NCBI GenBank assembly: GCA_025558095.1
Contig: JAIVFI010000013.1
Span: 1 to 64,000 of the forward strand
DNA from: Hyaloraphidium curvatum
Lineage: Eukaryota > Monoblepharomycota > Hyaloraphidiomycetes > Hyaloraphidiales > Hyaloraphidiaceae
Reading direction: 5' to 3'
Length of the DNA stretch: 64,000 nt
Part shown: in pieces, positions 1 to 64,000 of the stretch
Numbering within the stretch: the first letter of the stretch is position 1
Layout: every line of letters starts with the position of its first letter
Program-made: the position numbers and the translations under genes
Notes under the pieces: model-generated
What the model saw: the letters and a program-made list of their open reading frames with translations, nothing else
Told to the model about the DNA's origin: nothing
Database searches by the model: none

Positions 1-308
1 GGGAAGGGGGAGGGCCAGCCGTGCGCGGCGAGCGGGCCCGAGTGCGCGTCGGGATGCTGCTATCGGGCTGCGTGCGCTCCAAGGAGCGTGTGCTTTGGCG
101 GGTGACGGGGCGGGTGACGGGGCAGGTGACGAGGCGGAAAGTAACACAAAGGGCTGCGTCGAGCGATCTATATCAAGGGCGGGCTCGGTCAATCTATATC
201 ATACGATCTATAAAATAATCACTGTGACGGCAAGCGCGATATGCAAAACATATCCGAATAGCGGCACCTCGATCGCGAATCCAATCAGCTGTCTCCGCCG
301 CCGAAACC
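1..308. other. Non-coding left edge
   Basis: No coding region is convincing here. About positions 98-140 hold a degenerate short direct repeat with core GGGTGACGGGGC (three partial copies). It is followed by AT-richer sequence around 190-235. This stretch is the 3' flank of the minus-strand desaturase gene. Confidence 0.5.
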
Positions 309-1975
309 TCAGTCCGTCCCCGCCAGCTCCTCGTCCAGCAACCGGTCCGTCACCCCCTTGCCGAGGTTGACCCTGTTGAGCTGCTTGAGCGGCTCGGTCC
401 TGTTGAGCGCGAGCGAGTACCCTTCGCACGTCTCGAGCCACGTCTGCGGTCTGCCGGTAAGCCCCTCGCCCTCCACCGCCCCCGCGCGCGGGACCCACCT
501 GGAACCCGAACTCGACGCCGAAATCCCTGCATGTTTTCTCCAGCACGGGGTACAGCAGCGGGAGGTACCCGTGGTCCACGGTCGGCAGCAGGTGGTGCAG
601 GGTGTGGTCGCCAAAGGTGCAGAGCGAGAGCACGTGCGACCCGCGGACCTCGGCGCGGTCGGTGGTGGCTTCGAGGTGGTACAGGCCGAAGTCTGCCCGG
701 GGGTTAGGCGGGTCAGTTTCCCGGGCGGAAGGCGGCGGTGGGGAAGGAGGCTACCGGTCGGCATGTCGGGGTCGCCCTGGTGCCACGGGCCCTTTTCCGC
801 GCTGGGGCTGTTGTGCGACGTCGTGCTGGCGACGCCGAGAAGGGAGAAGCTCGACGCGGCGTGCATGAGCAGCCACCTCCACAGCGCTCCCTTGAACGAC
901 CCCGAGACGAGGTAGAGGAACGCTAGGGAGGAGTACCCGAGGAGGTCGGTCCTCCTGAAGGCCGGCCCGACCTGGCGCGCGGTGTCGCGGGCGCCGCGGG
1001 AGAGCAGAGCGAGGGGGCGGGTGACGAGGACGGCGGGGGTGACGAGGGCAAAGAAGGGGAGGAGGCGCCAGAAGGAGGTGAAGTGCTTGCCGGGCTCGCG
1101 CTTGGAGGAGGGCAGGAGGGGCGAGCCCGGTTCGGCTGGTTGGTGGGGAATGGGTGAGGGCATCGGAGAGGGCCGGGTAGGGATCGACGTACAGGCGTGG
1201 GTCTCGGGGTCCCACCACGAGTTGACGTAGAGGTGGTGGCCGAGGGCGTGGGTCTGCCGGCCAAAGACGTAGGAGGAGCCCGCGAGGTCACCGAGGTACA
1301 TCCGCCAGTTATCGCGCTGGTGGTAGTCTGCGACATTGCGTCATCAGCCGGCCGCAGTTGCCGGAACGGAGAGGACTCACAATTGTGGCCGATGATTGCC
1401 ATGAGGCCGAGGACGACGCCCGACGCAACGGAGCTCGCCGCAGCCGCAAGCCCCTTGGATCGCCCCGCAACGGCCATGCCCAGCAACCAAGCCGCCATGA
1501 ACGAGTCCGCGATCCTGTTGCTCCGCCTCTTGGGCCCGTCGCCGGCGGCCTTGATTACCGGCAGCGCCCGGCGGCGAAACACGGAGAAGAAACCCCGGGG
1601 GTGAAAAGTGAGGGGGGACACGCGGGGCTTGGTGGCCGGGCCGAGCTTGTACTTGTCCAGCAGCGCGCGGGCCTTCTTGATGTCGGGGTGGGCGACCTCG
1701 AACGCTTCGGTGATGTCGGTGCCGCGCGTCTGCAGGATCCAGAAGGCGCCGCCGGGGTGCTTCTCCGCAAAGGCCTCCAAGTCGTAGACGTCGCCGTGGA
1801 TCCGCCACGCCGGGCGGCCGTCCCACTCGACGGCGTCGTCCTTCCGCTTGTTGGCGAACCACTCCTCGGGCGACACCCAGCGGTGGTCTCGCCCGCTCAT
1901 GGGCCCGAACGTGCGCGGCGGCGCGAGGTCGCCCGTGTGCGAGAGCGCCTCGTCGACGAGCTCGCCGAAACCCAT
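309..1975 (-). CDS. Cytochrome b5-fused membrane fatty acid desaturase
   Basis: Likely front-end-type acyl desaturase of the endoplasmic reticulum, inserting a double bond in a fatty acyl chain with electrons from its own cytochrome b5 domain. The N-terminal third shows a cytochrome b5 signature with the heme-binding HPGG motif. Hydrophobic segments follow, with three histidine boxes rebuilt across introns: HNYYH (completed across a GTGAGT intron at about 1380-1328), HALGHH and HTLHH. The usual front-end desaturase has Q in place of the first His of the third box. At least four introns of 53-100 nt are inferred (near 1380-1328, 1192-1137, 763-697 and 498-452). The ATG at 1975 precedes MGFGELVDEAL; an upstream in-frame ATG exists but its added residues look like UTR. 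Substrate and regiospecificity cannot be read from the sequence. Confidence 0.85.
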
Positions 1976-2225
1976 CGCGGTCCGGCCGAAGGGGGTTTGG
2001 AGGGTCGATGTCAAACCATTGGCCGGCCGAGGCGCCTGACCTTGTTTACCCGGCATCCGCCCCTTCGCTCGGATCTTCGAAGCGATGACAAGCAATAAGC
2101 CTTCTCCCAGTTGTTTATTCATATGCGCTGTATCCGCACTCTCTCTCTGGCACGGGATCGCTGCCCGCACCGATCACCCGTTCCCTCTCCCTCCCTCCCG
2201 CACCGCTCTCTCCCGATCCGAACGA

Positions 2226-4538
2226 TCACTTGGTCGCCGCGGCAGCGGCATCCGCGACGGCTCCGACCGCAGCGCTCCCGGCATCGGCGACCGCCTGGCC
2301 GGCATCGGCGACGGCCTGCCCCGTGCCGGCCGCGGCGGACTGCACCGCGGCCGTGGCGTCGCCGGCCACCTGGCCCGCGGTGGCGGCGGCATCGGAGGCG
2401 ACCTGCGACACGGCAGCCGTGGCATCGGAAGCGGCTTGCCCGTCGGCGGCGGCGGCATCGCCGGCGACCTGGCCCGCGGCGGCCGTCGCATCCGCGGCGA
2501 CGGATCCGGCGGCATCCGCGGTCGCCTGCACGGCCTCTCCCACGCTGGCGGTGGCGGATTGCGCTACAACGTAAACCCGTCAGCCGATCCATCGCACGCG
2601 CACGGAGCAAGGCACGTACCGGCATCGACGACGCCGCCCGCGGCGCTCGTCACATCCGCGGCCGCGGTCTCGATCACTTGGCTCGCCGGGGCGGGGGCCA
2701 CGGGGGCGGTCAGCGTCGGAGGGGGGCCGGGAGGGGGGGTGTAGGTCTTCGGGGCCGCAGCGGGGGCCGGGGCGGGCGCCGGAGCGGGAGGCGCGGCAAC
2801 GGGCTCAGGGGCCGCGACCGGAGGAGGGGCCACGACGGGAGGAGGCGCGGCAACGGGAGCGGGGGCCTGAACCGGAGGGGGCGCCGCGACGGGAGCCGGA
2901 GCCGGCGCCGGAACGGGCGCAGGAGCCTGAGCGGCAACCGGAGGAGGCCCGGGGGGAGGCGCGAAGGTGCCGGCCGGGGGCGGCCCGGGGGGAGGCGCGA
3001 ACGCGGCCGCCGCAACCGGGACGGCAGCAACCGGCGGAGGAGCAGCAACCGGGGGCGGAGCTGCAACCGGGGGCGGCGCCGCGTAGGCGGCCGGCGGGGG
3101 CGCGGCCTGCGGCATCACGGGCGCCGTCTCGATCTGCGCGGTCCTGGGGTCGTCCTGCACCGGGCGATGTCAGCAAATCACGTGCAGGGAGCAACCTAGA
3201 GGTGAACGCACCCAGGTGATGAGGGGAGGCTGGCGCCTCTCGTCGATGAAAAAGTACCGGCCCCTGTGCACCGGGTAGCGATCAGTCCCCATCCCACACA
3301 AACCGACCCGCCGCGGCACTCACGAAGGAGGGTCCAGCTGCATCTTCCACCCGGCGGGCAGCGCCACCGGGGCCGGCGCGGCCTGCATCGCGTTCCCCGC
3401 CATCGCCGTCGCCGCGCCCGCCGCCACGCTCCCCGTGGCCATCGTCACGCCCACCGCCGCCGCCGTCGGGTTGGCTGCGACGGCGCCGACGGTGGCCTCG
3501 TTGGCTGCCTGCTCCATCTGGCTGGCGCGGGCCATCTGGTCCACGCAGCAGGCGATGCAGAGGATGAGCCAGTCCTCGTAGGGCATGCCGCCCTCGATGT
3601 CGATCGTGTCTTCCCGCACCGCAGTCAGCACCGCGCTCCCCTTACAGCAATGCAAGGAGGAGACCCACAGATGTCCGTCAGCGCGATCCACTTCTTGCTG
3701 ATCTCGGCGACTGGGCGGTTGGTGCGCTCCTGCACGATGCGGTACTCGTGCGCGAGGATGTTGCCCTTGACCTCGAGGCCGGGCTTGCCGGCCACGTCGA
3801 CCTTGTACTCTGCGCGCGAGCGGGGCGGGCGGTTCGGTCGGCGCACGGAACGGCCGCGCGAGGGATGGGACCCACCGTCGCGGATGACGTTGATCAGGTC
3901 CTTCTTGACCACCGCGAACGGGGGCCCGCGGCCGCCGATCCGTTCTACCTCCATGGCCTGGCTGCTCGCCCGGACGCATCAGAAGGCCGCCCGCGGGCCG
4001 AATCGGGGCAACCCACCGGACGGTCACGATCTTGGCCTGAAGCTGGCACAGGCCCACGCCCTGGGGAGTCTCCATGATGATCTTGTTGGTGACGGTGATG
4101 GCCTTGCCGTCCATCTGCGGGTGCGGGGCGCGGAGGGATGGCGGAGAGGGCGGGGCCGCGGAGAGGCGGGAGGACGGGGTCAATCGGGTTCGGCCACCCC
4201 CAGCCGATGACGGCGCACCTTGTACGCGCGCCTACCGCGCTGCGTTTCGATCCAGAAGTCGCCGCTGCGCCGGGAACGCGGTCAACGCCGTGCCCCGCTT
4301 CCGGCACCGGACGCGCCCCGGACGGCGGTGCCCACCCGATCGAGATGATGTTCTCCCGCATCTGCGCGCACCACACGTCTCAGCGAATGCCCGGCTGCTG
4401 CCGTGCGGCCGGGAAGCCCACCTTGTACCGCGAATCCTGCTGGTCGGCGACGCCGCCCCCCCGGCCGCCGCGCGGCCCGTCGTCGCCGCCGCCCCGCCCG
4501 CCGCGGATGCCCGGTCCATCGCCGCCCCCGCGCCTCAT
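2226..4538 (-). CDS. LURP-one-related (LOR) domain protein fused to a WW domain and an Ala/Pro-rich tail
   Basis: The first half splices into a LURP-one-related (Tubby/scramblase-like) domain. Recognisable pieces in order are RYK-MRENIISIGGDFWIE, RRAYK-MDGKAITVTNKI, a lysine-rich VVKKDLINVIRD strand, GNILAHEYRIV, AEISKKWIALTD and EDWLILCIACCVD. The last is close to the family's closing motif (often EDDALILA..VCID). An Ala-rich linker leads to a WW domain split by introns: LPAGWKMQLDPPSG, then RYFFIDERRQPPLITW. After it come a long AAPPPVAA-type Pro/Ala repeat and a final Ala/Asp/Gln/Val-rich helix with LEA-like repeats (AGQVAGDA, SQVASDA). About nine introns are inferred. WW domains bind Pro-rich ligands; the LOR domain may be lipid-associated, but its role is unknown. 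The start at 4538 opens a Gly/Arg-rich leader. Confidence 0.8.
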
Positions 4539-4826
4539 CGTTCTCGCTGCTTGTCGGGGTCTGACGGGGTTCGGACGGGATTGGGAAAGGTGGCCGGGGA
4601 CCCTGGAGAGTCGGATGGCAGACCCTGGCCGAGGGGAGGAGAAGTCCCTTGGTCTCCCGCCGTTCCGACAAACCGGACGGCCGCCGCTTTTGCCCGCGCG
4701 AATCCTGCTTCCGAAAGCTCGGAACTTCCTCTCCGGACACTTGTTTCACCGAGGCCCACCCTCTTTCGCCGCACCGCCCCCGCCACCCCCCGCCCAACAC
4801 CCCACCCCGGCCCCGCCCTGCCGAAA

Positions 4827-5468
4827 ATGCCCCCCACCCTGTACGGCGTCTTCCGGTCGCGCGCCTCCCGCCCCCTCTGGCTGCTCCTCGAATCCTCGGC
4901 CCCCTTCGAGCACGTCCCGGTCATCCAGTCCTACCGCCTCCCCGGCGCCGCCATCCCCGGCGCCCTCTCCACCGACTCGCCAGAGTACCTGGCGGTGAAC
5001 CCGCAGGGCCAGATCCCGGCACTCAAGGACGGCAGCCTCGTGCTGACCGAGAGCCTGGGGATCGTGCTGCACCTCGCGAGGCGGTACGGCGGCGCCCTCG
5101 GGCCCAAGGACGGGGACGAGCAGAGCCTGATGGAGATGTGGGCGCTCTGGGCCGCCACGTCGGTCGAGGATCCGGCGCTGGCGATCATGACCGCGCCCGC
5201 GGGGGCCGAGGGCGACAAGCTCCGCGAAGCGGCGGCCGCCAAGCTCCGCAGGCCGCTCAAGCGGCTCGAGGGCCACCTCGCCGGCCGGGAGTGGATGCTC
5301 GACAGGTTCACGGCGGCCGACATCGCGGTGGAGGAGTGCGTGAGGTACGCGCAGGGGCATCCCACGCTGCTGGGGGAGTTCCCGGCGGTCAAGGCGTGGG
5401 TGGACCGCTGCCAAGCAAGGCCGGCGTGGAAGAAGATGTGGGAGGGGAGGATGGCGGAACCTGCTTGA
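4827..5468 (+). CDS. Glutathione S-transferase-like protein
   Basis: Single-exon protein of 213 residues, the normal size for a cytosolic GST. The N-terminal thioredoxin-like half begins MPPTLYGVFRSRASRPLW and contains the glutathione-binding NPQGQIPALKDG (cis-Pro loop) and LTESLGIVLHLA (Glu-Ser) motifs at about residues 58-85. The C-terminal helical half has FTAADIAVEECV, matching the conserved N-capping box, and ends with a WVDRCQARPAWKK helix typical of bacterial and fungal GSTs. It probably conjugates glutathione or acts as a thiol transferase in the cytosol. The catalytic Ser/Tyr/Cys is not obvious (Ser at position 11 or 13 is a candidate), so the class is left open. Confidence 0.9.
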   Translation: MPPTLYGVFRSRASRPLWLLLESSAPFEHVPVIQSYRLPGAAIPGALSTDSPEYLAVNPQGQIPALKDGSLVLTESLGIVLHLARRYGGALGPKDGDEQSLMEMWALWAATSVEDPALAIMTAPAGAEGDKLREAAAAKLRRPLKRLEGHLAGREWMLDRFTAADIAVEECVRYAQGHPTLLGEFPAVKAWVDRCQARPAWKKMWEGRMAEPA

Positions 5469-5647
5469 TCGCGGGAGAGTAGAAGTTATCGGCCGGGAGG
5501 CGGCCCACCGCACGGGATGAAGATCCCCTGCGAACGAGAAGTCGACATCGTGGCCGTCGAGAGCGTGGGGTTTCAAGTCGTCTGGCCACCAGGACGGCGG
5601 GCCCTGAAATCCCTTGCGGACCCTCCCGCCGCACACGCAATCTCGCG

Positions 5648-6193
5648 ATGTCTGCCCCGTCCGCCGCCGGCCTCGAGGAGGGCTCGATGGCCACGCCTCT
5701 GTTGAACAGGCCGCGTGGGTCGCCCGCGCCGGCCGCCCCGATGCCGCTGACCGCCCGCGCTCGCCCCTCCCGGCCCCTCTGCCGCGCCTCCGCCGACCGT
5801 GCGGACGGCCGCCAACCGTGCGGACGCGCCGCAGAGGCCCCGCCGCCCGCCGCGACCTCCGCCTACGCGTGGCTGACGCACTTCGGCACCGCCGTCCTCA
5901 TGGGCCTCCTCACCGCATTCGCGCTCAAGCTCTTCGGCCCCCCGCTGGCGACCGCCGCCGTCCTCCTCGCCATCCTCGTCCTGGTCCTCGCATACTACGG
6001 ATACGTCAAGGTCAACCTCTCGACGATCAGGACCGCCGCCACCAGCATTGTCGACAGCGACGGGGACGGGACCATCGGGACGGGGGACGTCAAGGCGTGG
6101 GGCGCGAGGGCGTGGAGCCTGGTGGTCGGGTTCGGGGCAACGGCGGTGGCGGGCTTCGTGCTGGGGTTCTGGATGGGCGTGTCGGTGCTCTGA
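5648..6193 (+). CDS. FUN14-domain small membrane protein
   Basis: 181-residue single-exon protein. The first about 80 residues are Ala/Pro/Arg-rich and could be a mitochondrial targeting leader. The rest matches the FUN14 pattern: a GLLTAFALKLFGPP glycine-rich segment, a long hydrophobic stretch ending YYGYVKVN, and a last transmembrane segment GATAVAGFVLGFWMG. FUN14 proteins are mitochondrial outer-membrane proteins; animal FUNDC1 is a mitophagy receptor, but the LC3-binding motif is not evident here. Between the hydrophobic segments lies DSDGDGTIGTGD, an EF-hand-like acidic loop also seen in some plant and fungal relatives. The start could alternatively be Met14. Confidence 0.75.
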   Translation: MSAPSAAGLEEGSMATPLLNRPRGSPAPAAPMPLTARARPSRPLCRASADRADGRQPCGRAAEAPPPAATSAYAWLTHFGTAVLMGLLTAFALKLFGPPLATAAVLLAILVLVLAYYGYVKVNLSTIRTAATSIVDSDGDGTIGTGDVKAWGARAWSLVVGFGATAVAGFVLGFWMGVSVL

Positions 6194-7582
6194 AGATGGG
6201 GAGGGAGGGGGGAATCTGCGGATTACGGGGGCATTGCTGGGTTCTGCATCTCTATGGACACCGTCGCCGTCTTCGCCTCGTTCCTGCCTGGGCCGCCTCC
6301 TTGTTGATTCCGGACACCATCCGGTGCCCCGGTCGCCTCGAGCGACGTCGGCCATGGCTCCGCGCCTGCTCCCGGGGTCCCCAATCGATCCTCGGTGCCT
6401 GCTCGGATCCGGACGCGACGGAACCTGCTGCACCAAGATCCGCCCGCCTCCCACCCCGCCCGGCGCGGCGGAAGGCGGCACGGATGTTGGCCGGCGGTCC
6501 CGTCCTGCGGTCGGCGTGGGTGGTGATTGGCCGTGGTCAGGAACCGGCCGTCCCGGGATCGCCGTGGGCGGAGCTGCGACGTCGAGCTGGACTGCCTTTC
6601 CTCCGTTCGGCCATTTTCGGCCGGCTGGTCCGTCAACGTCGGTCGCGCGCGTCGGGTGAATCGACGGCGAGTCGGTGCGTCGACGAGTCGACGCGGTCGC
6701 GAGCATCCAGCAAAGTCCGCACACAGTGCACCGCCTCCACTCAGATAACAGGGTAAGGCGGATTGCCCGAACTGCAGTGTAAGAGCGCACCAGTCGGTCC
6801 CGGCCTGAAGATTGCTCCTGCCCCCGGGAAAAGATCACCACTCTTTCGTCCTTCCGTGCCACCGTGGGCGGCCCCATCCGCTCGGAGGGAGGCGGTACCG
6901 ACCGCCGCACGAAGCATCCGACCCGCGGCGCGGAAACGGAACGCTTTCCTGCTCGTCCCCCATCCAACCCGCACTCCCCGCGAAGCCCCCATCCCCCCTC
7001 CTCTCCATCCTCCGCTTCCCCGACCCCGACAGCCCGACAGCACAGCGCCAAGCCCCCCCACCAGCCGCTGCGCAAGCCCTCCGAAGCCCGGGGCACTTCG
7101 CGTCATTGGGATCACTCACTCGCCACGGATCGGACCGCCGGTCGGGAGGCTGGTTGTCCCGAAAAAAGGCCGGCGGCTCGGGTTGCCAACGCCAAACATA
7201 ACACGCCGTAGACGTCGGAGAGAGACTGCCGTGGATGCGCAGCGTGCGGGCCGGGCGCTGCGCCGCGCGCTGCCGATCGCGGGGGCCAGTGACCCATCCG
7301 ATCGAGGTCCCTCCTGTACAGCCCCATGACGTACCCGACGCTCGGCCATCGCCGGCCAATTTCCTCCTCCATCGAGCGGCTGGATGGAGGTCGGACCCAT
7401 CTTGCCGGAAGGCTCCGAGACCGGGCCGCCCCGCCCGATGTCGAGGAAGTGGGCGGAAGGCGGGTCGATCCCGGTCGGGGCTTGACCGGAGCGGCCGCAC
7501 CCTCAAAGCCGCGGGGATAATCCCGGCACCAAACGAGCCGCCGGGCCCTCCAAAATCCGACAGACGAAAACGCTGACGAACG
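6194..7582. other. Intergenic region, 1.4 kb
   Basis: No gene can be supported on either strand; long open frames here lack domains and splice logic. A perfect inverted repeat, GCGTCGAC-GA-GTCGACGC, lies at 6677-6694. The region serves as the upstream flank of the first kinase gene. Confidence 0.5.
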
Positions 7583-8066
7583 ATGGGACATGCCACGGAA
7601 ACGCAGTCCCCGCGCGCCATGTACAGGACCGTGCGGAGCCTCGGCAGCGGCGGCCAGGCGCGGGTGAAGCTCGTCGCCGACGCCGCGGGCGCTCTGCGCG
7701 CCATGAAGCGCTACTCGTCCCCGGAAGCCGCGAGGCGCGAATGCTGCGCGCTGAGGAAGCTCGGGAGGTTTCCGGGGGTCGTGGCGCTGGTCGAGGTGGG
7801 TGCCGTTGCGGGGCGGCCGGGGTCGGGCGTGGCTAAAATCGGCATGCAGGACTTTGAAATCGGCAACCGGCACTATGTGGTGCTCGAATATGCCGCCGGC
7901 GGCGTGGGTTCCTCGCTGACTTTCGAGACACGATGCCTGACTCCCGGGCCGGTGCGCAGGACCTCGACCACCTCCTCTCCTTCGGCCCCCTGGCACCCAA
8001 GGCCGCCCGCACCGCGACCTTCTCCCTCCTCACCACCCTCGCCTTCCTCCACGGCAACGGCGTCGC

Positions 8067-8100
<34 letters not shown>

Positions 8101-8634
8101 CGCGTGCCCGGGGACCTGGGCTCGCTGTGCCTGGCCGACTTCGGGTCGGCGTTCACGGAGGACGGGCCGCACGTGGGGGTCAGGAGGCCGTCCTTGAGGG
8201 AGATGACCACCCTGGCGGGGACGCCGCTGTACCTTGCCCCCGAGATACTAAGGGGGCTGCCGTACGGCCCCCCCGCGGACCTCTGGGCTTTGGGATGCCT
8301 GGTCTACTCAATGCTCGCAGGCGTACCGCCCTTCCACAGCATCACCGAGGTCTTCCGCTACACGGGGGAACTGGACTGGCCCGCTGGGCTGCCCGAGGAC
8401 GCGAGGCGGTTCGTCCGCTCCCTGCTTGAACCCGACCCCGCCCTGCGCGCGACGGCCGTGCAGGGCCTTTTGCACCCGTGGATCCTCGGCCGCGGGCGGC
8501 CGTGCGACGACGGGGAGGGCTATCCGGTGAAGCTGGACGAGCAGGGAGGCTTGACGCTGGACGTGCCCGCCGATGAGGATCCGTTCCTGCGGCCAGGGGA
8601 CTGCGAACGGGACAGCGGGTACGTCTCGTCGTGA
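7583..8634 (+). CDS. Protein kinase, tandem copy A
   Basis: Serine/threonine-type kinase in three exons. The glycine loop is LGSGGQARVKL, the ATP lysine AMKRY, the helix-C glutamate RRECCAL, the catalytic loop HRDLKPANVLL, then DFGSAF and LAPEIL. The two introns begin GTGGGT (about 7796-7849 and 7906-7963) and join VALVEV to DFEIGNRHYVVLEYAAGG to DLDHLL. After the kinase core, HPWILGRG leads to a short beta-like extension (GYPVKLDEQGG) also present in the other kinases of this window. The protein ends DSGYVSS. The next gene downstream is a close duplicate. Family placement beyond a CAMK-like eukaryotic kinase is uncertain. Confidence 0.88.
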
Positions 8635-9289
8635 GGAAGGGACGAGTAGGGCCGGGCTAGATCATGTAGCGGTGGAGAGACTTTAAAAAGGGGCTCTGCA
8701 TACCGTTGAATATGCGGCCCGGCTGGCCGGTCGATGGACCAGGGTCACCGCACCCGTCCAACTCATTTGCGCAGGACATGTTGCGCCCTTCTACTGTATT
8801 GTACGCATTGTGCCAACTGGCGTCAACCCTCATGTTGGCTTGGAAGCACCTGCGGGCGAGTTTTCGTTCCTCGCCAACAGGCCCGACGTGTCGACTTTTG
8901 CATCCGCTCCGCAACGGCACTACGGGCGAACCAAATCCAGCGATTCAAAGCTCGGGGGAGAGGACAGGTGCGTTCGAAGCCCGTGCTCTCCAGATGCTCA
9001 GGTGCACCTCAGCCGCCTTGCATGGGCCGGCCAAGGGACGGCCGCGGAATGACGTCAGCGACAAGGACCTCGCCGTCCCGGGCGCGTCGAAGCCGGGAAC
9101 TCCCCGAACGTAGGAGGAACGGTTTCCGGCTGGATTTGCCAGTTTGCCGGGCGGATTACGGCGACATCGGCCAGAAGAGAAGTCGGGGCCGTACGAGGGA
9201 CGCAGTGGCGCAAAGCCCCGAATGCCCTTCACTGAAGAGGGGCTCCCGTCAGCGCAGGTCCGCAAACTCCGGAGCACCGCACGCGACCG
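8635..9289. other. Intergenic region between tandem kinases
   Basis: Nothing coding is supported. It is the 3' flank of kinase A and the promoter region of kinase B. Its sequence is not obviously duplicated with the flank of kinase A, so the duplication appears limited to the gene bodies. Confidence 0.45.
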
Positions 9290-10347
9290 ATGGCCTCTGC
9301 CTCGGACATGCAGTCGCCCCGGGCGCTCTACAGGCCCCTGCGCAGCCTGGGCAGCGGCGGGCAGGGCCGGGTGAAGCTCGTGGCCGACCCCGCGGGGACG
9401 CTGCGCGCCCTGAAACGATACTCCTCCTCGGAAGCGGCGAGGAGGGAGTGCTGCGCCCTGAGGAAGCTCGGTCGCTTTCCCGGGGTGGTGGCCCTCATCG
9501 AGGTGGGCTTGCTGCGCACCGGCCGGCCGGTCGGTCGGGGCATCCGGCTCACTTCGGCGCCAGGATTTCGAGCTGGGGAACCGCCATTACGTGGTGCTCG
9601 AGTACGCTGCGGGCGGCGTAGGTCCTTCTCCGCAACGGAGGAAGCGTTTGCTGACCCCCGGACGCGCAGGACCTCGACCACCTCCTCGCCGCCGGACCCC
9701 TCCCGCCCGATGCAGCACGCAAGGCCACCTTTTCGCTCCTCACTACCATCGCCTTCATGCATGGCAACGGCGTCGCCCACCGGGATCTCAAACCCGCCAA
9801 CGTGCTGCTCCGCGTGCCGGGCGACCTGGACTCTCTGTGCCTCGCCGACTTCGGCTCGTCGTTCACCGAGGACGCCCCGCACCTCGGCGTGCGGCGCCCG
9901 TCGCTCAAGGAGATGACGACGTTGGCCGGGACTCCCCTGTACCTGGCGCCGGAGATCCTCCGCGGCCAGCCGTACGGCCCCCCCGCGGACCTCTGGGCTT
10001 TGGGATGCCTGGTCTACTCGATGCTCGTGGGCGTGCCGCCCTTCCACAGCATCACCGAGGTCCTGCTCGGCCTCGAACGCAAAATGCTGTGGCCTGCCGG
10101 GGTGCCCGAGGATGCTAGGCGCTTCGTGCTGTCCCTGCTCGAGCCCGACCCGGAGCTCCGTGCAACGGCGGTGCAGGGCCTGCTCGATCCGTGGATCCTG
10201 GGACCTGGGCGGGCGGGCGACGACGGGGGGGGATATCCGGTGAGGCTGGACGAGGCTGGGAGGCTGGCGGTGGACGTGCCGGAGCAGGCGGACCCTGTCC
10301 ACCGCCCGATCGATTGCGAGAGGGACAGCGGGTACGTGTCGTCTTGA
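9290..10347 (+). CDS. Protein kinase, tandem copy B
   Basis: Close duplicate of the preceding kinase with the same two intron positions: GTGGGC after VALIEV, and GTAGGT after VLEYAAGG. Motifs are LGSGGQGRVKL, ALKRY, RRECCAL, HRDLKPANVLL, DFGSSF and LAPEIL. The stretch encoding PYGPPADLWALGCLVYS is nucleotide-identical to copy A for more than 45 bases, so the duplication is recent or has been partly homogenised. The beta-like extension GYPVRLDEAGR and the C-terminus DSGYVSS are retained. All catalytic residues are present, so both copies look active. Differences cluster in the helix after the HSITEV motif and in the C-terminal linker. Confidence 0.88.
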
Positions 10348-10815
10348 GGATGGGATGTAGCGGCGCAGGCACGTGAAAAAGGCTCGCATGTTGCGAAGGT
10401 GTGCGGTCGGGTTGCGACAGAGTCCGACGTCCAGCGTGCCGCGCTCGCCGCCCGATCCGCTCCGTCTTCGCTCATCGCAAACAATCTGTCGCTTTCCTTA
10501 CCGAGTCACGTCTGCCTGAGACCAGTCTGTTGAGATCTGATCACCCGGAATTCGCATCGGCGCAAGGACGCCCGGCAGCAGTACGGGCGGGATCGCAAAG
10601 CCAATTGAGGACGCAAACCACTGACGCCGCCGGCGGTCGCAGGGGCAACATACGGCCGGCCGGCTTCCGGAAAGCTGGTCTCTGCTGTTCCGGAGCGGAC
10701 GCATGGCGTCCCGCGGCCGTGGGGACCCGCGGTCGGCGTAATCGATTCCCGCCCCGCCGATCCGCAGATTCAGATTAGCCACACCGCCGACGCAATCTCG
10801 CGCCCCCGATCCCGC
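10348..10815. other. Intergenic region
   Basis: No coding or RNA feature is recognised. It is the upstream flank of kinase C. Confidence 0.4.
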
Positions 10816-11926
10816 ATGCCGGGGGCCCCCTCCATGGCCGCCTCCCCGCCGTCCCCCCACGCCCCGTCGCCGGGCCGCCTCCGCCGCGCGGCGTACAAGA
10901 ACCTGGCACACCTCGGCGGCGGCTCCGAGGGCACCGTGCGGCTGGTCCGCGACCGCCGGACGGGCGGCCTCCGCGCGCTCAAGAGCTCGCACGACGCGGC
11001 GCGGTGGCGCAGGGAGCGCGATGCGCTCGCCGCCGCGGGATGGCACCCCAACGTGGTGGCGATGGCCGAGGTGGGCCGTCCGAATCCGGAGTCACGTGCG
11101 GGACACGCGGTTGACCCCGATCCAATCCCCGCAGTCTTTTACATGCGGCGGCAAGTACTACATAGCGATGGAGTACTGTGCCGGCGGGGACCTGGAGACG
11201 CACCTGGAGGCCGTCGGCGGGCGGCTGGCAGAGGACGCCGCCCGGCCGCTGTTTGCCGCGCTCGCCCGCGCCCTCGCGTTCCTGCACTCCCGGGGCGTCG
11301 TGCACCGCGACGTCAAGCCGCAGAACGTGCTGCTCAGGGACCCTTCGAAGCTGGAGTCGGCCTGCCTGGCGGATTTCGGATCCGCCTTTGTCGAGGAGCC
11401 GCCGCAGGGCCCCTCGGACGACGCCCTCCCTCTTCCATCGAGCCTCCCCCCTTCCAGCCTCCCCCATCCATCATCCCTTCCCCCCTCCCCCGCCGCCTTC
11501 CCCTCGCCCCCGTCCTCCCTCTCCACCTTTGCCGCGATGCGCACCCTCGCCGGCACGCCGCACTACCTCGCCCCCGAGATCGTCCGCGGCATCCCGTACG
11601 GCCCGCAGGCGGACTGCTGGTCCCTCGGCGTGCTCGCGTACCGCACCCTCGTCGGACAGACGCCCTGGAGCGCCGCCGGCCTGCGCGGCCTCTTCGAACG
11701 GATCGCCGGATCGCACGAGCTCGCGTTCCCGCCCGGTCCCGCCGGGGTTTGGATCGCGGCGCTGATGCGGCCCGAGGCGGGGGAGCGCATGTCGGCGGAG
11801 GACGCGGCGGAACACCACTGGATCGCGGGGGAGGACGGATGGAAGGTCGCCGTGGACGGGGAGGGCGCGCTGGTGCTGGAGGACTTTGCGTTCCCGGGGG
11901 AGGAGGCGGACCTGGGGGATGGGTAG
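10816..11926 (+). CDS. Protein kinase C of the local family, Ser/Pro insert in activation segment
   Basis: Two-exon kinase. A GTGGGC intron (about 11068-11131) joins WHPNVVAMAE to SFTCGGKYYIAMEYCAGG. Motifs are LGGGSEGTVRL, ALKSS, WRRERDAL, HRDVKPQNVLL, DFGSAF and LAPEIV. Between DFG and APE there is an extra Ser/Pro-rich stretch of roughly 45 residues (PLPSSLPPSSLPHPSS and onward), longer than a normal activation segment. The C-terminal extension GWKVAVDGEGALVLED matches the other kinases, but the protein ends ADLGDG and lacks the DSG motif. It is more divergent than copies A and B and is probably an older member of the cluster. Confidence 0.85.
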
Positions 11927-12347
11927 GTCGGGCCGTGTTCGGCGTGATGCCAAACAGCGGCGCGTTTTCGACCATGCCAAGCCTCCCACGATCGCGGTGG
12001 TCCGACGGATGGTCGGGATCCCGGCAGGACACAAGCCAGCGGGAAGGCGCGGTGCCGCCGGAAGCCGTCCGCGTTTCAGGGAGGGGGCGCTCCGCAGGCG
12101 ATCCGGCGGACACGATAAGTCAACACGGTCGCGCGCCGTCAGCACCACGTGCCGGTGAACCAAGAGGCATCGAGAAGACAGCGAATGGACAACGGGCACA
12201 CATCGCTAGAATTAACAAGAGGCAATCTACGTCGCTAAGCTAACTGACAGTCAAGAAGTGCGAACATTCGGAGTCCGATGCCCCAGCTCCCGCCCAACCA
12301 CGATCATAGCCGGACGCGCCCATCGCCGCGTCACAAGGCACCCAACA
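11927..12347. other. Intergenic region (convergent 3' flanks)
   Basis: No gene seen; it separates the kinase from the minus-strand secreted-protein gene that converges on it. Confidence 0.4.
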
Positions 12348-13902
12348 TCATTCCAACGGCGTGCCTTCGCTCAGAGCTCGCGGGCTGTGCCGTATCGTCA
12401 GCCGAAGCGTATCCGATCGGCACCGGCATCGCCCACCCTTGACCCTCTTCCTGGCCGTCACCGCCGCGTCCGCCGAGCACGCCTGGTTGGCCGCAGTGCA
12501 GGTGGTCATGATTGGCGGGACGGGGAAGTCGGTCCTGGAGCACGTGCACGGCCCGCCAGAGGTGGTCCCGCAGCCGGTCGTGTAGCTGCCCCAGACGACC
12601 GAGACGGCGGCGACCATGGTGGAGGGGGCGGTGTTGAGGCAGTGGCAGTTTCCGGTGTAGACGCCGCAGACGGGGGTGCAGGCTCCTGCGGTGGGGCGGA
12701 AGCGGCGGAGATCAGGGCAAGGAAGCCGGACGCGCCGAGGTAGTGACGTACCGCCGCTGGTCACCGGGCTTGCTGCCTCGTTGCAGCCTCCACTGCATCC
12801 AACCGTTCCGGAGCGCGTGCAGGGGATGCTGCGGGTGCAGCCGGCGGGCGTGAAGCAGGTGTACGAAGCGCATCCGCCCTGCAAAGGTCGGCGGATGAAG
12901 CCGGGCGGGAGCCGGACGCAGCAGATCGCGGGCTCACCGAGACGGTGCAGTCGAAGGTCTGCGTCGGGGAATTCACTGAGGGGTGGGTACATGCGTCAGT
13001 GAGATGCCCGTGCGGCGGCGGCGGCGGCGGTGCGCACCCGAAGTCGGCGTGGCGGTGCAGCCGCCGTCGATGGAGCAACCCCTGGACCTACACGGCGGGC
13101 AGCCCAAGTCGGGCCCGTACGGCACGAGGGGGATGTTGGGGTTGGTGCACAGCGTCGTGCCCTCGCCCTGCGGGGTGGGAGAATGCGGCGGTCAACGCGG
13201 TGCTGGACGGAGGCCCAGCAGGGGCGACGTACGGCGTGGATCTGGATCGGACCCGACGTCTTGTGCACGTCGTAGACCCCGGGGACGCTGAAGCATACGG
13301 TGAAGCCGGAGGTGCCGACGCTCGAGCTAATGTCGAACTTGAGGTTGCCGTCCTTGATTTCCTGTCGGCGGGCGGGCGGCTGGAGGTCAGGTGCCGAGGG
13401 CCGGCGGGTGCGGAGGGCGGGAAACGCACGACGGTGGCTGGCCCGCTTTCGATGGTCGGGAGTGTGCTGAGCGGCCACGGGAACTGGAAGTACGATGCGG
13501 AGGCGCGAGCGAGGCCTCAGCCGCATCGCAGTCAGGCGCCCGCACCGCGCCGCAAAACCCACCGCAGGACGGAACCGTCGGGCCAGAGAACGCAAGGCAG
13601 AGGATGGTCTTGCACACGTTGTCTCCGCCGCAGGCAGGGTTGTAGGTCACTGTCCTGTCCACCGACACCGTCGTCCACCCGTCGCAGGTGCAACCGGACC
13701 CGCCGCTGCCGCCGACGCCCGAACCGGTTCCCGAGCCGGTGCCGGTGCCGGTGCCGCTGGCGACGGTCTGTGCGGCGGAGAGCGAGGCGAGCGCTGTCGA
13801 GGAGGGCGCGAACGACGGGTCAGAGGTTGTTGGCACGGCGGCCGGGTGCCACGCACCGAACAGCGCCGCGGCACCGAGAGCAAGAGCCGTGTAAAGTTTC
13901 AT
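12348..13902 (-). CDS. Cysteine-rich secreted protein, divergent paralogue 1
   Basis: Starts with a signal peptide (MKLYTALALGAAALFGAWH...) followed by a GTGTGTGSGTGSG linker. Downstream are many cysteine motifs spread over several small exons: SGCTCDGWTTV, NPACGGDNVCKTILCL, SGFTVCFSVPGVYDV, DLGCPPCRSRGCSIDGGC, CASYTCFTPAGC, CSGGCNEAASPVTSGG, CTPVCGVYTGNCHCL and a final SVVWGSYTTGCGTTSGGPCTC. The last exon runs to the stop at 12348. The same order of motifs occurs in the plus-strand gene at 14606, so the two are paralogues transcribed away from each other. No known family is recognised; it is probably extracellular and disulfide-rich. Exact intron borders in the middle third are uncertain. 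Confidence 0.72.
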
Positions 13903-14605
13903 GTTGACGCGCTTGTGCTCAGAAAATGAAAATCGGTCGACGGGCGCGGTGACGGGAGTGGCGACGAGTCGTTCGGGGGAATCACTCCTCATCGACTCGA
14001 ACGCCCCAAGACAGCCTGAACTGGAACGGCCTACTGCGACCATTTCCCGGTCCGAATCAATACGGAGATGATGTGGGGGTTGTGCATATCCACTCTGCGC
14101 ACGCCATCCGGCTAGGCGTGCATGGATTCGAGGCAACCGAGAAGCCACCAACGACCCAGTCACCACCCAATCCACTACCATCCCCTCCCTGAACCGCGGA
14201 CGGCTTCCGCGGCACCGCGCCTTCCCGCTGCCGGGTATCCTGCCGGCGATATGAACCTGCTTCCTGTCGTCGAACGCCTCTTGGTTCAACGGCACGCGGT
14301 GGTGACGGTGCGCGACAGAGTTTTCACGTCCGCCGGATCGGCCGCGGGGATGCCGCCATCCACAGCGTCCGCATCCCTGCGGGCTCGTTCCGGACTGCCG
14401 CTCGGCGTTTCGGAGACGGAAACACGCTGGGAAGTGCGGATCGTTTTTCGCCGCGGGAACTTCCACGGCCTGGTGGACGCTGACAGTGCGTAACGACTCA
14501 CGAGGTTCCCGCCTGCCCTGCGTCGACTCGACGCCCCAATAAAAGGGGCACCCCCCAACCCGCGCTCCCCACCCATCACTCGCTCCCGCCCGCATCATCG
14601 CCGCC
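13903..14605. promoter_or_regulatory. Shared divergent promoter of the two Cys-rich secreted-protein genes
   Basis: About 700 bp between two divergent start codons, with no coding region. The palindrome GCGTCGACTCGACGC (14520-14534) is followed by an AATAAAAG TATA-like box at 14538-14545, about 60 bp before the plus-strand ATG. On the other side CTCATCGACTC lies at 13988-13998, 86 bp from the minus-strand start. Both contain the heptamer TCGACTC/GAGTCGA. Promoter function is inferred. Confidence 0.45.
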
Positions 14606-16027
14606 ATGAAGCTCTCGACCGCGCTCGCCATCGGCGCCGCGGCGCTGCTCGGTGCGCGCCGCCCCGCCCGCGCGCCCCGCAGATCTGACTCCTCCTCCCC
14701 GCAGCGCTCGCCTCCCTCGCCGCCGCGCAGGTCGGCACCGGCACCGGCACAGGCTCGGGCAGCGGCTCCGGCTGCACCTGCGACGGGTGGAAGGACGTGA
14801 CGGTGACCAGCACGGTGACCTACGACCCGGCGTGTGGCGGAAACTGCAAGACGAAGATTTGCCTGACGTTCACCGGCCCGACGGTCCCGACCTGCGGTGG
14901 GTGTCGGCGCGGCCGTGCAGCCGCCGCCGGTGATTGACTCCCCGGTTCCGCTGCGCAGACATTTCGTATTTCCAGTTCAAGTGGGATTTCGCGACGCTCC
15001 CGACCATCGAAAGCGGTCCCGCCACCAGCATCGTGCGTATCCCTCCCTCCCTTTTCCACTCGGCCTCGCTGACCCGCCGCCGCCACCAGGACATCAAGGA
15101 CGGCAAGCTCAAGCTGGACATCAACTCGGGCACCTCCGGCTTCACCGTGTGCTTCAGCGTCCCCGGAATCTACGCCACGGCGCCGACGACCGGCGGGATC
15201 GAGATCCACGCGGTGCGTCGCCTCCCGGATGCAGCCGACACTCGGTGCGCTGACCGCTCCCGCCGCCCGCAGGGCCAGGGTCAGACCCTGTGCACCAACC
15301 CCTTCAACCCGCCCGTGCCCACCGGCTCCGACCTCGGCTGCCCTCCGTGCAGGTCCAGGTCGTGCTCCGTCGGGGGTGGCTGCACCGCCACGCCGGCGTC
15401 CGGTGCGTCGGCTTCTTCGCATGCGCGCCGGAACCCGCTGATGCACCGTGCTCCCCGCAGTGAGCCCCGCCACGCAGACCTTCGACTGCTCCGTCGCCGT
15501 GCGTTCCCAGCCCCTCGCCCGCCCGGCCCGCGCTGATCCGTCCGCCCACCGCAGCCCGGCTGCGCAAAGTACACCTGCAACACCCCCGCCAGCTGCACCC
15601 GCACCGTGCCCTGCGCCCGCTCCGGAACCTCGGGATGCACGGCCAGCTGCAACGAGCTCGCCACCCCGGTGACCAGCGGCGGTGCGCGTCCCCGTCCGCC
15701 GCCGGACGGTGCGATCGCTGACCCCGCACCCCCTGCGCAGGAGCCTGCACCCCGGTCTGCGGCAACGACTTTTCCGGCTGCACCTGCACCAACTCGCCCG
15801 CCGCCACCGTGACCGCCGCCGTCTCGGTGGTCTGGGGCTCCTACACCTCGGGCTGCACCTCGACCTCGGGCGGGCCGTGCACATGCGTCCGCACCGACAT
15901 CCCCGGCACGGCCATCAGCAGCACGTGCACGGCGGGGCAGACGTGCTCGGAGGATGCGGCCGTGACGATGAGGAGGAGGGTCAAGGGTGGGTTCGAGGGC
16001 GATCGGGGCCGTCTTGGGCGGGGCTGA
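14606..16027 (+). CDS. Cysteine-rich secreted protein, divergent paralogue 2
   Basis: The signal peptide MKLSTALAIGAAALLG ends at a GTGCGC intron; the next exon gives LASLAAAQ, then a GTGTGTGSGSGSG linker and SGCTCDGWKDV. Later exons encode DPACGGNCKTKICLTF, IFQFKWDFATLPTIESGP, SGFTVCFSVPGIYAT, DLGCPPCRSRSCSVGGGC, CAKYTCNTPASC, CTASCNELATPVTSGG, CTPVCGNDFSGCTC, and the last exon VWGSYTSGCTSTSGGPCTC to the stop. Introns are 50-90 nt with GTG starts and CAG ends. The cysteine pattern matches the minus-strand gene at 12348-13902. It is probably secreted; possible cell-wall or effector-like roles are speculation. Confidence 0.75.
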
Positions 16028-16308
16028 TGACCTTGCGATCCGCAGCCCGCGAGCTCTAGAGGCAAGCGGCATCCTGGCATCGGAGAGCAGGATCTTGGGC
16101 GCCTTGAGACGCGGCATTCAGCGCGTCGGGCGATGTTTTGGGTGACCGCGGGCTCCGGGTGCCCGTGATCTGCATGGCTCTTGGGGCGGGACCAGCGGTG
16201 TACACGGGTTACAATGCGACGTTATCTCGCCCATCTGCTTCCCGGCTGCCATATCGCCCGCGTGCCTATGCGATTCCTGGTCGTTCTCCTTCCCGATCCG
16301 ACGGCAAG

Positions 16309-18345
16309 ATGGGCTTCCGTTCGACGCGCTTCGGTCTGGCAAGGGATCGCACCTCCACCTACTTGCCCCCGTCCTTCCACGCCGCGATGGACGCCGCCCT
16401 GGCGCGCCGCCAGATCTGGGAAACCGTTTACCTCACCTACGCCCGCGGCATGGACCGTAACCACAACCAGCTGCAGGCAGACTCGTTCTGGGACGAAGGG
16501 GAAGGGGGAGGGAAGGCCGCGATGATGCACAGCGCGAGCTTCCACGGCACGGTGGGCCGCCTCCGATTTGCGCCGGTGGTGGGCTGATTTCGGCGGGCGA
16601 GCAGAAGAAGGAGCTGCTGGGGAAGGGCCTCGGCGGGTTCGAGAAGCTCGTGGGCACCACCAGCGCGGTGTCTCCCACGCGGCCCCTGACCCGGAACCCG
16701 CCCCCGTGCCAGTACCAGCGCATCCGCCACCCGATCCACAACCACTTTATCAGGGTCGACGTCGCGCGCGGCCGCGCCGTGGCCGAGACCTACTTCCACG
16801 ACGGGTACTGGTTCTACTCGGACGAGGCCAACACGCGGAGCAGCAGGGAGCCGGCGCCGGGGATCGGCACGCTCACGGTGCGGGAGCTTGTGGGGCGGTA
16901 TGCGGACGAGCTGGAGCTCAGGGAGGGGAGATGGAAGTTCACGTGGGTTCCTTTCTCCGTGCCGCGTCCGTGCCGTGCTGACGCCCCGCGGCGTGCAGTT
17001 CTCGCACCGTCATGTTCGACTTTTCCCGCATTGACGCCATCCCCGCCTCGCTGCTGCCCGCCGTCGAGCCCTTCGTCTCGGGCTTCAAGCAGGGCACCCG
17101 GCTCCCCAACGGCGAGGGCTCCTTCCTGCGCGACCCCTCCTTCGCCGTTCTCCCCGCCCGCCCGGCGCCGGCCAAGGACGCGGGGGAACTCCTCGAAAAG
17201 GCGCGGATCGAGCAGCTCGTCGCGGTCTGGACGAGGGAGCTGGACAGGTGGCTGATGGCGCCCGGGAAGCTCGAGGCCGAGGCGGGCGGGTACTTTGCCC
17301 CCGGTGCGGCGGTCGAGGACGGCACCACGGCGGCGGTCGCGCCGGCCGAATACGTTGCCAACCTCCGAGCGCAGGCGGGGAGGTTCAAGCTTCTCGACCG
17401 CACCTCGGTGATCAGCAACCACCTCATCCACATGACCGGCCCGGACACGGCCGTGGGCGAGGTCTACATCGACCTGCACCTCGTGGTGCCCGACCTCGCG
17501 GCGTTCAACCCCGCCGAGAGCAACAAGGGCGTCCCCGGCAGGCTGTGGTTCGCGGGCCGGTACGCGGACGAGTACGCCAAGGGAAATGACGGAAAATGGC
17601 GGTTCCTCCGGCGCACGATGATCCAGGATTGGTCGAGGATGGTGCCGCACAAGCGCGGGCTGGCGGCGTCGCAGGCGGGCAGGTTCACCCCCGGCAGCTT
17701 CTCCGACCCCGCCTCGGACCCGTCCGTCGGGTTCCTCCCCACCGCCGACATCCGCGCCCCCGAGATGGCCGACCTCCCCCGGCTCGCGGCGGTCCAGGAC
17801 GCCCTGCACACCTACACCCGCGGCATCGACCGGCGCGACCCGTCGCTGATCACCGCCGCCTACCATCCCGGCGCGTACGACGACCACGGGCCGTACAAGG
17901 GCACCGCCGAGGGGTTCGTCAAGTGGGCTGATGCCGGGTTGGAGGCCATTGAGGGGTGCCACCACGGGATCACGGGGAGCGTGGTGGTGCTCGACGGGGA
18001 GAAGAAGGCGAGGGCCGAGACGAGGGTGGTGGAGAGGGCGTGGTACGGCAAGGACGGGAACGAGAGCGTGAGGTGGTTCGTGGGGAGGTACCTGGACGTG
18101 CTCGAGGAGAGGGAGCAGGGCTGGAAGATCGCGTGGGTGCAACGCAGCGGGCCCGCGAGAAACTGCTGATCCGATCGCGGGGCAGGTCGAGGGTCGTGGT
18201 GCTGGATTGGAGCGTGATCGATCCCGTGGTCGCCAAGCCGACGGAAAAGTGGAAGGCCATGTTCGAGGTCGGGACGAGGGACGCGACGGATCTGGCGGCG
18301 CGGACGCTGGCCAAGCTGGACGAGGGCGGGCCGGCCAAGCTGTGA
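16309..18345 (+). CDS. Protein with three SnoaL-like (NTF2-fold) domains
   Basis: Three consecutive SnoaL/NTF2-like units in one spliced reading frame. Unit 1 begins about AALARRQIWETVYLTYARGMDR and ends GRWKFTSRTVMFDF. Unit 2 spans ARIEQLVAVWTRELDRW to GKWRFLRRTMIQDW. Unit 3 spans LAAVQDALHTYTRGIDRRD to GWKIASRVVVLDW. Each ends with the family's 'W+(I/F)..R.V..DW' strand. Introns (GTGGGC near 16543, GTGGGT near 16943, GTGGGT near 18130) join the pieces exactly; in units 1 and 3 the intron sits at the same place in the closing strand, supporting internal triplication. SnoaL-like folds serve as small cyclases, isomerases or hydroxylases, often on polyketides or steroids; the substrate here is unknown. 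The start at 16309 is the best ATG, but 16387 is possible. Confidence 0.78.
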
Positions 18346-18673
18346 TCGGGCGGAAGGAACGTCGTCGACGTCGACATTTTGGAATCGGAGGTTCGTTAAA
18401 TGTTGTCTGGGAATAGGTTGCGGAGCAACCCGGGACGGACTGGACGGTTCCTGGAGCCTCGCACTCCGCAAGCCGATAAACACGCCTACCCAGCCTCCGG
18501 CGCCCGATCCTCACCGGATTCGAAACATGCGGGACCTGAAGTGGTTTTCCCGTCTACGACCGGGCCGAAAAGACCAGAGTTTCAAGAGATCCGGGAGGGG
18601 AGACACTGCCAGGCATTCGGGACGGGCGGTGCAATCCGCTCCGGCCCGCAAACCGTCCCGCGTGACCGCGCCC

Positions 18674-19414
18674 ATGTCCTACGCGGACGACGACGAGCCG
18701 CTGCCCGCCTACGCGGCGATCGCCGAGCCGGCGCCGCCGCCGCGGTACGCTGCCCCGGGCGGCGAGGGCCCGCCGGCGTACCGCGGGCCGGCCGAGCCGC
18801 TCGCGCCGCCGCGGAGGGCCACGTGGAGCGCCGGCGGGCGCGAGGGCCGCGAACTGGACTGGGAGCTGAGACGCGCGCAGAGGGAGGAGAGGGAGGGCGA
18901 GGTGGGCTGCTGCCGCCGCCGCGTGGACCGGTCTGACCTCTCGCCCACGCCGACGTGGCCCCCGGTCGACGCACTCCTCCTCCCATTATTTGTCCTTAAA
19001 TTCGTCGGATTTGGTTGTTTTTGGCTTCAGCTGAGGAACCGCCTCCTCGCCGAGTCGATCGCCGCCCTCTCCGCCCCCCGTCCGCGCCCGCCCGTGCGGC
19101 TCTCCTGCACCCCCTCCCCCGAGCAGGACGAGGCGGACGAGCAGCTCCGCCGGCTGCGCCGCGCCTCGGCAACGCTGGCCTCCGGCTCCGCACGCCGCGC
19201 GCACGCCATCGTGACGGGTCGGATCCCGCCCGGGCGCGTGGAGGCGGCGGCGGGGGAGCTGAGGCGGCACGCCGAGAGGGGGAAGGAAATGGAGAGGGCG
19301 ATCGCGAGGGGCGAGTACGAGGCGGGGGGGAAGGTGCGGGCGGAGGTTCCGCCGCCGCCGGCGCAGGACCACGGGTCGCTCCTGGGGAGGGTCAAGAGGA
19401 TGGTTCTGTGGTGA
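18674..19414 (+). CDS. Pro-rich N-terminus with charged helical C-terminus, unknown function
   Basis: No family recognised. Exon 1 begins MSYADDDEPLPAYAAI and is rich in Pro, Ala and Tyr (PPAYRGP, PPPRYAAP), resembling short ligands for WW or SH3 domains. A GTGGGC intron of about 130 nt with a T-rich 3' end (about 18900-19030) is inferred because exon 1 ends EEREGE and exon 2 resumes LRNRLLAESIAALSA. The rest is highly charged and helical (EQLRRLRRASATLASGS, GELRRHAERGKEMERAI), probably a coiled coil. If unspliced, a hydrophobic segment (LLLPLFVLKFVGFGCFWLQL) would appear; the intron reading seems more likely but is not proven. Two genes in this window encode WW domains, so an interaction is conceivable but untested. 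Confidence 0.55.
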   Translation: MSYADDDEPLPAYAAIAEPAPPPRYAAPGGEGPPAYRGPAEPLAPPRRATWSAGGREGRELDWELRRAQREEREGEVGCCRRRVDRSDLSPTPTWPPVDALLLPLFVLKFVGFGCFWLQLRNRLLAESIAALSAPRPRPPVRLSCTPSPEQDEADEQLRRLRRASATLASGSARRAHAIVTGRIPPGRVEAAAGELRRHAERGKEMERAIARGEYEAGGKVRAEVPPPPAQDHGSLLGRVKRMVLW

Positions 19415-20524
19415 GGGAGCCAGAGCACGACTCGGGGACACGTGGGACACTCATGGGGGCACGGAAGGGGGGCGAGAGCTGATGCCGGGGGGACTAAACC
19501 AAGGACAACTGCGGAACGCGACGGCAGGATTCGTCACGCCGCCATTACATACGGGCAGCTTCCAGCTGCCCGCTCGGGGCCGCCTGCGGAGGGGTCGGTG
19601 GTCCCCCATTGCGCATCTTGACTTTTGCGCGCTCGAGAAGATGAAGATGAGATGATTGCAGCATGCTTCCTATTGTACAGGTGGCCGATAGCAGACTTCT
19701 GAACAGCTGAGGACTGGTCCGTCCCCGTTGCTGACCCGCTGGCCCGATCCGCTGGCACGGGCTTGTGTACAGTCCCGTCGTGAAATCGGGCCCGGATGCC
19801 AAGGCATGTGACGGCTGTCGGGGTCGGTCGGTCCTTCCGTTCGTGCCGCCCCGGGCGCCTGGGCGGGGGACCGCCCCGCACGAGCAACGTCCCGCCCAAT
19901 CTAATCGGACCCGGTCCTCGGCCCTGCGTCCGTCTTCCGTTCCGCTCCCCGGGGGAGTGTAGCAGATTTAGCCTATCTGCGCTGTGCGCCAAGCCAGGCC
20001 CGGATCGGTCGAGCCCGGACAGCCGTCCCCTGGGGGTCCTCTCCGCGCTCCCGACGCACGCGCCGTTTCGCAAGGATCGTGCGGATTCCCGTTCCGGGAC
20101 GCCGCGGTGGGGATTGGTGGCTGGAGCCATCGGAGCGCGGGTTCGCCACAGCGCCCGATCGCCGATTCCTTGGGGAAGGACGCAGGCGGGAATCGTCGCC
20201 GTCGACCGGGGAGGCGACCGAGCGGCACGAGGGTGGGCTAACACGATCACCGATAGTTAAACCGCCCATCTTCCGGACTTGGGAGCCGATGAAGGCGGCC
20301 GTGTCGAACGCGGCCGGGGGAGGGAGCAGCGGTCCCTAGCTGGCTGTGCTCCCAACCACTCGGGGGTGGAGTTGACGTCACAATCACCCCCCAATACCCT
20401 CACGTGCCGCCGAAGCCGACCGCGGGCGGGGCGGTGCGCACGGCGGCACGGACAGGCGCGGCGACGGCCCGCGCGCCCGCTGCCGACCGGGCGGGGGCGG
20501 CACCGCCCGTCCCCCTCCGCAGCC
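19415..20524. other. Intergenic region, 1.1 kb
   Basis: Open frames on both strands have no domain content or consistent splice sites. No RNA gene is recognised. The region includes the promoter of the next kinase. Confidence 0.4.
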
Positions 20525-22050
20525 ATGCCGGCCGGCAGCGAGTCGCTGGGGCGCCCGCCGCCGCCGGCAGAGGACCCCGCGTACGCACACGGGCTGCAGC
20601 GGAGGGCGCAGTTCCGCACGGTGCGGCGGCTGGGCACCGGCACGCAGGCCACGGTGCGGCTGGCGCTGTACACCCCCACCGGCCAGGCCTTCGCGGTCAA
20701 GGCGTTCAGGAGGCCAAAGAGGCCGCTGTCGGCGTCGGCGGCGACGCTGAAGACCGCCGGGCCGGAAAGCGGCGTGACGGCGGAGCTGCTGGTCCGCCGG
20801 CGGTTGCAGCTGGCAGGACCCCACCCGTGCCAGGAGCACATCGTCAAGCTCTACGAGGTGCGTTCCCTGCCGCCCTGGGTTGTTTTGGAAGTCGTCCTAA
20901 CTCCCATTCTCAGCACTTTGTGACCGAGGAAAAGGCGTACCTGGTCTTTGAGCTGTGCGCGGGCATGGACCTCCAGCACTGCATGCAGGCCCGCGGCGGC
21001 TGCTTCCCCGAGGACGAGGCCCGCCCCATCATCGCCACCGTGCTGCGCACGCTGACGTACCTGCACGGCATCGGCATCGTCCACCGCGACGTCAAGCCGG
21101 CCAACATCCTCGTGCGCGATCCCAACAGGATCGCCGAGACACTGTGCCTCGCCGACTTTGGCGGCGCGTTCGTGGCGGATGTGGTCCCCGGCGCCCTGCG
21201 ACACCCGTCGGCGTCGTCCCTGGGATCCGTCACCCTCGCAGGCTCGGGCTCGCTGGCGGGCTCCTCGGGCACCATCTCCACCCCGACATCTCCGGTCGGC
21301 CCCGATCTCCCCTCACCCTTCCGCGCTTCCTCGGCCGCCGTCATCCAATCGCGGCCCATGCCGCCTGGCCTCCTCCTCCCACGCCGCTCATCATCCGCGC
21401 TGATGCTCGTTACCAACACCGCTCCTCTGTCTGGGATACCCACGGCACCTCCATTCCCCTTTCTCCAGCCCACCGGCACCTCATCCACCGATCTCGGTGC
21501 GCAATACTCCACCTCCCCGCCGACCACGTTCCGCAGCCCCCTCGCTCGCTCCGACTCGGAGCCGGCCCTCGGCTCCTCCCCCATCCTCCAACCGACCGCC
21601 CCGCGGGACCACCCCCTCACCATGCACACCATCACCGGCACCCCCTACTTCCTCCCCCCCGAACTGGTCATGGGCCTGCCGTACGGCCCCAAGGTCGACT
21701 GCTGGGCGCTGGGCTGCACCGCGCACGCGGTCCTCGTGGGCGAGACCCCCTTCGCGAGCGCCGCCAACCTCGCGGAGCTGTACGGCATGATCCAAGCCGG
21801 CGAGCTGCATCTCCCCGGGAGCGTGTCGGACGAGGCGCGGGGGTTCCTGTCGATGCTGCTGCAGCCCGATCCGGCGGCCAGGGCGTCGGCGGCGGCGGCG
21901 CTGGGGCATCCCTGGCTGGCCGGGGAGGGGTACGAGGTGACGATGAACGAGAAGGGGGAGCTGGTGCTCGCGGATCCGCGGATTAGGACGGACTCGGGGT
22001 TCGGGGAGGAGGAGAGCGCGTGGGCGCCGGGGTGGAGCGTGAGGGTGTGA
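20525..22050 (+). CDS. Protein kinase D of the local family, very long activation-segment insert
   Basis: Two-exon kinase; a GTGCGT intron (about 20859-20912) joins EHIVKLYE to HFVTEEKAYLVFELC. Motifs are LGTGTQATVRL, AVKAF, HRDVKPANILV, DFGGAF, and ITGTPYFLPPEL in place of APE. Between DFG and the PPE motif lie roughly 155 extra residues rich in Ser, Thr and Pro (for example SASSLGSVTLAGSGSLAGSS), about five times a normal activation segment. No intron with good borders would remove this stretch cleanly, though that cannot be excluded. The C-terminal extension GYEVTMNEKGELVLAD is shared with the other kinases. It is followed by RTDSGFGEEES, where acidic residues replace the last Ser of DSGxxS. 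Confidence 0.85.
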
Positions 22051-22411
22051 GGGAAAGAGGGGACGGTCGGGCGTGGGGGACGTCGGGGTTGGACATGACA
22101 TCTGCAAATGAAACTTGATCCGAGGGCTCTGCGAGTCGGCGGTATGGCTTGATTCGTCTGTCGCTGGAAGCTTCAAGCATGACGATCCATCTCGTCCGAT
22201 TGTCCGGTTTCCTTCAAAGAAATCAGATGATTCGAGAAGTGTTGGCGCTGGATGCTATATTAAAGCAGGGGGGCAGGATTGACCGAAGTGCGTAGTACGC
22301 GGAAGGGGTCAAAGGGCGCACGGGCTGGAGCGATATCGTTGGATTGCTCGCTGTACCCGCTGAAAAGGGACCTCGGCCGCCGGTGCCCTGGGGCATTCCG
22401 CGCCCGTTGCG
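22051..22411. other. Intergenic region
   Basis: No gene is supported; AT content rises near 22200-22270 (TGCTATATTAAAGC), which may be promoter sequence of the following gene. Confidence 0.4.
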
Positions 22412-24945
22412 ATGAGCGCCGTGTCTACCAGCCCGCGATTCCCGCCGCGTTCCGGCGGCGGCGGCAGCGGCGCGGCGGGGACGCCACCGACGGCCCCTAA
22501 CCCGGGGAACGGCCCCATCCCCCGGCCCGACGGGAAACGCGCGCCAACGGAGCCGGACGACGACGACCCGCACTTGGCGCCCGGGGCATCGCGCCGCTTC
22601 CTGGAGGCCTTCTTCGCCGTCATCCCCGCCAACACGTCGGCGATGCCGCGGGCCATCATCATGGAATGCCACTCGGACCTGCCGGGGAACAAATGGGACC
22701 CGCGCTGGCGTGAACTCTATTGCAACCCGCTCTTTGTGACCTTCATGCACTGGGTCGGTGCACGCGTCATGCTCGAGGCGACGGGCGACCCGTCGGACAC
22801 GTCGTTTTCAACCTCGATGTCCCTGGGCGTCCTGGAGGCGATTTGAAAGGCTGCTGCGGGAAGAGCTGGCGAGATTCTGGACCGAAGCTTCCGACTCGCG
22901 ACTGGTGGGGTTGAAGCTCCGAACCACCCGAAATCTTGCCGTGAGCGTGGTTTCGTCGCCGGTCCTTGGAGTCAGTGACCTGATTTGCTCTCCCTTGCAG
23001 CTCATCGGGCCGCTCAGTGCCGCCATCGTGTTTGTCGATGCCCAGCAGGCACGCACCGACGGTGCCAAGGCCATTCTCCGCCAGGCCGTCTCCTTCTGGC
23101 GGCGGCTCGGGGTACCGGGCGAAGACCCCATGGAGCTCCCGCCCCGGACCGCGGACGACTTCCTCATACGCCAGCAGTGGCTCGATTGCTTTTGGATCTG
23201 CTGCGTTTCCGATATGTGGGAGACCCGCCGCGCGGGCGTACGGGGCCAGCCTTGCTGATGTCCTCCGCAGCTGGCAGGCTTTCGACGCCAAGGGAGCACC
23301 GATCATGGATGCTCCGCGAGAGTTTCCGTCGGCTCCCCTCAACGTCCCATTCAGCATGCTCGGCAACATCCCCCCTCTGTCCCAGCGGCCTGCCGACCTC
23401 GCCGTCCCTCCTGCTCTCGCGGGCGCAACCCCGCGGTACCGCTGCCGCGACTTTTTCGGGATCCTGGACCCTCACCGGGAGCCTCCGGTGACGCCGGACG
23501 TCCGCGCCATGATCCTGAACACCGCCATCGCGCGGATCGGGGAGAACGGGATATCCCAGTTCCTCATGCTGCTCACCGCGGCCCTCGCGCGCATCCTCCG
23601 GTTCACCGCGTGGCTCCGCGAGGAAGTCCGGCTCAGCATGCCGGAGCTTCTCATTGCCGAGGACCTGATGTCGAGGGGCGCCCACCCTGAACGGCGTTCC
23701 TTTGACCTGCCGAGATCGGCCCCGTTTCCCCGTTCGAGACTGGAGGAAGTGCTCCGCAATCCGCTGCTCCCGGAGGCCATGCGGCAGAGAGCTTTCCTGC
23801 TGGACCTCGCGGCTGCGATGGAGGCCGCGGTGCCGCCACCGCTGTTGGCCGCCATCAGGACGAGCGACTTTGCGGCCTTCACGGAAGCAGTGCCGCCGGA
23901 TCTCACGCGGGCACAGCAGCTGCAGTTGATCGGCTACGTGTCCCAGATCTGGCTCACATTCATGCTCCTGGAGAGCCCGGAACCGTTCGAAAGCTGGGCC
24001 GGACAAGGTCACTCCGAGGAGTTGGCGGCGGACGAGGTGCCCGAGCCGTCCTCCCCGCAGTCGCCGTCGAGCGACGACACTTCGTTCTCGTCCGCCGACG
24101 AGCTTTTGGAGCTCTGGTTCACCACAGGCTCCTTCTTCGACGCCAGCCGCCACGCGATCATCGTGAGCGGCAACCTGCGCATGATCCTCCGCAGCTTTCA
24201 GCCCCACGAGCTGGGCAACAACCTCTTCACCATCACCGCATGTTTTTCGGCGGTCTATGCTAGCTGGTTTCACCTCCTCGTGCTTCGCAGGTTCCGGAGT
24301 CTCGTCGCGCGCGCATCTCCGTCCGACCAGGCCAAAGCGCTCGCACTGCACGCCGACATCATGGAGGACGTGCAGGCGTGCCTGAACATGCTCGACGGCT
24401 CGGGCAAGGACCAGTACCAGGCCGTCAGGAGGCTGCTCCAGTCCATCCTGGACGGGGACAGCGTCCGCCTCTCGCGCTCCGACCTGCAGATGCTCCGCAC
24501 CGCGCGGCAGGCCCGATTCGGATGCCCGCACGCGGATTCGGTGGAGGGCGACGGGCAGTGCTACCTCTGCGCGATGGAGTCGGCCAAGCGGGGCGAGGCT
24601 GGGGACGGGACCGAGCAGGGCGCGTCCGACCCGCTCGCGGACATGCCAGTATACGACCCGCTGGACATGGACAGCGCGACGGACAGCGATTCGGAGACGG
24701 GCGCTCCGCGGGCGACGGCGAGGCCGGGACGCGGATCCCCGGAGCCGGCCTACACGAGGGCGACGGTGGTCAGGTTTTCGGACGACATCACGGTGCACGA
24801 GACGTACTCGAACGACGAGTACCCCGCGAGGTCGATGCTGGCGCCGGACCACCCGGACGACGTGGTGCCGGAGGAGGGCGAGGCGCCGGCAGAGGCCAAC
24901 CCGGTGCTGGGACTGATGCTGCAGCAGCGCGGGCTGAAGGGGTGA
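22412..24945 (+). pseudogene. Frameshifted copy 1 of an unknown three-member protein family
   Basis: Matches the minus-strand genes at 37480-40014 and 40308-42950 along its length, starting MSAVSTSPRFPPRSGG. In exon 1, between CCTGGGCG (about 22828) and AGGCTGCTGCGGG (about 22848), it is 14 nt shorter than copy 2. This shifts the frame and gives an early TGA at 22844-22846, before the conserved RRFERLLREELARFW. The rest is intact: a GTGAGC intron, then IGPLSAAIVFVDAQQARTD, a GTGGGA intron, then a long exon from WQAFDAKG to LMLQQRGLKG. The body is helical and faintly resembles the middle region of fungal Zn-cluster regulators, but no zinc cluster is present and function is unknown. It could still make a shortened protein from an internal start. 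Positions 23777-24603 are identical to copy 2. Confidence 0.7.
23777..24603 (+). repeat. 827-bp tract identical to 37822-38648 (inverted)
   Basis: Base-by-base reading shows no difference over 827 bp between this segment and the reverse complement of 37822-38648. Both borders are marked by single substitutions: G versus C at 23776, and G versus C at 24604. Outside the tract the two copies differ at many sites. This is the pattern expected of gene conversion. Confidence 0.85.
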
Positions 24946-25421
24946 TGCGAGGTGCCATGCAGATTGTCGTGCGTTTGCTGTCCCACGGTTTCAATAGAGT
25001 GGGAAAGATGGAATGTCCTGCGCGCTTTTCGCTGGCTGCGTCCTTCTCTTTCTCGATCGCCCGGTGCGCAAGTTATTGTCCGAGGTTGCCCCGCTAGATC
25101 GCGCTCGGCATCTCCGCGGCCGCCCGCGCAGGTCACGCGACCATCTTTTCCCGCACGTCCGCACCACAAATCCCCCCAGGTAAGCACCCAGATCGCGTGC
25201 TCTGACGCTCCTTGGCTGGCGCTGCAGGCCTCGCCCGGGGCGGACGCGCAGCCGCCGCGTTCCCGGGGGCACGGAAGCACCGCCCGCCGGACCGGCTTCC
25301 CCGGATCGCGGGCCGATAAGCCCGCATTCCGTTTTTCTCCCCGCATTCGGCCCATACTCACACGTCATTCCACAGGTTCCGCCCTCCCGTGTGCTTCCCA
25401 CCCATTCCCCCGCTTCGAAAA
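24946..25421. other. Intergenic region
   Basis: No coding region is supported; it is the 3' flank of the frameshifted copy and the promoter of the F-box gene. Confidence 0.4.
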
Positions 25422-26835
25422 ATGGCTCCCTCCACCCCCGCCCTCTCGGAGCTCTCCATCGGCCCCGCCGACTACCCCTCCGAGGACGACGCCGAGATGT
25501 CGCACGCGTGGAAGGGCAAAGAGCGCGCGCGGATCGATTCCGCCGTGTGCATCGAGGAGGTGGACCGGTGGAGCCTCGGGGAGGGAGAGGGGGAGACGGA
25601 CCCCGCGAGGGCGTTCCCCGTCGAGGTACGCGCTCTCCGCTCCCCGATTTTCCCTCGGGGAAGACGCTAAAATGATGTTCCCGGGCAGGTGTTCCTGCAC
25701 GTGCTCTCGTTCCTGCCCACTCCGCGCGATCTCGCGCCGTGCTTCCGAGCATCGAGGGCGTGGAAGGCCGCGGCGGAGGACAACGGCCTGTGGACGCGGA
25801 TGACCGAGGCGCTGTGGTCGACCAAGGCGTACGTGCCGGACAGGTACCCCGTTGCGCCGCGGTGCTCGGCTGTGCGCCAGCTGATCACGTGAGTGCACCT
25901 CGCTCTGGGTACAGGTTCAGGCAGATCCTCTCGCGGGGCCGGGCCAAGGACGCCTACAGGCTCAGCGTCAGGGACAGCCGGCGCAACTGCATCACCAAGG
26001 AGGAGCTGTGCATGTTCGAGTGGCAGTGGCGGTTCAAGGAGGACGCGGTGCGTTCCTGCAGGATTCGGATGATCGCCCGGCACGCGGCTGATCAGGGTTG
26101 AACCTTCGTGAACGCACAGGGCGAGCACTTCACCGACGAGGACCCGTGGTGGAACGGCCTCCCGCCCCGCGTGCGCATCTTCAACCCCGACGGCTCCATG
26201 AGCGGCACGTTCGCCCGCCCCGACGTCAGCTGGCGCTTCGTCGTGGGTTCCCCCCTCTCGTTCCCACCCCGCACTTGCTTACCGCTCGCCTTACGGGCGA
26301 AGAACAACGCCGAAGGCCGCCGCGGCCGCCCCGGGCGCTTCGTCCGCGTGGGCCCCTACCCGGCCTCGGTGCTCTCGCGGCACTCCAACTGGGGATGGTA
26401 TATGCAATCCGCGTGGACCGTGGCTGCGGCGTTCCCGCTGCCCAAGAAGGTGAAAGCTTCGGGGCTCGAGGGCCGAGGGCGCGGGGCTGATCATTGGGTT
26501 TGCAGGGGACCGACCCCGAGCTGGAGGACAGGAACCTGGCCGTGACCACCGAGACCCAGCGGTTCGAGGTGCTGTGCTGTAAGCTGCCGTGTTCCTCCGC
26601 CCGTCGGTTGGGTTGCTCACTGCCCCGCGCGCCAGACAACTCGGGGCTCGACTACGGCGACGACGAGGTGATGGATCGCCGCGGGTTCGAGCGCGCCAGC
26701 GCGCGAGCGGGGTGGAACATCCGGCTGCTCAGGCGGAGCTGGATCGAGAGCGACTCGGAGGAGGAGGAGGAGGAGGACGACGAAGAGGAGGAGGACGGGG
26801 AATGGAGCGCGCACTCGGGCGAGGCGTCGCGGTGA
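25422..26835 (+). CDS. F-box protein with acidic C-terminus
   Basis: Exon 1 (MAPSTPALSELSIGP...) ends AFPVE at a GTACGC intron. Exon 2 supplies an F-box: VFLHVLSFLPTPRDLAPCFRAS followed by RAWKAAAEDNGLW. Later exons encode SRGRAKDAYRLSVRDSR, EDPWWNGLPPRVRIFNPDG, RVGPYPASVLSRHSNWGWYMQSA and ELEDRNLAVTTETQRFEV. The protein ends in a poly-acidic run (EEEEEEDDEEEEDGEW). At least five further introns of 50-80 nt are inferred. F-box proteins act as substrate adaptors of SCF ubiquitin ligases; the region after the F-box is not a recognised repeat domain, so the substrate is unknown. The 3' end faces the selenoprotein gene across about 240 bp. Confidence 0.78.
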
Positions 26836-26974
26836 GGGAGTTGGCTCGTGGGTACCGGACTATTGGGTGTTCTCGCAACGTTCTCGGTTCGACAACAGTT
26901 TTGGATTTCGCAAGGCATTTGCCTACTCTTCGGAGCACCAAGTCCAAAGTCCAAAGCCAGCGACGCGGACTCCA

Positions 26975-27033
26975 GCAGACATCCATCAGGCGCGCCCTTC
27001 CCTCTTGGATTCCGGGCGCCCTTCATCGTCCGC
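26975..27033 (-). promoter_or_regulatory. Candidate SECIS element
   Basis: On the minus strand, starting about 44 nt after the stop of the selenoprotein-like gene. In order: GCGGAC, G, ATGA (27026-27023), an 11-nt arm, AA, a small TCC/GGA hairpin, a GC-rich return arm, TGAT (26988-26985), GGAT and GTCTGC. GCGGAC can pair with GTCTGC (one G-U), ATGA and TGAT form the expected non-Watson-Crick quartet, and AA sits 11 nt after ATGA, as in a form 2 SECIS. Helix II is weak, about seven pairs with one bulge. Pairing was done by eye and not folded by software. Confidence 0.5.
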
Positions 27034-27076
27034 CTCCGTCCACGTCCATCCTCCTTGCTCCACAAGGCCGGGCCGC

Positions 27077-27719
27077 CTAGCAGCCCTTGGCCAGGGCGCC
27101 CTCGACGGCCGACACGGCCTCCTCGTCCGAGGGGAACCTGTTCTTCCCCTCCTTCTCCTTCTCCATGCCCGACCAGACCACCGTGGCTGTTTCCCCAAGC
27201 CAACAAAACAAAGGCACCACGAACAGGGAGAGAATGAGCCCCGGTCGGTCCGCGCGCGACGCCGCGCTGCCGCCCACCGTTGCACGCCCCCCTCTCCAGC
27301 GACACCTCGAACGAGTGGAACCGCGGCCGCTCCCTGTTCACTGCGACGCGCGCGCCGGGCCAGCGGCGCACCACGGCGTCGCGGACCTTGTCGGCGGCGC
27401 GCGAGAAGGCGCCTCAGGAGTTGCTAAACAGGGGGTGCCATGGGGAATACGGAGAGGCGTTAAACGGGCGCCTAGAAGAGGGCGGCGGGGATTCGCACCA
27501 CCGCTCGATGTGCAGCGACCAGTCCGGCCCCGCGACCGCCTTCTCCGCGAGCGGCGCGGCGCCCTCCGAACCCGCGAGCGGCGCGGGCCCCCCGAACCGC
27601 GGCAGCAGATCCAGCCCGAGCCGCGGCGAAGCCACAAGAAACACAAGGAGCAGCAGCGGCAGCACCACCGCGAGCCGGACGCGCGGCATGGCGCTGCCGG
27701 GGGCAGGGGTCTTGTTCAT
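27077..27719 (-). CDS. Probable selenoprotein, SelW/SelT/SelH-like (Rdx family)
   Basis: Three exons (27719-27499, 27423-27278, 27186-27077) give about 158 residues if TGA at 27416-27414 is read as selenocysteine. An N-terminal signal-anchor (RLAVVLPLLLLVFLVAS) precedes DWSLHIER. Intron 1 (GTGCGA...TTTAG, 75 nt) joins TG to C and creates Cys74-Asn-Ser-Sec77, the CxxU redox motif of Rdx selenoproteins, in the expected place. It is followed by GAFSRAADKVRDAVVRRWPG, then ARVAVNRERPRFHSFEVSL, ATVVWSGME and a closing helix PSDEEAVSAVEGAL. These match the family's beta-alpha-beta-beta-beta-alpha thioredoxin-like layout. Other genes here end normally at TGA (the GST and kinase genes), so the code is not reassigned. 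A candidate SECIS lies 3'. Likely a secretory-pathway thiol oxidoreductase. If the TGA is a stop, this is a pseudogene. Confidence 0.72.
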
Positions 27720-27893
27720 CGGCCTTCGCGGGGAAGGCGAGGCGGTTTCGTCGTCGCACCCAGCGTCGCTCCCATCCCTGATCCCGCCCGTGGAAAACTG
27801 GCATAGCTAGAACGGTTTCTCTCTTCCAATGCGGTACAAGAAGCTCCTCCATCTCCGCACCCCGGTTCCCGCCCTGCCTCCCTCCCGCCGATG

Positions 27894-28946
27894 CTAAACC
27901 TCCATCCACACGACCCCGGGCAACGACCTCCACACCTTCCCCTCCTCCTCGGCTTTGGCCTCCCTCGCCCTCCACTTCGGCAGCACCACCCTGATCCTCC
28001 GCAGCCCGTACCCCGTGAGCTGACCCGCAAGCTCCCCCAACCTGTCCGCGGGCACACAGAGCGTCGGGTTGGCCATCTCCAGCTCCCTCAGCCTCGGCGG
28101 CGCGTCCCCGAGCCCCAGCAGATCCGCCGTCGGGCAGTCCCTCAATATGAGCCTCTCGAGGTGCTCGTGCCGCAGCGCGAGGCCCAGATCCACGTCGCGG
28201 ATCCGCTCCGAGCGCACCTCCAGGCTCTCAAGCCGCAGCCCCGGCAGCGAGACGATCTTGCTCAGCGCGTTGAACTGGTTCCCCGTCGCCGCGTGCCGCA
28301 GCTTGCCCGCCAGCGCGGGGTACTTCCTCAGGTCCTCGTGGTACTCGGATAGCAGCGCCCAGGACCGCAGCCCCGGCGCCTGCTCGAGCACGCGGAGGGT
28401 CGGTGGCGCGCGGGCGAAGCCGTCCAGGTACAGCGACACGTGCTCCACGCTCGGCGGGACCGAGTGCAGGCCCGAGGTGAAGAACTGCGCGGCGTCGGAC
28501 ATGAGGTCCATGTCGATCCGCTTCAGGGAGTCGGAGGAGCGCGAGGCGGCGGCGAGCGCGTTCCAGACCAGGGCGGTGGAGGCGTAGGACGACGAGAAAA
28601 ACTCGAGGTGGCGGACGTGCGGCATCACACCTGCGAGGAAAGCACTGGTCGCGTCCTCGGGGTGCCCCAGATACGTGAGCGCGAGCCTCCTGATGTGCTT
28701 CGAAAAGGCGGCCATCCGGGGGTCGGCGACCATCTTGCCGGGGTCCGCGAAGCTGTTGAGCTCAAAGTGGCGGTACAGCTCCGGCGCGCCGAGGTCGAAG
28801 CAGCGGCGGCTGGCGGTCATGAGCGCGACCAGGGTGCGGCGGTCCCACGCGGCGGCGAGGGTCGCCATGACGTGCAGCAGCAGCTCGTACGGCAGCACCG
28901 GGCCGTCGGTCGCGGTGTCCGCGTCGTCGATAATAGTGTCGCTCAT
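27894..28946 (-). CDS. F-box/LRR-like protein
   Basis: Single-exon protein of 350 residues from the ATG at 28946 (MSDTIIDDADTATDGP). A short F-box-like segment, VLPYELLLHVMATLAAAWDRR followed by TLVALMTASRRCFDL, opens the protein. The rest has irregular leucine-rich repeats (VRHLEFFSSSYASTALVW, LRLESLEVRSERIRDVDLGL, HEHLERLILRDCPTADLLGL, RLRELEMANPTLCV). This is the usual layout of fungal F-box adaptors that recognise targets through LRRs. Only about 110 bp separates its start from the divergent JmjC gene, so the two probably share a promoter. A longer in-frame upstream extension overlaps that gene and is rejected. Confidence 0.78.
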   Translation of the reverse strand: MSDTIIDDADTATDGPVLPYELLLHVMATLAAAWDRRTLVALMTASRRCFDLGAPELYRHFELNSFADPGKMVADPRMAAFSKHIRRLALTYLGHPEDATSAFLAGVMPHVRHLEFFSSSYASTALVWNALAAASRSSDSLKRIDMDLMSDAAQFFTSGLHSVPPSVEHVSLYLDGFARAPPTLRVLEQAPGLRSWALLSEYHEDLRKYPALAGKLRHAATGNQFNALSKIVSLPGLRLESLEVRSERIRDVDLGLALRHEHLERLILRDCPTADLLGLGDAPPRLRELEMANPTLCVPADRLGELAGQLTGYGLRRIRVVLPKWRAREAKAEEEGKVWRSLPGVVWMEV

Positions 28947-29055
28947 TTTAAAACGCGATTTTGTGCCGCGTAACTCGGGGCAAGGCGACCAGGGGCTAAA
29001 GGCAACGGCGTCCAAGGGAACGGCTGCAGAGCAACAACCAAATCTCCAATCCCAA

Positions 29056-30675
29056 ATGGCCCGCGAGCAGCGCCCCTCTGCCCGCCGCAGGCCCCTCCGG
29101 GCGTCCAAGGCGCCCACGATGCGCTGGAAAACCGAGCCGGGCGGACACCCCCACGGCGTGCGGCCCTACGGCAGCCTGCTCCTCTCTTCCAACGCAAAGG
29201 ACGCCCGCGGCCCCGGCCTCGGGACGATGACCGTGCTGCCCGACGAGTTGCTCATGGATACGCTGCTGCCCAACCTGCCGCTGTGGGCGCTGGGCAGGCT
29301 GGCGCAGTGCAGCGGGTTCCTGTACGTGCTCGTGTACCACGACGAATCGTGGCGCCTGCGCCTCCGGGAGGATTTCGGCCCCGCCGCGACGTGGACCTGG
29401 ACAGCGGGCACGTGGAGGCAGACGTACCGCGACGAGCACCTCCGGCGAAAGGGTTTGCACCCCGGTGCCACGGAGGCGCCGATCCGCGTCGGGGGCGTGT
29501 TTTCGGACGACCTGTTCCGGCCGCACTACCTCTCCAAGCTGGTCCTGGGGCAGTTTGTCGGGCCGGGAAACATTCCTCGGCGCTCGGCAAAGGAGATGAC
29601 GGTCTCGCAGTTCGTCGACGAGTTTGCTCGGCCGGGAAGACCCGTGATCATCACCGACCTCGTCGACCAGTGGCCGTGCCGCACAAAATGGACCAAGGAA
29701 TGGCTTCTGGAGCAATTCGGCGGCGACATGATGCGCGCCGAGGCGTTCGACCTCCCGCTCGCCACCTACCTGGACTACAGCGCCCGCTTGCCCCCCTCGT
29801 CCGACAGCCCGCTGTACCTCTTCTCGGCCGCCTTCCCTCCCTCGCTCAAGGAGGACTTTTCCCACCCGCCTTACTTCTCCCCCGACCTCTTGGACCTCCT
29901 CCCCCCCGCCGTCCGCCCGCTCAACACCTGGCTCGTCGTCGGCCCCCGCCGCTCCGCCTCGACCTTCCACGTGGACCCCAACGGCACCTCGGCGTTCAAC
30001 GCGCTCGTCCGGGGCCGCAAAGCGTGGTGGTTCTTCCCGCCGGACCGCGCGCCGCCGGGGGTGTACAAGAGCGAGGACGGGGGCGAGGTGACGGCGCCGA
30101 GGACGCTGCTGGAATGGCTGACCGACTTCCTGGAGGGCGCCCGGGCGGATCCGGGGTCGGGGATGGCGGAAGGCGTGTGCGAGGAGGGGGAGTGCGTGTA
30201 CGTTCCCGGGGGGTGGTGGCACGCCGTGCTGAACCTCGAGGACAGCGTCGCGCTGACGCGCAACTTCTGCGCCCCGCCGGACCTGTTCGGCGTCCTGGAG
30301 TTCTTCAGGTCGAGGCACGCTCACGTGTCCGGTGTGGCGGCGCTGGACGAGGAGGACTCGACGGGGGAGATGACGCGGGGTAACAACGTGTACGGGGGTT
30401 GCACAGTGAGCTCCAAGGTGGACATGTACGAGGAGTTTGGGCGGGTGCTGCGGGAGAAGGAGCCGGAGCTGTGGAGGGCGTGGGAGGAGCACGAGCGCGC
30501 CAGGGAGGCGGGGAAGGGGGAGAAGAGGAAGGCGGCGGAGGGGCTGTGGAGGTCGCTGGGCAAGGTGGCCAGGGCCGAGGAAGGCAACGGGGTGCAGGAC
30601 ACGGCGGCGGGTGCGTTGACGGGCGGGTTCTCTTTTGGGTTCGTGGCCGACGGCGACGAAGGGGAGGAGCAATAG
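29056..30675 (+). CDS. F-box and JmjC domain oxygenase (JMJD6-like)
   Basis: Single exon, 539 residues. Around residue 60 an F-box (VLPDELLMDTLLPNLPLWAL...HDESWRLRLREDF) is followed by a JmjC domain: KEMTVSQFVDEFARPGRPVI, LPLATYLDYSARLPP, SASTFHVDPNGTSAFNALV (the HxD iron ligands), GRKAWWFFPP and PGGWWHAVLNLEDSVALTRN (distal His). All three iron ligands are present, so an active Fe(II)/2-oxoglutarate oxygenase is expected; relatives hydroxylate or demethylate proteins. The C-terminus is charged. F-box plus JmjC is a known fungal arrangement. The gene ends 6 bp before the convergent Nudix gene's stop codon. Confidence 0.88.
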   Translation: MAREQRPSARRRPLRASKAPTMRWKTEPGGHPHGVRPYGSLLLSSNAKDARGPGLGTMTVLPDELLMDTLLPNLPLWALGRLAQCSGFLYVLVYHDESWRLRLREDFGPAATWTWTAGTWRQTYRDEHLRRKGLHPGATEAPIRVGGVFSDDLFRPHYLSKLVLGQFVGPGNIPRRSAKEMTVSQFVDEFARPGRPVIITDLVDQWPCRTKWTKEWLLEQFGGDMMRAEAFDLPLATYLDYSARLPPSSDSPLYLFSAAFPPSLKEDFSHPPYFSPDLLDLLPPAVRPLNTWLVVGPRRSASTFHVDPNGTSAFNALVRGRKAWWFFPPDRAPPGVYKSEDGGEVTAPRTLLEWLTDFLEGARADPGSGMAEGVCEEGECVYVPGGWWHAVLNLEDSVALTRNFCAPPDLFGVLEFFRSRHAHVSGVAALDEEDSTGEMTRGNNVYGGCTVSSKVDMYEEFGRVLREKEPELWRAWEEHERAREAGKGEKRKAAEGLWRSLGKVARAEEGNGVQDTAAGALTGGFSFGFVADGDEGEEQ

Positions 30676-30681
30676 ACGCTG

Positions 30682-31813
30682 CTATTGCGCGTACATGGGC
30701 CCCGCCAGCTCGCTCTCTTTGTGGAGCCGCGCCGTGACGGCGAGATACTCGGGTTCGTTCTCCGGCGTGACTTGTCCGGGGCGTGAGGAGCGCCGGAACG
30801 GCGTGCCGGTGCCACTCACTGAATCCGTGTCGGATGAGGAAGTCGACGGCGATGATGGCGCAGTTAGGCTTGAATCTGCCTGCCCTGACGTCCGAGAGCA
30901 CCTTCACGCGACGGGATCAGACGCGGGAGGCCAAGGCAATGCTGGCCGGACCCACCTCCGGCACCGTGCAGAGCCTGAACCCCGCCACCTCCCCGTCCTG
31001 CGGCACCGGCAGGAAATCCGGCGGCAGCTCCAGGTCGTACACGAACTGCGCCTCGGGCCCGATCCCGTTGTGCCGCGACAGCGTGTTGTACGTCACCGCG
31101 CCCACCGGCCGCGCCTTTTCCGCCAGCCACGCCGGGATTCCGGCTTCTTCCTCGCACTCCCGCACCATGCACTCGCCGGGGGTCTGGTCGTACGGGATGC
31201 CGCCGGCGACGGTGTTGTCCAGCATCCCCGGGAACGTCTGCTTGGTCGGCGAGCGCTGCGCGACCCAGATCCTCATCTCGGATTCCCGCACGAAGCACGT
31301 CAGGTGCGCGCCAAAGGTCCGTATGCCGAACAGCTCCGCTCCCGACCGCTCGATGGTCATCACCATGTTGCGCGCGAGCTTCCTCGCCCCCGACGCGGGC
31401 GCGATCCCGTCCGACTCGAGCCCGTCGTGGTACGCCACGCTCGGGTCCCCGTAGACGGGGTACCGCTCCTCCCTCCACCCGCGGAGGCACGGGAACGCGT
31501 CCGTTGCGCGCCAGTGCCGCAGCAGCGCGTCCATCGCTTTCGTCCTCCTGAGGAAGCCCATGGTGCCCTCGGGGTCGAGCTCCACGGCTTCCATGTAAGG
31601 CGACGAGGAGGGGTCGTCGGGAATGGCGTAGATGAAGCTGAACTCGGTCTCCTCGGACGACTCGGCCAGCTCCATGAGCGCGGGCACGACAAAGTCCGGC
31701 ACGAAGCCGACGTGGCACCCGGCCACGTGGAACGGGAACGCGGTCCGCTTTTGGACGGCATCGGCGGGGTCGAACGAGTCGCAGGCCGCGACGAGCTCGA
31801 GCAGGGTCGGCAT
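30682..31813 (-). CDS. DUF4743/Nudix hydrolase
   Basis: The N-terminal half (MPTLLELVAACDSFDPADAV, VAGCHVGFVPDFVVPALMEL, ATDAFPCLRGWREERYPVYG) matches the DUF4743 domain that precedes a Nudix fold in fungal and plant proteins (thiamine-pyrophosphokinase-related in yeast). The Nudix box region reads GGIPYDQTPGECMVRECEEEAG, with the catalytic REx-EE core, preceded by RIWVAQRSPTKQTFPGMLDN. Two introns near the end join SIALA to a KVLSDVRAGRFKPNCAIIAV exon, and then to ITPENEPEYLAVTARLHKES. It probably hydrolyses a nucleoside-diphosphate-linked compound, perhaps damaged thiamine diphosphate as in relatives. Its stop lies 6 bp beyond the convergent JmjC stop. Confidence 0.88.
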
Positions 31814-32616
31814 CTTGCGGGTAGCGTCGGTTTGTTTACGTGGGCCGTGGCGGTGCACGCTGGGCGACCCCTTCCGTGGTGTCTGCGGGGCTCAAACTCG
31901 CCTCGGACGGAATGAGATACCATTGTGGAAGGTGCCGAAGTCACCTTCGACGGCTTTCGCTTTCCTGGTTGGTTGCGGACTAGCAGATCCGTGACGTTGA
32001 GTAGGCGCGAGGTCAGAAGCCAAGCTCTATCGGCTCTTTCGCACGAAAGGGTGATCCGGGCTGATAGATGGCATCACTCAATCACACAGAATGTCTCTGG
32101 AAGGCACAAGGGGCTCTCTTGCTGTGTCCGAGTGAACCGCTCCGTGGGGACTTGGGCGCCCTTCGGGCGCTGGCTGTGCTGGAATTGGAAGGCGCCCGCG
32201 GCCACGGCCGACCGCCAAACCGGCCGATGACAGGGCCGATGGAGTCTGCCGGTGGTGGCCATCGAGCGGCCGGGCCTCGGATGGCGCAGACGAGGCGCAT
32301 CGGGGCAAGAACCAGGGGACCGGCTAATCGGGCGCACAACCGCTCCCCAGCCCGCTGACGTCGAGAGTTCCGGATCACACAGCTCCCTGGCCCGTGCGGG
32401 GCAGATCGGGGCCGCAAACTCGACCCCAGGCCGTGAGCCTGATGTCCAGGGCCATTTGCGATTGCTTTGTGGTCCCCGCCGGCAACTGGTCGACGCTGCG
32501 GATAGTGCGGTTAGGCGGTCCAGGCTCGCGGCGCAGGTGGGTGCGTAAGCGATCCCTAGAAAACCGGCCCTGTCCCTTCGCCGCGGGAACTTTCAACCAA
32601 CTTCACTCCGTCCGCG
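31814..32616. other. Intergenic region, 0.8 kb
   Basis: Divergent promoters of the Nudix gene (minus) and kinase E (plus). No coding region or RNA is recognised. Confidence 0.45.
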
Positions 32617-34231
32617 ATGGGCAACGGGCCGTCGAAGAAGGCGGCCGGATCGGCGCCCGCGCGCACGGTCGAGCACGCGGCGGGGCTCGCCCTCGCGCAC
32701 GGCCGCCACCGGCGCGCGCAGTACCGCGCGGTGTCGCTGCTGGGCGCGGGCGCGCAGGCGACGGTGCGGCTGGCGACCCGCGGCGACGGCGCGCTGTACG
32801 CGCTCAAGACGTACTACAAGGAAGACGGCGGCGCGAGCAGCCGCGGGGCGGCGAACGAGCTCGCCGTGCGCAACAAGCTGAAGGCGCTCGGGCACGCAAA
32901 CCACCCGCACATCGTGCACCTCGTCGAGGTCCGCGGCAATTCCGTGTTATTTTATTCCGTTGGCTCACGGCTATGCCCTCCCCCAGAACTTTGTGGCCGA
33001 GGACCGGACGTACTTTGTGTTCGAATATGCCCCGGGCACGGTGGGTCCCCCTCCGTTCCTGCGCCCGTTGTCGACCCGAGCTCACCGGCCATCGCCTTTG
33101 CAGGACCTTGCGCAGTGCCTGCAGGCCCGCGGCGGCGTGCTGCCCGAGTGGGAGGCCCGCCGCATCATCGCGAGCGTGCTCGGCACGCTCTCCTTCCTGC
33201 ACTCTGTCGGCATCGTCCACCGCGACGTCAAGCCGGCAAACATCCTCGTGCGCGACCCCGCCCGCCTTGCAGAGACGCTGTGCCTCACGGACTTTGGCGG
33301 CGCCCACGTGTCGGACTCGCCGAATCCGGCAAACATCACCTCGGGCCTGCCCTCCTTCGCCACCTCGCGCTCCCTGGCCAAGGCCATGCAGTCGTGCGCG
33401 GGGACGCCGCTGTACCTGCCTCCCGAGATCGTGCTCGGCCTCGCGTACGACCACAAGGTCGACTCGTGGGCTACGGGCTGCGTGTTGTGGAACCTCCTTT
33501 TTGGCGCCTCCCCCTTTGAGCACGGCCTGGCCTCCTTCGACGAGCTCTACGCCCGCATCATGAAGGCCTCGCTCGACTTTCCCGACGGCGGCGCCTCGGA
33601 GTCGTGCCGCTCCTTCCTCCGCGCGCTGCTCGACCCGGACCCGTCGCGACGCCCCTCGTGCGCCGAGGCCCTGGACCACTCCTGGCTGCACGAGCCCGAG
33701 CCGTGGGCCACCCCGCCGCCGACCCCCGTGGCGGCGCCGATGGACTTCCGCGCCGCGCTCTCCCTCCTCGATGCCGCGCAGCTGGACGCCATGAACGCCA
33801 CCCTCGTCGGCGGCGCGTGGGACGGCAACCTGCGCCGGACCGACTCGGGGTACCAGAGCAACGGCAGCCAGGGCAGCCCCGTGCAGGGCGATACGCCCTA
33901 CGCCGCGGCCGGACACAGGAACTCGCTGCACTCGGTGAACTCGCACGGCGAGGGGGGGCAGACGCAGTACCAGCAATCCTACACGCAGGGGATGGCCTAC
34001 CCGCAGCAGGACTTTTCGCAGCAGCAGCAGCCGTGGTACCCCCAGCCGGAATCCCTGCCGCGGATGCAGTATCCGCAGGACCAGTTGTACGCCGGCGCGT
34101 ACCAGCAGCAGCAGGTCGCGGAGCACTACGGGTACCAGCAGCAGCACCCGGACCACATGTACGCCCCGGCGGGGGCCTGGTTCTCGCCGCCGAGGATGCC
34201 GCTGCAGGGGGGGGCGTATGCCGCCAGCTGA
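32617..34231 (+). CDS. Protein kinase E of the local family, N-myristoylation signal and Gln-rich tail
   Basis: Begins MGNGPSKK, a good N-myristoylation sequence, suggesting membrane attachment. Two introns (a GTCCGC start near 32931 and GTGGGT near 33042) join HIVHLVE to NFVAEDRTYFVFEYAPGT to DLAQCLQARGG. Motifs are LGAGAQATVRL, ALKTY, HRDVKPANILV, DFGGAH and LPPEIV. The insert between DFG and PPE is about 35 residues. The C-terminal region contains LRRTDSGYQSNGSQGS, a DSGxxS motif. It ends in a roughly 90-residue tail rich in Gln, Tyr and Pro (SQQQQPWYPQPE, GAYQQQQVAEHYGYQQQ), of the low-complexity, prion-like kind. The beta-like extension of the other kinases is replaced here by a helical segment. 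Confidence 0.87.
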
Positions 34232-34383
34232 GTTGTACGCTAGGCCGGGCAGAAAGAGAGTGATTGGACCATTTCGAGTGCGTGCGTCCGTTGTCTATTC
34301 CTCATGCGCCAGTCCCCGTGCAGAAGCGATCCTTCCACGACGCAACGAAGCCTACGAATCACGGGGCGGTCCGTTCGGCAGCT

Positions 34384-36314
34384 TCACCCGCACCGGGCGC
34401 ATCCGCGAACCTCGCGCGCAACGTCCCCGCCAGAAACTGCCTCGGTCCCCGCCGGGATCGGCCCTTCCGACGGCAGCTTCACCTTGACATCTGCCCCCGC
34501 CCCGTCCTCCACCTCGTCCGCATGCTCCGGCCCCATCGCCGCAGCAGCAGCGACGAGCCTGGATTCCTGCCACCTCAACGTGAGCGGGATCGCTGCACGG
34601 AACACCAATCAGCTTCCCCGAGCCACGTCGCGTCACCGCAACGGCACCCACAGCAAAGGAACCCGATGCTCGCCGCAAACATCCCGAAGCACGTCCACAG
34701 CCCCGGCGCATAGTTGGGCGCGTCGCTGTTGGGGAACAGGAACGGCCCCACCACGGTCCCCGCGGCGTGGAACGTGAGCTGCATCCCCAGGTTCACGGCG
34801 CTCCTGCCCGTCCCGCGGCCCGTGTCGATCCGGTAGGCCATGAGGATGGGGAAGGCAGGGGTGGCGAGGGTGACGACGAACATGAGGAAGAGGCGGACGC
34901 CGGCGGGCATCAGGCCGGGGTTCGAGGCGGCGATGCCGAGGGGGAGGAGGCCGCAGAGGGCTGCGGGCGGGGGGCGGCGGTGAGCACTGGAGCAGGAAAT
35001 GGGCAAGGGTACGCACATCCGGCGGCAATGAGGGCGAAGGAGTGCCAGAACCGCTCGCGCACGTAGTCGGAGTGCCAGGGGAAGAAAAAGGAGGTGATGA
35101 CGACGAAGCCGTTGACGGCGGCGGCGAGGCCGTTGGCCTGCACCGAGGTGGTGAAGCCGATGCCGTAGAGGATGGAGGGGAGCAAGGCGGAGGCGCCGGC
35201 GATAGGGATGACCCCCGTCATCCTGGGCACCGGGTCAGGGAATGGAGAACAAGATGACGACCTGGCGACACTCACATGCACAGCGAAAACTCCCATAAAA
35301 CGGGATCCTTGAGCTCGGATTTGACCTCGGCCCAGGTGATCTTGTGCGATTCCTTCGGGGCGTTGACGGGCAGCCGCTTCGTCGCGACGTACTTTTCCTC
35401 GTCGTTCAGGAACTTGGCCGAGTCCGGGAAGGGAGGAAGGAAGAAGAACACGTAGCCGCCAAACAAGATTGCGGGGATGCCCTCGAGGATAAAGAGCCTG
35501 CGCAAGTAAGATCTCAGCACCCAAGAATCCGGGTCCGAAAGATGGCACCCACCATTGCCAGGAGAGCAAACCGCCCACGCCGTTCATGTACTGCACCCCC
35601 ATCGCCACGAACCCGCCTACCATGCCTGCCGCCGCCGATCCGGCGTACATGGCCCCCAGGCGGACGCCCCGCTCCCTCGTGGTGAACCAGAACGCGAGGT
35701 AGTACGGCGCCCCGGGCATGAGACCTGCCTCTGCAACGCCGAGGAAGAATCGGCACGCGAGGGCGCCGGCAAAGTTGGTCACGGCGGCCTGGCACATGAC
35801 AATGATGCCCCCTGTTGGGAGGCGGAAGCTCAGCCGGCGCTCCGGGAGGCAACCGAGCGAAGATCCCACAGGTGACCATGATCCGCGCGAACCAGACGGG
35901 AGGGCTCAGGTATTTGAGGATGAAGTTGGTCCAAGGTTCCGTGATAAAGAGACCGATTCCATAGATAGCCTGGAGGCAGTCCGCGGTTCAGCACCCGCGC
36001 CATGATCCAGCAGCAGGTCGGCGACCAACGATAATCAAGTTATAGTCCTGTCTCCCTGTCAGGCCCCAGCGGGCCTCGATGGAGTCTGGCGTGCCCGCGT
36101 TGAGCACGCGCGCGTTTCCCATGTTATTGCGATCGAGATAGGCGATGAACATCATGAGGAAGACGGGGAGGACCTGCGACGACCAAGGTCATTCAAATGC
36201 AGCACGCCACGTTCTCTCTTTCTTGGAACCCACGATACGGAGGTTGAGCTTCCTGACGAGCCGACGCTCGAAGTCCCGGTCCCAATCTCTTTCCCCGTCG
36301 TCCGTGCCGCCCAT
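34384..36314 (-). CDS. MFS transporter of the anion:cation symporter (allantoate permease-like) family
   Basis: Exon 1 MGGTDDGERDWDRDFERRL joins across a GTGGGT intron to VLPVFLMMFIAYLDRNNMGN. That membrane segment has the fungal Dal5/Tna1-type YLDR.N.GNAR motif. Later exons give AIYGIGLFITEPWTNFILKY, CQAAVTNFAGALACRFFLGV, EAGLMPGAPYYLAFWFTTRE, ILEGIPAILFGGYVFFFLPP and LPSILYGIGFTTSVQANGLA, and finally FAASIGFLCCGC. About twelve membrane segments across seven or so exons fit the family. Substrates of relatives are carboxylates such as nicotinate, allantoate or pantothenate; which one is used here cannot be told. The C-terminal exon border near 34600 is uncertain, so the stop at 34384 is provisional. 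Confidence 0.8.
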
Positions 36315-37066
36315 CTCGGCCGTGCGGACCGCGCTACAACCCATCGCGGTCAATGAGAACCAAAATCAAATCGGAAAGGCTCGTAAAGGGGACGCACTCA
36401 TGCTTGGGCCAGAGAACGCCCGCCATATCTGCGCTCGCGCGGCCGGTTCAAGCCGGACGCTCCGGGCCGCCCAAACGAGGAGGCCTCAAAAGACGACGAG
36501 TTTCTCGCTTGTTCAGAATAGTCCACCGCCCCAAGGGCTCGCCGAATGGCGCCGGGGGAGCGGGGGGCGCTGTCGCCGTGCGGGTCCCTCCGTGACTCGA
36601 CAGCGAGCGCGGACGGTTTCGGCGCTGTCTGCGGCCTCCTCGGGCCGCCGGGGCAGAGTAACGCAAAAGTACAGAGGAATGCCGGACGGAGAGGGCGGCT
36701 CTCGGACGCGGCCGGTGTGTGGGGAATGTGGCTTCAACGAAGGGTGTTTATGGATCCCTCGGAAGCCAAATCCTGCGACGTCATCAGGCGGCCCTCGAGT
36801 CGAGAACATAATTCGGAACAATCCAGGGCTTCCGACAGACTCCAAATCCTTGTCATGTTGCCTTCTTGATTCTGTCCGGGCCTTGTCCTTCGGATCCCCG
36901 AGAGGACACAGTCTCATCGTCGACTCGGCCATAGATGCGAATCTCCTTGCCCTATGCCCCCCGTCGGGTGTACACGGCTATCAGACCATCTGCCCTGATC
37001 CCGTCTGCTCTTGCCGCACTTAACCGAGCCGCAGCCCTTCGTTGCTCCATCGGCACCTCTCCCGCA
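36315..37066. other. Intergenic region
   Basis: Divergent promoter space between the transporter and the zinc-finger gene. A 292-codon open frame here has low-complexity, arginine-rich translation and no domain, so it is not called. Confidence 0.4.
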
Positions 37067-37453
37067 ATGCACGCGCGTGACAAGCACTACTCATCCAAGT
37101 CCGAGAAGCTCGGCTTGACGCCCTACCAGGGCAACAGTCGCTGCTATGGCTACTTCGAAGGCGGTCGATGCGGGAAGAAGTGGGAGTCGGCGTATTCTTG
37201 GGCGGACGCGGCGCAGCAATGCAAGATTTGCAAGGTCGATTCCTATCCGTGGGTTCCTCTGGCGACGTTGACGGCAGGCGGCCGATCTCACCGATTCCGC
37301 ACCGGTGGCCGTAGATACAGGCAGAAAAAGTTGGAGAAGGGCGAAGAGGACAGCATGATCGACCGGAGAAAGCCGCATCGGCAAGACCTGCGCGGAAAGT
37401 GCCGGGAGCTCGGCGCCCCGTGCTGGGAAGCCGACAATGGGCATTGGCGATGA
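37067..37453 (+). CDS. ZAR1-type (3CxxC-like) zinc finger protein
   Basis: Intronless, 128 residues from MHARDKHYSSKSEKLG. The core GNSRCYGYFEGGRCGKKWES, AYSWADAAQQCKICKVDSYPW, then KPHRQDLRGKCRELGAPCW parallels the ZAR1 zinc-binding domain, where WESAY.W, C..C and RPHRQDLCGRC are hallmarks. One expected Cys (LCG) is Arg here (LRG; TGC to CGC would be a single change), so one metal site may be weakened or use another ligand. ZAR1-type domains in animals bind maternal mRNA; related 3CxxC domains occur in fungi. A longer in-frame start at 36935 exists, but its extra residues are unconserved-looking. The gene ends 27 bp from the convergent copy 2. Confidence 0.7.
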   Translation: MHARDKHYSSKSEKLGLTPYQGNSRCYGYFEGGRCGKKWESAYSWADAAQQCKICKVDSYPWVPLATLTAGGRSHRFRTGGRRYRQKKLEKGEEDSMIDRRKPHRQDLRGKCRELGAPCWEADNGHWR

Positions 37454-37479
37454 TGAGCGAGACGCAAACAAGCTCTGAT

Positions 37480-40014
37480 TCAGGTTTTCAGCCCCCGCTG
37501 CTGCAGCATCAGCCCCAACACCGGATTGGCCTCGGCCCTCGCCTCGCCCTCCTCCGGCACCACGTCGTCCGGGTGGTCCGGCGCCAGCATCGACCGCGCG
37601 GGGTACTCGTCGTTCGAGTAGGTCTCGTGCACCGTGACCTCGTCCGAAAACCTGACCACCGTCGCCCTCTTGTATGCTAGCTCGGGCGACCCGCGCCCTG
37701 GCCTCGCCGTCGCCCGCGGTGCTGCCGTCTCCGAATCGCTGTCTGTCCCGCTTTCGAGGCCCAACATGTCGTACACGGGCATGTCCGCGAGCGGGTCGGC
37801 AGCACCCTGCTCGGTCCCGTGCCCAGCCTCGCCCCGCTTGGCCGACTCCATCGCGCAGAGGTAGCACTGCCCGTCGCCCTCCACCGAATCCGCGTGCGGG
37901 CATCCGAATCGGGCCTGCCGCGCGGTGCGGAGCATCTGCAGGTCGGAGCGCGAGAGGCGGACGCTGTCCCCGTCCAGGATGGACTGGAGCAGCCTCCTGA
38001 CGGCCTGGTACTGGTCCTTGCCCGAGCCGTCGAGCATGTTCAGGCACGCCTGCACGTCCTCCATGATGTCGGCGTGCAGTGCGAGCGCTTTGGCCTGGTC
38101 GGACGGAGATGCGCGCGCGACGAGACTCCGGAACCTGCGAAGCACGAGGAGGTGAAACCAGCTAGCATAGACCGCCGAAAAACATGCGGTGATGGTGAAG
38201 AGGTTGTTGCCCAGCTCGTGGGGCTGAAAGCTGCGGAGGATCATGCGCAGGTTGCCGCTCACGATGATCGCGTGGCGGCTGGCGTCGAAGAAGGAGCCTG
38301 TGGTGAACCAGAGCTCCAAAAGCTCGTCGGCGGACGAGAACGAAGTGTCGTCGCTCGACGGCGACTGCGGGGAGGACGGCTCGGGCACCTCGTCCGCCGC
38401 CAACTCCTCGGAGTGACCTTGTCCGGCCCAGCTTTCGAACGGTTCCGGGCTCTCCAGGAGCATGAATGTGAGCCAGATCTGGGACACGTAGCCGATCAAC
38501 TGCAGCTGCTGTGCCCGCGTGAGATCCGGCGGCACTGCTTCCGTGAAGGCCGCAAAGTCGCTCGTCCTGATGGCGGCCAACAGCGGTGGCGGCACCGCGG
38601 CCTCCATCGCAGCCGCGAGGTCCAGCAGGAAAGCTCTCTGCCGCATGGGCTCCGGGAGCAGCGGATTGCGGAGCACTTCTTCCAGTCTCGAACGTGGAAA
38701 CGGGGCCGATCTCGGCAGATCAAAGGAACGGGGCTCAGGCGGGACGCCCCTCGATATCAGGTCCTCGGCAATGAGAAGCTCCAGCATGCTGATCCGGGCT
38801 TCCTCGCGCAGCCATGCCGTGAACCTGAGGATGCGCGCGAGGGCCGCGGTAAGCAGCATGACGATCTGCGTGACACCCGTTTCGCCCATGCGCGCAATCG
38901 CCGCGTCCAGAATCACCGCGCGGAGATCGGTGGGTATAGGGGGCTCCCGATGCGGGTCCATGATCCCGAGGAAATCACGGCAGCGGTACAACGGGGTGGC
39001 TCTTGCCAGCGCAGGAGGGGTTGGGAGGTCGGCAGAACGCTGCAACAGAGAGGGAATAGCGCTGAGCATGCTGAACGGGACGTTGAGGGGGGCGGAGGGG
39101 AACTCGCGCGCGGCATCCATGATTGGTGCCCCTTTCGCGTTGAAAGCCTGCCAGCTTTGGGTCTGTTAGAAACCAGGCCCTTCTGCACCGCCCATGCTCC
39201 CACTTATCGGAGCTACAGCAGATCCAGAAGCAATCGATCCACTGCTGGTTTATCAGGAAATCGTCCGCGGTTCGCGGCTGGGGCTCTGTCGGGTCTTCGC
39301 CCGGCACGCCGAGCCGCCGCCAGAGGGCGATTGCTTGGCGGAGGAATGCCTTGGCACTATCGGTACGCGCCTGTTGCAGATCGACAAAAACGATGGAAGC
39401 ACTCAGCGTCCCCATGAGCTGCCAGGGAAGAACAAATCAAGAAACGCGCTGCAGGACACGCGAAGGCTCCGGCTCACCGCAAGGTTGTGCGAGGTTCGGA
39501 GCTTCGACCCGATCAGCCGCGAGTCGGAAGCTTCGGCCCAGAATCTGGCCAGCTCTTCCCGCAGCAGCCTCTCGAACTGCCTCTCCAGCCGCGGTATGAG
39601 GGCGCCCAGGGATGTCGAGGCCGAGAACGACGTGTCCGATGGGTTTCCCGTCGCCTCGAGCACGACGCGGGCACCGACCCAGTGCATGAAGGTCGCAAAG
39701 AGCGGGTTGCAGTAGAGTTCGCGCCAGCGAGGGTCCCAGGTGTCCCCAGGCAGGTCCGAGTGGCATTCCAGAATCGTGGCCCGCGGCATCGCCGTCGAGT
39801 TGGCCGGGATGACGGCGAAGAACGCCTCGATGAAGCGGCGCGAGGCCCCGGGCGCCAAGTGCGGGTCATCGTCGTCCTGCCCCGGCGGCGCTCGTGCGGG
39901 CCGGGAGAAAGACGTTTCGCCCGGGTCGGGCGACGTCGGCGGCGCCCCGGCCGCCCCGCCAACGCCGCCGGCGGGCCGCGGCGGAAATCGCGGGCTGCTC
40001 GACACGCTGCTCAT
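37480..40014 (-). CDS. Unknown three-member protein family, copy 2 (intact)
   Basis: Three exons. Exon 1 from MSSVSSSPRFPPRPAGG carries DDDDPHLAPGASRRFIEAFF, ATILECHSDLPGDTWDPRW, FMHWVGARVVLEATG and ERLLREELARFWAEASDSR. A GTGAGC intron and a GTGGGA intron (ending AAAG) join it to MGTLSASIVFVDLQQARTD and then to WQAFNAKGAPIMDAAREF. The long last exon is mostly helical and has an acidic linker (PEPSSPQSPSSDDTSFSS). A Cys-rich patch (FGCPHADSVEGDGQCYLCAM) could hold metal. The C-terminus is VVRFSDEVTVHETYSNDEY and LMLQQRGLKT. There are no membrane segments or signal peptide. It recalls the all-helical middle domain of fungal transcription factors, but no DNA-binding domain is seen, so function is left open. 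Confidence 0.78.
37822..38648 (-). repeat. 827-bp tract identical to 23777-24603 (inverted)
   Basis: Reverse-complement partner of the tract in copy 1, with no difference seen. It covers codons from MRQRAFLLDLAAAM to the SAKRGEAG region of the last exon. Flanking exon sequence on both sides differs from copy 1. Confidence 0.85.
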
Positions 40015-40307
40015 CGCGCCGGCAGCGGACGGCCCCGAATGGCCGCCGGAAGCCTCCAATGCCTCCCGATCGTCCCGAGCCAATTCTCGCACAGCCGAGC
40101 GCCCCTTGGCTGGCTGCAGAAGGTTCTAACGCCAACCGCCGAAAACCGGATGCAAGACCATCGGATTTCCTCTTGGGGAGAAATCAGACGATACGGATTG
40201 GCAAGATTTTTGTCAAGTGAATCGGAAGGAGCAGCCTTGCAACGACGACCTTCCAATCCTTTCACGCACAACACCGTGGAGCAGGAGCAACAAACCAATA
40301 CATCGCC

Positions 40308-42950
40308 TCACCGCAGCTTCAGCCCGCGCTGCTCCAGCATCATGCTCAGCACCGGGTTCGCCTCGGCCGTCGCCTCGCCGTCCTCGGGCTCGGCATCGTC
40401 GGGGTGGTCCGGAGCCAGCATCGACCGCGCGGGGTACTCGTCGTTCGAGTAGGTCTCGTGCACCGTGATCTCGTCCGAAAACCTGACCACCGTCGCCTTC
40501 TTGAACGCCAGCTCGGGGGACCCGCGCCCCGGCCTCGGCTTCGACCGCGTGGTGCCGGCGTCGGAATCGCTGTCGTCCGTCCCGCTGTCCAGGTCCAGCA
40601 GGTCGTACACCGGCATGTCCGCCAGCGGATCGGACGCGCCCTGGCCCGACCCGCCGCCGGCCTCGCCCCGCTTCGCGGACTCCATCGCGCATAGGTAGCA
40701 GTGCCCCTCCCCCTCGTCCACGTCCGCATGGGTGCACCCGAAGCGGGCCTGCCGCGCCGTTCGGAGCATCTGCAGGTCGGCGCGGGACAATCGTGTCTCG
40801 TCCCCGTCCAGGATGGACTGGAGCAGCCTCCTGACGGCCTGGTACTGCTCCCTGCCCGATCCCTCGAGCATGTTGAGGCACGCCTGCACGTCCTCCATAA
40901 TGTCGGCGTGCAGCGCGAGCGCCTGCGCCTGGTCCGAAGCCGACGCGCGCGCGACGATGCTACGGAAGCGGCGCAGCACGAGGAGGTGGAACCAGCACGC
41001 GTAGACGGAGGAAAAGCACGCCGTGAGCGTGAAGAGGTTGTTGCCCAGCTCGCGGGGCTGGAAGCTGCGGAGGATCATGCGCAGGTTGCCGCTGACGACG
41101 ATCGCATGTCGGCTGGCTTCGAGGAAGGAGCTGGTGGTGAACCAGAGCTCGAGGAGCTCGTCGGCGAACGAGACCGAGGTGCTGTCGCTCGACAGCGACT
41201 GCGGCGACGAAGGCTCGGGAATCTCCTTCAGGGGCTCCTCATCCTCGTCCTCCCCGACCCAGTTCTCGAACGGCTCCGGGCTCCCCAGCAGCATGAAGGT
41301 CAGCCAGATCTGCGAGACGTAGCTGATCACCTGCAGCTGCTGCCCCCGGTCGAGGTCGGGCGACACCGCCGCACTGAAAGCATCGAAATCGCTCGCCTTC
41401 AGGGCCGCGGCCATCGCCGGCGGCACCGCGGCTTCCATCGCCCCCACCGCGTCCCTCAGGAAGGCGCGCTGCCGCACCGCCTCGGGCAGCATCGGGTTCC
41501 GGAGCACCGCCTCGAGCCGGGACCGGGGCATGCCCACCGCCTCGGGGAGCCGGAACCCCGAGCCGTCCAGGGCGGCGCCCTTGGCGAGCAGGTCCTCGGC
41601 CACGAGCACCTCGAGCATGCCGAGCCGGGCCTCGTCGCGGAGCCAGGTGGTGAACCGCAGGATGCGCGACAGCCCCGCGTTGAGCATGCAGACGAACGGG
41701 CCGATGCCGTGCTCCTCCATGCGGGTGATGGTCCAGTCCAGGATGGCGGCGCGGGTCTCGGGGGGGACGGGGGGTTCGCGGTGGGGGTCCAGGAAGCCAA
41801 CAAACTCCCTGTACCGGAAGGTGGGTGTGATGGCGGTGAGGGTGGGAGGAACGGGGCCGTTGGCAGGCCGCTGCGACGGCGGCGGTATTGCGCTGAGGGC
41901 GCCCAAGGCAGGGTGCAGCGGCGCGGTGGGGAACTCGCGGGCCGGGTCCATGGCCGGCGTGCCTTTGGAGTTGAAGGCCTGCCAGCTGTCGCGAAAGGAA
42001 AGGGTGAGCAACTCAGGCAAGCGAGCAAGTGAGGACACCCACAAGTCGGCACTGCAGCATATGTTGAAGCAGTTGAGCCACTGTTGCCGGAACAGAAAGT
42101 CGTCCAGCGTCTGCGGCGGCGGCTCGGTCTCGTCCTCGCCCGGGACACCGAGCCGTCGCCACAGCGACACGGCCTGGCGCAGGAACGCCTTGGCGCCGTC
42201 GGTGCGGGCCTGCTGGAGGTCGATGAAGACGACGGCCGCGGACAGCGTCCACATGAGCTGAGTGGGGTACGCAGAAGACGATCGTGGTTAAGAAAACGCG
42301 GCAAGGAAGCACTTGTCAGTGTGTTTTTGAGGCGAGTCAGGGCCGAGTCAGCCCACCGAAAGGTTCTCGGGCGTGTGCAGGTTGGCCCCTATCCGCCGCG
42401 ACTCTGCCGCGTCCAGCCAGAACCGTGCCAGCTCCTCCCGCAGCAGCCGCTCGAAGCGCCGTTCCAGCCGCGGCACCAGCGCCCCCAGGAGCACCGCCGG
42501 CGAAAACGCGGTGTTGGTGGGGTCCCCCGACGCCTCGAGCACGATGCGGGCGCCGATCCAGTGCATGAAGCACGTAAAGAGCGGGTGGCAGAACGCAGCC
42601 CGCCACCGCGGGTCCCAGGCGTCGCCCGGCAGGTCCGAGTGGCACTCGAGCACGGTTGTCCGCGGCAGGGCCGACGAGTTGGGGGGCACGACGGCGAAGA
42701 ACGCCTCGATGAAGCGCAGGGCGGCCCCCGGGGCCAGCGGCGCGCCGTCGTCGTCGGCGGGCGGCGGCGATGTCGCGTGCGGCTGCGGCGGCGTCGCGGG
42801 GCGGTCGAGGGCGTCGCCGAGGGCGTACGACGCGGCGCGCGCGACGGGCGGGCCGGCGGCGGGCCGCGGTACCGCCGACAGCGAGCGCCACGCGCCGGCC
42901 ATCGCCGCGCCGGGCGGCGGGAACTGCCGCGTCCACGGCGCCGCGGACAT
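40308..42950 (-). CDS. Unknown three-member protein family, copy 3 (intact)
   Basis: Same three-exon structure as copy 2. Exon 1 (MSAAPWTRQFPPPGAAM...) has APGAALRFIEAFFAVVP, LECHSDLPGDAWDPRW, FMHWIGARIVLEASG and RLLREELARFWLDAAESR. A GTGGGC intron (about 42355-42263) leads to MWTLSAAVVFIDLQQARTDG. A GTGGGT intron that happens to keep frame leads to WQAFNSKGTPAMDPAREF. The Cys patch (FGCTHADVDEGEGHCYLCAM) and C-terminus (VVRFSDEITVHETYSNDEY, MMLEQRGLKLR) are conserved. This is the most divergent of the three and shares no long identical tract with the others. It lies directly upstream of copy 2 in the same orientation, a tandem duplicate. Confidence 0.78.
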
Positions 42951-43754
42951 CGCGGCCGTCGGGGTCCCCGGGGTGAGGTTGATCCGGCTAGGGCGCCGCC
43001 AGCCGCCGGAGTCCCGGCCCAGTCCAGACTCCGCTCGATAACGAAAGCTAAACGCTCGTCGAATGACCTGATGGTTGGAAGGGGGCGATGTCCAATCAAT
43101 GCTGATGTACGTTCCTCTCGCGATGGCACAGGTCGCTGGAAGCGGATACGTGCGCAACGCCGAAACCCCCGGCGCCGCCCCTTCGGTCCCTGCCGAAAGG
43201 GCGTTCGAACCGTCCGCCGTTGTGCGTCCAGACGCAGTCAGGTCACTGCCACTCGCCCAGTCGAATTCCATCTGGAGCCCTTGCATTGACCCCGCGACCG
43301 TGCGTTCTCCTCCACGGGTCCTTTCCAGTCGGTGGGAAAGCCCTCTCCGTCCCAACCCTCTCGAATTGTCTTCTTTCAACCCTCTGGGAACGGCCCATCG
43401 GAGCCCGAAAGGCGCCTTCCGTCCGGTCCAGAGTGCAAGAATGGTGCTGGAGCCGTACTGGCCGGGGCAAAAGAACGGAGTACCGGCCGGACGTGCCGCG
43501 GTCCCGCGTGCCGATTCCCAAGCGGCCGCTCCCCGAGACGCTTCGCCGCCTCCTTCGTCACGTGGATTCCGGTTGCGGGCCGGAAAGCTGCCTCTCCAGG
43601 CGTCCCACGGAAGAACGAACAGGGATCGCGGCGACACGGGTGGCTCTCGTGGTGTCGGAGGGTCGATCGTGCGATCGCGATCCATTCATCAGTTCTCCCC
43701 CAGAGCACCTACAGCGCCTGGCGGCAGACAAACACCCCACAAGCCGACAGAGCC
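42951..43754. other. Intergenic region, 0.8 kb
   Basis: Promoter side of copy 3 and 3' flank of kinase F. Long open frames exist because of high GC, but none has domain content. Confidence 0.4.
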
Positions 43755-45193
43755 CTACAACTCCATCGCCTCCCCCTCCCGCGCGCCCTTGCCCTGCAGC
43801 GACGCCGAAAACATCCCGCTGTCGGCCCTCCCCGTCCCGTGGGCGATCACCAGCTCACCGGCCTCGTTCATCGTCACCTGGATCCCCGAGTTGTCCAGAC
43901 TGGTCAGGGAAATGTCCGCGGCGTCCAGGTTCCCGGCCAGCGGGACCGCCAGCATCCCCGCCCCCGCCTGCTGGCACAGGCCGCGCACCCACGGGTGCGC
44001 CATGGCCTCCTTGGCCGACAGCCGCTGGTCCGGATCGGAACGGAGCAGGCACGCGATGAAATCCCGCGCGGCCTCCGAGACGGGCGGGTGCGCGGGGAAC
44101 TCGAGGTGGCCCGCGGCGATGCGCTCGTAAAGCTCGCCGAGGGATTGGGCGCCCTGGAAGGGGGTGCGCCCGTAGAGGAGCTCGAACACGCAGCAGCCGA
44201 GGGAGTAGGTGTCGACCTTGGCGCTGTAGGGCTCGCCGCGGACGATCTCGGGGGGGAGGAAAAAGGGGGTGCCTGGCAGGGGACGGGGTGAGATCATCCC
44301 CTGCGGCCGGCCCCGAGGGACGGCGGAAAGAAAGCCGCCCCCGGCGCCACCCACCGGCCAGGGTATACATCTCCTGTACCCTCGAATCGGAGCTGGACCG
44401 CGCTATCGGGATGTGTTCCGCGTTGTCGAGTTTCGGCGGCGGCGTAAAGAGCGCGGCAGGGGTCGGCACCGCGGCCACGTAGGCGCTGCCAAAGTCCGCC
44501 AGGCACAGGCTCTCCGCGGGCTTTGCCGCGTCGCGGAGGAGCATGTTTGCCGGCTTCACGTCCCGGTGGACCACGCCGTGTTCGTGGAGCGTGGCGATGG
44601 TCTCGAGGAGCGCCGCGACGACGGGGCGGACTTCTCCCTCGGGGAGGCGGCCGCCGCGGTTGTCCTTCAGGTGCTGGAGCGTCTGCGCGTCACGAGGCGG
44701 TGGGGGAAAATTGGTCCGGCGCGAAGGGGCGCGGCCAGGGAGGGAGGTCGTCAGGGGACTCTGCCGCTACGAACGGACGTTGCCGCCGGCCACCCACCAA
44801 TCCCTGCGCGTACTCGAAGATGAAATAGTACGACGACTCTGTCTGGAAGTGCTCGACCAGCCGCACGATCCGCGGGAACCACGCCAGGTGCTGGAAGATC
44901 CACAGCTTGCGCCGGATCAGCAGGTCGAAGTCCGACGCCTCGTCCGGCGCGCCGGCCGAGCGCGGGTGCAGCTTCATGCGCGGCTTCTTGTACGCCTTGC
45001 ACGCGAACAGCTCGCCGGTCTGCGCGAGCTCGGCCAGCCGCACGGTGGCCTGCGTGCCGTGGCCCAGCGGGCGCAGCATGCGGTACGCGGCGCGCCGCTG
45101 CCGGCCGTGCTGCAGCGCAGGGTCGGCGCCGCGCGAGCCGCGCGGCGGATACGTCGCGTCCATCGACGGCGTCGGCGACGGGTGGTCGCCCAT
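43755..45193 (-). CDS. Protein kinase F of the local family
   Basis: Three exons. Exon 1 MGDHPSPTPSMDATYPPRG has LGHGTQATVRL and ACKAYKKP. A GTGGGT intron joins YYFIFEYAQGL to TLQHLKDNRGGRLPEGEV. Exon 2 has HRDVKPANMLL and DFGSAY. A second intron joins VQEMYTLAG to GTPFFLPPEIV. The region between DFG and PPE is about 55 residues. The C-terminal beta-like extension is GIQVTMNEAGELVIAH, then GRADSGMFSASLQ, another DSGxxS. A 33-base C run lies about 640 bp upstream of its start. The helix-C glutamate is not obvious by eye; the other catalytic residues are present. Confidence 0.83.
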
Positions 45194-45833
45194 CGCGGAC
45201 GGCCGGCCGAAAAAGAGAGATGGCGGTGCGCGGCTGCGGGCCCGGCCGGCGGTCCACCCGACCGCCGCATTGGACCCTTCGCGGCCGGAATGCCCGATCG
45301 CCCGAACCACCGCTTGCTAGTGGCAGCGGAAAGATTAGAGAAGTATCGGGGCACTGGCGTTTGGGAGGTTCCAACCCGATGTCGGACGCCTCGGAGCGCT
45401 TCCCCTCAGGTCGGAACAATGACAGTACAGCGTCATCCCATCCAGATGGCCCCACAGAGAGATTGTCAAAGAACCTCAATTGATTTATGAGTTGGATCGA
45501 TGGGCACCCGAGCGGGATTCATTACCCGGGACTGGTAATGCCTGCTCGATCTGTTGGTGAGCCTCCACCGCGGCAGGCTCCAATCGGCATCATCGTGCCA
45601 TCCTTTCCACGCGCTTACCAGGAGTGTTACGTTCTGCCTGAGGGTAACTGTGCTCTTGTGGGCACGGGGGCACGTTTCGCGAGCGCAGAAGACCACTGAA
45701 GAATCGTCCACGGTGGGCGATCGATTCGATTCCACCGTACGGCGGACGACCTCTCGAGCGGCTCCAAAGTTCCTGTCGAGTCAAGAGCAGCAAAAGAAAG
45801 TGCAGCGTGGGGCCCTCCTCTTCCCCCTTCTCG

Positions 45834-45867
<34 letters not shown>

Positions 45868-46180
45868 CCCCCCCCCCTCCTCCTCTTCCCCTCCTTCCCC
45901 CCCCCCTCCTCCCCTTTCCCTTTCCCCCCCCCACCTTCCTCCATTCGTACTGTGTCTACGGCGGCTGCACGTCGTCCGACCAGCAGTGCGGCCGTTCGGC
46001 GAATTCGCACACGCCCATCGCCGTCTTCCGCGGGAAGCGGACAAGAACACGGACTGTCCTGCTGGACAATCGGGGCTGTGGTGCGGCTACACGTACTAGA
46101 TCCGATCAATGATACTGCTGCTGCAACCATTCCTCATTTCTCGTCTTTCGATGCACGCTCCAAGCAATCCCCCGGGTCCT
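45194..46180. other. Intergenic region containing a long pyrimidine tract
   Basis: About 1 kb between the start of kinase F and the 3' end of the F-box gene. The only notable feature is the C/T tract at about 45819-45940. Open frames running through the tract give low-complexity Pro or Gly translations and are not genes. Confidence 0.5.
45834..45866. repeat. 33-base C homopolymer inside a 120-bp polypyrimidine tract
   Basis: An uninterrupted run of 33 C, then a G, then further C runs and CCT/CTT repeats up to about 45940. The complementary strand is poly-G and purine-rich, able to form G-quadruplex or triplex structures. Run length could be a sequencing approximation. Confidence 0.8.
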
Positions 46181-47334
46181 CTACCAAACCGGCACTCGCC
46201 CGCGGTGCTCCCTCCACCTGACCACCGGCAAGCTCTTCCACATGTCCCGCTCGGCCGCCTCCCCCTCCGTGACCCCGCGGTCCATGTCGATCGTCAGCCT
46301 CTCCAGCCCCATCGCCGCCACCACCTTTTGCATCTCGCCGAACCGGCCCTCCGGGAGGTCCAGCACGGGGTTGGACAGCGAGAGCGTCTTCAGCCCGCGG
46401 ACCGCCCGCAACCCCGCCAGGTCGCACGTGCAGAACCATCCCCACAGGTAGAGGAACCTCAGGCCCCTGATCCTCGCGAGTTGCTCCCAGGCTTCGCCCG
46501 CGATCGTTCCGACGAGGTGGAGGATGCGGAGCTCCAGCCCGGGCAGCGCGGCGAGGGCGGGCAGGTGCGCGGCGTCGACGAGCATGCTGGTGAGCTTGGA
46601 TACCACGCCGGGAAAGCGCGACAGGTCGACGGAGAGGTCGAAGAGGGTGGTCGTTTGAAGCTCCTTGACGCCGGGGGCGCGGGAGTCGAGCATTGCCAGG
46701 ATCCTGGACGGGTCGACGTCGTAATCGAAATCCACTTTGGAAAACAGAGAGGTGAGCAATGCAATCTGATGGTGGTAGCCAGAAACTCACGTCGCAGATA
46801 CTCTATCTCCAAAGAGAGCTCCACCGAGCTGTCGAAGAACTCGGCGGCGTCGCCCTTGATGCTGATGGTGAGAGCCGAGAGCTTCGTCGCCCGGTCAATG
46901 TGCCTCCAGATCTTCTCGGCCATCTCCTTGTTGTCGAGAATCACCGTGGCCTCCTCCGCGTGGGGTAGCGCTTGGGCAAGGACGCGGCCGAGCCCGCCAG
47001 ACGACGCGGGAGATCCGCCCAGGCCGCCGACGAACAGCTCCCTGACGAACCTGAACTTGCCGGTACCGAGCGCATCTTGCGAGAACGCCTCGATCTTTTC
47101 CGCGGTGTCGAACCCCGAGAATTCCGACAGGCAAACCTCCCTTAGGAGGACCGGCAGCCCGAGCTCCAGACACACCCGGCCGCACCGCAGGAACTTCGCC
47201 ACCGTCCCGAACGCGCGCGCGGCGAGGAGCTCCTTCATGATGGGGATGAAGAGCTCGGGCGGTACCGCGGGCGCGGGGGCGGTGGGCGCGGCGGGGCGGA
47301 CGGTGCCGGCGGCGCGCGGTTCCTCGGAAGGCAT
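46181..47334 (-). CDS. F-box-like protein
   Basis: Two exons joined by a GTGAGT...CAAAG intron (about 65 nt, near 46793-46728), which turns IEYLR into LDFDYDVDPSRI. The start MPSEEPRAAGTVRPAAPT leads to VPPELFIPIMKELLAAR and FGTVAKFLRCGRVCLELGLP, an F-box-like helix set of the kind seen in fungal F-box genes. The rest contains weak leucine-rich repeats (RAPGVKELQTTTLFDL, LPGLELRILHLVGTI, IRGLRFLYLWGWFCTCDLAG, VRGLKTLSLSNPVLDL). The end is MWKSLPVVRWREHRG, close to the ending of the F-box/LRR gene at 27894 (VWRSLPGVVWMEV), so the two belong to one subfamily. Confidence 0.75.
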
Positions 47335-47919
47335 CGCGTCGGAACAGGAATGGGAGCCTGCGGGCGGCGAGGAGCGGGGCTTAATGGCCGTGTTTCGCGG
47401 CAGGAGAACGTCGACTCACAACAGAGGGGCGCCGGCCGGCGGGTGGGTGTCGGAGTGGGTCCAAAGGAGGGACAACGGGTTTGCGGCGGAGCAGACTCGG
47501 CCGGCCAGCACCCACCGCCCCCTCCCCCAGCTAGGTTAACTCCCCTCCTTGGAAACTCAATCCGACTCACGAAATCGACAGATGGATGAACCGAGGTGGA
47601 GTTGGTGGCGGTCGTGCAAGCACTGTTGACCCCCTCACCTCGCTTCGTGAATCATCGCGGGTCGCAGAACTCACTCGCGGATAGAACGGAACCGAGTCTC
47701 TCGTGGTCTCCAACAAGAAAAGTCAAAATCGAGCGCTTCTGAAAGATTCCGCTTCGAGAAGCCGACCAGGTAAGGGAGAGAGTGAGAGAATGAGCGGGCG
47801 GCTGGCGGGCGGCTGCTCTACTTTGCGCGGAAACATCGGTCCTTCCACGGAACCCCCCGGCCTTGTCCCCCCCCTCGGCGACCACCGCCTCCGCTTCGAG
47901 GCTATTCTTCTGCGGAGCG
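47335..47919. other. Intergenic region
   Basis: Divergent promoter space between the F-box gene and the MFS gene; no feature recognised. Confidence 0.4.
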
Positions 47920-49578
47920 ATGGCTTCGCTACCCGATCCCGAGGCCGGGGACGCTGCTGTCGAGGCCGCGGCCGCGCCCGACCTCCTTGCCGCTCGTGCC
48001 GACGATGCCCTTGCGGACCGCACTTCCTCCCTTTCCGACGAGACGGCGGGCGAGCATGGCCGCGCGATCGACATGGGCACATCGAAACTGGAGGCCGAAA
48101 TGGCCACCTCAAAACCGCCGAACGACGGGCGGCCCGACGTCGATCCCGAGAAGGGGCCGGGGGACGCAAAGGGCGACATCGTCGAGGACGCGCCGGCGAC
48201 ACCCACGCCCGCCATGCTGGGGGACTACGAGGGCGCCTACCGATATGCGGTCATCGGCAACGGGTTCCTCATCCTGTTCATTTCCGCGGGCATCCAGTTC
48301 TCCAACGGCACGTACGTCCGCAATTACGTCTACTTGAACTACTTCGGCCCCGGAACCTCCTTCTTCGTTATCTCCTTCCTCGGCTCCCTCGCGACGGGCG
48401 CCTACTCCCTCGTCGGCATGGTCGCCGGACCCCTGGCCGATTTCTTCGGCCCGAGGATCTTCGTCATGTTTGCGGGGGTGCTCAACTGCCTCGCCATGAC
48501 CGCCGCGAGCTTCGCGAACCAGCCGTGGCAGATGCTACTATCGCAGGGGCTGCTCTCGGGCATCGCGGCTTGTCTCACTTTCCTCGGTATCGTCGCGTCG
48601 GTCAACCAGTACTTCTTCAAGAAGCGCGGGATGGCCATGGGCATGACCGTCGGTGAGATACACGCCCTCGAATGCTTCTGCATCTAAAGAGCTGACACTG
48701 CCTCCCGTGCAGCCGGCGGAGGCGTCGGCGGGTTCTGCATCGCATTGCTTTCACAGTACCTCATCGACCACTACGGAATCCCGTGGTCTCTGCGCATCAT
48801 GGGACTCATGGCATTGGTCTCGGGGCTGATCGGCGGGTTCCTGATCCGGGAGCGCGTTCCCTCCGGGCTCAAGCTGGGCAAGAAAGCCCGGGGCGCCATC
48901 TTTGACTTCTCAGCGTTCAAGAACAAGCATTTTGTCGCTTTCTTCATTGCTGGCGCGATCTTCATGTTCGGTTACATGCTCCCATACATCTACCTCCCAA
49001 GCTACACGACCTCGTTCGGCTACTCGGCCTCGCTCTCTTCCCTTTCGCTCGGTCTCATCAACCTCTCCTCCTCCGTCGGGCGCGTCGTCGTCGGCATCGT
49101 TGGCGACAAGATTGGCTACCTCAACACCTACCTGATTACTCAGAGCATTGCGGCGCTCTCCGTTCTTTTGGTTTGGACGTTCGCGAAAGTCTATGCAACC
49201 ATCGTCGTCTTCGCGTGTCTGTATGGCATTTTCGCCGGCAGCGTCATTTCACTGATGGCCCCGATGATGTTCGCCTTGTTCGGCGGCGGGCCGGCCGCGG
49301 TGGCCATGCTCGGCATGGGGATGTCGAGCGGCGTCGTCTCCTCTTTCGCAGGCCCGCCAATCGCGGGCCTAATCACGGATGCCAACACAACCGTAGTCAA
49401 CGGGGTCAAGTCGATCAACTGGGTCCCGACCATCCTTTTGTGAGTTTGCCTGCGGCAAAACCTCTCGCTGTTGCTGACGAGATCGATCACCAGTGGTGGC
49501 TGCATGCTTCTGGCTGGTCTCATTCCGATGTTCTGGGTAAGGTGGGACCGAGTGGGCCTCAAGGTCGTCCGCATATGA
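47920..49578 (+). CDS. MFS transporter, monocarboxylate-porter-like
   Basis: Three exons; a long acidic N-terminus (MASLPDPEAGDAAVEAA...) precedes about twelve membrane segments. Exon 1 ends RGMAMGMTV at a GTGAGA intron and exon 2 continues AGGGVGGFCIALLSQYL. A GTGAGT intron in the last codons of exon 2 adds GGCMLLAGLIPMFWVRWDR before the TGA at 49576. Family features are YVYLNYFGPGTSFFVISFLG, VASVNQYFFKKRGMAMG (the MCT-type motif between helices 4 and 5), and SLGLINLSSSVGRVVVG. Fungal relatives carry carboxylates, riboflavin or nothing known. A dehydrogenase pair lies downstream on the same strand. An in-frame ATG at 47863 is an alternative start. Confidence 0.85.
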
Positions 49579-49729
49579 GCGGCCACATAAATTGGAGTGT
49601 CATCTTTACGAGTAGATGTGTCTGCTCGAAGCAGAGTTGATGGTTCAGTTGCTGCGAGAGAGAGTCGAGAGCCGGGCGGCACTTGCCACCGGGAGAATCT
49701 CGGGCCTCGAACGTCCCCCGCAACCCGCG

Positions 49730-50926
49730 ATGTCCTCCGTTCCTGCCGTTCGCGCGGCATTTTCCTCCTCGGCGAGCAACTACCAGCTCGTTCTTGAAGC
49801 GGTGCGCACGCTGGCATGGCGGGCCGCGCCGGACGTGCGGGCTCCCGGGCCGGACGAGGTCCTCCTCCGGATGGCCCGCGTCGGCATCTGCGGAAGGTAC
49901 GAAGCATCTCATGGACGCGATTCCTGGAAAGAAAGAGAACTGAAACGCGTTGCAGTGACACGCACATGTACCAAGGCTTCATTCCGGCGGAGTTTCCCCT
50001 CCCGATGGGCCACGAGGGTGAGCCTGCGCGCCGCTGGCCGGTTCCACGCGTTGGACCCAACGAGCTCCGTCGCAGGCGCCGGCTATGTCCACGCTGTGGG
50101 CAGCAACGTCACCAACCTGCGCCCCGGCGACCTGGTGGCCATCGAACCGGAAGTTTATCGGGTCCCCTCGGTTACCCCCGACCCCCGCGACCCCCGCGGC
50201 ATGATCGCGCGGTACTTCCTCCATCCCGCGCGCCTGTGCCACCGGATGACGGTGTCCGCCGAGGAAGCGGCCTTCATCGAGCCGCTCGCCGTAGGCGTGC
50301 ACTGCGCCGTCCGGGGCGGCGTCGGGCCCGGCACCAAGGTGGTCGTCCTCGGCGCTGGCCCCGTGGGCCTGGCCGCCGCCATCGGCGCCAAGGCCCTAGG
50401 TGCCGAATGGGTCGCCATGGCGGACGTGAGCGAGGGGAGGCTCGAGGTCGCCAAGCGGACCATCCCGATCGACAGGACCATCCACACGGGAGGGCTTTCG
50501 ACGCGTGGGGCGGCGATCCGCATCGTGGAGACGTGTGGGTTCCAGCCCAAAATTATCCTGGACGCTGCCGGCTTCCCGACTTCGATCGACACGGCGATGA
50601 GGGCGGTCGCCCAGTTCGGGACGATCTCGCTCGTGGGGGTGCCTCCCAAGTTGCCGCAGTTTGCGATGGTCCAGATCGTTACCAAGGAGATTTCGTACTT
50701 AGGTAGCTTCGCATACGGCCCAAACGGAGAGGACTTTGCTCGGGCAGCGGAGCTCGTCAACTCGGGCAAGGCCAACGTCAAGCCGCTCATCACGGACCTT
50801 GTCACCCTGGACGACGTGGATGGAGCCTTCAAGAAGAGCGAGGCGGGCGGGAACACCGTGAAAGTGATGTTCCGGCTCCCCGAGGAGGCCGAGATCGAGT
50901 CCCGGGCGGTGACGGCCGCGTTGTAG
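49730..50926 (+). CDS. Polyol (sorbitol/xylitol-type) dehydrogenase, zinc lobe shortened
   Basis: Three exons: a GTACGA intron joins GICG to SDTHMYQGFIPAEF, and a GTGAGC intron joins MGHEG to AGYVHAVGSNVTNL. Catalytic zinc ligands are visible as GICGSD (Cys) and GHE (His, Glu). The Rossmann motif is VVLGAGPVGLAAAIGAKALG, and the downstream ADVSEGRLEVAKR has an acidic residue typical of NAD preference. The segment that normally holds four structural-zinc cysteines is reduced to IEPEVYRVPSVTPDPRDPRG, with no cysteines and about 20 residues fewer. Human sorbitol dehydrogenase also lacks the structural zinc, so activity is plausible. It probably oxidises a polyol such as sorbitol or xylitol to a ketose. 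Confidence 0.83.
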   Translation: MSSVPAVRAAFSSSASNYQLVLEAVRTLAWRAAPDVRAPGPDEVLLRMARVGICGRYEASHGRDSWKERELKRVAVTRTCTKASFRRSFPSRWATRVSLRAAGRFHALDPTSSVAGAGYVHAVGSNVTNLRPGDLVAIEPEVYRVPSVTPDPRDPRGMIARYFLHPARLCHRMTVSAEEAAFIEPLAVGVHCAVRGGVGPGTKVVVLGAGPVGLAAAIGAKALGAEWVAMADVSEGRLEVAKRTIPIDRTIHTGGLSTRGAAIRIVETCGFQPKIILDAAGFPTSIDTAMRAVAQFGTISLVGVPPKLPQFAMVQIVTKEISYLGSFAYGPNGEDFARAAELVNSGKANVKPLITDLVTLDDVDGAFKKSEAGGNTVKVMFRLPEEAEIESRAVTAAL

Positions 50927-51094
50927 TTTGCCAGCGTGTTCAGATCCACTCGAGCCATTGGATGCTGACTGACTTCGTGATGCCAATGCCTTGCTTCGTG
51001 TCTCCCGGGCGCGGAGTTTGTCGACACATCCGAACATTCCACCGAACCGACTCACTCGCACCTTTCCTCCCACGCATTCCCACCTTCCGCCGCA

Positions 51095-52711
51095 ATGGCC
51101 ACCCGCGTCTCGCAGAAAGTCGTCGAGCGTGGGAATTCCCGAAGCCTGCGGTGGTCCGCTGCGCCGTCTGATAACCCCTCGGCCCCGCCGTTTCGCGCCG
51201 GTTCCCCAACCTCCGACGCCCTCCTCCCCGCTCCGCGTCGGCCGTACCGACTCCGTTCCCCGTCGTCGCAGATGGCAAGCCGCTCCAGCGCGTCGAGGAG
51301 CCCATGCCCAAGCCCAAGGCCGGGGAGGTGCTGATCAAGGTCACTTCGGCGGGCCTGTGCCACTCGGACAGTGCGTCTCTTGTTTCGGAGCACCACGCAC
51401 GCGATTTGACCTCTTCCCGATGCAGTTCACGTCCACGACGGGTACATGGACATGGGCGGTGGCGTCAAGTTCCCCTGGGCCGCTATGGGCGTCAACACCC
51501 CCATCGGTGAGCTTTTTCGAGTCGTCTTTGCCCCGAGGCCAACAAAAGGCTTGAAAAACAGCTATGGGGCACGAGATTGTGGGCGAGGTCGTGGAGCTCG
51601 GAGAGGGCGCCACTGGCGTCGAGGTCGGAAAACGCTACGTTGTGTGGCCCTGGGCAGGTTGTATGAAGGACACCTGCGCGGCGTGCCAGGCGGGGAGCAA
51701 CGTGTGCCCCGACGGCCTTTCCTGGCTCGGCCTCCACCTCGACGGCGGGTTCTCGACCCACATTATCGTCCCGAAAGCGAGGTGGGTCGACAGTCGCCTT
51801 CACAGCTCTTCCCTGACGACCATCTCCCTCCCCAAAGGTACCTGATCCCGTTCTCGACCGTTTCCGAGGAGTTTGCCTCGACGCTCGCCTGCTCCGGCCT
51901 CACGGCCTACGGCGCGATCCAGAAGGCCCTGGCCACCCTGCCCGGCGGCAAGTTTAGCGACCAGCAGAAGTTGCTCATCTTCGGCGCCGGCGGGCTGTGG
52001 GTCTTGCGGCAGCCTCTCGTTCTGTTTCGCCGAAACTGAATATTGCCGCCCTCTTTACCACCTTCCCAACCCTCACAGCGGACTCCAGGCGGTCAAGATC
52101 GTCCGCACCCTCTTCCCCGACTACAAGCCCTCCGTCGCGGACATTGACCCCGCCAAGCGCGAGGCCGCCCTTGCCGCAGGCGCGGGCGAGGTCATCGACC
52201 CCACCGACGCCGCGGCGATGGGCAAGCTTGCGGCGACGGCCATGGCGACCGGCTACGCGCGCGCGATCGATTTCGTCGGCGCGGGGCCGTCGGTCTCCAA
52301 CGCCTTCACGCTGCTGCAGCGGGGTGGGGTGCTGATCGTCGTCGGGCTGTTCGGGGGCGTGGCGCAGATTCCCACGCTCGGGTTCACGGTGGCGGGGAGG
52401 AAGATCGAGGGGCACGGGACGGGGACTCTGACTCGTGGGTTCCATCGTAGTGCTCACGGGACCCTGTTGATGGATGTTTGCGCACGCAGAGCTCCAGGAG
52501 CTGACGAAGCTGGCAAGCGAAGGCAAGATCGAACCCATCCCGGTGCAGAAGCGACCCCTGGACGACGCCAACGCGGCTCTCGAGGATCTTCGGGTGGGTT
52601 CCGGAGCGGGACGCTTCACTGCCAGTGCAAGCTAACGAATGGCCATTCAATCTTTCACATCAGGCCGGCAAGATCATCGGTCGTGCGGTCCTCAAGCCCA
52701 ACGGGAATTAG
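51095..52711 (+). CDS. Zinc-containing alcohol dehydrogenase
   Basis: Six to eight small exons. MATRVSQKVVEH joins GKPLQRVEEPMPKPKAGEVL across a GTGGGA intron; GLCHSD joins IHVHDGYMDMGGGVKFPW; then comes MGHEIVGEVVELGEG. The catalytic zinc Cys (GLCHSD) and GHE are present. The four structural cysteines lie in CMKDTCAACQAGSNVC. Later exons give FGAGGLGLQAVKIVRTLFPD, VADIDPAKREAALAAGAGEV, IDFVGAGPSVSNAFTLLQRG and the closing ELTKLASEGKIEPIPV and AGKIIGRAVLKPNGN. It is a medium-chain dehydrogenase with all zinc ligands, probably cytosolic. The stop is 5 bp from the convergent flavodoxin stop. Substrate not inferable. Confidence 0.87.
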
Positions 52712-52716
52712 CTTCG

Positions 52717-53325
52717 TCAAGCGGAAGACTTGGACTGTTTGTCGGACGGATGTGCACCTTGAAGCTCCGCCAGCCGCTCCGCGATGCCGTCCGTCCACTG
52801 CCCGATGTCCGTCCAGTCACGATGGTCCCCGTACGTGCCCATGGTGAGCGTGAGCCAAGCGGCCATGACGTACCCGGGCCCGCCGGGGATGTCGGTGCGG
52901 TCCAGCCTGCCGGCAAAGAACCTGTGGTCGACCACGTCGAGCGCCTCCTTCAGCTTGGCCACGTCCGCCGGCACCGCATCGCCGCGCAGCCACCGTAGCA
53001 GCGCAGCGGGCACGTCGGCCATCACGCTCGAGGTCGCGCCCAGCGACGACACGGAGAAGAGCCATACGGGGATGCCTGTACGCAGCGATTCAGCGGCGCC
53101 GGCGACGAAGGGCGCCGCCTCAGGCAGCCACTCCTGGTTGTGGATCGACGAGCCGACGACCGCGGCGTCGTACCCGGCGAGCTTGGCGGGGTCGGCGTTC
53201 CGCATGCGGACGACGTCGACCGCCACCCCGGCGAGGCCCGGCTCCCCGCGCAGCCGCTCGGCGATGGCCTCGGCAATCTCCTTCGTAGAGCCGTGGTCCG
53301 TTTCGTAGGCAACGAGGACTTTCAT
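52717..53325 (-). CDS. Flavodoxin-domain protein, HemG-like
   Basis: Intronless, 202 residues. The start MKVLVAYETDHGSTKEIAEA contains the FMN phosphate-binding loop of flavodoxins, T-D-H-G-S-T. Further motifs are YDAAVVGSSIHNQEWLPEA and VPVWLFSVSSLGAT-like turns, then FAGRLDRTDIPGGPGYVMAA. Together these resemble the flavodoxin domain of bacterial HemG protoporphyrinogen oxidase and archaeal/bacterial homologues. A Trp/Asp-rich C-terminus (GDHRDWTDIGQWTDGIAERL) is typical of that group. Most eukaryotes oxidise protoporphyrinogen with a different enzyme, so the role here is uncertain; a general FMN redox role is possible. Lack of introns in an intron-rich neighbourhood hints at acquisition from bacteria. 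An upstream ATG at 53373 is in frame. Confidence 0.82.
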   Translation of the reverse strand: MKVLVAYETDHGSTKEIAEAIAERLRGEPGLAGVAVDVVRMRNADPAKLAGYDAAVVGSSIHNQEWLPEAAPFVAGAAESLRTGIPVWLFSVSSLGATSSVMADVPAALLRWLRGDAVPADVAKLKEALDVVDHRFFAGRLDRTDIPGGPGYVMAAWLTLTMGTYGDHRDWTDIGQWTDGIAERLAELQGAHPSDKQSKSSA

Positions 53326-53632
53326 GGTGTGAGATTCGGAATTGTCGCGGAGTGACTCGCCGCCGCCAGGCAATCAGTCACTCGAAGTCTCATGAGCAGA
53401 ATCCATCGTGCTCCCGATCGGGGCGGCAACGCCATCTAACTTGATCAACATATGCACATTCAACGCACGCCGGTCCCGCTGCTGTACACTGGGCAAGAAA
53501 TGTGAGTTGGATCGATCCCGCGCATCCCAACTCGTGCTCAAGAGGAAAGCCCAAAGATGCTACTTGACTACCGAAACAGTTCGCTGTGCCCGCGGGATGT
53601 CGGTGATCTCGCAACGTCGGTGAATCTTGCCG
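53326..53632. other. Intergenic region
   Basis: Short non-coding gap between two minus-strand genes; nothing recognised. Confidence 0.4.
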
Positions 53633-54201
53633 TCAATACAGGGAAGTCACGGTAAACGTGCCGCTCGTCCCGACGTACGCGAATCCGCCCGGCAACGATC
53701 CCGCTCCGGTGATGTAGTAGCGGCCTCGAGAATTTGAGCACGATTTATTGTCCTGTTTCCCGCTTCGATTTGCAGATGCCACTGACCAGATGGGGTGCTG
53801 CACGGGATGCCGGTCGAGAATCCGCCAAAGTTGTAGGGAACGCCGTCTTGTATGTGGATCGGGGCCCACTGCAGGAGCGAGCAATAAATTGATGCCCGGC
53901 AGCTCGAGTTTCGACCTCAAGTAACCGTGGTGTTCTCGTGCCAGAGGTCGAAGTGGAGGTAGAAAATGCTCCCTTGGGCCAGCGCCCGTAGCGTCTCCCA
54001 GGTGAAGTTGATGCAGCTGGGCCAGTATGAGCATTGCGCGAAGTGCGGCGCGGAGCAAGAGGCGCACCTGCAAGTCTTGTAGACCTGACCCTCGGCAGGT
54101 GAGGTTATATTGATCGTTCCGGGGCTTTGGGCGTTCGTGGCCGTAGGCACCAGCAGAACGGCGAATGCGGCGACGATTGCGGCGATGTAGGGGACGCGCA
54201 T
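53633..54201 (-). CDS. Kre9/KNH-like small secreted protein
   Basis: Three exons from MRVPYIAAIVAAFAVLLVPT, a signal peptide probably cut after TNA. The mature part begins QSPGTINITSPAEGQVYK, the strand-and-turn start of the Ser-Thr-rich Kre9/KNH-type domain. It continues through CINFTWETLRALAQ and a GTTACT intron to WAPIHIQDGVPYNFGGFSTG. A GTCAGT intron then leads to GRYYITGAGSLPGGFAYVG and TSGTFTV, the usual closing strands. Seven cysteines and an NTT/NFT glycosylation pattern support secretion. Relatives act in cell-wall beta-glucan assembly or are GPI-anchored surface proteins; no GPI signal is seen here. Two GAGTCGA heptamers lie 40-60 bp upstream, as near the Cys-rich secreted genes. 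Confidence 0.72.
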
Positions 54202-54653
54202 GACGTCGCTCGTCTGCGGCGGGACGTTTGAAGAGCGGGGTGAGTCGATGAGTCGACGATCGCGATTGCGTTGCACAGCGGACGCGGTGCCGCCGGGATA
54301 TGCCCGCATGAACGAACAGATCTGGAGCCGAAAGGCCATTGGCGCCATGGGCATTCATCATGTCTTCTCCGGACGCAGTCATCCTTTCCTCCTCGCAAAT
54401 CATCGCCGGCTTCACTCACCGCGCGCCGCGCGTGCCTCGCCGTCCGGCCGATGCACATCTCGGCGCTATCGCGTCTGCTAGAGCATTTGACTGATCCGGA
54501 GGTTGCACCTTTTGCGAGGAGCACGCATTGCACGTCTCTCTTGCTGTCAGAGGTTAGGAAGGCGGCGTTCGGAGGGACCCGAGTTACGCCGCTACCAGCC
54601 CCACGCCGAGGGTTCCGTTCCGCTCTTCGCGCCTCTGCATTCTGCACTCTGCG
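54202..54653. promoter_or_regulatory. Divergent promoter region with GAGTCGATGAGTCGACGA
   Basis: Non-coding gap between the Kre9-like gene and the membrane-protein gene. At 54242-54259 the sequence GAGTCGATGAGTCGACGA carries two GAGTCGA heptamers. Its first eleven bases are the exact reverse complement of the element at 13988-13998. Regulatory role is inferred only from position. Confidence 0.4.
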
Positions 54654-55743
54654 ATGCCGGTCGTGCTCTCCACGCCCGCCAAGCTGGCTACCGTGCCCAT
54701 CGGCCTCGTTGTCGCGCGGCAGCTGGCACAGGCCATCGCTTATTACATTGCCGCCATCGCCCAGGTGCCCAAGACCGATGCACGCCTGCAGGTCAACTAC
54801 CGGACGGGAATCGCGGCCCTCGACTGGTTCTTCCAGTTTGTCGTGCCGTTCTTCCGCTTTTCTCTCGCGGAGCCGGCCGCGCGGACGTTCCTGAGCGCGC
54901 TGGGCGGCCTCCTGACGCCCTTTCTGTTCTATCCCGCGTTCGAGGGGCTCAAGCCCGGCGGCAACGCGCTGCACCTGCTTTACCCCGCGATGGGGCTCGG
55001 CATGCAGGTTCGCTCTCCACCCTCTTTTGCTTGCCATGAATCGCGTTGCTGACACCGCATGCAGCTCTTCGGCGTGGGCTTCGTCACCCCCCTTGTCTGG
55101 GTTCCCATGATGCTCTCTTACCCGCCCACCGGCGCGCTGCCGGCCGATGCGAGAACCACGCTCGGCGCAGCAGTGCTTTTCCTCGGGCAGGCGTTGAACG
55201 TCTGGGTGACGGCGAACATGGGGGCCAGGGGTGACAGGGGCACCAAGTTCGTGGCGTGGTTCCAGGTGGTGGGTGCCCGATCGGGGCAGTGAAAGAAAGC
55301 GGGCTGACACGGCGCGTTGCATTCGACAGGCACCGGCGCTCGCTTGGCTCCTGTGGTCGTTCGTCCCCTACCTGCCCGAGGCCTCCCCGATCCTTGGGAG
55401 CCTCCCCGCGGCCCCCAAAGACCTCGCCAAGAACGTCTACAGGCTCGCAGCTATCCTCGCCTTCCCTTCGCACGCCAGATTGGTCCTCTCCTTCCTCCGC
55501 AAGCCCGCGCGCATCCGCGAGGCGCTGGCCGTGTTCGACTCCACCGTCGCGAAAAGCTCGCCTGGCAAGGCCGCGGCCAGCTTCTTCGCCTGGGACTTTG
55601 TTGGGCTTGCCTCCACTCTGGGGTGGCTCGCAGCCGCGAGGAACGGGTTCGATACGGGCAGGGTGGGTTGGTTCCTGACAAAGGCCGTGCTGCTGGGGCC
55701 GGGGACGGCTCTCGGGATGGAAATGGCGTCGTGGGAGGCGTGA
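54654..55743 (+). CDS. Integral membrane protein of unknown function
   Basis: Three exons; introns GTTCGC...GCATGCAG after YPAMGLGMQ and GTGGTG...TCGACAG after KFVAWFQ are inferred. The roughly 300-residue product has seven or so hydrophobic segments, including PIGLVVARQLAQAIAYYIAA, LDWFFQFVVPFFRF, LFGVGFVTPLVWVPMM, APALAWLLWSFVPYLPEA and WDFVGLASTLGWLAAAR. It resembles conserved hypothetical membrane proteins of filamentous fungi (terpene-cluster-like membrane proteins are one possibility), but no catalytic motif can be pointed to. The start MPVVLSTPAKLATVP is the first good ATG after a long non-coding gap. Confidence 0.7.
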
Positions 55744-56176
55744 AATGGTCGCTGCGTGGATCCCTTATTGCATTGATTGGAGAGGTGGCATTGTATATTC
55801 GATGAACGTTACACTACGAGGCGTTCTCGTACTCGAGCTTCCTCACGTCGGTTCCAAGCGGCCGTCCCTCGTCAAAAGTCAATGAGCCGCGCAATGCCAT
55901 GATGGGCCCAAGGCAGTGCTAGCAATCTTTTCGTTTGGTGCTCGTAACCCTCCGATTTCTGTCCCGACGTTGCCGGCCGTGCCGAGGCCCCCGGAGCGAT
56001 CGCGCGGCACGCGGCAGGCGGAGGTCCCTCGCTGATCCTGCCCCTCGATCCAATCGCCGCGCCAGGAACCCGACGCCGCCTCCGCCGGCTCGTTATCTCC
56101 GCCGAATCTTCCGCGTGCCCGCCGCCGTAGCGCCGGCCGCCCGTCGCCGCCCCACCGAAGCCGCCCGCCCGACGCG
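55744..56176. other. Intergenic and 5' leader region
   Basis: Nothing coding is supported; the last part is probably 5' untranslated exon of the tandem-WW gene. Confidence 0.4.
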
Positions 56177-57054
56177 ATGTGAGCGAGACTCCGCACGCCA
56201 TCGCGCCACCGCCAACGCGTCCGCCGCCTTCGCACCAATTAGGCGCCGCCGAGGACCTTCGCCTCTCGCCACTGCGCTGGTCGTCGGCGGTCTAGCCAGC
56301 CGGAATGCTCAGACCAATGCCCAGTTGAAGCAGAGTCAGGCCCAGGTCGCGCAGATGCAGAGCCAGCAAGCTCAGCAGCAGGCCTACGCCGCCGGCGTCG
56401 CTGCTGGGCAAGGCCAGGTCCAGCAGGTCCCCGTGCAGGTGCAGCAAGTGCCCCAGCAGGTTGTGGTGGCAGCCCCGCCCGTCCAGCAGCATATCGGACC
56501 CAATGTCTTCGCCAGTGCGTCTTGCTCCGTACAACGTGCTCCTTGCATTGGACATTGATCAGATACGCGTCAACGTCCTTGCCTTTGGCAGTGCCTGCCG
56601 GCTGGCTCCGCCAGAAGGACCCGAACACGGGTACGTACCAATTCTCATCGTTCCCGGTGGCATATGCCTAATGCCTCCTAATTCCTCCTCATCCAGGCGA
56701 ATTCTTCTTTGTCAACACCAACGTGAACCCCGCCGTGACGCAGTGGGAGGCTCCGCCCGGCGCCACCTTCCCGCCGCCGCCCGGGCCCCCCCCGCCGGAG
56801 CCGCCGTAGGTTTTCGCCCCTGAGGAGGGAATAAGTGCCGCTGATCTTCGCCTCGGACAGGCTGCCGAGGGGTTGGTGCGTGCAGGAGGACCCTCCGACC
56901 GGGTTCCTCTACTACGTCAGTGGGTATCCTATGGCTTCCTGAGCTACGATCTCCAAGCTCATCGCCGGGGTCCGCAGACACACTTGTTGACCCGCCGCGG
57001 TCCCAGTGGGATCCTCCGGTCGTCGGCGGGCTGGCCCCTCCCCCGGCATACTAG
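56177..57054 (+). CDS. Tandem WW-domain protein with Gln-rich N-terminus
   Basis: The start codon seems to be formed by splicing: AT at 56177-56178, a GTGAGC...TTAG intron of 64 nt (56179-56242), then G. This gives MRRRGPSPLATALVVGGLAS, a short basic-hydrophobic leader. Next comes a Gln-rich helix (NAQLKQSQAQVAQMQSQQAQ). WW domain 1 is PAGWLRQKDPNTG-EFFFVNTN, ending TQWEAPPG. A Pro-rich linker (FPPPPGPPPPEPP) leads through a GTAGGT intron to WW domain 2, LPRGWCVQEDPPTG-FLYYV, then NTLVDPPRSQWDPP. Five introns in total. WW pairs bind Pro-rich partners; the linker itself is such a ligand, so self-association is possible. Resembles the WW in the LOR gene at 2226. Confidence 0.75.
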
Positions 57055-57149
57055 GCTCGCGAACACGGACATCGGGACTTGTTTCCAACAGCATGCGTCA
57101 ACACGAAATCTTTGCTATCTCTTCCCCGCTTCCCTTTCCCCATACCGCC

Positions 57150-58784
57150 TTACTGTATCGCCGCCGGACACACAATCGTCCTCTCGATCACGCCCGCATC
57201 GACCCCCAGGATCCCGCACACCCTCCTGTAGTATGCGTTCTTTGCCGACGCCCACGAGTTGGACTCGCACCCCGACTGCGAGTTGACCACGACGTTGGCC
57301 GCCGTGATGCCGTACCTGAACGGGTCCATCATGGCCTGGTGGCACGTGATGCTCCGCGACGAGGTGGCGCGCATGTAGAACCACAGCGAGGTGATCCAGG
57401 CCATCTGCCGCGCGGGCGGGGTGGTGGATGCGATGTTCGCGGGGATCTGGTTGTTCCCGCCGGGGTTGGGGCCGGGGAAGCCGAAGGTGCCGGGCTGGCC
57501 CATGAAGGATTTGCGGTCCACGGTGATGATGAGGTTCGGGTAGCGCACCAGGCGGTAGTCCCCGAAGAGCTCGAGCGAGCAGGGCGCGTAGTTGAAGTTG
57601 TACGAGAGCTGCTGCACCCCCCGGCCTCCGTACTGGCGTGCTGGTCAGGTGCCGCAGACCATGGTCACCAAGGAGACCCACCTGACAGTACATCCCGTGG
57701 CACGCCGTCGCCCTGTTGTTGCTCCATCCCCTCGACGCCAGCGCCGAGGGCTTAACCTTATCCTGCTCAGCGCGGGGCTCGTCGCCGTACAGCGTGCCGT
57801 CGTCTGACACGCCAACGAGACCGGGCTCGAAGACGACTCCGCCGCCAGTGCCCTGGCCGAGGCCGAAGCTCGTCTGGTTCCCGTTCGTCAGCGACAAGAC
57901 GGACGATGCCAGGGCAGTTTGCTGGAAGCCCATGAGGTACTTTTCGTTGGCGTTGAGCGCTGCCCGTCACCGCGTGAGACGCCGAATTGCAGTCGTGCCG
58001 CAAGGAACCCACCGATCTTGGCGTTCAGTATCCCCGTCAGCGGCGGCGGATCGCCCACTTTGTCCAGCGGCGTCATCGACGCCGCGAGCCCCTCGACGAT
58101 GCACAGCAGGCCCCCCGCGCCCAGCGTGTTGAACTCCGGCCCCGTCCTCGCGTCCGCCGCGGGCCACGCCCAAGGGTACGGCACGGTCAGCGACGGGTCC
58201 CCCGTCTCCTGGATCGCCGAGGCGAAAAAGGCGGCGACCTCGAGGACGTTGGTCAGGTGGTCCGTCGCGGAGGTGCCGAAGCCGTGCAGGCGGGCGTCGG
58301 GGTGGGCTTCGAGCCAGTCGACGGCGGAGAGGAAGGATTCGAGGTCGTAGAAGGGGGCTCCGTCGCCGGTGTAGACAGCCGAGGCCTTGTGGTAGGGGAA
58401 GATGCGCTCGAAGGTGGCCTGCGTGAGCCAAGAGCGGAGCGACTGGGCTCCGTTTGCCGGAGGCGGCGGCGGCGGTGCCGGCCTCTGGGTCGGCAGGACC
58501 GCAGGGGGCTGCACCTTCTTCGACGTCGTCTTCTTGCGCTTCGACGTCGTCTTGCGGCGTTTCGTCGTCGTTTTCTTCTTGGGCCGCGCGCGCATCACCA
58601 CGGGGGCAGGCGTTTCCGGCTCCTCGGCCGGCCCGCCGAAGGCCGCGAGCTTCTCGGCGATTTGCCGCCGCCCGAGGCCGCGCCGCTTCCCCGCCGCAGG
58701 CACGGTCGCCGCATCTCCCCCCGGGAGCAATGCGGCGAGCACGACCAGCAGGATGGGAAGCAGGGAGCACGCTGCGAGCCGCAT
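57150..58784 (-). CDS. GH19 chitinase-like secreted protein
   Basis: A signal peptide (MRLAACSLLPILLVVLAALL) is followed by a Lys/Thr-rich basic linker (KKKTTTKRRKTTSKRKKTTS) and PPPP. The catalytic part has LTQATFERIFPYHKASAVYT, then VLEVAAFFASAIQETGDPS, where the GH19 catalytic Glu is expected. It continues with HGMYCQYGGRGVQQLSYNFN (the substrate-cleft motif of GH19), YRLVRYPNLIITVD, TSLWFYMRATSSRSITCHQA and a Cys-rich end. Two introns (GTGGGT near 58007-57951, and GTGGGT near 57691-57636) make the frame continuous. It probably hydrolyses chitin, perhaps in wall remodelling. Fungal chitinases are normally GH18. The basic linker could bind wall polyanions. Confidence 0.85.
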
Positions 58785-59107
58785 TTCGGGAACTGCGGCG
58801 GGTCGCCGGCCCGCAATTCTGGCCCGTGCGGGGCACGCCCTGCGGGTCGGACGGCCGCCCCGGTGCGAATGCAATGCAGAGACGAGCTTGGCAGGCCACC
58901 TGAGCTGCAATTCGTGCGGGGAGCGCGGCGGCACTGTGGCGGTTCCGGCTTGAGATCGGGCGGGGCGAGGCGCAGCGGCGACAATGGCTGCGGCTCCTCA
59001 ACGGTCCCCCGCGTCATCACCACTCAAACCAAAGGAAAGTATTGGCACCGAAAAGTCATGTAGACGAATCAGAAATCCCCGTTTTGCCCAATCCTACATT
59101 TCCCCGT
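58785..59107. other. Intergenic region
   Basis: Short gap between the GH19 start and the BTB gene stop. No feature recognised. Confidence 0.4.
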
Positions 59108-61189
59108 TCACCCGTCCCCCCTCCCCTTGACGAACGCCGCCCCCATCCCCGGCCCCTTCTGCCCCCCAACCAGCGTCTCGGCGCTCGACTTGTTCCTGTC
59201 CGCCAGGCTCGCCTTGCGCGGCGGCGCCGCGGCCATCGGGTAGGGTGCCGTCTGCCCCGCGTACGACGAGGGGCGCTGCGGCGGAGAGGCGTAGATCGTT
59301 TCCTCTTCATTGCCCTTGCGCTCGAAGGAGAAGGCGCGGTCGAGGGAGGCGCCAGAGGCGGATTCCTCCTCGGGTTCGTCGAAGTGGGTGACGTTCGGCG
59401 GGGGGAGGGGGTGCAGGGGGGGTTTGGAAGCCTCGGGCTGCGCGGGCTCGGCCGGCTCCGCAGGAAGGTCCGGCTGCGGCTCCCCGTCGTCCCCGTCCAC
59501 CACCTCCGCCCCGCCCTCCGTCGCCGCGATCCCCAGCCCCAGATCGTCCTCCCCGATCTCCGCCGTCGGGCTCGGCACCCCGCTCGGCACGCCCACCACG
59601 ACGCCGACCAGCTCGAGCGGCAGCCTGCTGACCGTCGGCCTCCCCACCAGCTTCGCCGCAGGGTCCGGCGTAGCACCCGCCGACGCCGGCGACGCGAACC
59701 CCAGCGGCGTCCAATCCACCTCCCCCGCGGCCTCGGATTCCCCGTCGTCCCCGGCAGCAGGCGGCTCCGCCGCCCCCGCCAGCCCCTTGGCCCTCTCGAG
59801 CACGCTCCTCACCGCCACCTCGTGCGGCAGCGCCTCGTGCGGCGATCCACCCGCCGCCTTGTCCTCCTCCCATCCGCCGTCCGCGCCGTCCGCCATCGGG
59901 CTGGGCGTCAGCATCTCCTCCCACTCCCCCTCGGGCAGGCGGGACCAGTCCACCCGCGCCCACATGGCCTCGCGTGCCTCCTCGGGGACGTCCGGGTGCG
60001 CGGCGAGGTACCGGAGCAGCGCGCGCAGGCCGATGCCGGGGCTCTGCGCGTCGAGGAAGGCCTCGAGCTCGTCGAGGGACTGCGGGTCCGCGGGGGTGTC
60101 GGGCTGGGTGAAGGTCGCGCGGGAGGAGAGGGTGCCCTTGCGGGAGAGGTTGCCGGAGCGGAGCTCGGTGGCCTTGCGGACGATGCTGGCGCGGATGGGG
60201 GAGACCGAGGTCGAGGCCGGTTGGGAGGCGCTGGGGGTCACTGGAGGGGAGGTCGCTTCGGCGGTGCCGGGTCGTTGGAGGCCAGAGTCGTCCTGGGGCT
60301 TCCACGACGCGGCTGTGCTCGCGAGCCCATCGGTGGGACTGGCGGGTACCGAAAGCTGGCCCGAAGGGGCAACCGAGGGGGATGCTGGCCGGCTCGAAGA
60401 GACGTCGGCCGAGGCTGGTTGGTCGGCGGAGCCAGGTTCGTCGATTCCCTCGTCCGTGGCGGGGATGGTGCCCAGGATCGTCAGGTCCTGCTTCGCTTCC
60501 TCAGCAGAATCATCGCTGCCGGCCGCAACGTGGGCAACGGCGGCGTCCTGCACCGCCGCCCTGGCCTCCTTCCAGGCCGCGTCGAAGCCTTTCGCCTCGC
60601 CGGCAAACTCGCGGACGAGGTCGCCCATGCCGACCTCGTCCCCGACCGAGATCAGCACCTCGAGCTTGGAGGTCAGATTGTCCTTTTCCGGGCCGGCCGG
60701 CGCGGCGAGCCATTTGCCTGCGGCCCCGCCGACCCGCCCTCGCAGGGTCTCTGCCAGCGCCTCTGCCAGGTCGCGCAGGTCCAGCTCGACGGCGGTCGTC
60801 AGCGACGACAGCAGCAGGGCGTCGTCCATGTCCGGCACGCCGACGGCGGCGAGCAGCGCGTCGGCTGCCAGCGGGAACGCGTAGGTCCATTTGAGGCACG
60901 CGCGGGGGGCGGCCGGGTGCGTCGGGTACGTGAGCGGCACGATGCGCTGCGGCCGCGGCGCGCCGTCGTCGTCCCTCTTCGGATCGGCGCCGCCGCCGTC
61001 GGGGTCGGCCGCCGTCCGCAGCGCGCCGGCGCCCAGCGCGGCGAGCACCGCGCGGTGGCACGCGACCGGCGTGGCCGCCGTCTCCCCGCCCGCGCCGCCG
61101 GCAACGAGCAGCGGATGCAGGAACACGAGATCAACGTCGGCGTACGCGCCGGACGCAAGGAGCGGGAGGAAGGGCGCCGGCGCCGCCAT
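59108..61189 (-). CDS. BTB/POZ-domain protein
   Basis: Single exon of about 693 residues from MAAPAPFLPLLASGAYADVD. The N-terminus shows a BTB-like core (VDLVFLHPLL, VACHRAVLAALGAGALRTAA, RIVPLTYPTHPAAPRACLKW, YAFPLAADALLAAVGVPDMD). A helical segment and a long low-complexity region rich in Ser, Pro, Ala and Glu follow. The C-terminus is EETIYASPPQRPSSYAGQTA and GPGMGAAFVKGRGDG. BTB proteins often serve as Cullin-3 ubiquitin-ligase adaptors or scaffolds. In an in-frame alternative the start lies further up, but the extra residues (FLGCPALIFSFLSRF...) would be an odd extension. A 732-codon antisense frame over this gene is a GC artefact. Confidence 0.72.
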   Translation of the reverse strand: MAAPAPFLPLLASGAYADVDLVFLHPLLVAGGAGGETAATPVACHRAVLAALGAGALRTAADPDGGGADPKRDDDGAPRPQRIVPLTYPTHPAAPRACLKWTYAFPLAADALLAAVGVPDMDDALLLSSLTTAVELDLRDLAEALAETLRGRVGGAAGKWLAAPAGPEKDNLTSKLEVLISVGDEVGMGDLVREFAGEAKGFDAAWKEARAAVQDAAVAHVAAGSDDSAEEAKQDLTILGTIPATDEGIDEPGSADQPASADVSSSRPASPSVAPSGQLSVPASPTDGLASTAASWKPQDDSGLQRPGTAEATSPPVTPSASQPASTSVSPIRASIVRKATELRSGNLSRKGTLSSRATFTQPDTPADPQSLDELEAFLDAQSPGIGLRALLRYLAAHPDVPEEAREAMWARVDWSRLPEGEWEEMLTPSPMADGADGGWEEDKAAGGSPHEALPHEVAVRSVLERAKGLAGAAEPPAAGDDGESEAAGEVDWTPLGFASPASAGATPDPAAKLVGRPTVSRLPLELVGVVVGVPSGVPSPTAEIGEDDLGLGIAATEGGAEVVDGDDGEPQPDLPAEPAEPAQPEASKPPLHPLPPPNVTHFDEPEEESASGASLDRAFSFERKGNEEETIYASPPQRPSSYAGQTAPYPMAAAPPRKASLADRNKSSAETLVGGQKGPGMGAAFVKGRGDG

Positions 61190-61754
61190 CGTGTCGAGGG
61201 GGATTTTGGAGCGGTTGTCCTCGGCGGCCCGCCGCTCTGATGACCGTCCGAACCGGCTCAAAAAGGAGAAAATCAGTGCAGGGCAGCCGAGAAAAATGCC
61301 GAGGATGCTTTGATAAAGTTCGTTGTGGGACCGCGAGGAAAGCAATACTGTGCGGAGAGTCTCTTCCGCTCAGGTCGCAGCGAATGAGGCGTTGGGCAAG
61401 TCCGACCAGCAGAATCGAGTCCAGGCTCCGCAAAGGACGTCGTATGGGATGTTTCAACAGATTCCGAATGCGCGTCGGTAGCGGGTGGATTCCGCTCCTG
61501 GGGAGTCGCGACGCCTCTCAATGACCCGTCTCTTCCGCCGGGAGGAACACGCGCCTGGGAGCCGCCTGGGAGCCGCCAATGGCCGCTCGAGGCGCGTAAA
61601 TGGTCTGAATTCTCTTCTTCCGGCGCGCAGGGGGGCGGAAGTCCCTGACGGAGTCGCCAGAATGACACGGGAGGGCTTTTTCGAGGCGCGAATCTATTTC
61701 GTTCGAGGCGAGACCAATAATCTACACAAGTGAAGGAGAAGGGAGGTAGCCGCC
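61190..61754. other. Intergenic region
   Basis: Nothing coding is supported between the BTB gene's start and the 3' end of the CAP gene. Confidence 0.4.
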
Positions 61755-62938
61755 TCAGTACGCAACGCACGTTCCTCCGCATCCGTCGCTGCCCCCGACC
61801 GACGTGCACGAGCAGTCCTGCGACACCCCCGACGCTCTGGATGCCGAGAAGTCCTGTGTCATCCAGACGTTGTTGGAGGTGGACCAGGCGAACCCGCACG
61901 AGACCTGGGTGAAGGCCGAGTTGCGCATGTTGTGCCAAAAGGCATTGGCAGTCGTCTTCGCGGCGTTGGCTGCCTGGCCCTTGCCCGTGTCCCACTGCTG
62001 CAATAGGCAGCCATCCAGGGTCGACTTGCAGGCGGTGAGGGAGCTGCAAGAGCGCACACAGCAGTAGTTCTGGGCCGAGGAGCCCCCGGCGGGGCAGCTT
62101 CCGAACGTGTTGGATGCCCCCGCGCATCCCCCCGACTGCCCATTGACAAGGAAATCGCCGATGGCCTGCGCCGATGAGCACCTGTTGCCGCCCTCCAGGT
62201 GCGACAGGGCGGGCTTGGGCGTGCCCGGATCCGATGTGCCGTCCGAAAACGGGAAGAGCCCGGCCCGATACTGGTTGATCTTGGTCACGCAGTAGTCGTG
62301 GAGCGCCGCCAGATCCGCGACGCTCATGCCGGTGGGAAAGTACTGGATCGTGACACCGTTGATGGTCGACGGCAGGCCCGAGTTGAACGTCGACTTGGGG
62401 CGGTAGTAGCCTGTAGGGCGGTAGTCGACCCCGGCCGTCGCGTACCGGCGATAGAGCCTCGGGAAGTCCTCGTCGTTGTGCGCTACGCAGGCCACGTGGC
62501 CGTCCGGAGCACCAGGGTGCGCGAACTCGCTGCAAGGTGGGGATTTTCGAAAGGGGCCCCGGCAGAGAGGCGGAGAGGAAGTAATGCCGGTAGAGGAGGA
62601 GCGCCGAGTTTGACGGAAGAGCCGGGCAGACACGGAAAGTCAGAAGCGCGACGGGACAGGAGCGGAGCCGAAGTTACCAGTAGTCCGTTAGCGCGCATTC
62701 CCCGCAGGACCTGCGGAACTCGACGACGGGGCCGCCAATATCGGTCTCGGAGCTGCCGAATTCCACAACGGGGCCGCCGGTGTCCGGCTCGTAGCTGGTG
62801 GCGGCGGCGGAAGGGGTCAACGGTGCAATTTGCGCGGGAGGTGCGCGCGCCGCCCCACCCGCCCTCGGCCACCGGCGCCGCACGGCCAACCGCCGCGGCA
62901 AGGATCAGCAGCAGCACCGAGGCCCGGAAGCGGTTCAT
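61755..62938 (-). CDS. CAP/SCP-like secreted cysteine-rich protein
   Basis: Three exons. A signal peptide (MNRFRASVLLLILAAAVGRA) leads through a GTGGGG intron to YEPDTGGPVVEFGSSETDIG, then TDIGGPVVEFRRSCGECALT. A GTAACT intron joins it to DYCEFAHPGAPDGHVACVAH. The final exon has a CAP-like core: SVADLAALHDYCVTKINQYR, then CVRSCSSLTACKSTLDGCLL, NAFWHNMRNSAFTQVSCGFA and NNVWMTQDFSAS (the family's closing strand). It ends in a Cys-rich tail (DCSCTSVGGSDGCGGTC). CAP proteins are secreted and bind sterols, lipids or wall components. The usual first CAP histidine is not obvious, so fold assignment is moderately sure. Confidence 0.68.
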
Positions 62939-63089
62939 TGCGGCCGCGTCCAACGTGCTTGGTGTGGCCGGCGGCGGAATATTAGCCACCCAGGCGATCG
63001 CAATATTTAGATGCCGCACGCGCTGTGCCGAAATCCATCGACCCAACGCCATTGGGGTCTATTGGGCCTGCCTGGAATGCAGCATGACC

Positions 63090-64000
63090 TCAGGACCGTT
63101 GGCGCGACCAGATTGATGCGCCCATCGGGAGCCGGAGTCGGAACTCGAGCACTGGAGCCTGCACCATCCATCTACCTGTATTCGCACATCGGGAATGAAA
63201 CGCTCGCTTGATCTCGTGGACCGCCAGGGACGGGTAGCGGAACCGCAGCAAATCTACCACGGAGTCGGCAACGTCCATGTCCGCGTCTCCGGACCATCCG
63301 ACGGCGACCTTCTGCCTTCGGCAGAACGCGGATCGCTCAGCCAACCACCATCGCCACCTCATCCCCCCACGCCCATTGCGTCCTCCTGGATCCGGAAAGG
63401 AGCGTGCGCGAGCAGCCGCAGCTCCCGAGCCACCGGAAACGTCGGCACCCGGCGCGGAGCGAAGAGATTGTGCATGCAATCGAGGAACAGGCGGCTCGGC
63501 GGTTGTAGTTCCAGCACAGCCAGCTCTGGAAAAGGCGATGCGGTGGTCTGCCATCCGTGGGTACAGGTCGACCAGGCCAGCTGCGGCAGTGTGGCGCACG
63601 AGGGCTGGAACAGCGAAGGATCGACGGAGGATTCTCGGCCGCACGCGGAGACCTCGAGCGCGAGCTTGGGCAGGCTTGCCACGCCCCGGCCAGAGATCGA
63701 CTTCCAAGGTTTTGAAATCTCTGATGCTGCTGAAAGTCGCACGAAGACGTAGGTGGCGCAGGTCCTGTTGGAACTCAAGGAGGTGCTGTCCGCCGAGAGG
63801 GAGCCCAGATCCAGATCAAGTTGTTCCAGCGCGGGAAGAACGGCCAGGAGGTCGGGCCATCAGGTGAATTCGCTGGCCTGCCACAGCTCTTCAGCACTTC
63901 AGCCACCTTTTGCAGCTCAACGATTCGAATCCTGCCTATCTTTTCTTCATCAACTACTAAGTACGAGCCAAGGATTGAGCTATGGTGATCACCGTAGAGC
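63090..64000 (-). CDS. Leucine-rich-repeat protein, incomplete (5' end beyond the window)
   Basis: The reading frame enters from the right edge and ends at the stop codon at 63090-63092. Repeats with L-rich spacing are visible: DLLAVLPALEQLDLDLGSLS, GVASLPKLALEVSACG, CATLPQLAWSTCTHGW, ASPFPELAVLELQPPS and VPTFPVARELRLLAHAPF. A GTGGGG...GGCAG intron (about 63369-63320) is inferred because it joins DAMG to KVAVGWSGDADMDVADSVVD and removes a stop. The style matches the F-box/LRR genes of this window, so an N-terminal F-box outside the window is likely. Upstream introns near 63840-63960 could not be placed, so the right part is provisional. Confidence 0.5.

Follow-up and report, generated by a model that had tools for sequence, protein, structure and literature searches.

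We found that the locus at 27719-27077 on the minus strand of the window (the whole stretch of 64,000 nucleotides that was analysed) is in all likelihood, with a probability of about 95%, an intact selenoprotein H (SelH) gene of an early-branching fungus that has retained the use of selenocysteine (Sec). The gene has three exons and a coding sequence of 477 nt, which corresponds to 158 residues including Sec (Table 1). Splicing of intron 1 joins TG to C and gives the mature frame HIER-C-N-S-TGA-GAFSRAADK, and after removal of intron 2 the frame runs on via TVVWSGMEKEKEGKNRFPSDEEAVSAVEGALAKGC to the stop codon. A preliminary description of this DNA had proposed the GTGCGA...TTTAG splice and placed the TGA at the U of a Cys-Asn-Ser-Sec motif, and our re-splicing reproduced these coordinates, as well as its residue number 77, exactly. 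It had also seen about 80 residues of Rdx-family pattern beyond the TGA with the frame kept, where we count 81 coding residues. The GC content at codon positions 1, 2 and 3 is 0.78, 0.54 and 0.91 before the TGA, and 0.67, 0.53 and 0.99 after it. Before and after the codon alike, these are values of coding DNA, so the segment behind the TGA looks coding as well. Standard gene callers would probably truncate the gene model at the TGA.

Table 1. Positions of the SelH gene features in the window and of the SECIS elements of the three selenoprotein genes.
Feature	Position	Strand	Basis
Exon 1 of SelH (MNKT...LHIER-TG)	27499..27719	-	First ATG (27719) downstream of an in-frame stop opens the frame
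N-terminal hydrophobic segment (residues 14-30), a predicted membrane anchor or signal peptide	27630..27680	-	Kyte-Doolittle up to 2.69 over 17 residues
Intron 1, GTGCGA...TTTAG, 75 nt; interrupts the Cys codon of CxxU	27424..27498	-	Frame and gapless SELENOH alignment over the junction
Exon 2, contains CNSU and the VNRERPRFHSFEV core	27278..27423	-	Spliced-frame reconstruction and SELENOH alignment
TGA codon read as Sec, residue 77	27414..27416	-	Spliced frame; Sec position of the CxxU motif
Intron 2, 91 nt, GTGGGC...AACAG	27187..27277	-	Frame kept
Exon 3, ends at TAG stop (27077)	27077..27186	-	Spliced-frame reconstruction
SECIS element in the SelH 3' UTR, core ATGA...TGAT at 27026-26985	26962..27046	-	Fold and leave-one-out covariance model
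SECIS of SelW	~L043:2272-2333, contig C43		
SECIS of SPS	L044:2127-2064, contig C2		Spotted by reading the 3' UTR

The in-frame TGA lies at a known Sec position and is flanked on each side by homologous coding sequence. Aligned with a human SELENOH sequence that was entered by hand, as were all human sequences in this comparison, the domain spans 85 residues with zero gaps and 29 identities (34%), at z = 22.3 against shuffles; the part behind the CxxU alone reached z = 15.3. Against human SelW, SelT and MIEN1, the z values were 2.6, 4.8 and 6.8, and against the SelW of the same genome z was 1.3. As these pairwise scores favour SELENOH over SelW, SelT and MIEN1, the gene is best named selenoprotein H. 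The preliminary description had called it SelW/SelT-like; its placement in the Rdx family stands, but a SelW or SelT identity is rejected on the pairwise scores, and the true SelW is a separate gene on contig C43. Profile matches lay just below the curated cut-offs: NCBIfam CXXU_selWTH (TIGR02174) matched over nearly its full model length with 31.6 bits (E = 1.5e-7; cut-off 34.2), the query having one extra W before the Cys, and Pfam Rdx (PF10262) matched weakly with 15-16 bits (cut-off 22.6). A search of PDB with SelH returned no usable match. Searches of prokaryotic and viral contigs confirmed no relative of SelH, in keeping with a gene of eukaryotic origin. The genome also encodes a Cys-type Rdx protein (CPKC; contig C20, L002, near 1365-1773) that is distinct from both SelH and SelW and matches Pfam Rdx with 67 bits.

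With animal SELENOH the protein shares the CxxU, the VN....RPR..SFEV core, and the W[ST]G and FP motifs within the ungapped alignment. It differs from the human protein in having CNSU instead of CTSU, and in lacking the basic nuclear N-terminus (AT-hook) of the animal kind, in whose place stands a hydrophobic anchor. The basic N-terminus is an animal trait, and we do not take it to define the SelH family. SelW is likewise an Rdx protein with CxxU. SelT is an Rdx protein that shares the hydrophobic N-terminus, but it has a long internal insertion that is missing here. The hydrophobic residues near the N-terminus suggest a signal peptide or anchor and, judging by this hydrophobicity, the protein is probably routed into the secretory pathway. 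Animal SelH, by contrast, is nuclear or nucleolar.

The 3' UTR of the gene contains a SECIS element, located 50 nt after the stop and about 300 nt after the TGA in the mRNA. Its sequence, ATGA-AGGGCGCCCGG-AA-...-GGGCGCGCC-TGAT, folds into a hairpin with a long helix I and a helix II, along with the ATGA/TGAT quartet and an AA that stays unpaired. The region 27056-26958 has a folding energy of -49.1 kcal/mol (z = -5.08), and none of 200 shuffles was equally stable. Two further genes, SelW (contig C43) and SPS (contig C2), have the same kind of SECIS core downstream of their stops, so that the standard quartet and apical AA occur in 3/3 elements. As the Rfam model SECIS_1 matched none of the three, we made a covariance model from the genome's own elements, with the structure entered by hand and the variable apical bases masked. 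Built from the SelW and SPS elements only, with the SelH element left out, this model matched the latter at 27033-26975 (E = 6.4e-5 in 104 kb; 26.9 bits). Outside the training elements, the runner-up reached 15.1 bits. The folding energies of the whole SelW and SPS regions were not unusual, and these two elements are therefore identified by core motif and position.

All five parts of the Sec machinery that we looked for (tRNA-Sec, SepSecS, EFSec, SBP2 and SPS) are present in the genome. The tRNA-Sec on contig C14 scored 78.2 bits against a cut-off of 47; it has the anticodon TCA and an acceptor stem of 9 positions with one mismatch. The main exon of SepSecS (contig C8; 230.7 bits) and domain IV of EFSec (contig C1) were each above their cut-offs. 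Hand-assembled EFSec exons matched mammalian eEFSec in PDB (5izk, 7zjw_E) at 1e-83, the next family being archaeal SelB at 5e-33. For SBP2 (contig C31), two L7Ae exons matched only SBP2 in PDB (7zjw_B, 8e-14), with z = 33 against SBP2 and about 6 against eL30 and SNU13. The open reading frame of SBP2 extends into ankyrin repeats (L051:1495-2797, contig C31 near 198,350; Ank_2, E = 4.6e-18), and we know of no such SBP2-ankyrin fusion elsewhere. The preliminary description had proposed that the TGA encodes Sec, a reading borne out by the machinery together with the SECIS elements; it had named the loss of tRNA-Sec or EFSec from the genome as the observation that would speak against it, and both are there.

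SPS (contig C2, 988500-993000, L044; TIGR00476, 181.6 bits) is itself a selenoprotein; its in-frame TGA (ELKG-U-GCKV) occupies the position of a Thr in human SPS1. SelW (L003:1391-1735) reads YCGA-TGA-GY, with an intron one base after the TGA, and uses TGA twice, as internal Sec codon and as its own stop. Both in-frame TGAs lie at known Sec positions, each accompanied by a SECIS. The SelD model also has two weak matches of nearly equal score on contig C31 (C31:90101, L039; C31:77548, L040). They lie about 12.5 kb from each other and are probably a related ATP-binding enzyme that has been duplicated.

This locus is best explained by Sec insertion of the standard eukaryotic kind. An interrupted frame of this kind would also result if a Cys-type Rdx gene had become a pseudogene by mutation of Cys77 to a stop, or if TGC or TGT had been misread as TGA. 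A single base change suffices for either, Cys forms make up the majority of fungal Rdx proteins, and the CPKC protein is one such form in this very genome. However, a Cys gene has no need of the SECIS behind its stop, and the frame is intact, with its GC-rich third positions continuing after the TGA. As SelW and SPS repeat the combination of TGA at a known Sec position and SECIS in a genome that has the five machinery parts, we consider decay or sequencing error very unlikely. Reassignment of TGA to Cys or Trp would account for in-frame TGAs within several genes, but it is the least credible explanation of all. The code is not reassigned, as SelW itself terminates at TGA after its internal Sec codon, which upholds the preliminary description on this point; moreover, the TGAs of SelH, SelW and SPS each coincide exactly with the Sec position and are followed by a SECIS, and the EF1A exons contain no coding TGA.

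The codon and the SECIS may also be real while Sec is inserted by a modified mechanism of the kind suggested for other fungi. A 2019 study of fungal Sec use reportedly found most fungal selenoproteins to be without a consensus SECIS, and the SBP2 found here is fused to ankyrin repeats. Against this, all three elements are of standard form, and both SBP2 and EFSec match the mammalian proteins, which makes an altered mechanism unlikely, if slightly less so than decay or error. Under standard insertion, UGA codon 77 would be decoded as Sec when the spliced SelH mRNA is expressed and translated. SBP2 would bind the SECIS hairpin and bring in EFSec with Sec-tRNA(UCA), on which SepSecS would make Sec from the selenophosphate supplied by SPS. 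The predicted product is a thioredoxin-like Rdx oxidoreductase whose redox site is Cys-Asn-Ser-Sec.

The genome (31.9 Mb in 55 contigs; GC of the window 67.5%) is that of a fungus, as the preliminary description had held from its appearance. It contains 74 matches to the Fungal_trans domain, and its EF1A, which has the opisthokont insertion, is nearer to that of yeast (863 bits) than to those of mammals (844-855 bits). A saccharopine reductase, judged by eye to be of the fungal type, adjoins SelW. As Fungal_trans is so abundant, a nucleariid host is unlikely. Among the Monoblepharomycota, a relative of Gonapodya such as Hyaloraphidium would fit. Two pairs of Fungal_trans matches have identical scores (C25:4796 and C25:28295; C10:42653 and C51:10831), which suggests recent duplications or duplicated contig ends. 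One 18S rRNA pattern, searched for direct placement, gave no match. The window also contains a weak match to class I chitinase (GH19) at 57153-57644 on the minus strand, a family not expected to be common in fungi. Fungal-specific genes thus occur together with traits lost in Dikarya, as in an early-branching lineage: the genome has the B12-dependent methylmalonyl-CoA mutase, a trait of non-Dikarya fungi (PMC8085122).

Sec use was long believed to be missing in fungi, and every added Sec-using fungus marks where the trait was lost. To our knowledge, almost all other fungi have lost the Sec machinery. Nine Sec-using fungi were reported in 2019 by Mariotti et al. (cited in PMC10778597 and PMC11378755), seven of which are Harpellales (PMC10386755), and as late as 2021 a survey covering 689 fungal proteomes treated Sec use as absent from fungi (PMC8559351). 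The fungus analysed here looks like a further Sec user beyond these nine, apparently with ordinary animal-type SECIS elements. We tentatively suggest, with the balance just short of even, that a lineage outside the nine keeps an animal-like Sec system, with standard SECIS in the genes seen and an SBP2-ankyrin fusion, and sends its SelH to the secretory pathway. If so, altered Sec insertion in other fungi would be derived, not general. With its standard SECIS elements and nearly complete machinery, such a fungus offers a point of comparison for the ancestral system of fungi, and allows the idea that fungi insert Sec in an altered way to be tested. Like the early-branching fungi of the 2019 study, it combines Sec machinery and selenoproteins in a non-Dikarya genome. 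Unlike them, most of whose selenoproteins reportedly lack a consensus SECIS, it has a standard SECIS in all three genes, and this, along with the anchored SelH and the fused SBP2, is what is new in its Sec system.
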